Below, one piece after another: positions 1 through 64,000 of a stretch of 64,000 bases of DNA. The DNA comes from Polynucleobacter sp. GWA2_45_21 (lineage in GTDB: Bacteria > Pseudomonadota > Gammaproteobacteria > Burkholderiales > Burkholderiaceae). The stretch spans positions 1 through 64,000 of the forward strand of contig NZ_MHZG01000008.1 of the NCBI RefSeq assembly GCF_001830325.1, in the 5' to 3' direction. The translations under genes and the position numbers were made by a program. A model generated the notes under the pieces. The model made no database searches and had not been told where the DNA came from. It saw only the letters and a list, made by a program, of their open reading frames with translations. Position 1 is the first letter of the stretch. Each line of letters begins with the position of its first letter.

Positions 1-2
1 AG

Positions 3-296
3 ACGAAGTTCGAGGTTATGGATATCTTGAATAAATACGATATTCCTTGTGGCCCAATTTTGTCGATGAAAGAGATCGCAGAAGAGCCAGCATTACGCGC
101 TACTGGAACTGTTGTCGAAGTGGATCACCCAATTCGAGGCAAATACCTCACGGTAGGTAATCCAATCAAGATGTCTGATAGCCCAACCGATGTAACTCGT
201 TCACCATTGTTAGGTGAGCATACTGATGAGATCCTGAGTGAATTGGGTTACTCAACTGATGAGTTGATTAGTCTCCGACACGATAAGGTGATCTAA
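3..296 (+). CDS. CaiB/BaiF family CoA-transferase, C-terminal fragment (5' end outside the window)
   Basis: Frame is open from the window start; PCGPI...GNPIKMSD...LGEHTDEIL is typical of the formyl-CoA transferase family C-terminus; resembles 20264..21484. Confidence 0.85.
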
Positions 297-314
297 TTTT
301 TTGCGAGAAATGAG

Positions 315-494
315 ATGAAATGGATTTTTAAAATTATCGAAAGCTCTAATAGTGAAAATAAAATTCGTGAGGTATATGTATATGGCGAAACTAAAGCAGA
401 GGCAATGAGAAAAGTTCGAAAAAATTATTTGCAAAGCTCAATTTATTCATACCAATTGAGTGGCGGTAATGAAATTATTGTAGGGAGTAAATAA
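315..494 (+). CDS. Small hypothetical protein, 59 aa (MKWIFKIIESSNSENKIREVYVYGETKAEAMRKVRKNYL...)
   Basis: ATG..TAA read by hand; below the ORF-track cutoff; no recognised family. Confidence 0.4.
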   Translation: MKWIFKIIESSNSENKIREVYVYGETKAEAMRKVRKNYLQSSIYSYQLSGGNEIIVGSK

Positions 495-813
495 TGCCAG
501 TCTTGTTTTTTGGCTTCACTCACGATTTCTTGTGCCCACAATTGTTATACAGTTCGCGACCACCCAATAATGGTCTTTAGCGGGTTAGGGCGGTTGCTAT
601 AGTCGAATCTGCCTCATAAACCCTTTTCTCAAGTTTTAGAACTTTCTCTACCCACCATCATACCCACCAGTTAAACCAAGATTTTAGTGAATCAGAATGG
701 GTTAGATTGGAGTAGGGTTGCTCTTAAGCCTATATAAATAAAGGGGTTGATGGGTATTGGTGGACTTGCTAGGAGGGTCTAGATTTAGATCTCGTCTCCG
801 CCAATGCTTATAT

Positions 814-843
814 AAATAAAGGGGCTCAAAAGCCCCTTTATTT
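814..843. terminator. Strong intrinsic terminator hairpin (bidirectional)
   Basis: AAATAAAGGGGCT-CAAA-AGCCCCTTTATTT: perfect 13-bp stem, 4-nt loop, A/T flanks, just after the stop of the minus-strand ORF at 866. Confidence 0.85.
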
Positions 844-865
844 ATTTCCAATCCTTCGACATTCT

Positions 866-1405
866 CTATCTTGCTGATCCATCTACCGCCATCAGATAGC
901 CCTTGATGTACTGAGGGGGAATATACAAAATAGTTTCATTACCCGTTTTTGAGTTCAAGCTAATTTGGAAACCTTTATCCAAATGCTCTTTCAGAAAAGA
1001 CTCGGTAATCGAAATCGATAACAGCTCTCTAAAGATGCAACCGCGGTCGCCACAGGCACCAGCCTCTCTACCAACGACCTTGAATGTAGTTAGAGGCTTG
1101 CCCTTGAGGGATGCGGCATCGTAATAACGCCACTGTGAGAAATAGGTCAGTTGCGCCAGTATTTCAAAGGTCTTGGTACCTTGGCTATTACGCTCACCCC
1201 GAATGCTAAACATTTGATATGTATTTGCCTCATCCATGGAGTTGATCGGAGGGCCCTGGTATGACTTGGTATTGTTTGACGGGTTTGGGGTAACGATGGT
1301 GGAGTGGTAGACATCATTCACTTCCCAGCCGCTAATCTTTTTATCGTTGTTGCTGCATGCAACGATTCCTAAGCTCATTGCCAATACAAAAATAATTCGG
1401 TACAT
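866..1405 (-). CDS. Putative lipoprotein, unknown function
   Basis: N-terminal signal with lipobox-like LGIVACS; no clear family. Confidence 0.7.
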   Translation of the reverse strand: MYRIIFVLAMSLGIVACSNNDKKISGWEVNDVYHSTIVTPNPSNNTKSYQGPPINSMDEANTYQMFSIRGERNSQGTKTFEILAQLTYFSQWRYYDAASLKGKPLTTFKVVGREAGACGDRGCIFRELLSISITESFLKEHLDKGFQISLNSKTGNETILYIPPQYIKGYLMAVDGSAR

Positions 1406-1445
1406 AGTTATCCTTTGTGATTTCTGATCCTATTGTCGCCTAATC

Positions 1446-2753
1446 CTAGGACTGCTTTTTAAAACTGTCTTCCGCAAAAGCGGCAATATTGATTAATTTT
1501 TGATCATTTAATACATCTCCGATGAGCTGCACCCCAAGAGGTAGGCCATTCTGAGATTTGGTAAAGGGCAGGGCAATGGCTGGGGTGCCTATCAAACTCC
1601 ACAAAGAGCAGAAAATAGGATTCCCGGTAAATTCCAGGCCTTTTGGTGCTTCGCCGGTAGCAGCTGGGGCCAAAATAGCATCAAAACGATTAAAGACTTC
1701 CCCAATAGATTTTCTGAGGCGCTGCTGTAGATTCTTTGCCTTAATGTAATCAGGGGCGCTATACGCATTGCCTTTCTGAACCAATTCCCTAATGTCGGCA
1801 CTAATGAGTTCGGAGTGCTGCGCAAGATGCTTCTCGTGGACTATGGCGGCTTCACACGACATGAGTACCGCGAGAGCTTCAATGCCATCCCAGTAATAGG
1901 CGGGGAGTTCAAGTACTTCAGTAGTAGCGCCTGACTGCTCCAGTGATGCGCGGGCTGCTTTCATTGCGGCGACTTGCTCATCACTTAATAAATCATCAAA
2001 TGGGGTTTTCAGTACTGCGATATGAGGCATGCGCTGATGAAGTATCTCGCCGATTGGTTTAATGACTACATCATCAATCACGCGATCATCATCCTCTATG
2101 ACGCTGGTATTTTTCAGAAGATTAAATGCATAGGCTGCATCTACGACAGATCTTGTAAAAAAGCCAACATGGTCTAAGGAGCCGGATACTGGGTGCACCC
2201 CAAGGCGCGGTACGGTACCGAAGCTGGCCTTATAGCCGACCACACCACAGTAAGTAGCCGGCCTAATGATGGAGCCGGCAGTTTGGGAGCCCAGTCCTAA
2301 TGGTGCAATACCGCTGGCTACTGCTGCAGCGGAGCCGCTAGAGGATCCGCCAGGGGTATGGGCTAGATTCCAGGGGTTACTCGTTTTGCCTGGAGTGCGC
2401 CAAGCAAATTCTGTGGTGACTGTTTTTCCTAGGATGACGCCACCGAGCTTACGCACTTGAGCAACGATTTGGGCATCTTCAGCGGGAATATGGTTTTTAT
2501 AAATAGGTGATCCATAGCTAGTGACAAAGTCTTTGGTATCGATCAAGTCTTTCACAACCACCGGAATTCCCATGAGGGGACCCGGATGAACCTCTTGAAT
2601 GAGTTTGGCTAAGGGCGCTCTAGTAGTAAAAGCGTTGATAGAGGGCTCCAGTTCATCAGCACGCGCTACACACTCTTCAAGGTAATCATTTGCAGATAGC
2701 TGCTTACTTGCGATCAAGTTGCAAGCTTCTATTAGTCCTAGGGCTGGTTTCAT
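1446..2753 (-). CDS. Amidase signature family protein (GatA-like)
   Basis: VVKDLIDTKDFVTSYGS and GGSSSGSAAAVASGIAPLGLGSQTAGSIIRPA amidase signature. Confidence 0.9.
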   Translation of the reverse strand: MKPALGLIEACNLIASKQLSANDYLEECVARADELEPSINAFTTRAPLAKLIQEVHPGPLMGIPVVVKDLIDTKDFVTSYGSPIYKNHIPAEDAQIVAQVRKLGGVILGKTVTTEFAWRTPGKTSNPWNLAHTPGGSSSGSAAAVASGIAPLGLGSQTAGSIIRPATYCGVVGYKASFGTVPRLGVHPVSGSLDHVGFFTRSVVDAAYAFNLLKNTSVIEDDDRVIDDVVIKPIGEILHQRMPHIAVLKTPFDDLLSDEQVAAMKAARASLEQSGATTEVLELPAYYWDGIEALAVLMSCEAAIVHEKHLAQHSELISADIRELVQKGNAYSAPDYIKAKNLQQRLRKSIGEVFNRFDAILAPAATGEAPKGLEFTGNPIFCSLWSLIGTPAIALPFTKSQNGLPLGVQLIGDVLNDQKLINIAAFAEDSFKKQS

Positions 2754-2918
2754 GGTGATGTCTCGTTCAATGAATTGTGATTGATTGCCACTGTATCACT
2801 AGCCCAGCAACTCTGTTTCCCCGGCTTCATTTTCCACCCCGTGTATCTAAAATCCAACAAGTTAATAAAGTTCACAACTTCACAACTTCTGTGGTATAGT
2901 ATTGATAAAGGAGGTGAA

Positions 2919-3098
2919 ATGCGAAGAGCGATACCAAAAACACATCAGGCTTTAGATTGGATAGGGAAGGGGATGACTGCGGCTCAAGCAGCTAGGAAGA
3001 TGGAGATTTCAGAATCTAGCGTCTACGCCGCCTTAAGAAAAACAAAAGCAAAAGATTTAGGTTGTTGTCCAACATGCGGTCATAAATTAAGGAAGTAA
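2919..3098 (+). CDS. Small helix-turn-helix protein with C-terminal CxxC
   Basis: AAAGGAGGTGAA SD directly upstream of ATG 2919; MTAAQAARKMEISESSVYAALRK HTH; CCPTCGHKL. Confidence 0.65.
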   Translation: MRRAIPKTHQALDWIGKGMTAAQAARKMEISESSVYAALRKTKAKDLGCCPTCGHKLRK

Positions 3099-3099
3099 G

Positions 3100-3396
3100 A
3101 TGAAAAAAACTCTATTAGCCGTTGTTTCAATCTCCGTAGCTGCATTCGCATATGCAAATACTTCATCTGACTCTTCTGAATTAGTGAGTCAGCAATGCAA
3201 AATATCTGCTGAAGCCGTTTCCACATTGAAAGAGTTGCGCTATGGAAATACATCTATTCGTAAGGATGTATCCAGCCTCATCAATGTGAATCTGCGGGTT
3301 CAAGAAAATAAGGATGCGGCCAAAATCACCTTAAACCAAATGGTGGATGATCAAGTAAGTTCAGCATCTGCTTTGGAAGCAAAGTATTGCTCTTAA
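3100..3396 (+). CDS. Hypothetical exported protein
   Basis: Signal peptide MKKTLLAVVSISVAAFAYA; immediately downstream of the HTH gene. Confidence 0.6.
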   Translation: MKKTLLAVVSISVAAFAYANTSSDSSELVSQQCKISAEAVSTLKELRYGNTSIRKDVSSLINVNLRVQENKDAAKITLNQMVDDQVSSASALEAKYCS

Positions 3397-3436
3397 TGAT
3401 TTCTGAATGGGTTGTTTCGGTCACCCATAAGGGAGT

Positions 3437-3880
3437 TTGATGACCCATTCATTTGAGTGCCCAGAGTGTGGCAACCCTAGGGGGATGCTCGGGGAATGTC
3501 GTCAATGCGGAAGCGAGGATCTTCCCATCCCGCATAGCGATACGATAGTGATGAATTTAAAGTTCGATAGCCCAAGCGCCGAAGAGGCTTTGGATCGATT
3601 AACTATTGGTCTACGCCGAGCCTCTGAGGTGGGCATTAAGGCCATGATCTTGATACATGGATACGGAGCCAGCGGCGAGGGCGGCAAGATCAAATGGGCT
3701 GTTCATAATGCCCTGGATAACAACTATTTCTCGGATCGGGTGGATGAATATCATTTTGGCGAGCAAACTGCGTTTGGCAGCGAGGCTTATCACGCGCTTT
3801 TGAGAAGAAGGCCGGGATTAAAGGCCTATCTTAAGCACTTCAAGGAAGGTAATGCAGGAATGACAGTGCTATTGCTGTAA
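3437..3880 (+). CDS. Zinc-ribbon plus Smr-like domain protein
   Basis: N-terminal CPECGNPRGMLGECRQCG; IKAMILIHGYGASGEGGKIKWAVHNAL and C-terminal GNAGMTVLLL resemble Smr/MutS2 C-domain. Confidence 0.6.
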   Translation: MMTHSFECPECGNPRGMLGECRQCGSEDLPIPHSDTIVMNLKFDSPSAEEALDRLTIGLRRASEVGIKAMILIHGYGASGEGGKIKWAVHNALDNNYFSDRVDEYHFGEQTAFGSEAYHALLRRRPGLKAYLKHFKEGNAGMTVLLL

Positions 3881-3945
3881 TCCCTGCGTGGAATTGCTTA
3901 GAATAGATCCATCATCTATACATTTGCCATCGGCTAGGAGCGGTA

Positions 3946-4281
3946 ATGACAGCTAAAAAACCAAGCGCTACACATGAAGAAGTTCAAATTAATTCCGAGA
4001 ATTTGATTGGTGACTTTAAAGCACTCATGGCTGATGCTGAAGAGCTAATTATGGCAACCGCAAGCCATGAAGATGGTCCGCTGAGTGCAATCCGTTCAAA
4101 AGCTTTGGATACCCTTAACAATGCTAAAGAAAGCCTTTCGTCTGTTGAGGGTACGGTAACTGAAAAGGCTAAAGTTGTTGCGGAGCGTGCTGATGAGTTT
4201 GTTCATCGCAATCCATGGGAGGCTGTAGGTGTTGCTGCTGGTCTCGGCCTTTTAATTGGACTCTTTTTGCGTCGTCGCTAG
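3946..4281 (+). CDS. DUF883 family (ElaB/YqjD-like) membrane-anchored protein
   Basis: C-terminal RNPWEAVGVAAGLGLLIGLFLRRR typical of YqjD/ElaB. Confidence 0.85.
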   Translation: MTAKKPSATHEEVQINSENLIGDFKALMADAEELIMATASHEDGPLSAIRSKALDTLNNAKESLSSVEGTVTEKAKVVAERADEFVHRNPWEAVGVAAGLGLLIGLFLRRR

Positions 4282-4287
4282 GCCCTC

Positions 4288-4659
4288 ATGTCACAAGAAA
4301 ATCTTTTATCTTCGCTTAAGCATCTCGTCTCTACCGGGGCATCTATTGCCCAAACCCGTTTGGAGTTAATTTCTACAGATGTTCAGATTGCACGTGCTAA
4401 GTTTCTGAGTCTGCTAGTCATGATCATCTTCACTTTGTTTTTCCTGTTTTTTGGTTTGGTGATGCTGGCCTTACTGATTGTGATTTATAGCTGGGAGGCA
4501 GATCGCATGCTCGCATTAAGCTTGCTTACGACTGGATTTTTGGCGGTAGGCGTCATTTTGGCGCTGGTAGTTTTGCGTTCGCTTAAAACGATGCCTAGGT
4601 TGTTCGAAGCAACCATTACGGAGTTGGCCAAGGATCAGCAGGAGCTTGCCAAGCGATGA
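4288..4659 (+). CDS. Phage holin family / YqjE-like membrane protein
   Basis: Two TM segments, position after YqjD-like gene. Confidence 0.75.
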   Translation: MSQENLLSSLKHLVSTGASIAQTRLELISTDVQIARAKFLSLLVMIIFTLFFLFFGLVMLALLIVIYSWEADRMLALSLLTTGFLAVGVILALVVLRSLKTMPRLFEATITELAKDQQELAKR

Positions 4660-4937
4660 GTCAAAAATTGGCAGAACTGGAAGCTAGGCAAAGAGTGCTG
4701 CAAGAGCGAGCAGCGCAAGAGCGGGTGGATTTCGCCCAACATTTCAAGCCGATTGAAAAGCCGCTATCTTGGGCTGATAAGGGTATAGATGCTTTTCATT
4801 TCCTAAAGAGTAGCCCAGTCCTTTGGACCAGCGCATTTGCCGTACTCGCTCACTATCGACCTAAGCTAGCAAGCAAAGTACTGGCTGTTGGTTGGGGTGC
4901 AATGAAATTGCTTAAGAGCGCCAAGAGTCTGATGTAA
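4656..4937 (+). CDS. YqjK-like protein
   Basis: Third gene of yqjDEK-like operon, overlaps the previous stop by 4 nt. Confidence 0.6.
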   Translation: MSQKLAELEARQRVLQERAAQERVDFAQHFKPIEKPLSWADKGIDAFHFLKSSPVLWTSAFAVLAHYRPKLASKVLAVGWGAMKLLKSAKSLM

Positions 4938-4942
4938 AGTTT

Positions 4943-5461
4943 TTAGGCAATTAATACTGCCTTATTCGAAATACCATTTGCAGTAAGAGTGTCACCCCCT
5001 TTGAGGACATCAATCTCTAAAAAGGTCAAGGCGCCAGCCACTTCAAATCCCGCCTTTTTGAGTAACTTACTAGCGGCAATCACGGTGCCTCCAGTGGCCA
5101 AAACATCGTCCACAATTAATACTCGAGAATCTGCGGGTAGGCTTGACTGTTGAAGCTCCAAGGAGTCTGATCCATATTCAAGGCCGTAGGATTCACGATG
5201 GCTCGCTAATGGCAGTTTATTGGGCTTTCTAGCCAGTGCAAATCCTTTATGGACATGATGGGCTAGGGCAGAGCCAAAAATAAAGCCACGAGACTCAATG
5301 CCCAGAATATGGCTATAGTCAAACTGCTTGGCTAGCGCCTCTAACTGCAGAACGGCCTCCTTAAAGGCGGCGGGATTTGCTAGTAGGGGTGAAATATCCC
5401 GAAATAGAATCCCAGGCTTTGGGAAGTCAGGCACTCCGGGTAGATAATCTAGTAAATTCAT
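4943..5461 (-). CDS. apt: Adenine phosphoribosyltransferase
   Basis: PGVPDFPKPGILFRDISPLL; VLIVDDVLATGGT PRPP motif. Confidence 0.95.
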   Translation of the reverse strand: MNLLDYLPGVPDFPKPGILFRDISPLLANPAAFKEAVLQLEALAKQFDYSHILGIESRGFIFGSALAHHVHKGFALARKPNKLPLASHRESYGLEYGSDSLELQQSSLPADSRVLIVDDVLATGGTVIAASKLLKKAGFEVAGALTFLEIDVLKGGDTLTANGISNKAVLIA

Positions 5462-5472
5462 TATTGGCTGAC

Positions 5473-6036
5473 ATGAAAACACAATTGCTCATTATTACCG
5501 CATTAGAGTCCGAACTCAATCGAGCTGCCTTGCCGCCAGGAGTAGGTATTGTGTATTCAGGGGTTGGCAAGATTAATGCCACCGCTGCTACCCTGCAAGC
5601 CATACATCAATTTGAGCCAAAACAAATAGTTAACTTTGGCACTGTTGGGAAGATTAATCCCTCTCTTGCTGGTTTGCTTGAGATAGGGAGGGTGATACAA
5701 CGCGACATGATGACTGTGCCACTAGCGCCCAGGGGCCAAACCCCTTTTTGCCCCAAGCCAGTCGAGTATCTTTCATTGAATGGTGATCATGTATGTGGCA
5801 CGGGTGATAGTTTTGTAACGGCCCATGACCCTTGGCTGAAAGAGCAGGGTATAGATGTTGTTGATATGGAGCTATTTGCGATTGCTAGCATTGCCTATCA
5901 ATTTAATATCCCATGGCAATCCTTTAAGTATGTGACTGATGATGCGAATTCAGACTCAGGAAATGAGTGGAAGCACAAGGTCAATCACGGTCAAGAGCTG
6001 TATTTAAGTAAGCTCCAAGATCTATTAATTGCATAA
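5473..6036 (+). CDS. MTA/SAH nucleosidase-like phosphorylase family protein
   Basis: LLIITALESEL, GVGKINA, FGTVGKI, VVDMELFAIA motifs. Confidence 0.75.
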   Translation: MKTQLLIITALESELNRAALPPGVGIVYSGVGKINATAATLQAIHQFEPKQIVNFGTVGKINPSLAGLLEIGRVIQRDMMTVPLAPRGQTPFCPKPVEYLSLNGDHVCGTGDSFVTAHDPWLKEQGIDVVDMELFAIASIAYQFNIPWQSFKYVTDDANSDSGNEWKHKVNHGQELYLSKLQDLLIA

Positions 6037-6063
6037 GAATTAAGATAATCCCAATAGTTTCTG

Positions 6064-7731
6064 ATGAATCCAAAGTTTCCTTGGCTCAAAAATTATCTCG
6101 AGGGCGTTCCTCATGAGATTGATTTGGCTGGTCATGCATCAATCGTTGATTTCTTAGAAGAGTCTTTTAGTAGCTACCCCGATCGAATTGCAATAGAGTC
6201 GATGGGTCACAAAATCAGCTACCGTCAGCTAGATATTCTGTCAAAAGATTTTGCTGCCTATTTGCAGACCTTAAGTCTAGAACCAGGATCGCGAATCGGC
6301 ATTATGTTTCCTAATGTTCCGCAATATTTACTTGCAATGTTGGGCGCATTGCGTGCTGGATTTGTGGTGGTCAACATTAATCCGCTCTATGCCGCCAGAG
6401 AACTGGAGCATCAATTGCAAGATAGCGGTGCAGCCATCTTGGTAATGTTAGAGAACTTTGCCCATGTTTATCAGGAGATTTCTAATCAAGGACTTGTAAA
6501 GAAGGTCATTGTGAGTAGCCTCGGTGAAACCTTAGGACCCAAGGGCGTCATCATTAATTTGATTGCTCGGCATGTTAAGAAACTAATTCCGCATTGGAAT
6601 TTTCCTTGCGTTAAGTTTAATCATGCCCTCAAGATAGGCGCCGGTCATGGCTTTACCAAGCCACATCTAACGCAAGACAGTATTGCATTTTTGCAATACA
6701 CCGGTGGCACCACAGGAGTTTCTAAAGGCGCTGTTTTGTTACACCGAAATATCCTAGCCAATATCATTCAGATTGAGTCTTGGCTTGAGCCTGCCTTGAA
6801 GGATCGACAGCAACAGCTCGTTTTTTTATGCGCGCTACCAATGACCCACATATTCGCTCTGACTGCCTGCGGCCTGCTTGGCATGCGCAAGGGCGCCAAA
6901 TTATTGTTAGTGGCAAATCCGCGTGACATCACTGGCTTTATTAAGTTGCTGATGAAACACCCAGACATTAATATTTTCCCGGGTGTTAATACCTTATTTC
7001 ATGCGCTGATCCACCGCCCTGAATTTAGCAAAGTGAAATTGCCCAATCTCTTAGTCACTATTGGCGGCGGTATGGCAGTTCAAAGAAAGACTGCCGAACT
7101 CTGGCAAAAAATGATGGGGGTGCCGATTGCTCAGGGTTATGGCCTATCGGAAACATCACCAGTGGTATGTGTCAATACGCCTTTCGTGAAAGAATTTACT
7201 GGATCCATCGGCATGCCAGTGCCAAGCACAGATGTGTTGATATTGGATGACGATGGAAAAGAAGTTCCTTTTGGCATGCCTGGAGAGATCTGTATCAAGG
7301 GTCCACAAGTGATGGCAGGTTATTGGAATAGGCCTGAAGAGACTGAGCAATTTATTACCCCTGAGGGTTATTTTAAGTCCGGCGATATTGGCATCATGAG
7401 CCCAGAGGGTTATGTGCAAATTGTAGATCGCAAGAAAGACATGATCGTCGTTGCTGGCTTTAAGGTATTTCCGAATGAAGTTGAAGAGGTGATTTCCTTA
7501 ATGCCAGGCGTAAGAGAGTGCGCAGTCATTGGATTCCCGCACCGCAAGCTTGGTGAGATTGTTAAGGCCTATATCGTCAAAGATAAGCCTGAACTCACCG
7601 AGGCTCAAGTCATTCAGTATTGCAAAGAGCAAATGACGAGTTATAAACGCCCTAGAAAAATTGCCTTTATTGATGAAATGCCAAAGTCCAATGTTGGCAA
7701 GATCCTACGTCGCCACTTGCGAGACTTGTAA
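6064..7731 (+). CDS. fadD: Long-chain fatty acid-CoA ligase
   Basis: AMP-binding motif YTGGTTGVSKGA; GYGLSETSPVV; GWFKSGD-like GYFKSGDIG; C-terminal KSNVGKILRR. Confidence 0.9.
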   Translation: MNPKFPWLKNYLEGVPHEIDLAGHASIVDFLEESFSSYPDRIAIESMGHKISYRQLDILSKDFAAYLQTLSLEPGSRIGIMFPNVPQYLLAMLGALRAGFVVVNINPLYAARELEHQLQDSGAAILVMLENFAHVYQEISNQGLVKKVIVSSLGETLGPKGVIINLIARHVKKLIPHWNFPCVKFNHALKIGAGHGFTKPHLTQDSIAFLQYTGGTTGVSKGAVLLHRNILANIIQIESWLEPALKDRQQQLVFLCALPMTHIFALTACGLLGMRKGAKLLLVANPRDITGFIKLLMKHPDINIFPGVNTLFHALIHRPEFSKVKLPNLLVTIGGGMAVQRKTAELWQKMMGVPIAQGYGLSETSPVVCVNTPFVKEFTGSIGMPVPSTDVLILDDDGKEVPFGMPGEICIKGPQVMAGYWNRPEETEQFITPEGYFKSGDIGIMSPEGYVQIVDRKKDMIVVAGFKVFPNEVEEVISLMPGVRECAVIGFPHRKLGEIVKAYIVKDKPELTEAQVIQYCKEQMTSYKRPRKIAFIDEMPKSNVGKILRRHLRDL

Positions 7732-7733
7732 AA

Positions 7734-8642
7734 CTACAAGCCGCCACCAAAGCGGTATTGCCAAGAAATACCATACAGGTCATAACTATTATTTGTCCTT
7801 GAGTACGCGCCAGTACTCGCTGATAGCCGGATAGAGTTATGTCTATTAACTGGATAGGACATCGTAGTACCAAAGCGCCAGTTTTCTTGGTTTCCGCTAA
7901 TCGGATTTCCATTCAAATAGGATTGCCCACCAGTGAAGTAGGTGGCATCTACAGAGATCCAGGCCGTATTCTGAAAGTAATAAATTGCATGGGTCTGAGT
8001 TGAGTAGACTGGGTTTTGAGAGAGTGAGTTACCGCCCATAAAGTCAGTGTTGCTGGTATAAAAAATACCCGCACCTGCCAACTCCAATCTCCATGGGCCA
8101 AGCGCCTTAGACACGCCTAGACCCGGCTGAATAAACCAGCGATTGGCGCCTACATTGATTAGCTGACTGTCGTTGTACTTACCCCATGGTACGGATGCCG
8201 CAAGACTCACACCCACAATAAGATCCTGCTGATAGCCCTTAAATTGATCAAGCGTTAATGCTGGAGCGCCGTAAAGATTAATTGCAGCCTTGATAAGCGG
8301 GTCAGATAGCCCTTCAGTGCTGGCATTGACTGTGCGCCCACCAATACTGCTTGATCCACTCAGTTGGCCATAAGGAAGCACTAGAGTGATTTTTCCGGAT
8401 TGACCGCCGGCGTCAAAAATATGGGTGAGACCCATCACCTCACTGGTGAGGGTGTAATTTCCGGCCTTGGCTTGTGCAACACCGGCGCTGATGAAATTAA
8501 TTCCAATGGGCGCATTGGAATAAGTGCGCGCTTCGATTTCTTGGGCGCTTACTAGATTTGGCAGCAGTGCTAACCATAATAGAAAGGCGGTAAAAAAAAT
8601 AGCAACAGAACTTCTCGTTTGGAAGCGTATTGTGTAGTTCAC
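7734..8642 (-). CDS. Outer-membrane transporter-like protein (putative MetA-pathway of phenol degradation family)
   Basis: Signal peptide, beta-barrel-like alternating pattern, C-terminal WQYRFGGGL. Confidence 0.6.
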   Translation of the reverse strand: MNYTIRFQTRSSVAIFFTAFLLWLALLPNLVSAQEIEARTYSNAPIGINFISAGVAQAKAGNYTLTSEVMGLTHIFDAGGQSGKITLVLPYGQLSGSSSIGGRTVNASTEGLSDPLIKAAINLYGAPALTLDQFKGYQQDLIVGVSLAASVPWGKYNDSQLINVGANRWFIQPGLGVSKALGPWRLELAGAGIFYTSNTDFMGGNSLSQNPVYSTQTHAIYYFQNTAWISVDATYFTGGQSYLNGNPISGNQENWRFGTTMSYPVNRHNSIRLSASTGAYSRTNNSYDLYGISWQYRFGGGL

Positions 8643-8662
8643 AAAATTTTTTGCTAAAAGAA

Positions 8663-9190
8663 TTAGGACTTCTTACCCAATAAAAGTTCATGTGTTGCTG
8701 TGCTGCCAAGTGCCAGTTTAAAGCCGGTAAAGATCAAGTATGGCCACACTATTAACCAGTAGACAATCGACATTGCCAAAACATGCAAGGGGTCAGATTG
8801 CCCAAAATCCGCTAAGGAGGTAATAAAGTCTTTGCCATGAATGACGCCATCAACTCCTGCTTCAAGATAGTTCAATGCGATGACAACCAAAATATAAAAG
8901 AGTGATTCAAGAAACAGAGAGTTGACGATGCCACTCCTTTGATTAATTTTGATGGGGTATAGCACTTGTGCGATCAGCATAAACTTGGCGCATAAAGCGG
9001 CTTTAATGATCGCAAAGCCAAAAAGGGTGAAAGAAAGTGACTGAGTATGCAGTGTGGTTACAGATAAAAGCGTTAAAGCACAAAACCAAATGGAAAAGTA
9101 AACCGTCAGCTGGAATGCTTTGATGAACTCCTCCTTCACCTTTTCTTTAAGCGTATGCGTAGGGGCTGAATTAGGAGAAGCTGCGTTCAT
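8663..9190 (-). CDS. Hypothetical integral membrane protein
   Basis: Several predicted TM segments by eye. Confidence 0.6.
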   Translation of the reverse strand: MNAASPNSAPTHTLKEKVKEEFIKAFQLTVYFSIWFCALTLLSVTTLHTQSLSFTLFGFAIIKAALCAKFMLIAQVLYPIKINQRSGIVNSLFLESLFYILVVIALNYLEAGVDGVIHGKDFITSLADFGQSDPLHVLAMSIVYWLIVWPYLIFTGFKLALGSTATHELLLGKKS

Positions 9191-9212
9191 GAAAACTTTC
9201 TAAAAAATTGGA

Positions 9213-10541
9213 TTAGCAGTTACTGCAAGAGCCGCCAGCTTCAACAGGGGCGGGCTCTTGGGTATAGCGAGCAATAAATGCATGTTTACTCTTGAGCGGC
9301 AATTGAATCCAAACAAAGTGACCGGAGCCAGGGGCAACATCAATAGGCTCACCTTTGAGATTCCACATGGCATCTAGCACCATATCTTGGTTACCCTCGG
9401 GCTCAATGATTTCTAATTTGTCGCCTAGGGAGAAGCGGTTCTTTACATCCACCTTGACGCGACCAGAGGCCTCATCAATTTCTAAAGTTTCACCAACATA
9501 CAGACTTCTGCCGGAGAGGGAGTGACCGCGCATATAGAGTTGATATTCCTTATCGTGGTGACGCTCATAAAAACCATCTGTATAGCCACGATTTGCAAGG
9601 CCCTCTAGATTGCCAATGAGGGACATATTCATGGGGCGACCAGCTACTGCATCATCAATCGCAGTACGATAGGCTTGGCAGGTACGAGAAACGTAATAGG
9701 GCGATTTAGTACGACCCTCAATCTTGAAGGAGTCCACACCCATTTTGGTCAAGCGTTCAATATGCTCAATCGCACGCAAATCTTTTGAGTTCATGATGTA
9801 GGTGCCATGCTCATCCTCTTCCATGGGCATCAAATCATCTGGACGACGTGCCTCTTGAAGAAGAACTACATCACCGCTGGTATTTTGTTGGCCAGGCTTG
9901 ACTTTGTAGTCCCAGCGACAGGCGTTAGTGCAAGCGCCCTGGTTGGAGTCACGGTGTGACATATAGCCAGATAGCAAGCAGCGACCTGAGTAGGCAATGC
10001 ATAAAGCGCCATGAACAAATACCTCCAATTCCATTTCTGGACAGTCTTGACGAACTTCTTCGATTTCATCAAAAGAAAGCTCACGCGACAGAATCACGCG
10101 ACTAATACCAACAGAGCGCCAGAACTTCGCAGAGGCGCCATTCACTGTATTAGCCTGAACTGATAAATGAATCGGCATATCAGGCCAAGCCTCTCTAGCC
10201 ATCATGATTAGGCCAGGATCTGACATGATCATGGCATCAGGCTTCAATGCAACTACAGGATCCATGTCTTGAATGTAGGTGCGCGTCTTGCCGCCATGTG
10301 GCAACAAGTTAGAGACTAGATAAAACTTTTTACCTAAAGCATGCGCGGTATCAATACCTTCTTTGAGCGTTTCCATTTTTCCGAAGTCGTTATTGCGAAC
10401 TCGGAGTGAATAACGAGGCTGTCCGGCATAAATGGCGTCAGCACCAAAGTCAAAGGCGGTACGCAGCATGGAAAGGCTACCGGCAGGGGCTAAAAGTTCT
10501 GGGATCTTGGTCATGGAGGCTATTTTAGTGAATACAGACAT
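9213..10541 (-). CDS. trhP: Peptidase U32 family tRNA hydroxylation protein (YegQ/TrhP-like)
   Basis: ELLAPAGSLSMLRTAFDFGADAIYAG; EVFVHGALCIAYSGRCLLS; DSFKIEGR. Confidence 0.85.
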   Translation of the reverse strand: MSVFTKIASMTKIPELLAPAGSLSMLRTAFDFGADAIYAGQPRYSLRVRNNDFGKMETLKEGIDTAHALGKKFYLVSNLLPHGGKTRTYIQDMDPVVALKPDAMIMSDPGLIMMAREAWPDMPIHLSVQANTVNGASAKFWRSVGISRVILSRELSFDEIEEVRQDCPEMELEVFVHGALCIAYSGRCLLSGYMSHRDSNQGACTNACRWDYKVKPGQQNTSGDVVLLQEARRPDDLMPMEEDEHGTYIMNSKDLRAIEHIERLTKMGVDSFKIEGRTKSPYYVSRTCQAYRTAIDDAVAGRPMNMSLIGNLEGLANRGYTDGFYERHHDKEYQLYMRGHSLSGRSLYVGETLEIDEASGRVKVDVKNRFSLGDKLEIIEPEGNQDMVLDAMWNLKGEPIDVAPGSGHFVWIQLPLKSKHAFIARYTQEPAPVEAGGSCSNC

Positions 10542-10738
10542 TCTTGGTAGATTTGCAGCAACACCGAGCTCTGGCAGCCATCAGGCATGTCTTTATCCCA
10601 CCATTCGAGGCTAATTACCAGCTATGAAGAGTATCCTACGGGGTCTGTGGCTAGTATTGTCAAAAAAGAACAGGGAGCCTTCCCTTGAGCTATCCACCCG
10701 AAATTGAAGGCATTTATTAAAGAATCAGAAAGAACGCA

Positions 10739-11323
10739 ATGACAAAACTCACATCCAAGCCAATCCTGAAAAAAGCGAGCGGCATTTTGGCGCAAGAGTT
10801 TGCCATACCTAAAGACATCGCCTGGGCCTGGGTCACCTTATTGTTATCCCAGGAGGAGCAAAAACGCGATAGTGAAGAAAAGCGCTATGCTCGTATTGCA
10901 GAATTCGAAGCCTGGATTACGGAACTCAATTTACCAACCGACCCAAAAATTCCTGCAAGTACTGCAGTAAGTCCAGAGTCAGTAAAAAATTCCGCCAGAA
11001 ATGTATTTGAGTGGCCGCATGAATATATCTTTGAAGAACCTGCAGCAGTAAAACATCCAGCCTCCAAAGTTACTTACAGCGACACCATCACTAAACCCAT
11101 CTTGGATGCTATAAAAGATGCCGGTGGGTCTGATGATCGTCCCCAACTCATTGCCATATTAGAGGGCTACGCAAAAGAAGGTAAAGAACCATTTGCCAAT
11201 GTGACAGTAGAAGGAATTGAGTGGAAGGGCAGCAATTGGTCCGAGGGAGACAAGCTCAATCTCCTCACCATTAAAACCCTTAATAACCGGCTAGCCAATC
11301 TAAAAAAGAAGGGGTTGATCTAA
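10739..11323 (+). CDS. Hypothetical protein
   Basis: Long ORF; no recognised family. Confidence 0.6.
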   Translation: MTKLTSKPILKKASGILAQEFAIPKDIAWAWVTLLLSQEEQKRDSEEKRYARIAEFEAWITELNLPTDPKIPASTAVSPESVKNSARNVFEWPHEYIFEEPAAVKHPASKVTYSDTITKPILDAIKDAGGSDDRPQLIAILEGYAKEGKEPFANVTVEGIEWKGSNWSEGDKLNLLTIKTLNNRLANLKKKGLI

Positions 11324-11354
11324 GCTTAATCACTTCATTAGAAGCAAAAAAGAA

Positions 11355-11378
11355 AAAACCACCTAAAAAGGTGGTTTT
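11355..11378. terminator. Intrinsic terminator hairpin
   Basis: AAAACCACCT-AAAA-AGGTGGTTTT with A/T flanks. Confidence 0.75.
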
Positions 11379-11386
11379 CTTATATT

Positions 11387-11462
11387 TGGCTCCTCGACCT
11401 GGGCTCGAACCAGGGACCTACGGATTAACAGTCCGGCGCTCTACCAACTGAGCTATCGAGGA
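11387..11462 (-). tRNA. tRNA-Asn (GTT)
   Basis: Minus strand TCCTCGATAGCTCAGTTGGTAGAGCGCCGGACTGTTAATCCGTAGGTCCCTGGTTCGAGCCCAGGTCGAGGAGCCA; cloverleaf, CCA encoded. Confidence 0.97.
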
Positions 11463-11483
11463 ATAAGCCGATATTATAGCAAG

Positions 11484-12368
11484 ATGAAATCACTCACTCC
11501 AACTTCTATACAGATCCCTAAAGTATTGACCATAGCCGGGTCCGATAGTGGCGGTGGCGCAGGCATCCAGGCGGACCTCAAAGTCATTACAGCCCTTGGC
11601 GGATACGGGATGTCGGTCATCACTGCCATTACGGCCCAGAACACTCTTGGGGTAAGTCGTATTCAGGACATAGACCTCGATGTAGTGGAAGCTCAGATCG
11701 ATGCGGTATTTATGGATATTGGGGTAGACATCGTCAAAATCGGCATGTTGGCTAGCCCAGAAATCGTTCACACTGTGGCATCAGCCCTCAAGCGTCATGG
11801 AGCCAAAAGAATCGTCTTGGATCCCGTATTAAGGGCAACATCGGGCGCTAGTCTTGGGGGTGACGATACTGCCCAGGCCATGATTGCAGATTTATTCCCA
11901 ATGGCAACATTAATCACCCCCAATCTTGAAGAGGCCGGCCTACTTTTGGGTCGAGAGCTTGCTGGTGCGGCAGATTTTCAATTGGCAGCAGAAGAGTTGC
12001 TCGAGATGGGTCCCCAAGCAGTCTTGATTAAGGGTGGGCACCTCGATAAATCCCATACTCAACTGACCGATTTCCTCATGTGGCGAACGATTGAAGATGG
12101 CCTTGAAGTGGTTCAGTCAAAAGAATTCAAACACTACCGAGTTAATACGGCTAATACCCACGGTACTGGCTGCTCCTTGGCTTCAGCTATTGCAACTTAC
12201 TTAGCAGATGGTCATGATTTGCCACACTCTGTAGCAAAGGCAATTTCTTATGTGGAGGCTGGCTTAGAAGCAGGGCGTTTCTTAAGCATTGGTGAGGGGC
12301 CTGGTCCCTTGTGGCACATGCATGATTTTTACAAAACTGCATTGCCGGATGAAGAGGGTAAGTATTAA
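11484..12368 (+). CDS. thiD: Hydroxymethylpyrimidine/phosphomethylpyrimidine kinase
   Basis: [32 protein letters not shown]. Confidence 0.95.
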
Positions 12369-12388
12369 TTAAGCCTAGGTTTAATACC

Positions 12389-13315
12389 TTAGGTTTTCAT
12401 TAGCTCTTGTAAGCGTTTTACTGCAGCCTTGGGGTCACTTGCGCCGCTAATTGCTCTGACAACAGCAACTGATCCCACGCCACTTTGTGCCACGGCATGA
12501 ATACTTCCCTCATCAATACCACCAATAGCGACTAGGGGATAGTGGTTCATTAATTGAGCGTATTTATATAAACGACCTAAACCTTGTGGCGCAGTGGCCA
12601 TCTTTTTAAGATTGGTTGGGAAGACTGCACCCATCGCGATATAGCTAGGGCAGAAACGATCGGCATGCACCATCTCGGCATAGCCGTGAGTACTTAAACC
12701 CAGCCTCAGACCTTCGGCTCGAATGGTATCCAAATCAGCCGTTTCTAAATCCTCTTGCCCCAGATGAATACCATAAGCACCAGCCTCAATCGCCTCTTGC
12801 CAGTAGTCGTTTATAAACAGTAAAGTTCTGCTGCCTTCAACTGCTTTAACGGATTCATTAATTTGTTTTTTAATCAGTTTTTTGTCTTCGGATTTAAGAC
12901 GCAGTTGAACTGTTGGAATCTCCGCATCCACCATGCGCTTCACCCAATCGGCATCGGGCATCACAGCATATAAACCTAAACGCTTTGGACACTCTGCAAA
13001 AGCATTGGGATTCATATTCCGGGTCCAGGGCAAGAGATCAAAATGCTCTGGTCTTGATGGCCACTTAAATGGATTAAAACCACCATCTTGATGAACCATG
13101 CGCGACCAGGCTTTACCTAAAACCTTGGCATCACATTCAATAAAACCCATTGCAATCGCAGCAACTGTGCCAGCCAACTCATAATGGTCTGACGCATGCT
13201 CGTTATCAATTTGTGGTGGAGGCGCGTTTAGGCTAAAGCTCGGAATAGGTAGACATAAATCCTCTTTGCTATGGGCTGCAACAATTTGATCCGCAAGGTC
13301 GCGAACTAAGCTCAT
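12389..13315 (-). CDS. thiE: Thiamine phosphate synthase with ~110 aa N-terminal extension
   Basis: GIHLGQEDL, RLGLSTHG, YIAMGAVFPT, VAIGGI motifs in the C-terminal half. Confidence 0.85.
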   Translation of the reverse strand: MSLVRDLADQIVAAHSKEDLCLPIPSFSLNAPPPQIDNEHASDHYELAGTVAAIAMGFIECDAKVLGKAWSRMVHQDGGFNPFKWPSRPEHFDLLPWTRNMNPNAFAECPKRLGLYAVMPDADWVKRMVDAEIPTVQLRLKSEDKKLIKKQINESVKAVEGSRTLLFINDYWQEAIEAGAYGIHLGQEDLETADLDTIRAEGLRLGLSTHGYAEMVHADRFCPSYIAMGAVFPTNLKKMATAPQGLGRLYKYAQLMNHYPLVAIGGIDEGSIHAVAQSGVGSVAVVRAISGASDPKAAVKRLQELMKT

Positions 13316-13327
13316 GAGTATTGATCT

Positions 13328-14155
13328 TTAACTTTGATGCCAGAAGGGTGTGCCAACCAAAGGCGTGCTGGCTTGTGCTGACTGCTGGGCTTTCATAGCG
13401 CCCGAGAGGTGGGCGGTGCGACCAGCATCCACTGACATTGCAAACGCTTTAGCCATGGCTACGGGATCATCAGCTAGCGCAACCGCAGTATTGAGCAAGA
13501 CCCCGTCAAAACCCCACTCCATTACAGTGCAGGCATGTGAGGGAAGGCCCAAGCCAGCATCCACCAAGAGTGGCACTTTCAAACGATCACGTAAGAGTTT
13601 TAATGCGTAAGGATTTAAAGGGCCTTGACCTGTCCCGATCGGAGCAGCCCAAGGCATGACTGCTTGGCATCCGACATCGACTAAACGCTGGCACAGAATG
13701 AGATCTTCGGTGCAATAAGGTAAGACCTTAAAGCCATCCTTAATTAAGGTTTCTGCAGTAGAGACTAGGCGCAAGGTATCTGGCTGCAACGTGTAGTCAT
13801 CACCGATGAGTTCCAACTTAATCCAGTTGGTTTCAAATACTTCGCGCGCCATTTGAGCAGTAGCGATGACTTCTTTAGGGCTATGGCAACCTGCGGTATT
13901 CGGTAAAACTGGCACAGCCATTTTCTTAAGGAGATCCCAAAATCCAGAATGTGCTTCAGTTGTCGAGGTGCCTTGTCTGCGTAGACTTACTGTAATCATT
14001 CCAGGATTAGATTGCTTCACGGCATTCTCTAAAACTTGTGGAGAAGGGTAGCGTGATGTCCCCAGCAATAAACGGCTAGCAAAGGTCTCCCCATAAAGCA
14101 CCAATGGGTCTGCAGTATTTAAAGGATTCGGTAAAGGGGCTGTCATCTTAATCAA
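13328..14155 (-). CDS. thiG: Thiazole synthase
   Basis: [42 protein letters not shown]. Confidence 0.97.
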
Positions 14156-14190
14156 GTACTTTTATCTGTTTTTCTATATTCATCGCGGAC

Positions 14191-14388
14191 TTAGCCACCA
14201 GTCACAGGGGAAATCACTTCCATTTCATCGCCTTCACGCAATACTTCTTCGGCATGTCTAGTCTTAGGAACGAATTCATAATTGATTGCAACAGCAAATG
14301 GGGGTTGCGCATCAATCATGACCAGTACATCATCAATTGTGCTGTTATCCGGAACCTCTTTGGCGACTTGATTGACCATTATGCGCAT
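14191..14388 (-). CDS. thiS: Sulfur carrier protein ThiS
   Basis: MRIMVNQVAKEVPDNSTIDDVL...GDEMEVISPVTGG, C-terminal GG; start overlaps the thiO end. Confidence 0.95.
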   Translation of the reverse strand: MRIMVNQVAKEVPDNSTIDDVLVMIDAQPPFAVAINYEFVPKTRHAEEVLREGDEMEVISPVTGG

Positions 14389-15509
14389 GCGCTGAACTCC
14401 TGAGGGATCGAGCCGGTTAGCCCTAAGCCGAGCTTCATAGCGGTAGGGCTTGATCCTGAGCCCAACACTTCTAATGCGCAATCCAAAATCGCTGGTGAGA
14501 TCATGAAGCCATGTCGATAGAGTCCATTGATCATCATGAGATTAGATTGATCTGGTTTGTGATCAAGAGATATCTCCGGCAAATTATCTTTCAGCGTAGG
14601 GCGACACTGCGTTGCCATTTCCAAAATACGGGCTTCGGCAAATCCACTGTGAACTGTGTAGACTGCACTGAGTAATTCCATGGCTGAGCGCACACTCATG
14701 GGGGATAAATCCTCAGATTCAATTTCTGTTGCTCCAACAACATAGACGTCATCTTCTTTTGGGGCAATATAAATCGGGTAACGCGGATGGATTAGACGAG
14801 TAGGGCGACGCAGCTTGACTTCAGGTGCATGTAAGCGAATAACTTCACCACGTACGCCACGCAAATTCTTGGCGGCATCTTTGGCACCAAGACCGCGACA
14901 ATCAATTACCCAATCAAAACCATTTTCTGGTTTACGAAGTTGCTCTGGGTCAGTAGATTGATTCCAATGACAAGGCACCTTCATGAGAGTGAGTTCAACC
15001 AATAAAGCTTCTAGAAGCTGACGGTTATCTAGCTGTCCTTCATTAGGTAGATAGAGGCCTTGAGTAAAGCGCTCAGCAACACCAGGCTCAATTTCTGCAA
15101 GAGATTGGCTATCCAGCTGAATTGGCTTAGCAAGCGCCTGATTGTGAGCGCAATTGTGCTCCAAATGGGAAATAAAGCGTTCCGCATCACTAGCATCTTG
15201 GCGATGCCACAAGATTAAAGTGCCATCTTGTTGAAAAAAAACAGGTTTAGCAAGCTCATCAATAATTTGCTTCCACCGCGGCAGGCTATGAATGCCCATA
15301 CGCACGACATTATCTTCTGTGATGGCAGATTCTGCGAGTGGAGCCAACATAGCAGCAGCAATACGTGCCGCTGAATTCGCAGCATCTGAAGTGCCTTTCT
15401 CAAACAGCTCTACACGAGCACCACGCTTAGCAAGTGCGACCGCTAGCAACCGACCCATAAGGCCGGCGCCAATGATGGCATATTTGCCGTTTGAGAACGC
15501 GCTGTTCAC
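14379..15509 (-). CDS. thiO: FAD-dependent glycine oxidase-like
   Basis: YAIIGAGLMGRLLAVALAKRGARVELFEKG; thi operon position. Confidence 0.9.
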   Translation of the reverse strand: MNSAFSNGKYAIIGAGLMGRLLAVALAKRGARVELFEKGTSDAANSAARIAAAMLAPLAESAITEDNVVRMGIHSLPRWKQIIDELAKPVFFQQDGTLILWHRQDASDAERFISHLEHNCAHNQALAKPIQLDSQSLAEIEPGVAERFTQGLYLPNEGQLDNRQLLEALLVELTLMKVPCHWNQSTDPEQLRKPENGFDWVIDCRGLGAKDAAKNLRGVRGEVIRLHAPEVKLRRPTRLIHPRYPIYIAPKEDDVYVVGATEIESEDLSPMSVRSAMELLSAVYTVHSGFAEARILEMATQCRPTLKDNLPEISLDHKPDQSNLMMINGLYRHGFMISPAILDCALEVLGSGSSPTAMKLGLGLTGSIPQEFSACA

Positions 15510-17590
<2,081 letters not shown>

Positions 17591-17679
17591 ATCCTTAGGA
17601 CTTATTTAACCACGAAATCACGCCAAGCTGGGTGACCAAAATCAAGTGGTGAACAGAAGATTAGTCCAGGACTGGGAAT

Positions 17680-18531
17680 CTAAGCTGGTTTGGTGTTGCG
17701 CAAAATGAAGTCTGCTGTCACAAATGCGGCATCGCTAGTGAATTCATCGGCCAAAATGCGTGCGGCAGCCTCTGAAAGCGAGATTTCAATAAAACCACTG
17801 ACTTCGCCGTCATGATTGGTGGGTACAAAGTTATCCGCAAGCTCCAAGTCATAGACATAGAGCTGCTCATCATGAAAACCACGCCCTGGAATGGGGCGAC
17901 GCATATGAATCCTGCCAACTGGCTCTATCTGATCAGAAATCTGGGGTGGAACACCCGCTTCTTCCCATAGCTCCCTGCGGGCATTAACCCAGGGGGTTTC
18001 ATCAGCGCCAATGCCGCCTGCGGCCAAGTTATCCAGGCGACCTGGGTCAGTAGGCTTTGTTTCGCTACGGCGGCCAAGCCAAAGATTGCCCGCCTTGGTG
18101 TAGCCATTAATGTGCGTTGCCATACTTCGAAAGCCAAAAGTACGGAAAACAGAGCGCTCTAAACGGAAGTATTCATGTCCATTTTGGTCAATCCAGGCGA
18201 AATCCTCATGTCGCCAACCAGGAATAAACCCGCCTTGGTGCATCCGATCAGCCAATTTCGCTAGGCTCTGGGAGAGCGCCAAAGGTCTTTCATGACGAAT
18301 CGTGAGGCGATCATGACCCAATTCGATATGAGGGATGGGGTTTTTAGCCAAAGATTCTTGTAAATAGGGAATGAACTCAGGGTTGAGATGCCCAATTAGC
18401 TGTCCTGCCGAGCTGCCCCCTAAAAAATGGATAGGCAAGAAATCTGGTGGAGCAGATCTGGCCGCATTTTGGAGCATCTCCTCCAAGGCGGCGATAGTGC
18501 TAGTGGCGAGCATATGGGTGGGCTTGTGCAT
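17680..18531 (-). CDS. Nudix hydrolase, DUF4743/thiamin-type (YJR142W/Tnr3-like)
   Basis: AAGGIGADETPWVNARRELWEEAG Nudix box; N-terminal FRTFGFRSMATHINGYTK domain. Confidence 0.8.
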   Translation of the reverse strand: MHKPTHMLATSTIAALEEMLQNAARSAPPDFLPIHFLGGSSAGQLIGHLNPEFIPYLQESLAKNPIPHIELGHDRLTIRHERPLALSQSLAKLADRMHQGGFIPGWRHEDFAWIDQNGHEYFRLERSVFRTFGFRSMATHINGYTKAGNLWLGRRSETKPTDPGRLDNLAAGGIGADETPWVNARRELWEEAGVPPQISDQIEPVGRIHMRRPIPGRGFHDEQLYVYDLELADNFVPTNHDGEVSGFIEISLSEAAARILADEFTSDAAFVTADFILRNTKPA

Positions 18532-18744
18532 AGCCCTCAGTGTAAGAGAAATTAAAAATACTGAAAAAAGTAGTCTAAAAATCTATAAATGAATTTGAAT
18601 TGTCAACAGATCTTTATTTATTTTTTTGTCAGAAATGAATGCTCATAATTTAGGCAAGCTAGGTCACTCTATACAAATCTATGACTTACGAAAACTTTTC
18701 GGTATTTATCCACAAAGCCTGTGGATAAGTTTTTTATTTTGCAG

Positions 18745-18819
18745 TGGTCCCGCCGACAGGAATCGAACCTGTATCCCACGCTTAGGAGGCATGTGCACTA
18801 TCCATTGTGCTACGGCGAG
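18745..18819 (-). tRNA. tRNA-Arg (CCT)
   Basis: Minus strand CTCGCCGTAGCACAATGGATAGTGCACATGCCTCCTAAGCGTGGGATACAGGTTCGATTCCTGTCGGCGGGACCA; CTCCTAA anticodon loop. Confidence 0.95.
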
Positions 18820-18878
18820 ATTAAAAATAAAAAACTATTTTTTGAAAAAGATGTTATGCGTGAAACATTATCCACTGA

Positions 18879-19019
18879 TTACCAGCCACACATCGCCCAT
18901 ACTGAGTTCGTGATTGCAACCATCATGTCGGGAGCAAAGTAGGCGACAAAAATCATGCCCAAAGTAATGACTGCAAAAAAATATAAGAGCCATTGCGGGA
19001 GGTGAAATTTTTTCTGCAT
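18879..19019 (-). CDS. Small membrane protein, 46 aa (MQKKFHLPQWLLYFFAVITLGMIFVAYFAPDMMVAITNSVWAMCGW)
   Basis: Read by hand; GGGAGGTG-like context, one clear TM helix; directly downstream of MFS gene. Confidence 0.5.
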   Translation of the reverse strand: MQKKFHLPQWLLYFFAVITLGMIFVAYFAPDMMVAITNSVWAMCGW

Positions 19020-19025
19020 GAACTC

Positions 19026-20258
19026 TTACGCGAGAGACGTGCGTTCTAGCGCACGTTCTTTTACCGGAAGGTTGACTAAGAACGCAAACACACCCAATGC
19101 AATCGCGATGTTCCAAACAATGAGATATGAGCCGGTGCGATCAAATAAGTACCCACCCAGAAATGCCCCACAAAAACTGCCTAATTGATGGGAGAAGAAC
19201 ACCAGACCCGAAAGCATTGACAGATATTTAACACCAAATATCTGCGCCACAATGGCATTGGTTAAGGGGATGGTAGATAGCCACAGAAAGCCCATGATTG
19301 CTGCAAAGATGTAGGTGGAGGTAGGGCTAAGGGGTAGCCAAATAAAAGCCATAATCGCAAGGGATCGGCTGATGTAGATGCCTGATAGGAGGTAGCGCTT
19401 CGGAAAGCGTTGTCCTAGTATTCCGGCGCTATACGTGCCAAAGATATTAAATAGCCCAATTAAAGCTAGCGCAGTCGTTGCAACTGCAGGTGCACCAACA
19501 TCGGGATAAATCTTAGATAAATCTTTGAGGTAGGGCGCTAAATGAACGGCGATAAATACCACCTGAAATCCGCACACAAAATATCCTAAAGTCAGCAACT
19601 TGAAACTCGGGTTACGAATTGCTTCCTTTAAGGCTTGCTTGATAGTTTGATCATTGCCTTGATGTTGATTAATGACTTTGGGTTCACGCAACATAAATGC
19701 AATGGGAATCATGAGGCTGGCCATTAGTGCCAATATGAGTAGTGCATCATTAGCGCCAAAGCTGCTGAGTAATCCTTGCTCCACCGGAATCATGAGGAAC
19801 TGTCCAAATGATCCTGCGGCTGCAGCAATGCCCATCGCCCACACTCTTTTTTCTGCGGCAACGTTGCGACCTAAGATTCCATAAACGACGCTATAGGTCG
19901 TTGCAGTTTGTGCAAGACCAATCAGCAAACCACCGGCTAATGAAAAATTCAAAGCATCTGTGGAGATAGCCATGCCAGCTAAACCGAGTGCATACAGCGC
20001 ACCACCGGCCACCATAATTTTGAGAGCGCCATAACGATCAGCTAATGCGCCAGTAATCGGTTGAAATGCACCCCAAATCAAATTCTGTAACGCAATTGTT
20101 AGGGCGAAGGTTTCACGGCCCCAGCCATTTTCCATAGTGATGGGTAGATTAAAGAGGCCAAATCCATGGCGGATTCCCATGGAAAAAGTCACCATGAGGC
20201 CGCCAAAAATCAGCACTTGTTTAAGTGATAGTTTTTGGCTAGCAGTGCTCTGGGACAT
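19026..20258 (-). CDS. MFS transporter
   Basis: 12-TM pattern; GALADRYGALKIMVAGG motif. Confidence 0.9.
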   Translation of the reverse strand: MSQSTASQKLSLKQVLIFGGLMVTFSMGIRHGFGLFNLPITMENGWGRETFALTIALQNLIWGAFQPITGALADRYGALKIMVAGGALYALGLAGMAISTDALNFSLAGGLLIGLAQTATTYSVVYGILGRNVAAEKRVWAMGIAAAAGSFGQFLMIPVEQGLLSSFGANDALLILALMASLMIPIAFMLREPKVINQHQGNDQTIKQALKEAIRNPSFKLLTLGYFVCGFQVVFIAVHLAPYLKDLSKIYPDVGAPAVATTALALIGLFNIFGTYSAGILGQRFPKRYLLSGIYISRSLAIMAFIWLPLSPTSTYIFAAIMGFLWLSTIPLTNAIVAQIFGVKYLSMLSGLVFFSHQLGSFCGAFLGGYLFDRTGSYLIVWNIAIALGVFAFLVNLPVKERALERTSLA

Positions 20259-20263
20259 TGGTT

Positions 20264-21484
20264 TTAAGTAATACCCTGTTCTTTCAGGGCGGTAATAGCC
20301 TGAGTATCAAGGCCAAGACGCTCCCGAAGGATTTCATCGGTATGCTGACCCAAGGTGGGTGGGGCCATGCGGACTTCTACTGGGGTCTCCGATAGACGCA
20401 TTGGGCTGCCAACCAGCTTCATATTGCCTGCTGTGGGGTGTGGAACATCAATTTGGACGCCACGGGCCTTCACTTGCTCGTTATCAAACACTTCTTCAAA
20501 GTTATTTATCGGTCCACAAGGCACGTTTGCCGCTTCTAAAAGACTAATCCACTCAGCCTTTGTTTTACGGCGGGTCATGACTTCTAGCAATGGAATCAAT
20601 GACTTACGATTCTCAACTCGCAATGGATTATTGCAGTAGAGTGCATTTTCAGCTAAGTGGGCCTCGCCACCGGCTGTCACAAAGTGCTTGAACTGCCCAT
20701 CGTTACCGACTGCCACAATCATCCAGCCATCTGAGGTTGGGAAGGTTTGGTAGGGAACGATGATAGGTGAGGCATTGCCCCAGCGACGAGGTACCTTGTC
20801 TGAGCATAAATAGGCGCTAGAGACATTGGCCATCACGGCAATCTGCGTATCTAGCAAAGCCATATCAATATATTGACCCTGTCCCGTTTTATCTCGGTGG
20901 ACGACTGCAGCCAAGATGGCGGTGCTGGCATACATTCCGGTAAAGATATCGGCAATAGCGACCCCAGCTTTTTGCGGACTTGCCCCCGGAAAGTCATCTG
21001 CTTCACCGGTAACACTCATAAAACCACCCATTCCTTGGATGATGAAGTCGTAACCAGGGCGATGTGCATACGGACCATTTTGGCCAAAACCAGTAATAGA
21101 GCAGTAAATCAGGTCAGATTTGACCTTTTTGAGGCTTTCATAGTCCAGACCGTATTTGGCTAAATCGCCAACTTTGTAGTTTTCAATGACAACATCAGAC
21201 TCTTTGGCCAGTTGGCGAATGATTTCTTGACCTTCAGGCTTGCTGATATCGACCGTAATGGAGCGTTTATTGCGGTTAATACAGATGAAATAGGCTGTTT
21301 CTAAGGTGTCATTGCCCTGGGCATCTTTCACAAATGGAGGCCCCCAGTGCCGGGTATCGTCTCCTACGCCTGGACGTTCCACTTTAATAACATCTGCGCC
21401 AAGATCGGCGAGGTTTTGTGCGCACCACGGGCCGGCAAGCACACGGCTGAGGTCTAAAACGCGAATATGACTTAAGGCTCCCAT
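20264..21484 (-). CDS. CaiB/BaiF family CoA-transferase
   Basis: RVLDLSRVLAGPWCAQNLADLGADVIKVERPGVGDDTR; GYDFIIQGMGG. Confidence 0.95.
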   Translation of the reverse strand: MGALSHIRVLDLSRVLAGPWCAQNLADLGADVIKVERPGVGDDTRHWGPPFVKDAQGNDTLETAYFICINRNKRSITVDISKPEGQEIIRQLAKESDVVIENYKVGDLAKYGLDYESLKKVKSDLIYCSITGFGQNGPYAHRPGYDFIIQGMGGFMSVTGEADDFPGASPQKAGVAIADIFTGMYASTAILAAVVHRDKTGQGQYIDMALLDTQIAVMANVSSAYLCSDKVPRRWGNASPIIVPYQTFPTSDGWMIVAVGNDGQFKHFVTAGGEAHLAENALYCNNPLRVENRKSLIPLLEVMTRRKTKAEWISLLEAANVPCGPINNFEEVFDNEQVKARGVQIDVPHPTAGNMKLVGSPMRLSETPVEVRMAPPTLGQHTDEILRERLGLDTQAITALKEQGIT

Positions 21485-21562
21485 CCGTCAATTTTGGCAT
21501 GAATATAGGGGTAATTGATGAAAATTCAGGTTTTGTTTCAGACATGACTACAATTTCTGCGC

Positions 21563-23551
21563 ATGGCTACACGTAAAACTTCCGAATACAGCGAATCATC
21601 GATTCAGGTTCTAAAAGGACTTGAACCCGTCCGTCAGCGGCCGGGAATGTACACCCGCACCGACAATCCTTTGCACATCATCCAGGAGGTGCTCGATAAC
21701 GCTTCTGATGAGGCTTTGGGCGGATTTGGCAAACAAATCATCGTCACATTGCATACTGATAGCAGTGTGAGCGTGGAAGATGATGGGCGTGGCATCCCCG
21801 TTGGTATTCATCCAACTGAGAAGTTGCCGGTCGTAGAAATCGTTTTTACCCAACTTCATGCTGGCGGTAAGTTTGAAAAAGGCACTGGTGGTGCCTATGC
21901 TTTCTCTGGTGGTTTGCATGGTGTTGGTGTGTCCGTTACCAATGCCTTATCGAAGCGTTTAGAGGTCACGGTCTGGCGTGAAGGCCAAGTCTCTACATTG
22001 ACCTTTGCTGATGGCAAGGTCATCGAAAAGCTTAAAACTAGTGCTGCCGGTAAAGAAGATAAATCACACGGAACCCGTGTGCGTGCATGGCCCGATGGCA
22101 AGTACTTTGATAGCGCTGCCATCCCAATGCCAGAACTCATTCGCCTCTTGCGCTCTAAAGCAGTATTGCTGCCAGGTGTCAAAGTCACCCTGATTCAAGA
22201 AAAGTCTGGTGAGAGCCAAACTTGGCAATATGCCCAAGGCTTACGCGGCTACTTAAATGAAGCGATGGCCCAAGCTGGCCATGGCGCTGAAGTGATTCCG
22301 CCATTTGAAGGTGAGCAATATGCCACCGGAAATGGTGACGATGATTCCTTTGCTGAAGGAGAGGGCGCGGCTTGGGTTGTAACTTGGACTGAAGATGGTC
22401 CTCCAGTACGTGAGAGTTATGTGAACTTAATTCCGACCCCAGCAGGCGGAACCCATGAGAGCGGATTGCGTGAAGGTCTCTTTAATGCCGTTAAAGGCTT
22501 TATTGAGATGCATGCATTGCAACCAAAAGGCGTGAAGCTCATGCCAGAGGATGTATTTGCCCGTGCCTCATTTATTTTGTCTGCCAAGGTATTGGATCCA
22601 CAGTTTCAAGGGCAAATTAAAGAGCGCTTGAACTCCAGAGATGCAGTGCGTTTAGTTTCTGGTTACGCTAAATCTGCACTCGAGCTTTGGTTAAACGAGC
22701 ATGTGGACTACGGTCGTAAATTAGCGGACTTAGTAATCAAGCAGGCGCAGGCACGAACCCGTGCCGGTCAAAAAGTCGAAAAGAAAAAATCTTCTGGTGT
22801 TGCCGTTCTACCTGGAAAACTCACCGACTGTGAGAGCCAAGACATTGGCCTGAATGAAATCTTCCTCGTTGAGGGTGATTCAGCGGGTGGCTCCGCCAAG
22901 ATGGGTCGAAACAAAGAGTATCAAGCGATTCTGCCTTTACGCGGTAAGGTTCTTAATACCTGGGAAGCGGAGCGTGATCGCTTATTTGCAAACAACGAAG
23001 TGCACGACATTGCCGTTGCCATTGGCGTAGATCCCCATGGCGCTAATGACAGCCCTGATTTATCAAACCTGCGCTATGGCAAGGTCTGTATCTTGTCAGA
23101 TGCGGACGTCGATGGTGCTCATATTCAGGTATTGCTGCTGACTTTGTTCTATAAACACTTTCCAAAACTAATCGAATTGGGTCATGTACATATTTCAAGA
23201 CCACCTTTGTTTAGGGTGGATGCGCCAGCACGTGGCAAAAAGCCTGCACAAAAAATTTATGCGCTTGATGCAAATGAACTTCAAGCCATTGAAGATAAAT
23301 TGCGCAAGGATGGCGTTAAGGAATCTGCTTGGCAAATCTCTCGCTTCAAAGGCTTGGGTGAGATGAGTGCTGAGCAATTATGGGATACCACTTTGAATCC
23401 AGACACCCGCCGCCTATTACCGGTGACATTGGGTACTTGGACAGAAGATGAAACGATTAAAACAATGGATATGTTGATGGGTAAATCCGAGTCCGGGGCG
23501 CGTCGTGATTGGTTGGAAGAGCGCGGTAACGAAGTAGAGGCGGATATCTAA
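21563..23551 (+). CDS. parE: DNA topoisomerase IV subunit B
   Basis: GHKL ATPase motifs, [14 protein letters not shown], followed by parC. Confidence 0.95.
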
Positions 23552-25998
23552 TGGCAACTAAAAAAACTCCAGGCGGCACTGGTTCTGACGATCAAGCAGA
23601 CTTGTTCGCAGGCGAACCGATTGAAATGAACATCGTTGAAGTGGATGAGCTGATTGCTCCTCAAGCAGGTGGGCCAGCTGATCCTCATGATCCAAAAAAG
23701 ATCGAGCTCAATGAAGATGACAAAGATAGCCTAACGCTGGCGGTATACGCAGAGCGCGCCTATCTTGACTACGCCATTAGCGTGGTTAAAGGCCGTGCCT
23801 TGCCAGATGTTTCGGATGGTCAAAAGCCAGTACAGCGCCGTATTCTGTTCTCAATGAGTGAGATGGGTTTACGAGCTGATGCTAAGCCAGTCAAAAGTGC
23901 TCGTGTAGTTGGTGACGTCTTGGGTAAATTTCATCCCCATGGCGACCAATCTGCTTATGACGCATTGGTGCGTCTTGCACAGAGCTTCTCACTACGTTAC
24001 CCATTGATTGATGGTCAAGGTAATTTCGGCTCACGTGATGGCGATGGTGCAGCGGCTATGCGTTACACCGAGGCTCGTTTAACTAAGATTGCCGGTCTCT
24101 TACTCAGTGAGATTGATGAAGGCACCGTGGACTTTGCGCCGAACTATGACGGATCTTTCCAAGAGCCTAAGTTATTACCAGCGCGTTTACCCTTTGTTCT
24201 CTTGAATGGCGCATCCGGTATTGCTGTGGGTATGGCAACAGAGATTCCTTCGCATAATTTACGTGAAGTTGCTAGCGCAGCGATTGCTTTGATGAAGTCT
24301 CCGAAGATGAGTACTTCAGAGCTATTAGAGATCATGCCTGGTCCAGACTATCCAGGTGGCGGTCAAATCATTTCTTCTCCAGCAGAGATTGCACAGATTT
24401 ATGAAGCAGGGCGAGGGAGTCTCAAAGTGCGCGCTCGCTGGTCTATTGAAGAGTTGGCTCGTGGTCAGTGGCAAATTGTGGTCAATGAGTTGCCACCATC
24501 CACATCATCACAGCGCGTATTACAAGAGATCGAAGAAATTACCAACCCGAAGGTCAAGGTTGGCAAAAAGACATTGACTCCTGAGCAAAACAATCTCAAG
24601 TCCACCATCTTGAATGTGCTTGATGGTGTGCGTGACGAGTCCAGTAAAGATGCGGCTGTGCGTTTGGTATTTGAGCCTAAGAGTAAAAATATTGACGTCA
24701 ATGAGTTCGTGAACTTGCTACTGGCCCACACTTCTTTGGAATCCAATGCGCCAATGAACTTGGTGATGATTGGTACTGATGGCCGTCCACGTCAAAAAGG
24801 CCTCAAAGAGATTATTGCTGAGTGGATTTCTTTCAGGGTGGGAACTGTTACAAGGCGTACTCAGCATCGCTTGGGTAAAGTTAATGACCGGATGCATATT
24901 TTGGAAGGGCGCCTCATTGTTCTTCTGAATATTGATAAGGTCATCAAGATCATTCGCAATAGCGATGAGCCTAAGGCTGACCTCATTAAAGAATTTAAGC
25001 TGAGCGATCGTCAGGCGGAAGATATCTTGGATATCCGTTTGCGTCAGTTGGCTAGACTGGAAGGCATCAAGATTGAGCAAGAGTTAAAAGAGCTCAAGTC
25101 TGAGCGCGATGATCTTGAAGGTTTATTACAGAGCGACACCGTATTGCGTAAGCGCATCATCAAAGAAATCGAATCCGATATGAAGGATTTTGGTGATGAT
25201 CGTCGTACCTTGATTCAGGAAGATAAGCGCGCTGTTGCCGAGACTAAGGTATTGGATGAGCCAGTAACAGTGATCGTGTCCCAAAAAGGTTGGGTGCGTG
25301 TACGTCAAGGTCATGAACATGATGCAACTCAGTTTGGCTTCAAGGCAGGCGATGCACTTTATGGAACATTTGAGTGCCGCACAGTCGATGTGATGCAAGG
25401 CTTTGGTAGTGATGGCCGCGTCTATACGGTTCCCGTCAGCGAATTACCAGGTGCTCGTGGCGATGGTTCGCCATTAACGAGCTTTGTGAATTTGGCAGCT
25501 GGATCGCAGATGGTGGCCTACTATGCCGGCCAATCTGATGATCTTGTACTTATCTCAACTCGATCTGGTAATGGTTTCCTAGCAAACGTTGCAGACATGA
25601 CTACCCGTAACAAGGCTGGTAAGTCATTCGTTGGCATCGATAGCAAGTTCCCAGGCGGTGATGCACCGCTCGGAGCCGCTAAAGTAACTGCCGGAATGAA
25701 GCAGGTTGCCTGCTTATCTGAGAGTTCTAAATTGCTAGTTTTCCCACTCGATGAGCTCAAGCGTTTACCTACTGGTGGTAAAGGCGTGATTTTGATGGGC
25801 TTGGATGATAAAGAGAAGTTAGCTTCTGCAATTGCTGTTGGACCCGATGGTGCTACGTATTCTGGTGCGGGACGTGCAGGCAAGCCAACAGAATTAAGTC
25901 TAGATGCAAAAACCTTGAAGTCGTTTGCGGGAAATCGTGCTCGTAAAGGTCACTTTGTGGAGCCAAGACTCAAAGATGGAAAGCTGAAAGCAAATTAA
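23551..25998 (+). CDS. parC: DNA topoisomerase IV subunit A
   Basis: [33 protein letters not shown] catalytic Tyr; TAATG overlap with parE. Confidence 0.95.
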
Positions 25999-26020
25999 GA
26001 GCCTATTTTAGTTTTGCGGA

Positions 26021-26057
26021 ATAAAAAACCCGACCATCATTTGATCGGGTTTTTTAT
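26021..26057. terminator. Intrinsic bidirectional terminator between parC and xdhC-like gene
   Basis: ATAAAAAACCCGA...TCGGGTTTTTTAT perfect 13-nt arms. Confidence 0.9.
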
Positions 26058-26064
26058 TTGCCAA

Positions 26065-27024
26065 TTAGACCTTCTTGGGGATCGGTACACCGTATTTCAC
26101 GGCAATCACTTCGGCCAAAATCGATACCGCGATTTCTGGTGGGGTTAAAGCGCCGATAAATAGGCCAACAGGTCCATGAAGGCGCTCAACTTGTTCCTGT
26201 GTCACATCAAACTCCAGTAAGCGGGCTTTTCGCTTTTGAGTATTGATTCTGCTACCCAGCGCCCCAACATAGAAGGCGGGGGACTTTAATGCCTCCATTA
26301 AGGCCATATCATCAAGCTTGGGATCATGCGTTAGGGCAACCACAGCAGTATGGGAGTCCACACCAATTTCTAAAAGCACGTCATCTGGCATTCCCTTAAT
26401 AAATTGAATGTGCTCCCGATTAATGCCCTCCGCGTATTCTTCGCGTGGGTCAATCACAATCACTTCAAAGTCTGATGCAAGGGCAAAGTCAGCGGTGTAC
26501 AGAGACAGTTGTCCTGCGCCAATAATGACCATTCGCCATCGAGGGCCATAAGTGGTTTTCATTAAACGTTCATCACAAATAAACGCCTCATGACGATTGC
26601 CAGCCTCCAGAGTAGATTTGCCGGTGATTAGATCAACTGTGCGGGAGGTAATTTGGTGATTGCTAATGGACGCTAGAATATTCTCCAGAATCGCCAATTC
26701 TGGTTTTGGTTCTACCAGTAGACGTAGCGTTCCGCCACAAGGTAAGCCAAAGCGGGCCGCCTCTTGCTGGCTAACGCCATAGACCACCATTTCTGGCAGG
26801 TCTCTCGTCAAGATTTCAGTTTGAACACGCCGAATCAAGTCATCTTCGACGCATCCACCAGAGACTGATCCAGTGACTTGTCCGTCACCCCGAATGGCTA
26901 ACCAAGAGCCGATCGGTCTCGGAGCAGAGCCCCATGTCTCAACAACCGTGGCGATTGCAACGGGATGACCAGATTTGAGCCAATCCACTGCGGCCTTTAA
27001 TACGCTTAAATCAGTGCTGTTCAT
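26065..27024 (-). CDS. XdhC/CoxI family molybdenum hydroxylase maturation protein
   Basis: VATVVETWGSAPRPIGSWLAI; GSVSGGCVE; YVGALGSR. Confidence 0.9.
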   Translation of the reverse strand: MNSTDLSVLKAAVDWLKSGHPVAIATVVETWGSAPRPIGSWLAIRGDGQVTGSVSGGCVEDDLIRRVQTEILTRDLPEMVVYGVSQQEAARFGLPCGGTLRLLVEPKPELAILENILASISNHQITSRTVDLITGKSTLEAGNRHEAFICDERLMKTTYGPRWRMVIIGAGQLSLYTADFALASDFEVIVIDPREEYAEGINREHIQFIKGMPDDVLLEIGVDSHTAVVALTHDPKLDDMALMEALKSPAFYVGALGSRINTQKRKARLLEFDVTQEQVERLHGPVGLFIGALTPPEIAVSILAEVIAVKYGVPIPKKV

Positions 27025-27101
27025 TTCTTGTCTTTAGTTTCTTATATTTAATTTTTTTGTCTTTATTATTTTTTGTAGGCAATGTAATTATTATCTCTCT
27101 A

Positions 27102-27758
27102 ATGACAAGTTCCAGCTCATCCGTTCCAGCCAAGCAAATACGGCTTGCTGTGCTTTTACTCGCAGCAGGTGAGGGCAGTAGGATGGGCACGCATCCCAAA
27201 GCCTTGCTTCATCGAGATGGCCAAACCCTTTTACAGCGATTTTCAACTTCTATCAAAGGGTTTAATCCTGTTGAATACATCGTAGTTACTGGCTTCCATG
27301 CTCAGGTAATTGAGGCGGAGATTGCTAAGCTGAACACCTCACTTGCTTGCCAAATGAGGGTTGTTCAAAATCCCCACCCAGAGAGAGGCCAGGCTTCATC
27401 TGTTCGCCTAGGACTTGAATCCCTCCGGGAAAAATTTGATGTCTTATTAGTTGCACTGTCGGATCAACCTCTAATTGGAGCGGCAGAGGTCCAAGATTTA
27501 CTTGGTGAGTTCGCCAAGCGAGAGGCTGGCGAGGAAATTATTCTGCCAATGGTGGAGGGTAAGCGCGGTAATCCAGTGCTGTTTTCTTACGCAGCGATCT
27601 TAGATGTGCTGAATACCCCCGATATGGTTTGTCGAGTCTATATGGATGCCCATCCCAGCTATGTCAGAAAAATGCACACGAGCAATCAGGCATATGTCAT
27701 GGATGTCGACACGCCAGAAGACATCCAAAAGCACAAATTAAACCTGTTTAGTTCTTAA
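27102..27758 (+). CDS. MocA/MobA-like nucleotidyltransferase (molybdenum cofactor cytidylyltransferase-type)
   Basis: LLLAAGEGSRMGTHPKALL; VALSDQPLI. Confidence 0.85.
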   Translation: MTSSSSSVPAKQIRLAVLLLAAGEGSRMGTHPKALLHRDGQTLLQRFSTSIKGFNPVEYIVVTGFHAQVIEAEIAKLNTSLACQMRVVQNPHPERGQASSVRLGLESLREKFDVLLVALSDQPLIGAAEVQDLLGEFAKREAGEEIILPMVEGKRGNPVLFSYAAILDVLNTPDMVCRVYMDAHPSYVRKMHTSNQAYVMDVDTPEDIQKHKLNLFSS

Positions 27759-28213
27759 ATCTCAGCAATCAACTCGATTTCAACGCAGGCACCCAAAGGA
27801 ATTTGAGCAACGCCAAATGCGCTACGGGCATGCTTGCCGGCCTCCCCAAAGACCTTAAAGAGTAATTCTGAGCAGCCATTAACAACTAAGTGCTGCTCAG
27901 TAAATTCAGAGGTGGAGTTCACGAGACCCATGACTTTCACAATTCGCTTTACCTTGTCGAGTGAGCCCAGATGATTTTGTAGAGTCGAAATTAAATCAAT
28001 TGCAATTGATCTTGCTGCAGCTTTACCAGTCTCCGTATCCACGTCTAAACCAAGCTTACCAACCCAGGGCTTGCCATCTTTTTTGGCGATATGACCGGAT
28101 AAAAATACAGTATTACCGGTAGTGGCTGCCATGACATAAGCGGCAGCAGGGGGTCCAGGTGGCGGTAAATCGATACCCAGGGTTTTGAGGCGATCGCTAA
28201 TGTGATTTGTCAT
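27755..28213 (-). CDS. RidA/YjgF family protein
   Basis: GNTVFLSGHIAKKDGKP; RSAFGVAQIPLGACVEIE. Confidence 0.85.
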   Translation of the reverse strand: MTNHISDRLKTLGIDLPPPGPPAAAYVMAATTGNTVFLSGHIAKKDGKPWVGKLGLDVDTETGKAAARSIAIDLISTLQNHLGSLDKVKRIVKVMGLVNSTSEFTEQHLVVNGCSELLFKVFGEAGKHARSAFGVAQIPLGACVEIELIAEI

Positions 28214-28286
28214 ATGGTTTTAGAAAGGAGTAAGAGATGAAAAAAAGAAATTGATAAACAGTGATGTTTGAGTAAATCTTACTAGA

Positions 28287-29462
28287 TTACTTGGATAGTT
28301 GACGCATGGCATTTTCAAGGCCATTTAATGTAACGGGGTACATGCGGTCTTTCATCAAGTTCTTCATGATGTCGATTGATTGGCGATATTGCCAAACTGA
28401 TTCGGGTTCCGGATTAAGCCATGCAAAGTGAGGGAAGTGATCAATGAGACGATTAATCCACGTTGCACCAGTTTCTCGGTTGTTGTATTCCACTGACCCA
28501 TTAGGACTCAGAATCTCATAAGGGGACATCGTGGCATCCCCAATAAAAATGAGCTTGTAGTCTGGACCATATTTATTAATGATGTCTTGTGTAGCAGTGA
28601 CTTGATCGCGTCTACGGCGATTGCTCTGCCAGAGATGTTCATACACGCAGTTATGGAAGTAGTAATACTCCAAGTGTTTGAATTCAGTTTTGACGGCGGT
28701 GAATAATTCAGAGATGCGTTGAATATGATCATCCATAGATCCGCCAACATCCATTAACAGCATTACTTTGACTTGGTTATGACGCTCGGGTCGCATTTGA
28801 ATGTCGAGCATCCCGGCATTTGCCGCCGTCGAGTGGATAGTCTTATCCAGATCTAACTCAAGACTGGAGCCTTCTCGAGCAAAACGGCGCAAGCGGCGTA
28901 ATGCCATTTTGATATTGCGCGTACCTAAACTGAGGTCGCTATCGTAATCCTTAAATTCGCGCGCTTCCCAAACTTTAATAGCCGTCCGATTACCAGCACT
29001 TTCGCCCCCAATTCGAATACCTTCAGGGTGATAGCCGCTATGGCCAAAAGGCGATGAACCTCCAGCACCAATCCACTTATTACCGCCGCCATGCCATTCC
29101 TTCTGCTCCTTCAGGAGTTCTTGAAGGCGCTTTTGTAAGGCCTCAGGACCGCCTAATTTCTTGAGTGCTGCTTTTTCTTCTTCGCTCAATACGCGTTGTA
29201 ATTTTTTCTCAAGCCAGTCCAGCGGAATATTCGGTGCCAATGCAATGATTTGCTCTACGCCATTAAAGTAAGCGCCAAAGACTTGATCAAAGTGATCAAA
29301 GTGCTGCTCATCCTTTACTAGGGTCATTCGCGCTAGTTGATAAAACTCATCAATTGAAGGATTGATGACGCCTTCTTTTAAAGCCTCAAGAAGCGTTAAA
29401 AACTCTCGAACTGAAACAGGCACCTTAGCCTCTTTGAGCTTGAGAAAAAATTGAATCAACAT
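28287..29462 (-). CDS. VWA domain, CoxE-like protein
   Basis: MLLMDVGGSMDDH MIDAS-like motif; pairs with MoxR ATPase. Confidence 0.85.
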   Translation of the reverse strand: MLIQFFLKLKEAKVPVSVREFLTLLEALKEGVINPSIDEFYQLARMTLVKDEQHFDHFDQVFGAYFNGVEQIIALAPNIPLDWLEKKLQRVLSEEEKAALKKLGGPEALQKRLQELLKEQKEWHGGGNKWIGAGGSSPFGHSGYHPEGIRIGGESAGNRTAIKVWEAREFKDYDSDLSLGTRNIKMALRRLRRFAREGSSLELDLDKTIHSTAANAGMLDIQMRPERHNQVKVMLLMDVGGSMDDHIQRISELFTAVKTEFKHLEYYYFHNCVYEHLWQSNRRRRDQVTATQDIINKYGPDYKLIFIGDATMSPYEILSPNGSVEYNNRETGATWINRLIDHFPHFAWLNPEPESVWQYRQSIDIMKNLMKDRMYPVTLNGLENAMRQLSK

Positions 29463-29495
29463 GATTCAGCTATCGCGATATGAAGGTAGGTGAGA

Positions 29496-30353
29496 TCAGC
29501 GGTGATTTCGGTTCATCATCACAAGACGCTCGAAGAGATGAATATCTTGTTCATTCTTGAGTAGCGCGCCATGCAGCGGTGGAATCGTAATTTTCTCTTC
29601 ACTGCTATAGAGTGCATCTGCTGGAATATCTTCTGCCAGCAAAAGTTTTAACCAGTCAATGAGCTCTGAGGTTGAAGGTTTCTTCTTCAAGCCTGGCAAT
29701 GATCGGATCTGGTAAAAAGATTTAAGGGCTGCTTCAAGCAATTCTTGTTTGATATCGGGATGATGCACATCAACGATGCTTTGCATGGTTCCAGCATCCG
29801 GAAATGAGATGTAGTGAAAGAAGCAGCGACGCAAAAATGCATCGGGCAATTCTTTTTCATTATTTGAGGTGATGATGACAAGAGGGCGGTGCTTTGCTTT
29901 TATGAGCTCACGGGTTTCGTATACATAAAACTCCATGCGATCAATTTCTCTCAAGAGATCATTAGGAAACTCAATATCTGCTTTATCAATCTCATCAATT
30001 AAAAGCACAACGGGTTCGTCGGCCTCAAATGCTTGCCAAAGGACACCTTTCACAATGTAGTTACGAATGTCGTTTACTTTTTCATCACCAAGCTGAGAGT
30101 CTCTTAGCCTGCTAACCGCATCGTATTCATACAGACCTTGTTGAGCTTTTGTGGTGGATTTAATATGCCATTGCATGAGCGGCATATTCAGGGCTGCAGC
30201 GACTTCCTCGGCCAACATGGTTTTCCCCGTCCCCGGTTCGCCTTTAATCAATAGGGGCCGCTGAAGCTGAAAAGCGGCATTTACCGCCAATTTCAAGTCA
30301 TCAGTAGCAACATAGCTTTTGGAGCCATCAAAACGGGATTTGGTCTTTGTCAT
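29496..30353 (-). CDS. MoxR-type AAA+ ATPase (CoxD-like)
   Basis: Walker A LIKGEPGTGKTMLAEE; Walker B VVLLIDEIDKAD. Confidence 0.9.
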   Translation of the reverse strand: MTKTKSRFDGSKSYVATDDLKLAVNAAFQLQRPLLIKGEPGTGKTMLAEEVAAALNMPLMQWHIKSTTKAQQGLYEYDAVSRLRDSQLGDEKVNDIRNYIVKGVLWQAFEADEPVVLLIDEIDKADIEFPNDLLREIDRMEFYVYETRELIKAKHRPLVIITSNNEKELPDAFLRRCFFHYISFPDAGTMQSIVDVHHPDIKQELLEAALKSFYQIRSLPGLKKKPSTSELIDWLKLLLAEDIPADALYSSEEKITIPPLHGALLKNEQDIHLFERLVMMNRNHR

Positions 30354-30483
30354 GGTTGGGGCAATAAATTTGTCTGAAACAGCATTCAAGTATAGGTAAA
30401 AGGGTGCTTATTTTCAGTGTTTTTACTGATTTCAGGACCTGAATCACGGCAATGCGCTCTGTCTCCGCTATACTCTTCCCAAA

Positions 30484-30497
30484 TTGATTTAAATCAA
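30484..30497. promoter_or_regulatory. FNR/CRP-family type binding site
   Basis: TTGATTTAAATCAA, perfect TTGAT-N4-ATCAA dyad upstream of cytochrome c gene. Confidence 0.7.
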
Positions 30498-30517
30498 ACT
30501 TGTTAATGATGATTTCT

Positions 30518-30883
30518 ATGAAAAAACACCTCATTCTTTCCCAATTGACTCTGTGTGCTGCCTTGGCTTTTGCTGGATTTGCCGCACAAGCTCAAGACGT
30601 AAAAGGTTCAGCTCAGGCTGGACAAGGCAAGGTTTGGCTTTGCATTGGTTGCCACTCCATCCCGGACTATCGTGCTGACTATCCCTTGGTCTATAGAGTT
30701 CCAATGTTAGGCGGTCAAAATGCCGCGTACATTGCTAGCTCCTTAGCTGCCTACAAAAAAGGTGAAAGAAAGCATCCAACGATGCGTTCTATTGCTGCCA
30801 GCTTGTCTGATCAAGACATGGCCGACCTTGGCGAATACTATGCTGCGCAGACTGCCAGCTCACCAAATAACCCATTGAAGTGA
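30518..30883 (+). CDS. Cytochrome c (c4/c553-like)
   Basis: Signal peptide, heme motif CIGCH; ORF extends to 30500 but MKKH is a better start. Confidence 0.85.
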   Translation: MKKHLILSQLTLCAALAFAGFAAQAQDVKGSAQAGQGKVWLCIGCHSIPDYRADYPLVYRVPMLGGQNAAYIASSLAAYKKGERKHPTMRSIAASLSDQDMADLGEYYAAQTASSPNNPLK

Positions 30884-30900
30884 TATTTAGAGGCACGTTT

Positions 30901-31245
30901 ATGAAATTCGCACTAATTACCGCCATTCTGTTATCCAGTATTGGTGTTGCTCAAGCAGCTAGCGCCGATAAAGGCAAAGCCCTAGTAGAGAAGGCCAACT
31001 GTGCCTCTTGCCATGGTGCTGGCCTGAACGCTCCAATCTTGCCTGCTTACCCAAAGTTAGCTGGTCAGTACCCTGATTACCTTTACTACGCTTTGCGTGC
31101 TTATCAAGTTGGTGGTTCTAATGCCCAATTTGGTCGCAATAACGCTGTAATGTCTTCACAAGTACAGTCATTTTCAGATGCAGACCTTCAAGATATGGCT
31201 GCATACATCTCTAAATTACCTGGAAATTTCGTCATTAAGAAGTAA
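30901..31245 (+). CDS. Cytochrome c
   Basis: Signal peptide MKFALITAILLSSIGVAQA; CASCH heme motif. Confidence 0.9.
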   Translation: MKFALITAILLSSIGVAQAASADKGKALVEKANCASCHGAGLNAPILPAYPKLAGQYPDYLYYALRAYQVGGSNAQFGRNNAVMSSQVQSFSDADLQDMAAYISKLPGNFVIKK

Positions 31246-31271
31246 TCCAGGGATTTGAGCGGTTCAAACTA

Positions 31272-31300
31272 AAAGGCTTAGGTTAATCACCTAAGCCTTT
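31272..31300. terminator. Intrinsic terminator
   Basis: AAAGGCTTAGGT-TAATC-ACCTAAGCCTTT. Confidence 0.85.
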
Positions 31301-31330
31301 GTTCTTTATAAGTATCTTTGTTTTATAGCG

Positions 31331-31969
31331 CTATTTAGTTGCCTCAAGACCTCTAGCCAGGTGCTTGCGCATCGCTTGCTCTGCAGCCAGAGGATCTCTT
31401 TTGAGGATCGCCTGCAGAATTTCACGATGTTCAATTAATGAGCTGAGTAAACGACCGCTTCTACTTAAAGAATCACGTCTTTGTAGTTTAAGAACCTTGC
31501 GTAGGTCGTCAATGACCCCATTCATCCATTTATTACCAGCAATTTCTTGGATTAACTCATGAAATTTGACGTTAATTTCAAAGAACTGCTCTAAATCTCG
31601 GTCTGCAGCCGCCTTTTCTAAGCGGTGATGGATGTTATCCAGCTGGGTAAGTTGGGCCTCTGAGGCTTTAATAGCGGTTTCTTTGGCTGCTTGACCCTCT
31701 AAGAGGGATAGGACTGTGAAGATTTGCTCGAGATCGCGCCGATCTACCTCGGTGACGTAGGCGCCTTTGTTCATTTTGGTGGTTACTAAGCCCTCTGAGG
31801 CCAGAACTTTGATTGCTTCGCGCATCGGAGTTCTGCTGATTCCAAAGGCTATTGCAAGACTTTGCTCATCTAGCCAACTGCCTGGGGCTAGTTCATGGGA
31901 AAAGATTTGCTCGCGCAGTCGCTCAGCAACGTCTTCGTATAAGGGTCTATTAATTAGTTTTGTATTCAT
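31331..31969 (-). CDS. GntR family (FCD subfamily) transcriptional regulator
   Basis: LREQIFSHELAPGSWLDEQSLAIAFGISRTPMREAIKVLASEGLV wHTH. Confidence 0.92.
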   Translation of the reverse strand: MNTKLINRPLYEDVAERLREQIFSHELAPGSWLDEQSLAIAFGISRTPMREAIKVLASEGLVTTKMNKGAYVTEVDRRDLEQIFTVLSLLEGQAAKETAIKASEAQLTQLDNIHHRLEKAAADRDLEQFFEINVKFHELIQEIAGNKWMNGVIDDLRKVLKLQRRDSLSRSGRLLSSLIEHREILQAILKRDPLAAEQAMRKHLARGLEATK

Positions 31970-31970
31970 A

Positions 31971-31986
31971 ATTATGTATACAGTAT
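31971..31986. promoter_or_regulatory. Candidate GntR operator
   Basis: TGTATACA palindrome (31975-31982) between divergent gntR and scpA. Confidence 0.5.
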
Positions 31987-32065
31987 CTAGACAAATTGAA
32001 AAATGTCAAGCAAAATAACCCCACAAATTTAGTAACAATGTAATAAAGCCAACCAGGAGTGCTTT

Positions 32066-34261
32066 ATGAGTGCGAGTGAAAAAAAGTCAGCAACGAATGC
32101 GTCTAATACTTGGCCAAATGTGCCAGATAGCAATTTAGATGCTTGGAAAAAATCAGCCCAAAAGTCAGCGCCGAATGGTGATGTCGATAAATTAGGTTGG
32201 CAAACTCCAGATGGGATACATCTCAAGGCCTTGTATACCGCTGAAGATACTGAAGGTCTGCAGTACACACATTCATTACCAGGTTTCGAGCCATTTGTTC
32301 GTGGACCTCAAGCAACAATGTACTCAGTGCGTCCTTGGACTATTCGTCAATACGCTGGCTTTTCAACTGCAGAAGAATCCAATGCGTTTTATCGCAAAGC
32401 GTTGGATGCAGGTGGTCAAGGCGTTTCCGTTGCTTTCGATTTGGCAACCCATCGTGGCTATGATTCCGATCATCCACGTGTGACTGGCGACGTTGGTAAG
32501 GCGGGTGTTGCGATTGACTCTGTAGAAGACATGAAAATATTGTTTGATGGCATTCCATTAGACAAGGTATCAGTATCGATGACGATGAATGGCGCCGTGT
32601 TGCCAGTGCTGGCTGGTTACATTGTTGCTGGTGAAGAGCAAGGCGTTAAGCAAGAATTGTTATCAGGCACGATTCAGAATGACATTCTGAAAGAGTTCAT
32701 GGTGCGTAACACTTATATCTACCCACCAGAGCCTTCAATGCGCATCATCGGTGACATCATTGAATACACCGCGAAGCACATGCCGAAATTTAACTCGATC
32801 TCTATCTCGGGTTACCACATGCAAGAGGCGGGTGCAAACCAAGTTCTCGAACTTGCTTTCACATTGGCTGATGGCAAGGAGTATGTCAAAACCGCTTTGG
32901 CTAAAGGCTTAGATGTCGATGGCTTTGCGGGTCGTCTTTCCTTCTTCTTTGCTATCGGCATGAACTTCTACCTTGAAGTTGCTAAGCTGCGCGCTGCACG
33001 CCTCTTATGGTGGCGCATCATGAAGTCCTTCGAGCCAAAGAACCCAAAGTCCTTGATGTTGCGTACGCATTGCCAAACTTCAGGCTGGTCTTTGACGGAG
33101 CAGGACCCATATAACAACGTGGTTCGCACAACAGTTGAAGCTATGGCCGCAGTTTTTGGTGGCACTCAATCTTTGCATACGAATTCATTCGATGAAGCGA
33201 TTGCCTTACCATCTGAATTCTCAAGCCGTATTGCACGTAATACCCAGTTAATTCTGCAAGAAGAAACCCATATCACTAGCGTGATCGATCCCTGGGCTGG
33301 CTCTTACATGATGGAGAACCTCACCCAAGAGATGGCCGATAAAGCCTGGGAAATTATTCAAGAAGTTGATGCCATGGGTGGTATGACCAAGGCCGTGGAA
33401 AGCGGTTGGGCTAAGTTGAAGATTGAAGCTGCTGCCGCCGAGAAACAAGCCAAGATCGATTCCGGCTCCGATGTTATCGTTGGTGTAAATAAATACAAGC
33501 TCGGCAAAGAAGATTTGGTTGACGTCTTAATGATTGACAACGACAAGGTTCGCGAAAGCCAGGTTGCACGCTTAAAAGACATCAGAGCTAAGCGTGACTC
33601 CAAAAAAGTTGAAGCCGCATTAGAGGCATTAACCAAAGCTGCAGAAGAAAATACCGGTAACTTATTAGAGTTGGCGGTACAGGCAATTCGTTTGCGAGCA
33701 ACGGTTGGTGAGGTTTCTGATGCATTAGAAAAAGTTTACGGGCGCCATCGCGCCGATACTCAAAAGGTGACTGGTGTGTATGCAGCTGCTTACGACTCAG
33801 CAGAAGGCTGGGAAAAATTGAAGGTTGAGATCGCTGATTTTGCAAAAGACTTTGGTCGTCGCCCACGTGTGATGATTGCCAAGCTTGGGCAAGATGGTCA
33901 TGACCGCGGCGCCAAAGTTGTTGCAACTGCTTTTGCTGACTTAGGTTTTGACGTTGATATTGGCCCCTTGTTCCAAACGCCAGAAGAGTGTGCTCGCCAG
34001 GCAATTGAAAACGACGTTCATGCTTTAGGTATTTCTACTCTTGCAGCAGGACATAAGACTTTGGTGCCAGCAATTATTGCTGAGCTCAAGAAGCAGGGCG
34101 CTGAGGACATTATTGTCTTCGTTGGCGGCGTTATTCCAAGACAGGATTACGACTTCTTGCATGAGGCTGGTGTGAAAGGTATTTATGGTCCGGGCACTCC
34201 GATTCCGGCTTCGGCAAAGGATGTGCTTGAGCAGATTCGTAAATCAGTAAAGCCTGATTAA
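32066..34261 (+). CDS. scpA: Methylmalonyl-CoA mutase (single-chain, B12-binding domain fused)
   Basis: [40 protein letters not shown]12 motif. Confidence 0.97.
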
Positions 34262-34283
34262 CTTACAGATCGTCGATATCAGC

Positions 34284-35309
34284 ATGCTCAATGCAGTTGA
34301 CCAAGCCTTGGTGAATGATCTCACCGGTGCGCCTTCATCGGCGCAGCGTCGCGCCTTGGCGAAGATCATCACTTTGCTTGAGTCCACTCGCATGGATCAT
34401 CGCAAACGCGCTGATGAAGTACTCAATACCTTATTGCCTAAGACCGGCAAATCATTTCGTTTAGGCATCTCAGGCGTGCCGGGTGTTGGTAAGTCGACAT
34501 TAATTGAAACTTTGGGTTTGTATCTGATTGACAAGGGTCATCGCGTTGCCGTTTTAGCTATTGATCCTTCTTCAAGCTTATCTGGAGGCTCCATTTTGGG
34601 TGATAAGACCCGCATGGAGAGATTGTCAGTTTTAGATAATGCATTTATTCGGCCGAGCCCCTCATCCTGCACATTGGGTGGCGTAGCTGAGAAAACACGA
34701 GAGGCTATGCTAGTTGCTGAGGCAGCGGGATTTGACATTGTGATTGTTGAAACCGTGGGTGTAGGTCAGAGTGAAATTGCTGTTGCTGGTATGACGGATA
34801 TGTTCTTGCTCCTGCAGCTGCCTAATGCAGGTGATGATCTTCAGGCGATTAAAAAAGGTGTCATGGAAATTGCCGATTTGATTGTGATCAATAAGGTAGA
34901 TATCGATCCTGACGCAGCAATGCGCGCGCAATTATTTATTACTAGCTCCTTGCGTCTTTTAGGCTTCCAAGGCAACCCTGATCACGCTTCGCATAATCAA
35001 GAGTATTGGCATCCACAGGTCATGACCTTAAGCGCCTTAGAAGGCAATGGCGTGCCTGAGTTATGGGAAAAAATTCTACATTTTCAGAAGCTGCAAAACG
35101 CCAATGGCCAGTTACAGTCACGCCGTAAGCAGCAGGCAGGTGCCTGGATGTGGGATCGAATTGATGCAGGCCTCAAGAATGCATTTCAGAATCACCCAGC
35201 AGTACAAGCACTTTTACCTGGCCTGAGTGCCGAGGTAAATCAAGGAACCATGGCCGCTTCTGTTGCTGCGAGACGTTTACTCGAAGCAATGGGACACGAA
35301 TTTTTCTAA
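34284..35309 (+). CDS. meaB: Methylmalonyl-CoA mutase-associated GTPase (MeaB/ArgK)
   Basis: [27 protein letters not shown]. Confidence 0.95.
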
Positions 35310-35319
35310 GGGAGTAGTT

Positions 35320-36852
35320 ATGAAGGAAATCATTCAACAGCTTGAAGCAAAGCGCGAACTTGCCAGATTAGGTGGTGGGCAAAAGCGTATTGCCGCTCAA
35401 CATTCCAAAGGTAAATTGACCGCACGTGAGCGTATTGAGCTCTTGCTAGATGCCGGCACCTTCGAAGAATGGGATATGTTTGTTGAACATCGTTGCCATG
35501 ATTTTGGTATGGCTGATCAAACCGTTCCAGGTGATGGTGTTGTTACTGGTTACGGCATGATCAATGGCCGTTTAGTTTTTGTCTTCTCACAAGACTTTAC
35601 CGTCTTGGGTGGCTCTCTCTCAGAGGCGCATGCAGAGAAGATTTGTAAAGTAATGGACCAGGCAATCAAAGTTGGTGCGCCTGTAATTGGCTTAAACGAC
35701 TCTGGTGGTGCGCGTATTCAGGAGGGTGTTGCCTCTTTGGGTGGCTATGCTGAAATTTTCCAGCGCAATGTGACTGCTTCAGGCGTTATTCCACAGATCT
35801 CTTTAATCATGGGACCATCCGCAGGTGGTGCCGTGTATTCACCAGCGCTAACGGATTTCATCTTTATGGTGAAAGACAGTTCCTATATGTTTGTGACTGG
35901 TCCAGAAGTCGTTAAGACTGTGACCCATGAGGATGTCACTGCTGAAGAGTTGGGCGGTGCAGTCACGCACTCGACTATTTCAGGTGTTTGCGACTTAGCT
36001 TTTGATAATGATGTTGACGCCATCATGATGCTGCGTCGCTTCTTTAATTACCTCCCTTTATCGAACCGTGAAAAGCCACCAACCATCAATGGCGCACAAC
36101 GCACTGAAGAGCCTGATTTCTCTCTCGATACATTGGTACCAAGCAACCCAAATCAACCTTACGATATGAAAGAGTTGATCGAGAAGATTGTGGATGATGG
36201 TGAGTTTTTTGAACTACAGCCTGATTATGCAAAGAATATCTTGATCGGTTTTGCCCGCATGGAGGGTCGCTCCATCGGTATCGTGGCTAACCAGCCATTA
36301 GTACTGGCAGGCTGCTTAGATATCAAAGCATCCATTAAGGCGGCTCGCTTTGTTCGCTTCTGCGATGCTTTTAATATTCCTGTTGTGACTTTAGTTGATG
36401 TGCCTGGATTTATGCCTGGCACATCACAAGAATACGGCGGCATTATTAAGCATGGCGCGAAGTTGCTTTACGCCTATGCTGACTGCACTGTACCGAAGGT
36501 CACTCTAATCACTCGTAAAGCTTATGGTGGCGCTTATGACGTGATGGCCTCCAAACATTTGCGTGGCGATGTTAACTTTGCCTGGCCTTCAGCTGAAATT
36601 GCAGTAATGGGTCCAAAGGGTGCTGTGGAAATTATCTTCCGCGAAGAAAAATCAGATCCAGCAAAAATTGCAGCTCGCGAAGCTGAGTACAAGGCTAAGT
36701 TTGCAAATCCATTTGTAGCAGGGCGACGCGGCTACATTGATGATGTGATCTTGCCGCATGAGACACGTAAGCGTATCTCACGTTCTTTGGCCATGCTCAA
36801 GGACAAAGAGCTGACAAACCCACCGCGTAAACACGGCAATATTCCCCTCTAA
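35320..36852 (+). CDS. pccB: Propionyl-CoA carboxylase beta subunit / acyl-CoA carboxylase
   Basis: Carboxyltransferase motifs [40 protein letters not shown]. Confidence 0.95.
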
Positions 36853-36866
36853 GGCGCCGACAAATC

Positions 36867-38903
36867 ATGACTACGAAAATGTTTAAGAAAATTTTGATTG
36901 CTAACCGCGGCGAGATTGCTTGCCGTGTAATGAAAACTGCCAAGAAGATGGGCATCAAGACGGTTGCCGTTTATTCCGAGGCCGATAAAGAGGCGCGTCA
37001 TGTGCAGATGGCCGATGAGGCGGTTTGTATTGGGCCGGCACCTTCGCGCGAATCCTATTTAGTAATGGATCGCATTATTCAGGCCTGTAAAGATACAGGT
37101 GCGGAAGCGGTTCATCCAGGCTACGGCTTTCTTTCTGAGAATGAGCAATTTGCAAAGCGCTGCGAAGAAGAGGGCATTGTATTTATTGGACCCAAGCATC
37201 AATCTATCGCTGCTATGGGCGATAAGATTGCATCCAAGAAGCTTGCTTTAGAAGCCAAGGTCAATACTATTCCTGGCTACAACGAAGCGATTGACACCAA
37301 TGAGGAAGCGGTCAAGATTGCCCAAGGCATTGGTTACCCAGTCATGATCAAGGCATCTGCAGGTGGCGGCGGAAAAGGCTTGCGTGTTGCATTTAATGAC
37401 AAAGAGGCGGCCGAAGGTTTTGCCGCCTGTAAAACAGAGGCGATGAATAGCTTCGGCGATGACCGTATCTTCATTGAAAAGTTTGTCGAAGGTCCGCGCC
37501 ATATTGAGATCCAGGTTCTGGGTGATTCACACGGCAACGTAGTGTATTTGGGTGAACGTGATTGCTCGATTCAGCGTCGCCATCAAAAGGTCATTGAGGA
37601 GGCGCCATCTCCATTTATCGACCCTGCAACTCGTAAAGCCATGGGTGAGCAAGCTGTTGCATTAGCAAAGGCTGTTAACTATCAGTCTGCCGGTACAGTT
37701 GAGTTCGTAGTTGGTAAAGATAAGTCTTTCTACTTCCTGGAGATGAATACTCGCTTACAAGTGGAACATCCAGTGACTGAAGGTATTACTGGCCTCGATT
37801 TGGTTGAGCAGATGATTCGTGTTGCTGCTGGCGAGAAGTTGGCATTTAAGCAAGAGGATATTAAGTTAGACGGTTGGTCCATGGAGTGCCGGATTAATGC
37901 AGATGATCCATTCCGCAACTTCTTGCCATCGACTGGTCGCCTAGTCAAATACCGCCCACCAGAAGAGTTGGATGGTGTGCGTGTTGATACTGGTGTCTTT
38001 GAGGGCGGCGAGATCCCAATGTATTACGACTCCATGATTGCTAAGTTGATTGTGCATGGCAAAGATCGTACTGAGGCGATCGAAAAGATGCGTGCAGCAT
38101 TGAATGACTTTGTCATTCGCGGCATTCATTCAAACATTCCTTTCCAGGCAGCACTTTTGCAGCATCCACGCTTTGTCTCTGGTGACTTCACTACTGGTTT
38201 TATTGCTGAAGAGTATCCCGATGGATTCAAAAAGGATTCTGTGCAGCCAGGAGATCCAAAGCGTTTAGCTGCTCTATCGGCATTTATGCGCTACCGCTAT
38301 CTTGAGCACATCCAAATGATTGATGGCCAGTTGGCCGGTCATGAGATGACTATTGCCAAGAAGTTTGTAGTGGTCACCGGTTCACGGGTTGGATCGAGTG
38401 AAGACATCAAAGAGATCCCTGTTCGCGTGGATCTGAAAGATGGCGTTTACTCTGTTTACATTGAAGAAGAGGGCGATGTCAGTCGTTACAACATTGTCAG
38501 CAACTGGCGTCCAGGTGAGTTGTGCTTACGTGCAACCATCAATGGCACGCACAAGATTACTGCTCAAGTAGAGCGCAAGGGTGTTAAATACGCTCTTGTC
38601 TTGGATGGTGCTCATTACGAGTGCATGGTCCTAAGCCCACTAGGTGCTGAGCTTCAGCGTCGTATGTTGGTCAAGGTTCCGCCAGATACTTCTAAGCTCG
38701 TGATGTCTCCAATGCCTGGCTTATTAACCAATATTTCTGTAAAAGTTGGCGAAGCAGTCACTGCAGGTCAAAAATTAGCCGCTATTGAAGCAATGAAAAT
38801 GGAAAATACATTGGTTGCTGCGCAAGATGGTGTGGTTGCGGAAATCTGTGCCAATGTTGGCGAAAGCTTAGCGGTTGATCAATTGATCATTCGCTTCGAG
38901 TAA
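36867..38903 (+). CDS. pccA: Propionyl-CoA carboxylase alpha subunit (biotin carboxylase + BCCP)
   Basis: [13 protein letters not shown]; biotinyl motif EAMKMEN. Confidence 0.95.
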
Positions 38904-38910
38904 GGCAGCC

Positions 38911-39375
38911 ATGACTAAACCATTCAAGATATTGGGCATTCAGCAAGTTGCGATTGGAGGCGAAAATAAAGATCGTCTCCGCAAGCTTTGGGTTGACTTA
39001 TTGGGCTTTGAATACAAAAGTACATTTTTCTCTGAGCGCGAGAACGTGGATGAAGACATTTGCGCTATTGGCAAAGGAGTTCATGAGGTTGAAGTGGATC
39101 TTATGCAACCCTTTGATATCGAAAAGAAGCCGGCTGTTCATCAGACGCCTTTAAATCACATTGGCCTATGGGTAGACGATCTATCAAAGGCGGTGGAGTG
39201 GTTATCAGCACAAGGCTTACGCTTTGCTCCAGGAGGCATTCGGAAGGGTGCGGCTGGGTATGACATTACTTTTGTTCATCCCAAAGGCAATGAAGAGTTT
39301 CCGTTCTGTGGCGAGGGTGTATTGATTGAGCTTGTCCAGGCTCCACCAGATATCATTGCAGGCTTGAGTTCTTAA
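38911..39375 (+). CDS. VOC family protein, putative methylmalonyl-CoA epimerase
   Basis: Glyoxalase fold motifs; last gene of propionyl-CoA operon. Confidence 0.8.
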
Positions 39376-39394
39376 GTATTAGAAAGTCCATATT

Positions 39395-40117
39395 TTGACC
39401 CGTATATTGGCCATCGACACCTCATCTGCTTGGTGTTCGGTGGCTTTATCTTTAAGTGATGCTGTACCTTTAGTTCGCCACCAAAAGGTGTCGGCCGGCG
39501 CTAGCCAGCTCTTATTGCCCTGGGTTGATGAGTTGTTATCTGAAGCTTCGATCGAACTGACTTCTTTAGATGCTATTGCAATTGGCGTTGGCCCGGGTGC
39601 CTTCACAGGAGTTCGCTTGGGTGTTGCCGCCGTCCAGGGTCTGGCGATTGCAACAAGACTTCCAGTTCTGCCTGTGTCAAGTTTGGATGCAATTGCAAGT
39701 CAACTGGTTCTCACCCCAGCATTTATTGCTTCGGGAGCCCAGTCATTTGTGATTGCTGTTGATGCTCGCATGGAAGAGGTCTATTGGGCTCGTTATCGAA
39801 TGACAGCAAATGATCTGCCTCAACGCCAGGGTGATATTCATCTAAGCGCCCCAGAGGGTGTCGATTTGACGGATATCAGCTTTCTTGCGGGTAGTGCGAT
39901 TGCAGAGTTTGGTGACCGCATATTTGCTAGCATTTCTAAGCCCCTTTCTAGTAGTCAGCTTGATTCAAACATTGGGGTTAACGCATTGGGTGTTTTAGCT
40001 TGTGCTCAAGATATGTGGAGCAAAGGCCTTCAACAAGATATCCATTTACTCGAACCACTTTATATTCGCAATAAAGTTGCTTTGACCTCTGCCGAGCGGA
40101 GTCAGCTTCATGGTTGA
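39395..40117 (+). CDS. tsaB: tRNA threonylcarbamoyladenosine biosynthesis protein TsaB
   Basis: ILAIDTSSAWCSVAL; GVGPGAFTGVRLG. Confidence 0.95.
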   Translation: MTRILAIDTSSAWCSVALSLSDAVPLVRHQKVSAGASQLLLPWVDELLSEASIELTSLDAIAIGVGPGAFTGVRLGVAAVQGLAIATRLPVLPVSSLDAIASQLVLTPAFIASGAQSFVIAVDARMEEVYWARYRMTANDLPQRQGDIHLSAPEGVDLTDISFLAGSAIAEFGDRIFASISKPLSSSQLDSNIGVNALGVLACAQDMWSKGLQQDIHLLEPLYIRNKVALTSAERSQLHG

Positions 40118-40655
40118 TGGTAACAACTCCTTGCAGTCAAGCGCGGAGGGTGTAACAGAGCTTTCGTTTCTTCCAATGACTGTCGCAGACCTAGATTCAG
40201 TCCTTGCTATTGAATCTGTTTCACACATTCATCCTTGGACAAAAGGTAATTTCTCAGATTCTCTTGCTGCTGGGCATTGGGCCTACTGTGTCAGGCCGCA
40301 ATTGTCAGATGCCATTAAAGGCAGTTATTTAGATCCAGAGATTCTGTGGGCTTACTGCATCCTTTTTCCTGCGGTTGATGAGTTGCATCTGCTCAATATT
40401 ACGGTTTCACCAAAATTGCGTCGCTTGGGCATTGGCGTAAAAATGATGCATGCGATCGAGGGTGTAGCAGCCCAGCAAAACATACCTCGAATTATTTTAG
40501 AGGTCCGACCAAGTAACGAATCAGCTCTGAAGCTCTATCAAAGACTGGGGTACGAGCAAATTGGTGTGCGCAAAAATTATTACCCGGTGGATGCTGCCAG
40601 TGGATTACGCGAAGATGCTCTGGTTTTGGCTAAATCGATTAAGCTTGAGGTATGA
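40110..40655 (+). CDS. rimI: Ribosomal protein S18-alanine N-acetyltransferase
   Basis: GNAT motif VSPKLRRLGIGVKMM; RPSNESALKLYQRLGYEQIGVRKNYY. Confidence 0.92.
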   Translation: MVDGNNSLQSSAEGVTELSFLPMTVADLDSVLAIESVSHIHPWTKGNFSDSLAAGHWAYCVRPQLSDAIKGSYLDPEILWAYCILFPAVDELHLLNITVSPKLRRLGIGVKMMHAIEGVAAQQNIPRIILEVRPSNESALKLYQRLGYEQIGVRKNYYPVDAASGLREDALVLAKSIKLEV

Positions 40656-41173
40656 ACTCAAGCACTAATTCCGCCTTCCTTAAAGAGATGGGTATTACTG
40701 AATGGACATCTCGTGATGCTGTTCCTGACCAAACCCAGACCGCGGCCCCTACAGCGTCTATTGCTGAGGAAACTCAGGAGCGTAGATCATCAGGAATTTG
40801 GTGGTTTTTTGGCAGCAAACCTCAAGGGGATGCTGAAGTGCTTTTTCACAATATCATTCGTGTACTTGGCTTGAACACACAAGAGTGGTCCTGGAAAAAT
40901 CCTGCAGAAATGTTCAATCCTGAGCTATTGCCATCAGATGGAACCCCCATTGTCGCAATTGCATTTGGTGGGCCTGCTGCTCAAAAATTATCTGGTGAAC
41001 GCGATGGATTGCCAGAGCTGCGTGAAACTGTCTTGGCAATCAATGCAGATGGTGCAGAGGATTTACCACTCATTGCTACTTTTGAATTAAATCAGTTGAT
41101 TGCTAGACCTAAGGACAAGGCTCTTTTTTGGCAGGACCTATTACTTGCTAAATCCGTCCTGCAAAATATCTAA
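40652..41173 (+). CDS. Putative DNA polymerase III psi subunit (HolD)-like protein
   Basis: FLKEMGITEWTSR N-terminus and ARPKDKALFWQDLLLA C-terminus; overlaps rimI stop (ATGA). Confidence 0.5.
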   Translation: MNSSTNSAFLKEMGITEWTSRDAVPDQTQTAAPTASIAEETQERRSSGIWWFFGSKPQGDAEVLFHNIIRVLGLNTQEWSWKNPAEMFNPELLPSDGTPIVAIAFGGPAAQKLSGERDGLPELRETVLAINADGAEDLPLIATFELNQLIARPKDKALFWQDLLLAKSVLQNI

Positions 41174-41196
41174 TTATTTTGCTGAGCACTCAGTGA

Positions 41197-42516
41197 TTAG
41201 TGCTTATGCTCGCCAATTAAATGCATTGAGTCGTATTCAGCCTGATTGGCTTTATGACGTTTAATAACTAGCCACATAATCGTGCTGACTGCGACACCAA
41301 AGCCAATAATCACAACTTGAATTGGTGCATCCAGCCAAATTAATCCTGAATAGATTAAGAGCATCATCAGAACAGAAATATTCTCATTAAAGTTTTGAAC
41401 GGCAATGGAATGACCTGCAGACATCAGGACATGTCCGCGATGCTGAAGTAGTGCATTCATCGGCACAACAAAGTAGCCCGCCAACCAGCCCACCAATATT
41501 AATAAGAAGTACGCCGGCAGTAAGTTGAGTGAAACTTCAAATTTTCCAACAGTCAGGATAGTTGTGTTGGGAAGCATGTCTGAGTTATAGATTGCCATAA
41601 TGCAAACCACTAGACCCATGGCAATACCATAAGGAAGGACTTTAAGGGAACTACGCAGTGGTATGCGCCATGCAGCCCATACAGCACCTCCAGCAACACC
41701 TACGGCGGAGATTGCCTGCAGGATGGCTCCTTGAGATAAGGTCATATGCAGGGCAACTTGAGCCCACTTGATCACAATGAATTGCAGTGTGGCGCCGGCA
41801 CCCCAAAAGAGGGTGGTTACTGCTAGAGAGATCTGTCCTAAGCGATCAGCCCAGAGGGTTTTAAAGCAAATGGAAAAGTCCTTTACCAGCTCGATTGGAT
41901 TGGTTTTTTGGGACTCATAACGCGCCCCAGTATCTGGAATGCGTAAATTAATCAGAGCAGCCAATATGTAAATCATCATGATGATGAGAATGGCGGACTC
42001 TGCGGCGGTGTCAATACTGGTATCTAGTAACGGCATATTAAGCCCTAAGAGGCTCTGTGAGACCGATTTGCTGATCAGAACACCACCAAGCACCGTACCC
42101 AAAATGATTGAACCTACAGTAAGCCCTTCAATCCAGCCATTGGCTGCAACCAGCTTTTCGGGCGGTAGTAGCTCGGTCAGAATGCCGTATTTTGCTGGGG
42201 AGTAGGCTGCAGCACCCAAGCCAACAATCGCATAAGCCAATAAAGGGTGGCTACCAAATAGCATCACAACGCAACCGACAAATTTAATCGTATTGGTAAT
42301 AAACATGACATTGCCCTTGGGGCGGGAGTCTGCAAAGGCACCTACAAAGGCTGCCAGTAATACATAGGACAAAACGAAGAATAATTTGAGTAAAGGAGTC
42401 ATCCAGGCCGGAGCGCTCAGCTGGACCAAGAGGGCAATTGCTGCAATCAGCAATGCATTATCAGCAAGCGACGAAAAAAATTGCGCCGCCATAATGATGT
42501 AAAAACTACGGTTCAT
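41197..42516 (-). CDS. lplT: Lysophospholipid transporter LplT (MFS)
   Basis: AQFFSSLADNALLIAAIALL; AAYSPAKYGILTELLPPEKLVAANGW. Confidence 0.93.
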   Translation of the reverse strand: MNRSFYIIMAAQFFSSLADNALLIAAIALLVQLSAPAWMTPLLKLFFVLSYVLLAAFVGAFADSRPKGNVMFITNTIKFVGCVVMLFGSHPLLAYAIVGLGAAAYSPAKYGILTELLPPEKLVAANGWIEGLTVGSIILGTVLGGVLISKSVSQSLLGLNMPLLDTSIDTAAESAILIIMMIYILAALINLRIPDTGARYESQKTNPIELVKDFSICFKTLWADRLGQISLAVTTLFWGAGATLQFIVIKWAQVALHMTLSQGAILQAISAVGVAGGAVWAAWRIPLRSSLKVLPYGIAMGLVVCIMAIYNSDMLPNTTILTVGKFEVSLNLLPAYFLLILVGWLAGYFVVPMNALLQHRGHVLMSAGHSIAVQNFNENISVLMMLLIYSGLIWLDAPIQVVIIGFGVAVSTIMWLVIKRHKANQAEYDSMHLIGEHKH

Positions 42517-42566
42517 TCGTACAATCTAGTCATTAATGTAATTAAAACATGAAAGGAGGGGTGAAT

Positions 42567-43691
42567 ATGTGCTCATCAGCTAGTCGGTTGATAAATAGAC
42601 CAATTTTGGCAACTATACACACTGAGGCCTTTCATCATAATTTAAGTCGTATTCGAGAGCTCGCCCCTGAGTCTAAGATCTGGTCGGTTGTAAAGGCTAA
42701 AGCCTATGGCCACACCCTGGAGGCCGCATTTAAAGGACTTGAATCTACAGATGGTTTTGCTCTGCTCGATATTGCAGATGCCCAATGGTTAAGGGATCAC
42801 GGTTGGAAAGGGCGCATCCTCCTATTGGAGGGAATTTTTAGTCAGCAGGAACTGGATTTAGTAGCCCAGCTTCAATGTGACTTGGTTGTTCATAGTGAGA
42901 AGCAGGTCAACTGGCTTGAGGCCTTTAAGAATCACTCAGGCCACCCAATCAGCGTATTTTTAAAGCTTAATTCTGGGATGAACCGCCTTGGTTTTAGGCC
43001 TGATCAGTACCGTACCGCTTTTCATCGTCTCCATTCGGCCGGCTATCACCTGCATCACATGACCCATTTTGCCAATGCCGATCAGGTAGATCATGCGCCA
43101 TCGGTTGGTGCGCAAATGGAGTGTTTCGAGCAAACTATTGCGGGGCTGGAGGCGCCCACTTCTTTGGCTAATTCGGCGGCAATTTTATGGCACCGCAATG
43201 CGTTAGGAGATTGGGTTCGCCCTGGAATCATGCTGTACGGCGTTTCACCAACCGGGGTTCATGCAGATATTGTCCGCACTGAACTCCAGGCAGTCATGCA
43301 GCTGCGGAGCGAAATCATCGATATTCAGGAATTAAAGAAAGGTGATCACGTTGGCTATGGTGGTCGCTATCAAGCCCCAGAAGATATGCGCATTGGTGTG
43401 ATTGCTTGTGGATATGCCGATGGTTATCCGCGTCATGCAGAAGATGGCACGCCAGTTTGGGTTGATGGTGCAGATGCGCAGGGTGACGGCGTGATTTGTC
43501 CTATCGTTGGACGAGTTTCCATGGATATGTTGACCATTGATTTGCGTGAAGCACCCAATGCCAAGATTGGTAGCGTTGTAGAGCTATGGGGTAATGAAGT
43601 TCCAGTAGATGATGTAGCTCAGATGAGCGGAACCATTGGCTATGAACTTATTTGCGCATTGGCGCAGAGAGTGCCGGTAGTCATCAAGTAA
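42567..43691 (+). CDS. alr: Alanine racemase
   Basis: SVVKAKAYGHTLEAA PLP motif; GYADGYPR. Confidence 0.95.
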   Translation: MCSSASRLINRPILATIHTEAFHHNLSRIRELAPESKIWSVVKAKAYGHTLEAAFKGLESTDGFALLDIADAQWLRDHGWKGRILLLEGIFSQQELDLVAQLQCDLVVHSEKQVNWLEAFKNHSGHPISVFLKLNSGMNRLGFRPDQYRTAFHRLHSAGYHLHHMTHFANADQVDHAPSVGAQMECFEQTIAGLEAPTSLANSAAILWHRNALGDWVRPGIMLYGVSPTGVHADIVRTELQAVMQLRSEIIDIQELKKGDHVGYGGRYQAPEDMRIGVIACGYADGYPRHAEDGTPVWVDGADAQGDGVICPIVGRVSMDMLTIDLREAPNAKIGSVVELWGNEVPVDDVAQMSGTIGYELICALAQRVPVVIK

Positions 43692-43725
43692 TGCAGCACT
43701 ACTTGATGAAACCCATTTATATTTT

Positions 43726-44598
43726 TTACTTATTCCAGATCTGCCACCAGCGACGTTCTTTTTGAACGCGTTGGCCGGTAATCATCATCTGGCTATCTGG
43801 AAAATTAAGTTTGAATACGCGCGCTGCATCATTACTTAAATCGGTCATACCCAATTTTTCGTAAGACTTGGTGAGTAGATAGAGCGCTTCTTCAACAGCC
43901 GGCGCACGATCGTAATCACGAATCACAAGCTGCGCTCTATTGGCTGACGCAAGATACGCGCCGCGCTGATAGTAGAAGCGAGCGACGATCACATCTGCTT
44001 CAGCTAATGAATTTACGATGTAGCGCATGCGGTCTAAAGAGTCAGGCGCATATTTGCTATCAGGGAAACGCTCAACAACCACTTTGAAGGATTCAAAAGC
44101 TTCTTTAGCTGCTTTTGGATCGCGCTCACTTAAGTCTTGCCCAGTAAATTTACCGAGCCAACCTAAATCATCATTAAAACTAATCAAGCCCTTAAGGTAG
44201 TAGCCGTAATCTAAATTCGGGCTACCTTGATGCAGTTTGATAAAGCGATCAATAGCAACTTGAGCTTGTACTTGTTCTTGGGCCTTCCAATAGCAATAGG
44301 CTGCATTGATTTGCGCTTGCTGAGAATAGGGGCCAAACGGGAAGCGACCTTCTAGTTTTTCAAAGTACTTGCCGCATTTTGCATAGTCAGCATCCTTGAG
44401 CTTGTCGGTTGCTTCGGAATAGAGCTTTGTCTCAGACCAAATATCAGTGTCATCCTTTTGACCATCGCTACCGGCGCATCCACCAAGAACCAGGCAGACT
44501 GCACTTGCTCCAATAAATACAGAAATAAGGGATTTTCTGGAAGATGCCCTAATAGTGGCAGCAAGCCTTAAACTGGCGTCTGTAATAACGTCCGACAT
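43726..44598 (-). CDS. bamD: Outer membrane protein assembly factor BamD
   Basis: Lipobox LGGC; TPR-like GPYSQQAQINAAYCYWK; divergent from rluD. Confidence 0.92.
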   Translation of the reverse strand: MSDVITDASLRLAATIRASSRKSLISVFIGASAVCLVLGGCAGSDGQKDDTDIWSETKLYSEATDKLKDADYAKCGKYFEKLEGRFPFGPYSQQAQINAAYCYWKAQEQVQAQVAIDRFIKLHQGSPNLDYGYYLKGLISFNDDLGWLGKFTGQDLSERDPKAAKEAFESFKVVVERFPDSKYAPDSLDRMRYIVNSLAEADVIVARFYYQRGAYLASANRAQLVIRDYDRAPAVEEALYLLTKSYEKLGMTDLSNDAARVFKLNFPDSQMMITGQRVQKERRWWQIWNK

Positions 44599-44618
44599 AA
44601 CTAAAAGGCTCTTTAAGC

Positions 44619-45668
44619 GTGGCATTGCCGCATACTCCCGATTCGAATCCCATTGATTATATCGATGATGAGGATTTCATAGCCCTAGAAGTTCCTGCTG
44701 AGGTCAGCGGGGAGCGTTTGGATAAGTTTCTTGGAGGAGCTTTACCTGATTATTCCCGCAATCGCCTCAAAGCGTGGGTTGAGGCTGGGGCGGTTACGGT
44801 GGATGGAAAAGTCACCAAAGTGCGCCATTTGCTGCGGGGAAGTGAGAGTATTAAGGTGTTTCCACAAGAAATGCCCGAGCAATTTGCCTTCGCCCCAGAA
44901 GATATCTCCCTTGATATTGTCTATGAAGATGACTCCATCATCGTCCTGAATAAGCCCGCTGGACTGGTTGTTCATCCAGCCGCCGGAAATTGGACCGGGA
45001 CCCTATTAAATGGCCTCTTGCATCGTTTTCCTGAGCTAAAAAACCTCCCAAGGGCAGGAATCGTCCATCGCCTAGATAAAGATACATCTGGACTGATGGT
45101 CGTAGCACGGACGGATATCGCCCAAACCTCATTAGTAAGGCAGCTACAAGAGAGAACTGTTGGACGCCGCTACTTTTCTCTAGTTTGGGGTGATGCGCCT
45201 TCCCAGGGCAAAGTGCTGGCAACCGTAGGTCGTGATCAGCGTGACCGCCTCAAAATGGCTGCTGGCTCCGCCCAAGGTAAGCCGGCCGCAACCTTGTTCC
45301 GACGTTTGGCCAAAGGGGTATTTATAGAAAGCCCTGTTGCTTTATTGGAGTGTCGTCTTGAAACTGGCCGCACCCATCAAATACGGGTTCACCTCGAATC
45401 CCTGGGTTTTCCACTCCTAGGCGATCCGGTTTATCGCAAAAGAACACCTGGTGCAGCCAAAACACTCCCTTTCAGTCGTCAAGCTCTACATGCTTATGCT
45501 CTTAGTTTGCAGCATCCATCGACTCAGGATGTGATGACCTGGTTTAGATTGCCTCCTCAGGATTTCATGGGTTTGCTCCCTTTGGTTGGAGTGAGTGAGG
45601 CGGACCTGCCTAAAGAAGATGCCTTAATGGCATCCATTAAAAATGATCAGCGAAATTCAGCAGATTGA
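44619..45668 (+). CDS. rluD: 23S rRNA pseudouridine synthase RluD
   Basis: S4 domain; GIVHRLDKDTSGLMVVA; ETGRTHQIRVH. Confidence 0.95.
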   Translation: MALPHTPDSNPIDYIDDEDFIALEVPAEVSGERLDKFLGGALPDYSRNRLKAWVEAGAVTVDGKVTKVRHLLRGSESIKVFPQEMPEQFAFAPEDISLDIVYEDDSIIVLNKPAGLVVHPAAGNWTGTLLNGLLHRFPELKNLPRAGIVHRLDKDTSGLMVVARTDIAQTSLVRQLQERTVGRRYFSLVWGDAPSQGKVLATVGRDQRDRLKMAAGSAQGKPAATLFRRLAKGVFIESPVALLECRLETGRTHQIRVHLESLGFPLLGDPVYRKRTPGAAKTLPFSRQALHAYALSLQHPSTQDVMTWFRLPPQDFMGLLPLVGVSEADLPKEDALMASIKNDQRNSAD

Positions 45669-46422
45669 GCCAACTTGGCTTGCGCCAAAGCAAGTTCATG
45701 CTTTTTGCACAACACGGGAGGGTGGGGTTAGTAAACCTCCATTTAGTAGTCTCAATCTCGGATTGAATGCAGGCGATGATTTGGGGGATGTACTGCAAAA
45801 CCGCAGAGCCTTACGATCACGCCTTCCTGCCGAGCCAGCTTGGCTTAAGCAGATTCATGGCGCCACAGTCAGTACTCCAGCTTCAAGAAATGCTTTGCTT
45901 AATGGACCATTTGAGGCAGATGCCTCTGTTACCAATATTCCAAATGAGGTTCTAGCTATTCTGACGGCTGATTGCATGCCAGTATTGTTTGCGAGCAAGG
46001 GCGCTGATGTCATCGGGGCAGCACATGCTGGTTGGCGTGGCCTCAGTAGTGGGGTTCTAGAAAATACCATTCAAGAGATGCGTCATTTATCCCCGAACCT
46101 CCAGCCAAAAGATATTGCAGTGTGGATGGGTCCTGCAATTGGACCTACTGCATTCGAAGTTGGGGAAGATGTATTAGAGGCATTTTCCAGTCACAGCCAA
46201 GATGTCTTGTCAGAGGCATTTAAGCCTATTGCCGGAAGCCCTGGAAAGTATTTAGCCAATTTGTACCTCCTTGCTCAGGATCGCTTGCGTTCAATTGGTA
46301 TTGAACAGATTGATGGCGGTGACTTTTGTACTTTCAGGGATTCCGCAAATTTCTTTTCCTATCGTCGAGATAAGCAGACGGGGCGATTTGCCTCCCTGAT
46401 TTGGATATCTGACAATGCATAA
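45643..46422 (+). CDS. pgeF: Polyphenol oxidase family / peptidoglycan editing factor (YfiH)
   Basis: LKQIHGATV; LTADCMPVLFA; AAHAGWRG. Confidence 0.93.
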   Translation: MISEIQQIEPTWLAPKQVHAFCTTREGGVSKPPFSSLNLGLNAGDDLGDVLQNRRALRSRLPAEPAWLKQIHGATVSTPASRNALLNGPFEADASVTNIPNEVLAILTADCMPVLFASKGADVIGAAHAGWRGLSSGVLENTIQEMRHLSPNLQPKDIAVWMGPAIGPTAFEVGEDVLEAFSSHSQDVLSEAFKPIAGSPGKYLANLYLLAQDRLRSIGIEQIDGGDFCTFRDSANFFSYRRDKQTGRFASLIWISDNA

Positions 46423-46523
46423 CTTGGGGTTATCACTAGATTAGCTCTAGAGCTAGGGTTAGTGCGTATAACCCTTCCAGCCTGATAGATGGAGAATGAT
46501 CTCAATAACTTTACGAGATCAAT

Positions 46524-48155
46524 ATGTTTGCAGGTATGAATACAGGTGTTGCGCCTTCATTGGCTCCACACCATATGGCCTTAATTCCCCCGGAACGCTT
46601 GGCGGAAATTCAAAAGGAATACTTCACTGAGTTTGCCCATCTAGCAACCAATCCCGAAGCAATTGAAGTAAAAGATCGTCGCTTCTCTGGTAAGGCTTGG
46701 CATTCATCCTGGAGCAAGATGATTGCTGCAACTTACTTATTGAATTCAAAACATTTGCTTGCACTTGCAAAAGCTGTTGATGCAGATGAAAAGACGAAGA
46801 CTAAAATTTTGTTCACTACAGAGCAAATGATTGACGCTTTATCACCGTCAAACTTTATTGCAACCAATCCTGAAGTTCTTGAAAATATTATTAGCTCTCA
46901 GGGCCAGTCTATTCAAAATGGAATAGTGAATTTGTTGGGTGATTTGAAAAAGGGTAAGGTTTCACTGACTGATGAAAGCGCCTTTGAGGTTGGCAAAAAT
47001 ATTGCAACTAGCGAAGGCCAGGTGGTATTCCGTAATGATCTTTTTGAGTTAATTCAGTACACACCATTGACCGAAACAGTGTATGAGCGCCCATACTTAA
47101 TGGTGCCACCTTGCATTAATAAATACTATATTTTGGATTTGCAACCAGATAACTCCGTGGTTCGTTATATGGTGGAGCAGGGCCACACTGTTTTCTTGGT
47201 CTCCTGGAAAAACCCCGACGCATCTATGTCGAAAGTGACTTGGGATGACTATGTTGGCGATGGCGTTATCAAGGCGATTGAGGTGGTTAGGGACATCGGC
47301 GCTACGGATCAGATTAATGTTCTCGGCTTTTGTGTTGGCGGAACTTTAACTTCAACAGCTTTGGCCGTCTTAGCTGCACGCAAAAAAGATTATGTTGCTA
47401 GCCTAACCTTGCTCACCACCTTATTGGATTTCACGGACACCGGAATTCTGGATGTGTTCATCGACGAGGGCATGGTCAAGTTGCGCGAGACCACCATTGG
47501 TGGAGAGGGCGGTCACTTTGGAATGATGTCTGGTTTGGATCTAGGGAATACATTCTCATTCTTGCGTCCAAATGATTTGGTGTGGAACTATGTTGTCGAG
47601 AATTACCTAAAGGGCAATTCACCGCCACCATTTGATTTGCTCTATTGGAATGGTGATTCAACCAATTTACCTGGCCCAATGTATTGCTGGTACCTGCGCC
47701 ACACTTATTTACAAAATGAATTAATTAAACCAGGCAAGCTCACCGTTTGCGGTGAAAAGGTTGATCTAGGTAAGATTGCTGTCCCAGCCTATATCTACGC
47801 TTCGCATGATGACCATATTGTTCCGTGGAAATCTGCTTATGAATCTACCCGTATTTTGAAGGGTAAGAACCGTTTTGTTTTGGGTGCCTCTGGACATATT
47901 GCTGGCGTAATTAATCCACCAGCAAAAAACAAGCGCCATTATTTTGAAAACAATAAGTTGGCTAAGACAGCAGATGAGTGGTTGGCTGCAGCAAAAGATA
48001 TCAAGGGTAGTTGGTGGCCCAACTACGCTAAATGGTTAGAACAGTTTGGTGGCAAGAAAATTAAAGCCAGCAAAACGTTTGGTAATGCACAGTACAAAAA
48101 ACTAGAAGCGGCGCCTGGTAAGTACGTGAAAGAAAAAGTATCCGCTGCTAATTAA
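46524..48155 (+). CDS. phaC: Class I poly(R)-hydroxyalkanoate synthase
   Basis: GFCVGGT lipase-like box; SWKNPD; WNGDSTNLPGPMYCWYLRHTYLQNEL. Confidence 0.97.
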   Translation: MFAGMNTGVAPSLAPHHMALIPPERLAEIQKEYFTEFAHLATNPEAIEVKDRRFSGKAWHSSWSKMIAATYLLNSKHLLALAKAVDADEKTKTKILFTTEQMIDALSPSNFIATNPEVLENIISSQGQSIQNGIVNLLGDLKKGKVSLTDESAFEVGKNIATSEGQVVFRNDLFELIQYTPLTETVYERPYLMVPPCINKYYILDLQPDNSVVRYMVEQGHTVFLVSWKNPDASMSKVTWDDYVGDGVIKAIEVVRDIGATDQINVLGFCVGGTLTSTALAVLAARKKDYVASLTLLTTLLDFTDTGILDVFIDEGMVKLRETTIGGEGGHFGMMSGLDLGNTFSFLRPNDLVWNYVVENYLKGNSPPPFDLLYWNGDSTNLPGPMYCWYLRHTYLQNELIKPGKLTVCGEKVDLGKIAVPAYIYASHDDHIVPWKSAYESTRILKGKNRFVLGASGHIAGVINPPAKNKRHYFENNKLAKTADEWLAAAKDIKGSWWPNYAKWLEQFGGKKIKASKTFGNAQYKKLEAAPGKYVKEKVSAAN

Positions 48156-48176
48156 TATTTTCATAAGGGGGTAATC

Positions 48177-48917
48177 ATGTCTCAAAAAATTGCATACGTC
48201 ACTGGTGGTATGGGTGGCATTGGTACAGCTATTTGTCAGCGACTCGCTAAGGATGGCTTTAAGGTCATCGCTGGTTGCGGACCTAATTCCCCACGTAAGG
48301 ATCGCTGGCTTGGCGAACAGAAGGCTTTGGGTTACGACTTCATCGCTTCTGAAGGTAACGTTTCAGACTGGGATAGCACTGTTGCTGCCTTTGATAAGGT
48401 TAAAGCTGAAGTAGGTCGTGTTGACGTTCTAGTGAATAACGCCGGTATTACTAAGGACAGCGTATTCCGCAAAATGACTCCTGAGCAGTGGAAAGCGGTG
48501 ATTGATACCAACCTCAATTCTTTGTTCAATGTAACTAAGCAAGTGGTTGATGGTATGGCTGATAACGGCTGGGGTCGCATCATTAATATTTCTTCTGTTA
48601 ATGGTCAAAAGGGTCAGTTTGGTCAATCAAACTACTCCACTGCAAAAGCGGGCTTGCATGGATTTACGATGGCCTTGTCACAAGAGTTAGCCTCTAAAGG
48701 GGTGACTGTAAATACAGTTTCTCCTGGTTATATCGGCACAGACATGGTGAAGGCTATTCGTGAGGATGTCCTAGAGAAGATTGTTGCTGGCGTTCCAGTG
48801 AAGCGCTTGGGTACCCCAGAAGAGATTGCGTCAATTTGCTGCTGGATTGCCTCTGATGATGGCGGCTACGCAACTGGCGCTGACTTCTCCTTAAATGGTG
48901 GCCTGCATACAGGTTAA
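48177..48917 (+). CDS. phaB: Acetoacetyl-CoA reductase
   Basis: SDR; TGGMGGIGTAICQRL; NNAGITKDSVFRKMTPEQW; YSTAKAG. Confidence 0.95.
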   Translation: MSQKIAYVTGGMGGIGTAICQRLAKDGFKVIAGCGPNSPRKDRWLGEQKALGYDFIASEGNVSDWDSTVAAFDKVKAEVGRVDVLVNNAGITKDSVFRKMTPEQWKAVIDTNLNSLFNVTKQVVDGMADNGWGRIINISSVNGQKGQFGQSNYSTAKAGLHGFTMALSQELASKGVTVNTVSPGYIGTDMVKAIREDVLEKIVAGVPVKRLGTPEEIASICCWIASDDGGYATGADFSLNGGLHTG

Positions 48918-49031
48918 ACCCGTCAAAAATGCAGTTTTAGTGGTCTGCTCATCGGCATATTTACCTTTAGGTCAAACTAGGGATAAACTATGTCGATGTT
49001 GCATTGCAGTAATGAGAGTTAGGAAAAATAC

Positions 49032-49592
49032 ATGGCCACACGTTCCAAAAAACCCGGCGATAGCCGCTTGATCAAGAAGTACCCCAATCGTCGTTTATAT
49101 GACACCCAAACCAGCACTTATGTCACGCTGGCAGATATCAAAAATTTAGTCATGGCAGGCGATGCGTTTAGCGTTGTTGATGCAAAAACTGAAGATGATT
49201 TAACACGCAATATCTTGCTGCAAATTATTTTGGAAGAAGAGGCTGGCGGCGCGCCGGTATTTTCTACTCAAATGCTTTCTCAAATCATTCGTTTCTATGG
49301 AAATTCCATGCAAGGTTTGATGGGTAGCTATCTTGAAAAAACCATGCAGTCTTTTGTGGACATTCACAATAAGCTTGGTGATCAAACCCAGGGCTTAGGC
49401 GCAGGTAGCACACCTGAAGCATGGGCCAAGATGATGAATTTGCAAAACCCAATGATGCAAGGCTTAATGGGTAACTATATGGAGCAGAGCAAGGATCTAT
49501 TTGTGAAGATGCAAGAGCAAATGCAAAACTCCCCAACGATATTTAGTGGCTTCCCATTTCCAGGTCAGCCTAATAAGACAGAAAAAGAATAG
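49032..49592 (+). CDS. phaR: PHA synthesis repressor PhaR
   Basis: [28 protein letters not shown]. Confidence 0.96.
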
Positions 49593-49594
49593 TT

Positions 49595-50953
49595 GTGGCG
49601 GGTAAAGTTGGTTTTGTTTCCTTGGGATGCCCCAAGGCATTGGTTGATTCTGAACTCATCCTCACTCAATTAAGCGCTGAGGGTTACGAGACTGCCAAGG
49701 ATTATTCGGGCGCCGATCTCGTTGTCGTGAATACCTGTGGCTTTATTGATTCTGCTGTTGAGGAGAGCCTTGCCGCGATTGGCGAAGCTTTATCAGAAAA
49801 TGGCAAAGTTATTGTTACTGGTTGCTTGGGTGCTCGTAAAAATGCAGATGGTAGCGACCTCATTCAGAGCATTCATCCTAAAGTCCTTGCAGTAACCGGG
49901 CCTCACGCCACCCAAGAGGTGATGCAGGCTATTCATTTGCACCTGCCAAAACCACATGATCCCTTTACTGATTTACTGCCACCGATTGGTGTGAAGCTCA
50001 CGCCAAAGCATTATGCGTATCTGAAGATTTCTGAGGGATGCAATCACCGTTGTACCTTCTGCATCATTCCTAGTTTGCGTGGTGACCTTGTGTCACGCCC
50101 CATTGGTGAAGTGCTGCTTGAGGCCAAAAAATTATTTGAATCCGGCGTAAAAGAGCTATTAGTTGTTTCACAGGACACAAGCGCCTATGGTGTTGATATT
50201 CAATATCGCACTGGTTTTTGGGATGGGAAACCTGTTAAGACTCGTATGTTTGATTTAGTAAATGCTTTAAATCAAATTGCCAGAGAGCATCAAGCTTGGG
50301 TTCGCCTACATTATGTCTATCCCTATCCGCATGTAGATGATGTTCTGCCCTTAATGGCAGAGTTTTCTGATCATGGCTTTGGTGTGCTGCCTTATCTAGA
50401 TATTCCCTTGCAGCACGCGCACCCAGATGTTCTCAAACGCATGAAGCGTCCTGCAAGTGGAGAAAAGAATTTAGAGCGTATACAAGCATGGCGAGCTGCA
50501 TGCCCAGATTTAGTCATTCGCAGTACTTTTATTGCAGGCTTCCCGGGCGAGACTGAAGAAGAGTTTGAATATCTCCTGAATTTCTTGGATGAGGCTCAAA
50601 TTGATCGTGCCGGGTGCTTTGCCTATTCACCAGTCGATGGTGCAACAGCCAATGCTTTGGATAACCCAGTTCCAGATGCTATGCGCGAAGATCGCCGCGC
50701 TCGTTTTATGGCAAAAGCTGAAGAAATCTCCACTAAACGACTTGCTAAAAAAGTAGGCAAGCGTATTCAAGTCATTATTGACCGCGTAGATGAATCCGGT
50801 GGAATTGGCCGAACCATCGGTGATGCCCCTGAAATTGATGGTTTGGTGAGGGTTTTGCCTCCTAATAAGCCCTCTAAGCGCTATCGTGCCGGTGAAATCA
50901 TCAAAGTCACGGTTATTAGCCCCCAAGGGCATGACCTAATAGCAGAAACTTGA
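49595..50953 (+). CDS. rimO: Ribosomal protein S12 methylthiotransferase
   Basis: [15 protein letters not shown]; radical [17 protein letters not shown] start. Confidence 0.96.
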
Positions 50954-51032
50954 CTATTAGAATAAAAATAGTGTTTTGGCCTATTGTTAGGGTCAATATT
51001 TTGCCTTTTTAGGCACCGTAAAGGGGATTGAT

Positions 51033-52217
51033 ATGAGTCGTGATGTCGTCGTTTTGAGTGCTGTACGTTCAGCAATTGGTACTTTTAATGGATCACTGAG
51101 TAGCCTTGAGCCATCAGAGCTCGGCGGTATGGTGATGAAAGAGGCGGTAGCGCGATCTGGAGTAGATCCATCCCTAATTAATTACGTTACTGTTGGTAAT
51201 ACCATCCCTACGGACAACCGTTATGCCTATGTTGCACGCGTTGCTTCCATTCAGGCTGGCTTGCCAATGGAATCTGTTGCGATGGCCTTGAATCGTTTAT
51301 GCAGTTCAGGTTTACAAGCGATTGTGACAACTGCTCAACAAATTATGTTGGGTGACTGCGATTACGGTATCGGTGGTGGTGTTGAGGTAATGTCACGCGG
51401 TATGTACGGTTCACCAGCAATGCGCAGCGGTGCTCGCATGGGCGATACCAAAATGATTGACTTGATGGTTTCTGTTTTGACCGATCCATTTGGTGTTGGA
51501 CATATGGGTGTTACTGCAGAGAACCTCGTTGAGAAATGGAAGCTAACTCGTGAAGAGCAGGATGCGCTTGCTGTTGAGTCACATCGTCGCGCAGCTAATG
51601 CAATTAAAGAAGGTCGCTTTAAATCTCAAATCGTCCCTATTACCATCAAGACCCGTAAGGGTGATGTGGTATTTGATACCGATGAGCATGTGAAGCCAGA
51701 TACCACTATGGAAACTTTGGCGAAGATGAAAGCAGTCTTCAAAAAAGAGGGCGGTAGCGTTACTGCAGGTAATGCATCAGGCATTAATGATGGCGCTGCA
51801 TTCTTTGTATTGGCTGACGCTGAAACGGCTAAGAAGGCTGGTCATAAGCCAATCGCTCGTTTAGTTTCTTATGCTGTTGCTGGCGTGCCGAACCACATCA
51901 TGGGCGAAGGTCCTATTCCAGCAACCAAGATTGCTCTTGAGCGCGCCGGCCTGAAATTAGATCAAATCGATGTGATCGAATCTAATGAGGCTTTTGCTGC
52001 ACAAGCTTTGGCTGTTACTAAAGGTTTGGGCCTAGACCCAGCTAAGACCAACGTCAATGGTGGAGCAATTGCATTAGGCCACCCAATCGGTTGTTCTGGT
52101 GCAGCAATTGCTACTAAAGCTATCCATGAATTACATCGTGTTCAAGGCAAATATGCTTTGGTCACAATGTGTATTGGTGGTGGTCAAGGCATCGCAACTA
52201 TTTTTGAGCGTCTCTAA
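51033..52217 (+). CDS. Acetyl-CoA C-acetyltransferase (thiolase)
   Basis: NRLCSSGLQAI; NVNGGAIALGHPIGCSGA; CIGGGQG. Confidence 0.95.
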   Translation: MSRDVVVLSAVRSAIGTFNGSLSSLEPSELGGMVMKEAVARSGVDPSLINYVTVGNTIPTDNRYAYVARVASIQAGLPMESVAMALNRLCSSGLQAIVTTAQQIMLGDCDYGIGGGVEVMSRGMYGSPAMRSGARMGDTKMIDLMVSVLTDPFGVGHMGVTAENLVEKWKLTREEQDALAVESHRRAANAIKEGRFKSQIVPITIKTRKGDVVFDTDEHVKPDTTMETLAKMKAVFKKEGGSVTAGNASGINDGAAFFVLADAETAKKAGHKPIARLVSYAVAGVPNHIMGEGPIPATKIALERAGLKLDQIDVIESNEAFAAQALAVTKGLGLDPAKTNVNGGAIALGHPIGCSGAAIATKAIHELHRVQGKYALVTMCIGGGQGIATIFERL

Positions 52218-52256
52218 TCAACGTTCATTCACTGCTCAAGCCTAAATTCAAGTGAC

Positions 52257-53147
52257 TTAGGCGATCAGCAGTAAAGCAGCATCCAAGCCGACTCGGTCAA
52301 AAGCCGCGTCGGCTTTTTCTTTGACAATGGGTTTTGCTCGATAGGCAATACTGATGCCTGAGCCATGCATCATGGGTAGATCGTTTGATCCATCACCCAT
52401 GGTGATGGAGTTCTGCTTATGACAATTCATCATTGCGCAGGCTTGCTCAAGATAAGTATTCTTTGCTGCACCATCAACAATATCGCCAATCACTTTACCG
52501 GTGAGCTTGCCGTCAACAATTTCCAAAGTGTTGGCTTGAGTTTGTTTAAAGCCCAATTCCTGTTGGAGCTTTTGGGTAAAAAAAGTGAAACCTCCAGAAA
52601 CTAGTAGGGTATACAAACCTCTAGCGTTAGCTCCGGCTAGTAATTCAGCGGCTCCAGGGTTAGGACGCAAACGTTCCCGGTAGACCGACTCCAGTACATC
52701 AGCAGATACACCCTCTAGAAGGGCTACGCGTCTGCGCAAACTTTCTTGAAAGTCCTTAATTTCTCCGCGCATAGTGGCTTCAGTGATTTCTGAGACCGCA
52801 GCTTTTTTACCGGTGAAATCCGCAATCTCATCAATGCACTCAATATTAATGAGTGTTGAGTCCATATCCATGGCCAGCACTTTTACCGCATCAGCTTTAA
52901 ATCCCGGGGAAAGAAAAGCTAAATCCGTGTCGTACTTAGCAGCGATATCGCGCATTGCAACTCTTGCCTCAGGCAATAAGTTTTGAGAGCAAGTCCAACG
53001 GGCAGTGAAATATTTCGATGGTGATGAGTGTAATGCGAGCTGAGAAAGCTCTAGCCCCAGAACTTTTGCATGCGCACTTAATGCAGCATTCAAATCTAGT
53101 GGGATTGGAGTATTAGCAAGTGCTACAAGAGTGAGGTGGCTAGACAT
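52257..53147 (-). CDS. serB: Phosphoserine phosphatase
   Basis: AMDMDSTLINIECIDEIADF; LVSGGFTFFT; GDGSNDLPM. Confidence 0.95.
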   Translation of the reverse strand: MSSHLTLVALANTPIPLDLNAALSAHAKVLGLELSQLALHSSPSKYFTARWTCSQNLLPEARVAMRDIAAKYDTDLAFLSPGFKADAVKVLAMDMDSTLINIECIDEIADFTGKKAAVSEITEATMRGEIKDFQESLRRRVALLEGVSADVLESVYRERLRPNPGAAELLAGANARGLYTLLVSGGFTFFTQKLQQELGFKQTQANTLEIVDGKLTGKVIGDIVDGAAKNTYLEQACAMMNCHKQNSITMGDGSNDLPMMHGSGISIAYRAKPIVKEKADAAFDRVGLDAALLLIA

Positions 53148-53167
53148 GGGTGATAAGTAATCGGCAA

Positions 53168-56100
53168 TTAGTTAACTTGAGCAGTATTGAGCACAGCGGA
53201 TTCATTGAGACTTCTGAGAATTTTCCGGATTTGGTCTAGACGTTGCTCTAGTTTCTCAAAATCCTTCTCTTTTTGGGGGAGAATTTTTAGCTTATCTTGC
53301 CCGTTGAGTTGTATGTACTTAGATGACTGAATCAGATGAATGATCTTCATCGGGTCAATTGGGGGATTGGGAATAAATTGAATCTGAATTGAGCTTGGGC
53401 TGGCATCAATCTTTTTAATGCCAAATCCTGCCATCTCTAAACGCAAGCGATGGGTTTCATAGAGGGATTTAGCTTGGTCAGGCAAATCGCCATAGCGATC
53501 TACCAGCTCTTCACGCAATCCCATGAGTTCGGAGAAATCATGGGTGCCAGCGAAACGCTTGTACATGGAGAGGCGCTCATGGACATCGGGGCAGTAGTCA
53601 TTTGGGAATAGGGCGGGCACACCAAGGTTGACATCAGTTGTTGCTTGAAGCGGCGAGAGGAGATCGGGTTCTTTGCCGCTACGTAGAGACTTAACAGCTC
53701 GATTAAGCATTTCGGTATACAACTGGAATCCAATTTCATGAATTTCACCAGACTGCTTATCGCCTAATACTTCGCCAGCTCCCCGAATCTCTAAATCATG
53801 CATTGCTAAATAGAAGCCTGAGCCCAATTCTTCCATTGCCTGAATTGCATTTAAACGCAATTGGGCTTGCTTGCTCAGTGCCTCAGGATCTGGCACTAGG
53901 AGGTATGCATATGCCTGGTGATGAGATCGTCCAACGCGACCACGTAATTGGTGTAATTGCGCCAAGCCAAACTTATCCGCGCGATGCATGATGATGGTAT
54001 TGGCAGTGGGAACGTCAATACCGGTTTCAATAATGGTGGTGCATAATAGGATGTTGGTTCGCTGAGTCACAAACTCACGCATGACGGATTCCAATTCACG
54101 CTCATGCATTTGGCCGTGCGCTACGCTAATGCGTGCTTCCGGAATGAGTTCTTGTAAAGCATGCTTACGGTTCTGAATAGTTTCAACTTCGTTATGCAAG
54201 AAATAGACCTGTCCACCACGCTTAATCTCACGAAGCACAGCCTCACGAATAACGCCATCACCCTCACGACGCACAAAGGTTTTGATAGCTAAGCGCTTCT
54301 GAGGTGCGGTAGCGATAATAGAAAACTCTCGCAAACCTTCCATCGCCATGCCTAGAGTTCTTGGAATAGGTGTGGCAGTCAGAGTCAGGATATCCACTTC
54401 AGCGCGCAATGCCTTTAGCGCATCCTTCTGACGTACACCAAAGCGATGCTCTTCATCCGCGATTACTAAACCTAAATTAGCAAACTGGGTTTCTTTTGAT
54501 AGCAGCTTATGTGTACCAATGATGATGTCGGCTTCACCCTTAGCAATTGCTTCTAATGCAGCATTAATTTCTTTAGTGGTTTTAAAGCGCGAGAGCTCAA
54601 CAATGCGCACCGGCCAATCGGCAAAGCGATCTTTCCAGGTGGCGACGTGCTGCTCAGCAAGAAGAGTGGTTGGAGCCAAGATGGCTACTTGCTTGCCACC
54701 CATCACTGCAACAAAGCTGGCGCGTAGAGCAACCTCGGTCTTGCCAAAGCCCACATCACCACATACCAGTCTATCCATCGGTGTGCCGCTAGTCATATCG
54801 CCAATGACTGCAGCAATGGCGTTGGCCTGATCCGGTGTTTCTTCGAAACCAAAGCTTTCGGCAAAAGCAGCGTAATCATGGGCTGAGAATTCAAAGGCAT
54901 GACCTTTGCGAATCGCTCTTGCTGCATAAAGGCTCAATAGTTCTGCGGCGGTATCTCGAATTTGTTGCGCAGCTTTACGCCTTGCTTTGTCCCACTGACC
55001 AGAACCCAGTTGATGTAATGGTGCTGAGTCAGGATCGGAGCCTGCATAACGGGTGACCATTTGTAGCTGTTGTACTGGTACATATAGAGTCGCATCTTTG
55101 GCGTAAACCAAATGCAAGAACTCTTCAAAAATAGGCTCTTCTTTTGGTGGCGCTAAATTGAGGAGAACTAAACCTTGGTAGCGACCAATACCATGATCAG
55201 AATGCACTACAGGATCACCAATCTTGAGCTCGGATAAATCCTTAAAGAGCATATCCGGATCGGCGCTCTCACTTTCTTTGCCTTTGCGTCGTTGACGGGC
55301 CGTGGTGGTAAAGAGCTCTGCTTCAGTAACAACGATGAGGTTTTCAGCTGGCCAAGTAAATCCATTAAAGAGTTGGGCCGTGACCAATCCAAAAAGTGAA
55401 TCGCTCTTAATGAAATCAGCAATACCTTCAAAGCCTTCTGGCTTTAATGGGTAGAGTGGTTTGCCATTCTGCCCAGCAACTGAATTACTTTCTTCAAAGA
55501 GTTGGCGAATCGATTCTTTGCGGCCATTGCTATCACTACAAATAAGTACGCGAACTTTTTCTTGAGCAACTAAAGCGCGTAGTCGATTAATTGGGTCAGC
55601 ATCACGGCGATGTACCGCTAAATCCGGTACGGCTAAAAATTGTGGTGATTCTTTTGCTTCTTTATCCACCTCTTTCTCTAATGCCAAACGCGCATTAGGC
55701 TTGAGCGCCGTAAAGAATTGATCGACATCTAGGAATAAGTCTGCCGGCGGAAGAATGGGGCGATCAAGATCATGTTTTAAGAACTCATATCTAGAAAGTG
55801 TGTCTTTCCAAAAGCTCTTGATGGATTCTTCAACGTCGCCAATACTGACTAGCCAGACTGGATCCCCAGAGCGAGGGAAGTAATCAAAGACGGTAGAAGA
55901 CTCTTCGAAGAAGAGGGGTAGGTAGGATTCGATGCCAGCGCTAGGGATTCCGAGGTTGGCATCTTTATAAATTGAACAACGTGTTGGATCGCCCTCAAAC
56001 ACTTCGCGCCATCTACCACGGAAGGCGGTACGTGAAGCATCATCAAATGGAAACTCATGCCCCGGTAATAGCCGAACCCCTTTGACGGGATAGAGGCTGC

Positions 56101-56722
56101 GCTGGGTGTCGGGATCAAAAGCTCGAATTTGCTCGATCTCATCACCAAAGAGATCTAGGCGATAAGGCAGGCTTGAGCCCATCGGAAATAAATCAATCAA
56201 GCCACCGCGAATGCTGTATTCACCGGGACGCATGACTGAGCTAACGGGGTCATAACCAGCTTGTTGTAACTGAAGTTTCAGGGCAGCCTCATTGAGCTTG
56301 TCACCTTGCCTAAAAAAGAAGGTGTGGCCCGATAAGAAATTCGGTGGTCCTAATCTTTGTAGCGCAGTGGTGATGGGTACTAAGACAATGTCGCAACTGC
56401 CGTTGAGTAATTCATAAAGCGTGGCTAAACGTTCTGAGACCAAATCCTGATGTGGTGAGAAGTGGTCATAAGGCAGGATTTCCCAGTCGGGGAGAAGGCG
56501 TGTTTTGAGTTGCGGCGCAAAAGCCGGGATTTCTTCCAAGAGACGCTGCGCTTCCTGTGCCTGTGCACAGAAGATCACCATGACTGAGAATTCAGATCGA
56601 TAACGTAGGGCTGATTGGGCAATTAAGGCTGCATCTGAAGAGCCTACTAGGCCTGAAAAGGTAAAGCGCTGCCCAGCCCGCGGTGCAGGTATGGGGGGTG
56701 CTAGTTTTAATGCATCAGACAT
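53168..56722 (-). CDS. mfd: Transcription-repair coupling factor
   Basis: DEAD motifs GDVGFGKTEVALRA, DEEHRFGVRQ; CarD-like RID; 1184 aa. Confidence 0.97.
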   Translation of the reverse strand: MSDALKLAPPIPAPRAGQRFTFSGLVGSSDAALIAQSALRYRSEFSVMVIFCAQAQEAQRLLEEIPAFAPQLKTRLLPDWEILPYDHFSPHQDLVSERLATLYELLNGSCDIVLVPITTALQRLGPPNFLSGHTFFFRQGDKLNEAALKLQLQQAGYDPVSSVMRPGEYSIRGGLIDLFPMGSSLPYRLDLFGDEIEQIRAFDPDTQRSLYPVKGVRLLPGHEFPFDDASRTAFRGRWREVFEGDPTRCSIYKDANLGIPSAGIESYLPLFFEESSTVFDYFPRSGDPVWLVSIGDVEESIKSFWKDTLSRYEFLKHDLDRPILPPADLFLDVDQFFTALKPNARLALEKEVDKEAKESPQFLAVPDLAVHRRDADPINRLRALVAQEKVRVLICSDSNGRKESIRQLFEESNSVAGQNGKPLYPLKPEGFEGIADFIKSDSLFGLVTAQLFNGFTWPAENLIVVTEAELFTTTARQRRKGKESESADPDMLFKDLSELKIGDPVVHSDHGIGRYQGLVLLNLAPPKEEPIFEEFLHLVYAKDATLYVPVQQLQMVTRYAGSDPDSAPLHQLGSGQWDKARRKAAQQIRDTAAELLSLYAARAIRKGHAFEFSAHDYAAFAESFGFEETPDQANAIAAVIGDMTSGTPMDRLVCGDVGFGKTEVALRASFVAVMGGKQVAILAPTTLLAEQHVATWKDRFADWPVRIVELSRFKTTKEINAALEAIAKGEADIIIGTHKLLSKETQFANLGLVIADEEHRFGVRQKDALKALRAEVDILTLTATPIPRTLGMAMEGLREFSIIATAPQKRLAIKTFVRREGDGVIREAVLREIKRGGQVYFLHNEVETIQNRKHALQELIPEARISVAHGQMHERELESVMREFVTQRTNILLCTTIIETGIDVPTANTIIMHRADKFGLAQLHQLRGRVGRSHHQAYAYLLVPDPEALSKQAQLRLNAIQAMEELGSGFYLAMHDLEIRGAGEVLGDKQSGEIHEIGFQLYTEMLNRAVKSLRSGKEPDLLSPLQATTDVNLGVPALFPNDYCPDVHERLSMYKRFAGTHDFSELMGLREELVDRYGDLPDQAKSLYETHRLRLEMAGFGIKKIDASPSSIQIQFIPNPPIDPMKIIHLIQSSKYIQLNGQDKLKILPQKEKDFEKLEQRLDQIRKILRSLNESAVLNTAQVN

Positions 56723-56745
56723 CGAAGCTCATTATAGAATCAGGT

Positions 56746-57504
56746 ATGCACGCTGGAAACCCATCCCCTCAATCTTTACCGCAATGCCACGCTGTATTAC
56801 CAACGGCTGGCACTGGATCAAGGCTTGGTGGGGCTCTACCAAAACAGTTTCAGGAGTTGGCAGGTCAACCTATGCTGGCCTATGCCTTAAATGCCTTTGC
56901 TGCTACCCCAGAGATTGCCTCTATTTGGGTGGGGGTCAGCCCAGGCTTTATTGATAATCCCATCCTGAGTTCACTTTCCAGCAAATCTGCATCTATTCAA
57001 TTTCTTCCAAGCGGTGGCCCAACTCGTCAAGAAACCGTCAGAAATACTCTAGCAGCTATGCTCAAGGCAGGCGTTCCCGAAAATGACTGGGTCTTAGTCC
57101 ATGATGCTGCAAGACCTGGAATTTCTCCTGAACTCATTCAGAAGTTGATTCACGCTGTAACTCAAGCTGGTGAGGGCGGCCTTTTGGCGATGCCTCTTGC
57201 AGATACCCTAAAGATGGCCGATGCCAATTCAGCAATTGCTGGCAATCCCAATAGGGCGATGAAGACGATTTCTCGAGATCATCTTTGGCAAGCTCAAACC
57301 CCTCAGATGTTTGGTTTAAAGCACCTGCATGATGCAATTGAGGAGGGCATACGACTAGAGGCCGATATTACCGATGAGGCAAGTGCAATGGAGCTCTCTG
57401 GCTCCAGCCCCTTATTAATAGAGGGTGCCACTCGCAACTTCAAAGTAACCCACCCAGCAGATTGGGATTTGATGCAAACTATTTTGCAGGCAAGCAGCAA
57501 ATAA
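56746..57504 (+). CDS. ispD: 2-C-methyl-D-erythritol 4-phosphate cytidylyltransferase
   Basis: AVLPTAGTGSRLGGALPKQF; VLVHDAARPGIS; exact start uncertain. Confidence 0.93.
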   Translation: MHAGNPSPQSLPQCHAVLPTAGTGSRLGGALPKQFQELAGQPMLAYALNAFAATPEIASIWVGVSPGFIDNPILSSLSSKSASIQFLPSGGPTRQETVRNTLAAMLKAGVPENDWVLVHDAARPGISPELIQKLIHAVTQAGEGGLLAMPLADTLKMADANSAIAGNPNRAMKTISRDHLWQAQTPQMFGLKHLHDAIEEGIRLEADITDEASAMELSGSSPLLIEGATRNFKVTHPADWDLMQTILQASSK

Positions 57505-57530
57505 GTCCTCAGAACCTATAACGACAATTA

Positions 57531-58034
57531 ATGACTTCAAACGCTCCCCAAATTCCTCAATTCCGAATTGGCCAAGGTTATGACGTTCATGCTTTAGTTG
57601 AGGGTCGAAAACTCATCTTGGGTGGTGTGCACGTCCCCAACAATAAAGGTTTACTAGGCCATTCCGATGCAGATGCTTTGTTGCATGCCTTAACTGATGC
57701 GCTACTAGGGGCTGCAGGCCTGAACGATATTGGCCAGTTATTTCCAGATACCGATCCTCAATTTAAGGATATGGATAGCCGTATTTTGCTCAGAGCTGCG
57801 CTTCAGAAGATTCAGGCTGCTGGGTTTCAGGTAGGCAATGTCGATGCGACGATTATTTGCCAAAAGCCCAAATTAGCCACCTTTTTGCCTGAGATGGTCC
57901 GCAATATTGCGGCGGATTTGGCTGTTACACCAAGCCATGTCAATCTCAAGGCCAAAACGAATGAATCCCTTGGGCACTTAGGCAGAGGAGAGGGCATTGC
58001 AGTCCATGCGGTGGCTTTGGTCTATAAGGCCTAA
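57531..58034 (+). CDS. ispF: 2-C-methyl-D-erythritol 2,4-cyclodiphosphate synthase
   Basis: [31 protein letters not shown]. Confidence 0.96.
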
Positions 58035-58115
58035 ATATCCTCCAAAACCGCTAAGCATTGTAGAATTACGGTCTTTAGAGTGAAGCTTCAGCTCGGTAGT
58101 GTTTGCGGAATTCGC

Positions 58116-58202
58116 GCGAGGATGGCGAAATTGGTAGACGCACCAGGTTTAGGTCCTGACGCCAGAAATGGTGTGGGGGTTCGAGTCCCCCTCCTCGCAC
58201 CA
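58116..58202 (+). tRNA. tRNA-Leu (TAG)
   Basis: GCGAGGATGGCGAAATTGGTAGACGCACCAGGTTTAGGTCCTGACGCC...GGGGGTTCGAGTCCCCCTCCTCGCACCA; class II variable arm. Confidence 0.97.
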
Positions 58203-58258
58203 CAAGTTTGCTACTTGGCTTGGGCTTCACATATCCGATTTTCAATTAAGAGACGAGA

Positions 58259-59596
58259 ATGGCTGTGCAGATAGAAAATTTAGGTCAGTTAGACCGCAAA
58301 GTGACCTTAGAGTTCGCTCGTGCCGATTTGGCTAAGGCAAGAGAAACCCAATTGGCTAAATTGGGTAAGACCATGAAGGCCCCAGGCTTCCGTCCAGGCA
58401 AAGTGCCTAAGAACATGGTCGAAAAACAATACGGTATGCAAGTGGATTTCGAGCTTCAGTTTGATAAAGCTACAGAGCTCTTCTTTGAGTTGGCTAAAAA
58501 GGAAAACATCCTTCTGGCTGGCCAACCACGTCTCGATCCTAAATCAGAATTAGATGCAGACAAAATTGTGTTTGATGCTTACTTTGAAGTACTGCCAGAA
58601 GTAAAGATTGGCGATTTCAGCAAAGCTGAAGTAACTAAGTACACAACAGATATTTCCGATGCAGAGATTGATCGTGCATTAGATGTATTGCGTAAGCAGC
58701 AAGTTCATTACCATCCACGCGGCGTAGCTGGTGCTCATGGTGATGGCGGTGCAAACACAGCTGCTCAAGCTGGCGACCAGGTTGTAATCGACTTCGTTGG
58801 CAAGATCGACGGCGTTGAATTTGCTGGCGGTAAAGCTGAAAACTTTGAATACGTTCTTGGTGAAGGTCGCATGCTCCCCGAATTTGAAGCTGCTACATTG
58901 GGCCTCAAAGCAGGTGAGAGCAAGACTTTCCCATTAAGTTTCCCAGCGGATTACCACGGTAAAGATGTAGCCGGCAAGACTGCAGACTTCACTATCACTG
59001 TGAAGTCAGTCAACTGGGCGCACCTCCCAGCTATTGATGATGCATTCGCATTATCTTTAGGCGTTACTGAAGGTGGCGTTGCTAAGATGCGTGAAGAAGT
59101 AAAAGAAAATTTAGAGCGCGAAACAAAACGTCGCACTACCTCCTTGTTAAAGGGTGAGGTAATGGAGAAGCTCAACAGCCTTTGCGAGCTCGATGCACCA
59201 AAATCTTTGGTTGCTCAAGAGCAAGAGCGTTTAGTTGAGTCTGCACGTCAAGACTTGATGCAACGTGGTATTCCAAATGCCAAAGATGCACCGATTCCTG
59301 CTGAAATGTTCGCTGAGCAAGCTCTCAAGCGCGTTCGTCTTGGTTTGATTTTGAGCGACTTGGTTAAGCAGCAAAATTTGGCTGCAACTGCAGATCAAAT
59401 TAAAGCTGAAATTGATGAGCAAGCTGCTACTTACGAAGATCCTAAAGAAGTAGTGCGTTGGTTCTACAGCAACCCAAGCCGCCTCAAAGATATCGAGAAC
59501 TTGGTATTAGAAGATAACGTGATTAAGTATTTCACTTCGCAAGCTAAAGTGATCGATAAAGCAGTTACTTTCGAAGAACTCAGCAAGCTCAATTAA
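58259..59596 (+). CDS. tig: Trigger factor
   Basis: [23 protein letters not shown] domain; upstream of clpP-clpX. Confidence 0.96.
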
Positions 59597-59623
59597 GTAT
59601 TTAACAAATAAAGGTCTGATCAC

Positions 59624-60253
59624 ATGAACCAGAATCATTTCCAGTCTGAGAATTTAGAGCCCAAAGGTTTGGGTTTAGTTCCAATGGTGATTGAAACCTC
59701 TGGTCGAGGTGAAAGGGCCTATGACATTTACTCTCGCTTACTAAGAGAACGTGTTGTGTTCTTGGTTGGCGAAGTAAATGATCAAACTGCAAACTTAGTG
59801 ATTGCCCAGTTGCTATTTCTTGAGAGCGAGAACCCAGATAAAGAAATTTCTCTGTACATCAACTCTCCTGGTGGCTCTGTATCTGCTGGTCTAGCAATCT
59901 ACGACACAATGCAATTTATCAAGCCACACGTCAGCACTCTGTGTATGGGTATGGCTGCGAGCATGGGCGCATTCTTATTATGTGCTGGCGAGAAGGGTAA
60001 GCGTTATGCATTACCGAATTCACGTGTGATGATTCATCAACCATTAGGCGGTGCACGTGGTCAAGCTTCTGATATTGAAATTCAAGCCCGTGAAATTTTG
60101 TACTTGCGTGAGCGCTTGAATAAGATTTTGGCGGATCGCACTGGCCAATCGATTGAAACGATTGCTAAAGATACTGATCGCGATAACTTCATGTCTGCAG
60201 ACCAAGCTCAAGAGTATGGCTTGATCGATAAAGTCATTGATAAGCGTCCTTAA
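59624..60253 (+). CDS. clpP: ATP-dependent Clp protease proteolytic subunit
   Basis: [42 protein letters not shown]. Confidence 0.97.
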
Positions 60254-60279
60254 TCTACACCCACACTTAGATTGCTATC

Positions 60280-61641
60280 TTGAGCGAAACGAACAACACC
60301 AAAAGCACAGATAAAATTCTGTATTGCTCCTTCTGTGGCAAGAGCCAACATGAAGTAAAGAAGTTGATTGCTGGACCATCTGTTTTCATTTGTGATGAGT
60401 GCATCGATTTATGTACCGACGTCATTCAAGAGGAGCTGGCTAAGCTTCCTAAGACAGAAGGTGACGACGCTTTACCAACTCCACACCAGATCCGTGAGAA
60501 TTTAGACCAGTATGTGATTGGTCAAGATCATGCGAAAAAGACTTTAGCGGTAGCGGTTTATAACCATTACAAGCGCTTGCAGTATTTACCAAAGCCTAAA
60601 AAAGAGAAGCTTGATAAAGACGGTAAACCTGTAGAAGCTGCTGATAAGAAAGAATCTAAAGTTCCTGCCAAAGCGATGGTTGATGGCGTTGAGTTAGCAA
60701 AGAGCAATATTTTGCTGATCGGCCCGACTGGTTCTGGTAAGACTTTATTGGCTCAGACTTTAGCTCGTATGCTTGATGTGCCATTTGTTATGGCTGATGC
60801 AACCACGCTTACTGAAGCAGGTTACGTTGGTGAAGACGTTGAAAACATTATTCAGAAGTTGTTGCAAGCTTGCGACTACAACGTAGAAAAAGCGCAACGT
60901 GGAATTGTGTATATCGACGAGATTGACAAGATCTCGCGTAAGTCTGATAACCCATCCATCACTCGTGACGTATCGGGTGAGGGTGTTCAGCAAGCCTTGT
61001 TGAAGCTGGTTGAAGGCACGATGGCTTCAGTGCCACCCCAAGGTGGCCGCAAGCACCCCAATCAAGATTTCCTGCAAGTCGATACAACCAACATTTTGTT
61101 TATTTGTGGCGGCGCTTTTGACGGTCTTGAAAAGGTCATTCAGCAGCGCACTGCCAAGACTGGCATTGGATTTAATGCTACGGTCCCAGGCAAGGATGAT
61201 CGCGGCGTTAGTGACCTCTTAATTGAAGTTGAGCCAGAAGATTTAATTAAGTTTGGCCTGATCCCTGAATTAATTGGTCGTCTGCCAGTTGTTGCGACTT
61301 TGGCGCAATTGGATGAGACAGCCTTGATTCAGATCCTGACCGAGCCTAAGAATGCCTTGGTTAAGCAATATCAGGCCTTATTAACGATGGAAGGCTCTGA
61401 GCTTGAAGTTCGCCCAGCGGCATTGTCAGCGATTGCCAAGAAAGCTATTGCACGCAAAACTGGTGCACGTGGCCTGCGTTCTATTCTTGAGGGATCCCTC
61501 ATGGATGTGATGTATGACCTGCCATCTTTGAAGAACGTTCAAAAGGTGGTCATCGATGAAAATACCATCGCTGAGGGCGGAAAGCCCATTCTGGTCTACA
61601 AGCAGGGTGACGAATCTACAGAAATGAGCAAAAAAGCCTAA
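60280..61641 (+). CDS. clpX: ATP-dependent Clp protease ATPase subunit ClpX
   Basis: Zinc finger [40 protein letters not shown] start. Confidence 0.97.
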
Positions 61642-61699
61642 TTTTTAGTCTTTTTTGCTGTTTTCACAGGGTTTTTGCTCACTTTTCGCATATTTCCCC

Positions 61700-61727
61700 C
61701 TTGTTTTTCACTAGGTGGCACCCATAT
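61700..61727 (+). promoter_or_regulatory. Candidate heat-shock (sigma-32-type) promoter of lon
   Basis: CTTGTTT-N13-ACCCATAT, close to CTTGAAA-N11-15-CCCCATnT. Confidence 0.5.
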
Positions 61728-61819
61728 AGGTAGTATCCTATTCCTAAATTATGTCCGTATGTAGTAGTGCGGCATTTTTAGAGATTTTTACGGAATGACT
61801 ATTTTGGAGGAATTGCCCC

Positions 61820-64000
61820 ATGCCTGGCCACTTATTACTACCCTCTGAACCTATTCAACTACCGCTTCTCCCATTAAGAGATGTCGTAGTGTTTCCACAC
61901 ATGGTTATCCCATTATTTGTAGGGCGACCAAAATCCATTAAAGCCCTAGAAGCCGCCATGGAAACTGGCAAAAATGTGCTTTTAGTTGCTCAAAAAACTG
62001 CCGCCAAGGATGAACCTGGGGTAGAGGACCTATATGAGGTTGGCTGTATCGCTAACATTCTGCAAATGCTTAAGCTGCCAGATGGCACTGTCAAGGTGTT
62101 GGTTGAAGGTGTGCAGCGTGCTGAAGTAAGTCAAGTGGAAGATAGTCAAGGCTACTTTGCTTGTGAAGCGACTCCAACTCCCATGTCAGCATTGGATGCG
62201 CATGAAACCGAAGCATTGCGTCGCGCCATCATGGCGCAGTTTGATCAGTATGTAAAACTGAACAAAAAAGTTCCTCAAGAAATTCTGTCTTCATTAGGCG
62301 GCATTGATGACCCAAGTCGTTTGGCGGATACGATTTGCGCTCATCTCCCAGTCAAGCTTGAGCAGAAGCAGCGCTTGCTAGAGATGACAGACGTCGTTCA
62401 GCGTTTAGAAAGTCTCTTGGCTGATCTTGAAAGCGAGATCGACATCCTGCAAGTGGAGAAGCGCATTCGTGGACGCGTAAAGCGTCAGATGGAGAAGAGT
62501 CAGCGCGAGTACTACCTGAATGAACAAGTTAAAGCCATTCAAAAAGAATTAGGCGAGGGCGAAGAGGGCGCAGATCTCGAGGAACTTGAGAAGCGCATTA
62601 AAGCAGCTCGCATGCCCAAGGAAGCATTGAAGAAGGCGGAGTCTGAGTTGAAAAAACTCAAACTGATGTCACCAATGTCTGCTGAAGCGACAGTGATCCG
62701 CAATTTCATTGATACCTTGGTAACGCTTCCTTGGAAGAAGAAAACCAAGATTAATAATGATTTAGCTAATGCTGAAAAAGTATTGGATGAGGATCATTAT
62801 GGCCTCGATAAAGTAAAAGAACGCATCTTGGAATATCTTGCAGTTCAACAACGAGTTGAACGTGTCAAGGCTCCAATCCTGTGTTTAGTTGGCCCTCCTG
62901 GGGTTGGTAAAACTTCTCTTGGCCAATCTATCGCACGCGCAACTAACCGCAAGTTTGTGCGCATGGCCTTGGGTGGCGTGCGTGACGAGTCTGAGATTCG
63001 TGGCCATCGTCGTACCTATATTGGTTCTATGCCCGGTAAGATTCTTTCAAGCTTAACTAAGGTGGGCGTGCGCAATCCTTTATTCCTCTTGGATGAAGTA
63101 GACAAGATGGGTATGGACTTCCGCGGTGATCCTGCGAGTGCATTACTGGAAGTTTTAGATCCTGAGCAAAACCACACATTCCAGGATCACTATGTCGAGG
63201 TTGACTTTGATCTATCCGATGTGATGTTTGTTGCAACATCCAACTCTTTGAATATTCCTGGTCCTCTGCTTGATCGCTTGGAGATTATTCGTCTTGCAGG
63301 CTATACCGAAGATGAGAAAACTAGCATTGCAATCAATTATTTAATCCCTAAACAGATTAAAAATAATGGTCTCAAGAAAGATGAATTGAAGATTGAAGAA
63401 TCTGCTGTTCGCAGCATGATTCGTTACTACACACGTGAAGCTGGTGTGCGTTCCCTAGAGCGAGAAATCAGCAAGATCTGCCGCAAGGTGGTGAAGTTGC
63501 TTCTCCTGAAGAAAGAGGCGGCACCAGTCACTGTGAATGCCGATAATCTAGAGAAGTTCCTCTCAGTCAAGATGTACGACTTTGGTCTTGCTGCAAAAGA
63601 GAATCAAGTTGGTCAGGTAACTGGTTTGGCTTGGACTGAAGTTGGCGGAGATTTATTGACCATCGAAGCGGCGGTAATGCCTGGTAAGGGTGTTATTACT
63701 CGTACTGGTTCTATCGGTGATGTAATGAAGGAGTCTGTGGAGGCTGCAAAAACCGTGGTTCGATCTAGAGCGAGAGCTTTGGGGATTGCGGATGAAGCCT
63801 TTGAGAAGAAGGATATTCATATTCACTTTCCGGATGGCGCAACACCAAAAGATGGTCCATCTGCCGGTATTGCGATTACAACAGCCCTAGTATCTGTATT
63901 TACTGGTATTCCAATTCGTTCCGATGTGGCGATGACTGGGGAAATTACTTTACGCGGCGAAGTACTGCCGATTGGCGGCCTAAAAGAGAAGTTATTGGCA
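61820..64000 (+). CDS. lon: Lon protease (3' end outside window)
   Basis: [51 protein letters not shown]; start of [13 protein letters not shown]; not in the ORF track because no stop in window. Confidence 0.97.

Follow-up and report, generated by a model that had tools for sequence, protein, structure and literature searches.

A 2012 review gives chi (HolC) for alpha-, beta- and gammaproteobacteria and psi (HolD) for the gammaproteobacteria alone, and asks whether psi has diverged past detection or whether chi contacts tau directly (PMC3290774). Some genomes have also been noted to lack psi although the psi-binding site of their chi is conserved (PMC3197488). The same imbalance is seen in the Burkholderiales, where the Pfam family DNA_III_psi scores above its cut-off in one of 60 genomes and chi is found in 58 of 60, and at class level, with DNA_III_psi in 10/187 and chi in 99/113. 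Which gene, then, would provide psi in these bacteria? The question is raised by an open reading frame directly after rimI in the window, which is the whole 64,000-nucleotide stretch of Polynucleobacter DNA analysed here. We conclude, with a probability of roughly 0.85, that this frame encodes a psi with a dead family-4 uracil-DNA glycosylase (UDG4) core, derived from a rimI-linked UDG4 ancestor that carried the psi peptide, and that the intact forms in its relatives are probably unrecognised psi.

The gene (40652..41173, + strand, 173 aa) belongs to a cluster in the order tsaB (39395..40117, +), rimI (40110..40655, +) and holD-like gene. The upstream tsaB overlaps rimI, and the ATG of the psi-like frame lies inside the last rimI codons, with ATGA common to the rimI stop and the start of the frame, which is the 4-nt overlap already described in the first-pass annotation. 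rimI is a conserved neighbour across Burkholderiales and Gammaproteobacteria; of 37 genomes of the genus, 36 have a homologue next to rimI and one, 83% complete, has none, and in Burkholderiales at large the gene after rimI is usually an intact UDG4 with a psi-like start, so that the adjacency singled out for checking is indeed conserved. The parallel drawn with the holD-rimI linkage of E. coli holds for the adjacency but not for the order, since E. coli holD lies before rimI and the window gene after it.

The protein starts with a psi motif (residues 8-21, AFLKEMGITEWTSR, 40673..40714, +), which is covered by the DNA_III_psi match from residue 6 and is by homology the equivalent of the E. coli peptide that binds the DnaX collar. 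It is followed by a variable, disordered linker (residues 22-48 from the alignment, 40715..40795, +; pLDDT <50 at residues 20-36 and 38-43), and by a C-terminal domain (residues 49-173, 40796..41170, +), whose predicted fold is that of psi and of a degenerate UDG4, as delimited by Foldseek, core-only hhalign and the pLDDT. This domain closes with a helix (KDKALFWQDLLLAKSVLQN, 41111..41167, +), defined from the alignments and the model. The AlphaFold2 model has a pLDDT of 82 overall and mostly >90 in the core, with low values in the N-terminal region outside a short helix, in keeping with a DnaX-binding peptide that in psi is disordered when the protein is free. In the alignment of 31 genus members L10, G14 and W18 of the motif are invariant, as is W160 of the C-terminal helix, and the corresponding set in canonical HolD is L9, G13, I14 (nearly invariant) and W122, the last matching W160. 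The N- and C-terminal peptides quoted earlier in support of HolD (SAFLKEMGITEWTSR and LIARPKDKALFWQDLLLA) are present as given, while the linker, which had been put at about 50 aa, measures about 27 aa and is longer in relatives.

The profile search that had been recommended against the HolD/psi family gives a match of DNA_III_psi to residues 6-87 of the window protein (E = 3.9e-4), with 21.1 bits against a curated cut-off of 22.2 bits, i.e., 1.1 bits short. The same family matches 30 of 31 genus members (best E 2e-7), and one same-genus copy, that of G016, scores above the cut-off with a match to positions 2-124 of 127. With hhalign, whose E-values here and below are those of single comparisons and not of database searches, the genus profile matches 23 canonical HolDs with E = 5e-13 (prob 97.9%), and with E 7.3e-8 (prob 94.6%) after removal of the N-terminal motif and linker; rimI, used as negative control in this core-only comparison, gave no match. 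When the window protein alone was compared with the PDB sequences, only a chance match came up. The predicted model retrieves E. coli psi at Foldseek ranks 35-37 (1em8_B, 1em8_D and 3sxu_B, all prob 1.00), with E 1.1e-3 and a TM of 0.59 by target length for 1em8_B, and below the psi chains the probability drops to <=0.33 with no competing fold. The window genome encodes chi (G000:C6:16679-17116, minus strand; PF04364, E = 1.1e-29), in which the alignment shows that the positions of W57 and F64, the two residues that E. coli chi needs for psi binding (PMC11981726), are kept, and no other psi candidate was found in that genome. The HolD call is supported by these profile, fold and chi data: as judged from sequence comparison and a predicted structure, the frame is most likely the gene for the missing psi subunit, in a divergent form.

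The first-pass annotation had also considered a UDG relative and set it aside for its missing catalytic motifs, but the homology to UDG4 is even stronger than that to HolD. The window protein itself has a weak match to UDG_fam4 (E = 0.047, residues 99-170), and this family also matches 30 of the 31 members of the genus with a best E of 8e-10; hhalign of the genus profile against a gammaproteobacterial set of intact and degenerate UDG4s gives E 4.4e-25, or 2.7e-23 against UDG4s for the core alone. Ranks 1-34 of the Foldseek search in the PDB are all UdgX or family-4 UDGs (E 9e-6 to 6e-4). A confident UDG assignment had been expected to speak against psi; homology does make that assignment, and psi is not refuted by it.

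The motifs themselves are missing, as had been observed. The protein has no Cys, hence no Fe-S cysteines, and no GEAPG; at the motif A site (residues 50-60, 40799..40831, +) the alignment shows WWFFGSKPQGD in place of WLxIGE[AG]PG, thus FGSKPQG for IGE[AG]PG, and at the motif B site (residues 143-150, 41078..41101, +) TFELNQLI in place of TYHPAYLL, thus FELNQLI for YHPAYLL, with HP changed to EL. The four Fe-S cysteines, motif A GE[AG]PG and motif B HPxxLL of a family-4 enzyme are therefore all absent, and so are the Fe-S cluster and the uracil-DNA-trapping histidine of UdgX, which speaks against the window protein being an active UDG4 or UdgX. Six other loci of the genus (L028, L029, L030, L033, L035 and L036) retain YHP[ED][HD]LL, read as TYHPEHLL in some copies. 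On its sequence and predicted fold, the window protein is a catalytically dead family-4 UDG by descent. The window genome has a separate family-1 Ung with GQDPYH (locus L031, G000:C15:85077-85583), besides which PF03167 found no match there; with a family-1 Ung and no UDG4, uracil repair is independent of the degenerate gene.

Compared with known systems, the window protein shares with HolD/psi (PF03603, TIGR00664; E. coli 1EM8 and 3SXU, and P. aeruginosa psi) the N-terminal motif, the linker and alpha/beta core, the C-terminal W helix, the rimI linkage and the genomic chi, but its core is very divergent and still aligns lengthwise with UDG4, and its linker is longer than that of E. coli HolD. 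With family-4 UDGs (TIGR00758; T. thermophilus 1UI0, S. tokodaii 4ZBY) it has the fold in common and a sequence that aligns collinearly (profile E 4e-25), but it lacks their Fe-S cysteines, GE[AG]PG and HP motif, and it has an N-terminal psi motif that the solved UDG4 structures do not. UdgX is an Fe-S protein that traps uracil-DNA covalently; M. smegmatis UdgX (6AJS etc.), with a UDG4-like fold, is the best Foldseek match of the window model (E 9e-6), whereas the residues needed for trapping are absent in the window protein. A UDG fold with a role independent of catalysis is also seen in the poxvirus D4 UDG, a component of replication processivity (PMC1936997), but this is an analogy only, with a viral UDG and an unrelated origin of the replication role.

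In E. coli the psi N-terminus binds DnaX domain III and the remainder binds chi, which in turn binds the SSB tail (PMC3290774, PMC13213242). Modelled on this, residues about 8-21 of the window protein would dock on the DnaX collar, followed by the flexible linker, and its C-terminal domain would hold chi, which would bind the SSB tail; with these contacts psi would link lagging-strand DNA coated with SSB to the clamp loader. The ancestor would have been a rimI-linked UDG4 already bearing the psi peptide, and in the window lineage the two catalytic motifs and the Fe-S cysteines would have disappeared, leaving a dead C-terminal domain, while the same architecture with an intact active site would persist in most other Burkholderiales and Gammaproteobacteria, probably as unrecognised psi. 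We infer that evolution proceeded from catalytic to dead, because the intact forms are widely spread taxonomically. What is observed, and what this reading is built upon, is the homology to both families, the synteny, the conservation of the motif, the loss of catalytic residues and the predicted fold.

These intact forms were surveyed in the gene after rimI in about 50 Burkholderiales families and in the gene before rimI in 70 gammaproteobacterial family representatives. In Burkholderiales the gene is usually an intact UDG4 with a psi-like N-terminal motif, a variable linker and then the Fe-S domain; the motif of L073 in G062 (LKEMGITEWRLR), for example, matches the window protein at LKEMGITEW. 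In Gammaproteobacteria the gene in the E. coli holD position is likewise usually an intact UDG4, starting with YLxAMGIxxWxxR. The motif is found in 35 of 39 intact Burkholderiales UDG4s, against about 0.15 in shuffles, and in 48 of 52 intact gammaproteobacterial ones, against about 0.65 (combined, 83/91 against about 0.8). A scan of named genomes, independent of the family samples and with an L142-led alignment as query, gave 80 UDG4 loci, 77 of them readable and 72 with rimI, of which 65 have the strict motif (e.g., Ralstonia pickettii, Burkholderia singularis, Chromobacterium alticapitis, Nitrosomonas eutropha and Thiothrix eikelboomii). Three named loci, labelled Zetaproteobacteria, Planctomycetaceae and Methylomirabilota, have neither rimI nor the strict motif, and no Pseudomonas was among the 80 loci. 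The Thermus, Thermotoga and Sulfolobus UDG4s in the PDB have few residues ahead of the Fe-S domain, with no room for the motif.

The intact proteins could be replisome-tethered repair enzymes and not psi, with chi reaching DnaX directly or through another protein. Most lineages retain their catalytic motifs in full, and direct chi-tau contact is one of the options raised in the 2012 review (PMC3290774). However, they occupy the holD position with the same motif, no other psi is recognisable in 59 of 60 genomes of the order at the Pfam cut-off, and catalysis has been lost repeatedly while the motif was retained. Nine Burkholderiales loci from seven other families (f4 and f9 twice, f18, f19, f34, f42 and f44) have lost the catalytic motifs partly or wholly, and the N-terminal motif is recognisable in all, if weak in L065; seven gammaproteobacterial loci (L111, L113, L126, L142, L154, L165 and L175) show the same pattern. 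If tethered uracil repair were the sole job, the reverse would be expected, with catalysis kept and the motif lost. Judging from these sequences, catalysis is expendable at the rimI locus and the N-terminal motif is not, and we regard a pure repair role of the intact proteins as the less likely option, though far from a negligible one. In the phylogenetic tree the genus's own copies group together, and the degenerate copies sit on long branches, unplaced among the UDG4s, so that taxonomy is the sole guide to how many independent losses there were. Our preference, at somewhat better than even odds, is that the intact rimI-linked UDG4s are combined psi-UDG proteins.

The survey also brought some further observations. 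Two chi-positive Burkholderiales, L080 (G055) and L086 (G075), have no UDG4 or psi after rimI, where one has a TnpB-like transposase and the other an apparent biotin-ligase-like frame; their psi is therefore elsewhere or missing. The rimI-linked UDG4 of L174 (G197:C32:32730-36122, frame ending at 1447) appears to contain an intein of about 340 aa, which splits the frame just ahead of the conserved Cys of the K-CRPP motif; the insert starts with CLRYNTPVQLADGSW, ends with VVHN and is followed by CRPPNNRDP. In other classes of Pseudomonadota, the UDG4s of one family that is probably zetaproteobacterial start with YLREIGVQTPxxL (loci among L181, L184, L185, L187, L197, L271 and others), and others of that set, probably alphaproteobacterial, start with FYLEAGVDxAxxExP; these starts are possible older or variant psi motifs. 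Caulobacter has chi, and an alphaproteobacterial psi may thus hide among such UDG4s.

Six chi-negative genomes have a UDG4 that could be read; the motif is lost in one of them, has Y for W in two and is fully or partly kept in three. The first is G076 (L090/L323), a member of the order with no detectable chi, in which an intact UDG4 without the N-terminal psi motif follows rimI. It is a possible natural control in which chi and motif are both gone, but this co-loss is suggestive at most, because the five other genomes keep the motif or its Y variant.

That the motif stays on UDG4 in some chi-negative genomes would also suit a dead UDG4 that uses the psi-like peptide as a clamp-loader tether only and has a job other than psi, e.g., binding uracil, abasic sites or ssDNA at the fork, with no binding to chi. 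The closest folds are indeed UdgX and UDG4, and P. aeruginosa psi binds ssDNA (PMC3197488). Against this, the core alone matches canonical HolD (7.3e-8), the model matches the 1EM8 psi fold, and the genome has a chi with the psi-contact positions and no other psi candidate found, which makes such a role of the window protein quite improbable.

It is highly improbable, too, that the UDG likeness of psi is convergent, i.e., that an unrelated alpha/beta domain was captured and the N-terminal peptide gained independently by UDG4 and psi. The canonical HolD core matches the UDG4 core weakly by hhalign (E 4.5e-4, prob 33%), rising to 2.6e-10 only with degenerate intermediates in the gammaproteobacterial set, and Foldseek with an E. 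coli-type HolD model retrieved psi structures only and no UDG4, so canonical HolD alone does not lead to UDG4 by fold. The window family, however, matches both families across the same residues with the N-terminus excluded, and graded intermediates exist at the same locus. From the weak core match and the negative fold search, the homology between E. coli psi and UDG4 is therefore largely transitive, and the latter result may explain that E. coli gives little hint of the relationship.

A decaying pseudogene or chance frame, for which one in-frame stop in each of two same-genus copies could be cited, is a practically negligible prospect and is ruled out by conservation: nearly all members of the genus have the frame open and beside rimI, the N-terminal motif is invariant, and the pairwise dN/dS of 0.02-0.09 to four close relatives means that the protein is maintained, confirming that the frame is under purifying selection. 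The stops lie in the matched stretches of L016 and L035 (G019, G029), and the one in L016, near the C-terminal end, cuts off no more than the last residues, the frame being conserved otherwise.

The window gene itself belongs, as a divergent copy, to a subunit family that is already known; the novelty lies in the proposed origin of psi and in the candidate psi-UDG form of most sampled relatives. No paper that connects psi with UDG was found in the full-text literature searched, which includes few subscription journals. A psi candidate lies beside rimI in nearly every sampled Burkholderiales genome, where the annotation would read uracil-DNA glycosylase or hypothetical protein, which offers an answer to the chi-without-psi puzzle. 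The findings suggest that a textbook replisome subunit originated from a repair enzyme, and a UDG origin could account for the ssDNA binding of P. aeruginosa psi. We consider it rather probable that most Gammaproteobacteria and Burkholderiales carry the ancestral catalytic UDG doubling as psi, with uracil excision at the fork, and that catalysis was lost repeatedly; this predicts that uracil excision would be part of the clamp loader in many bacteria.
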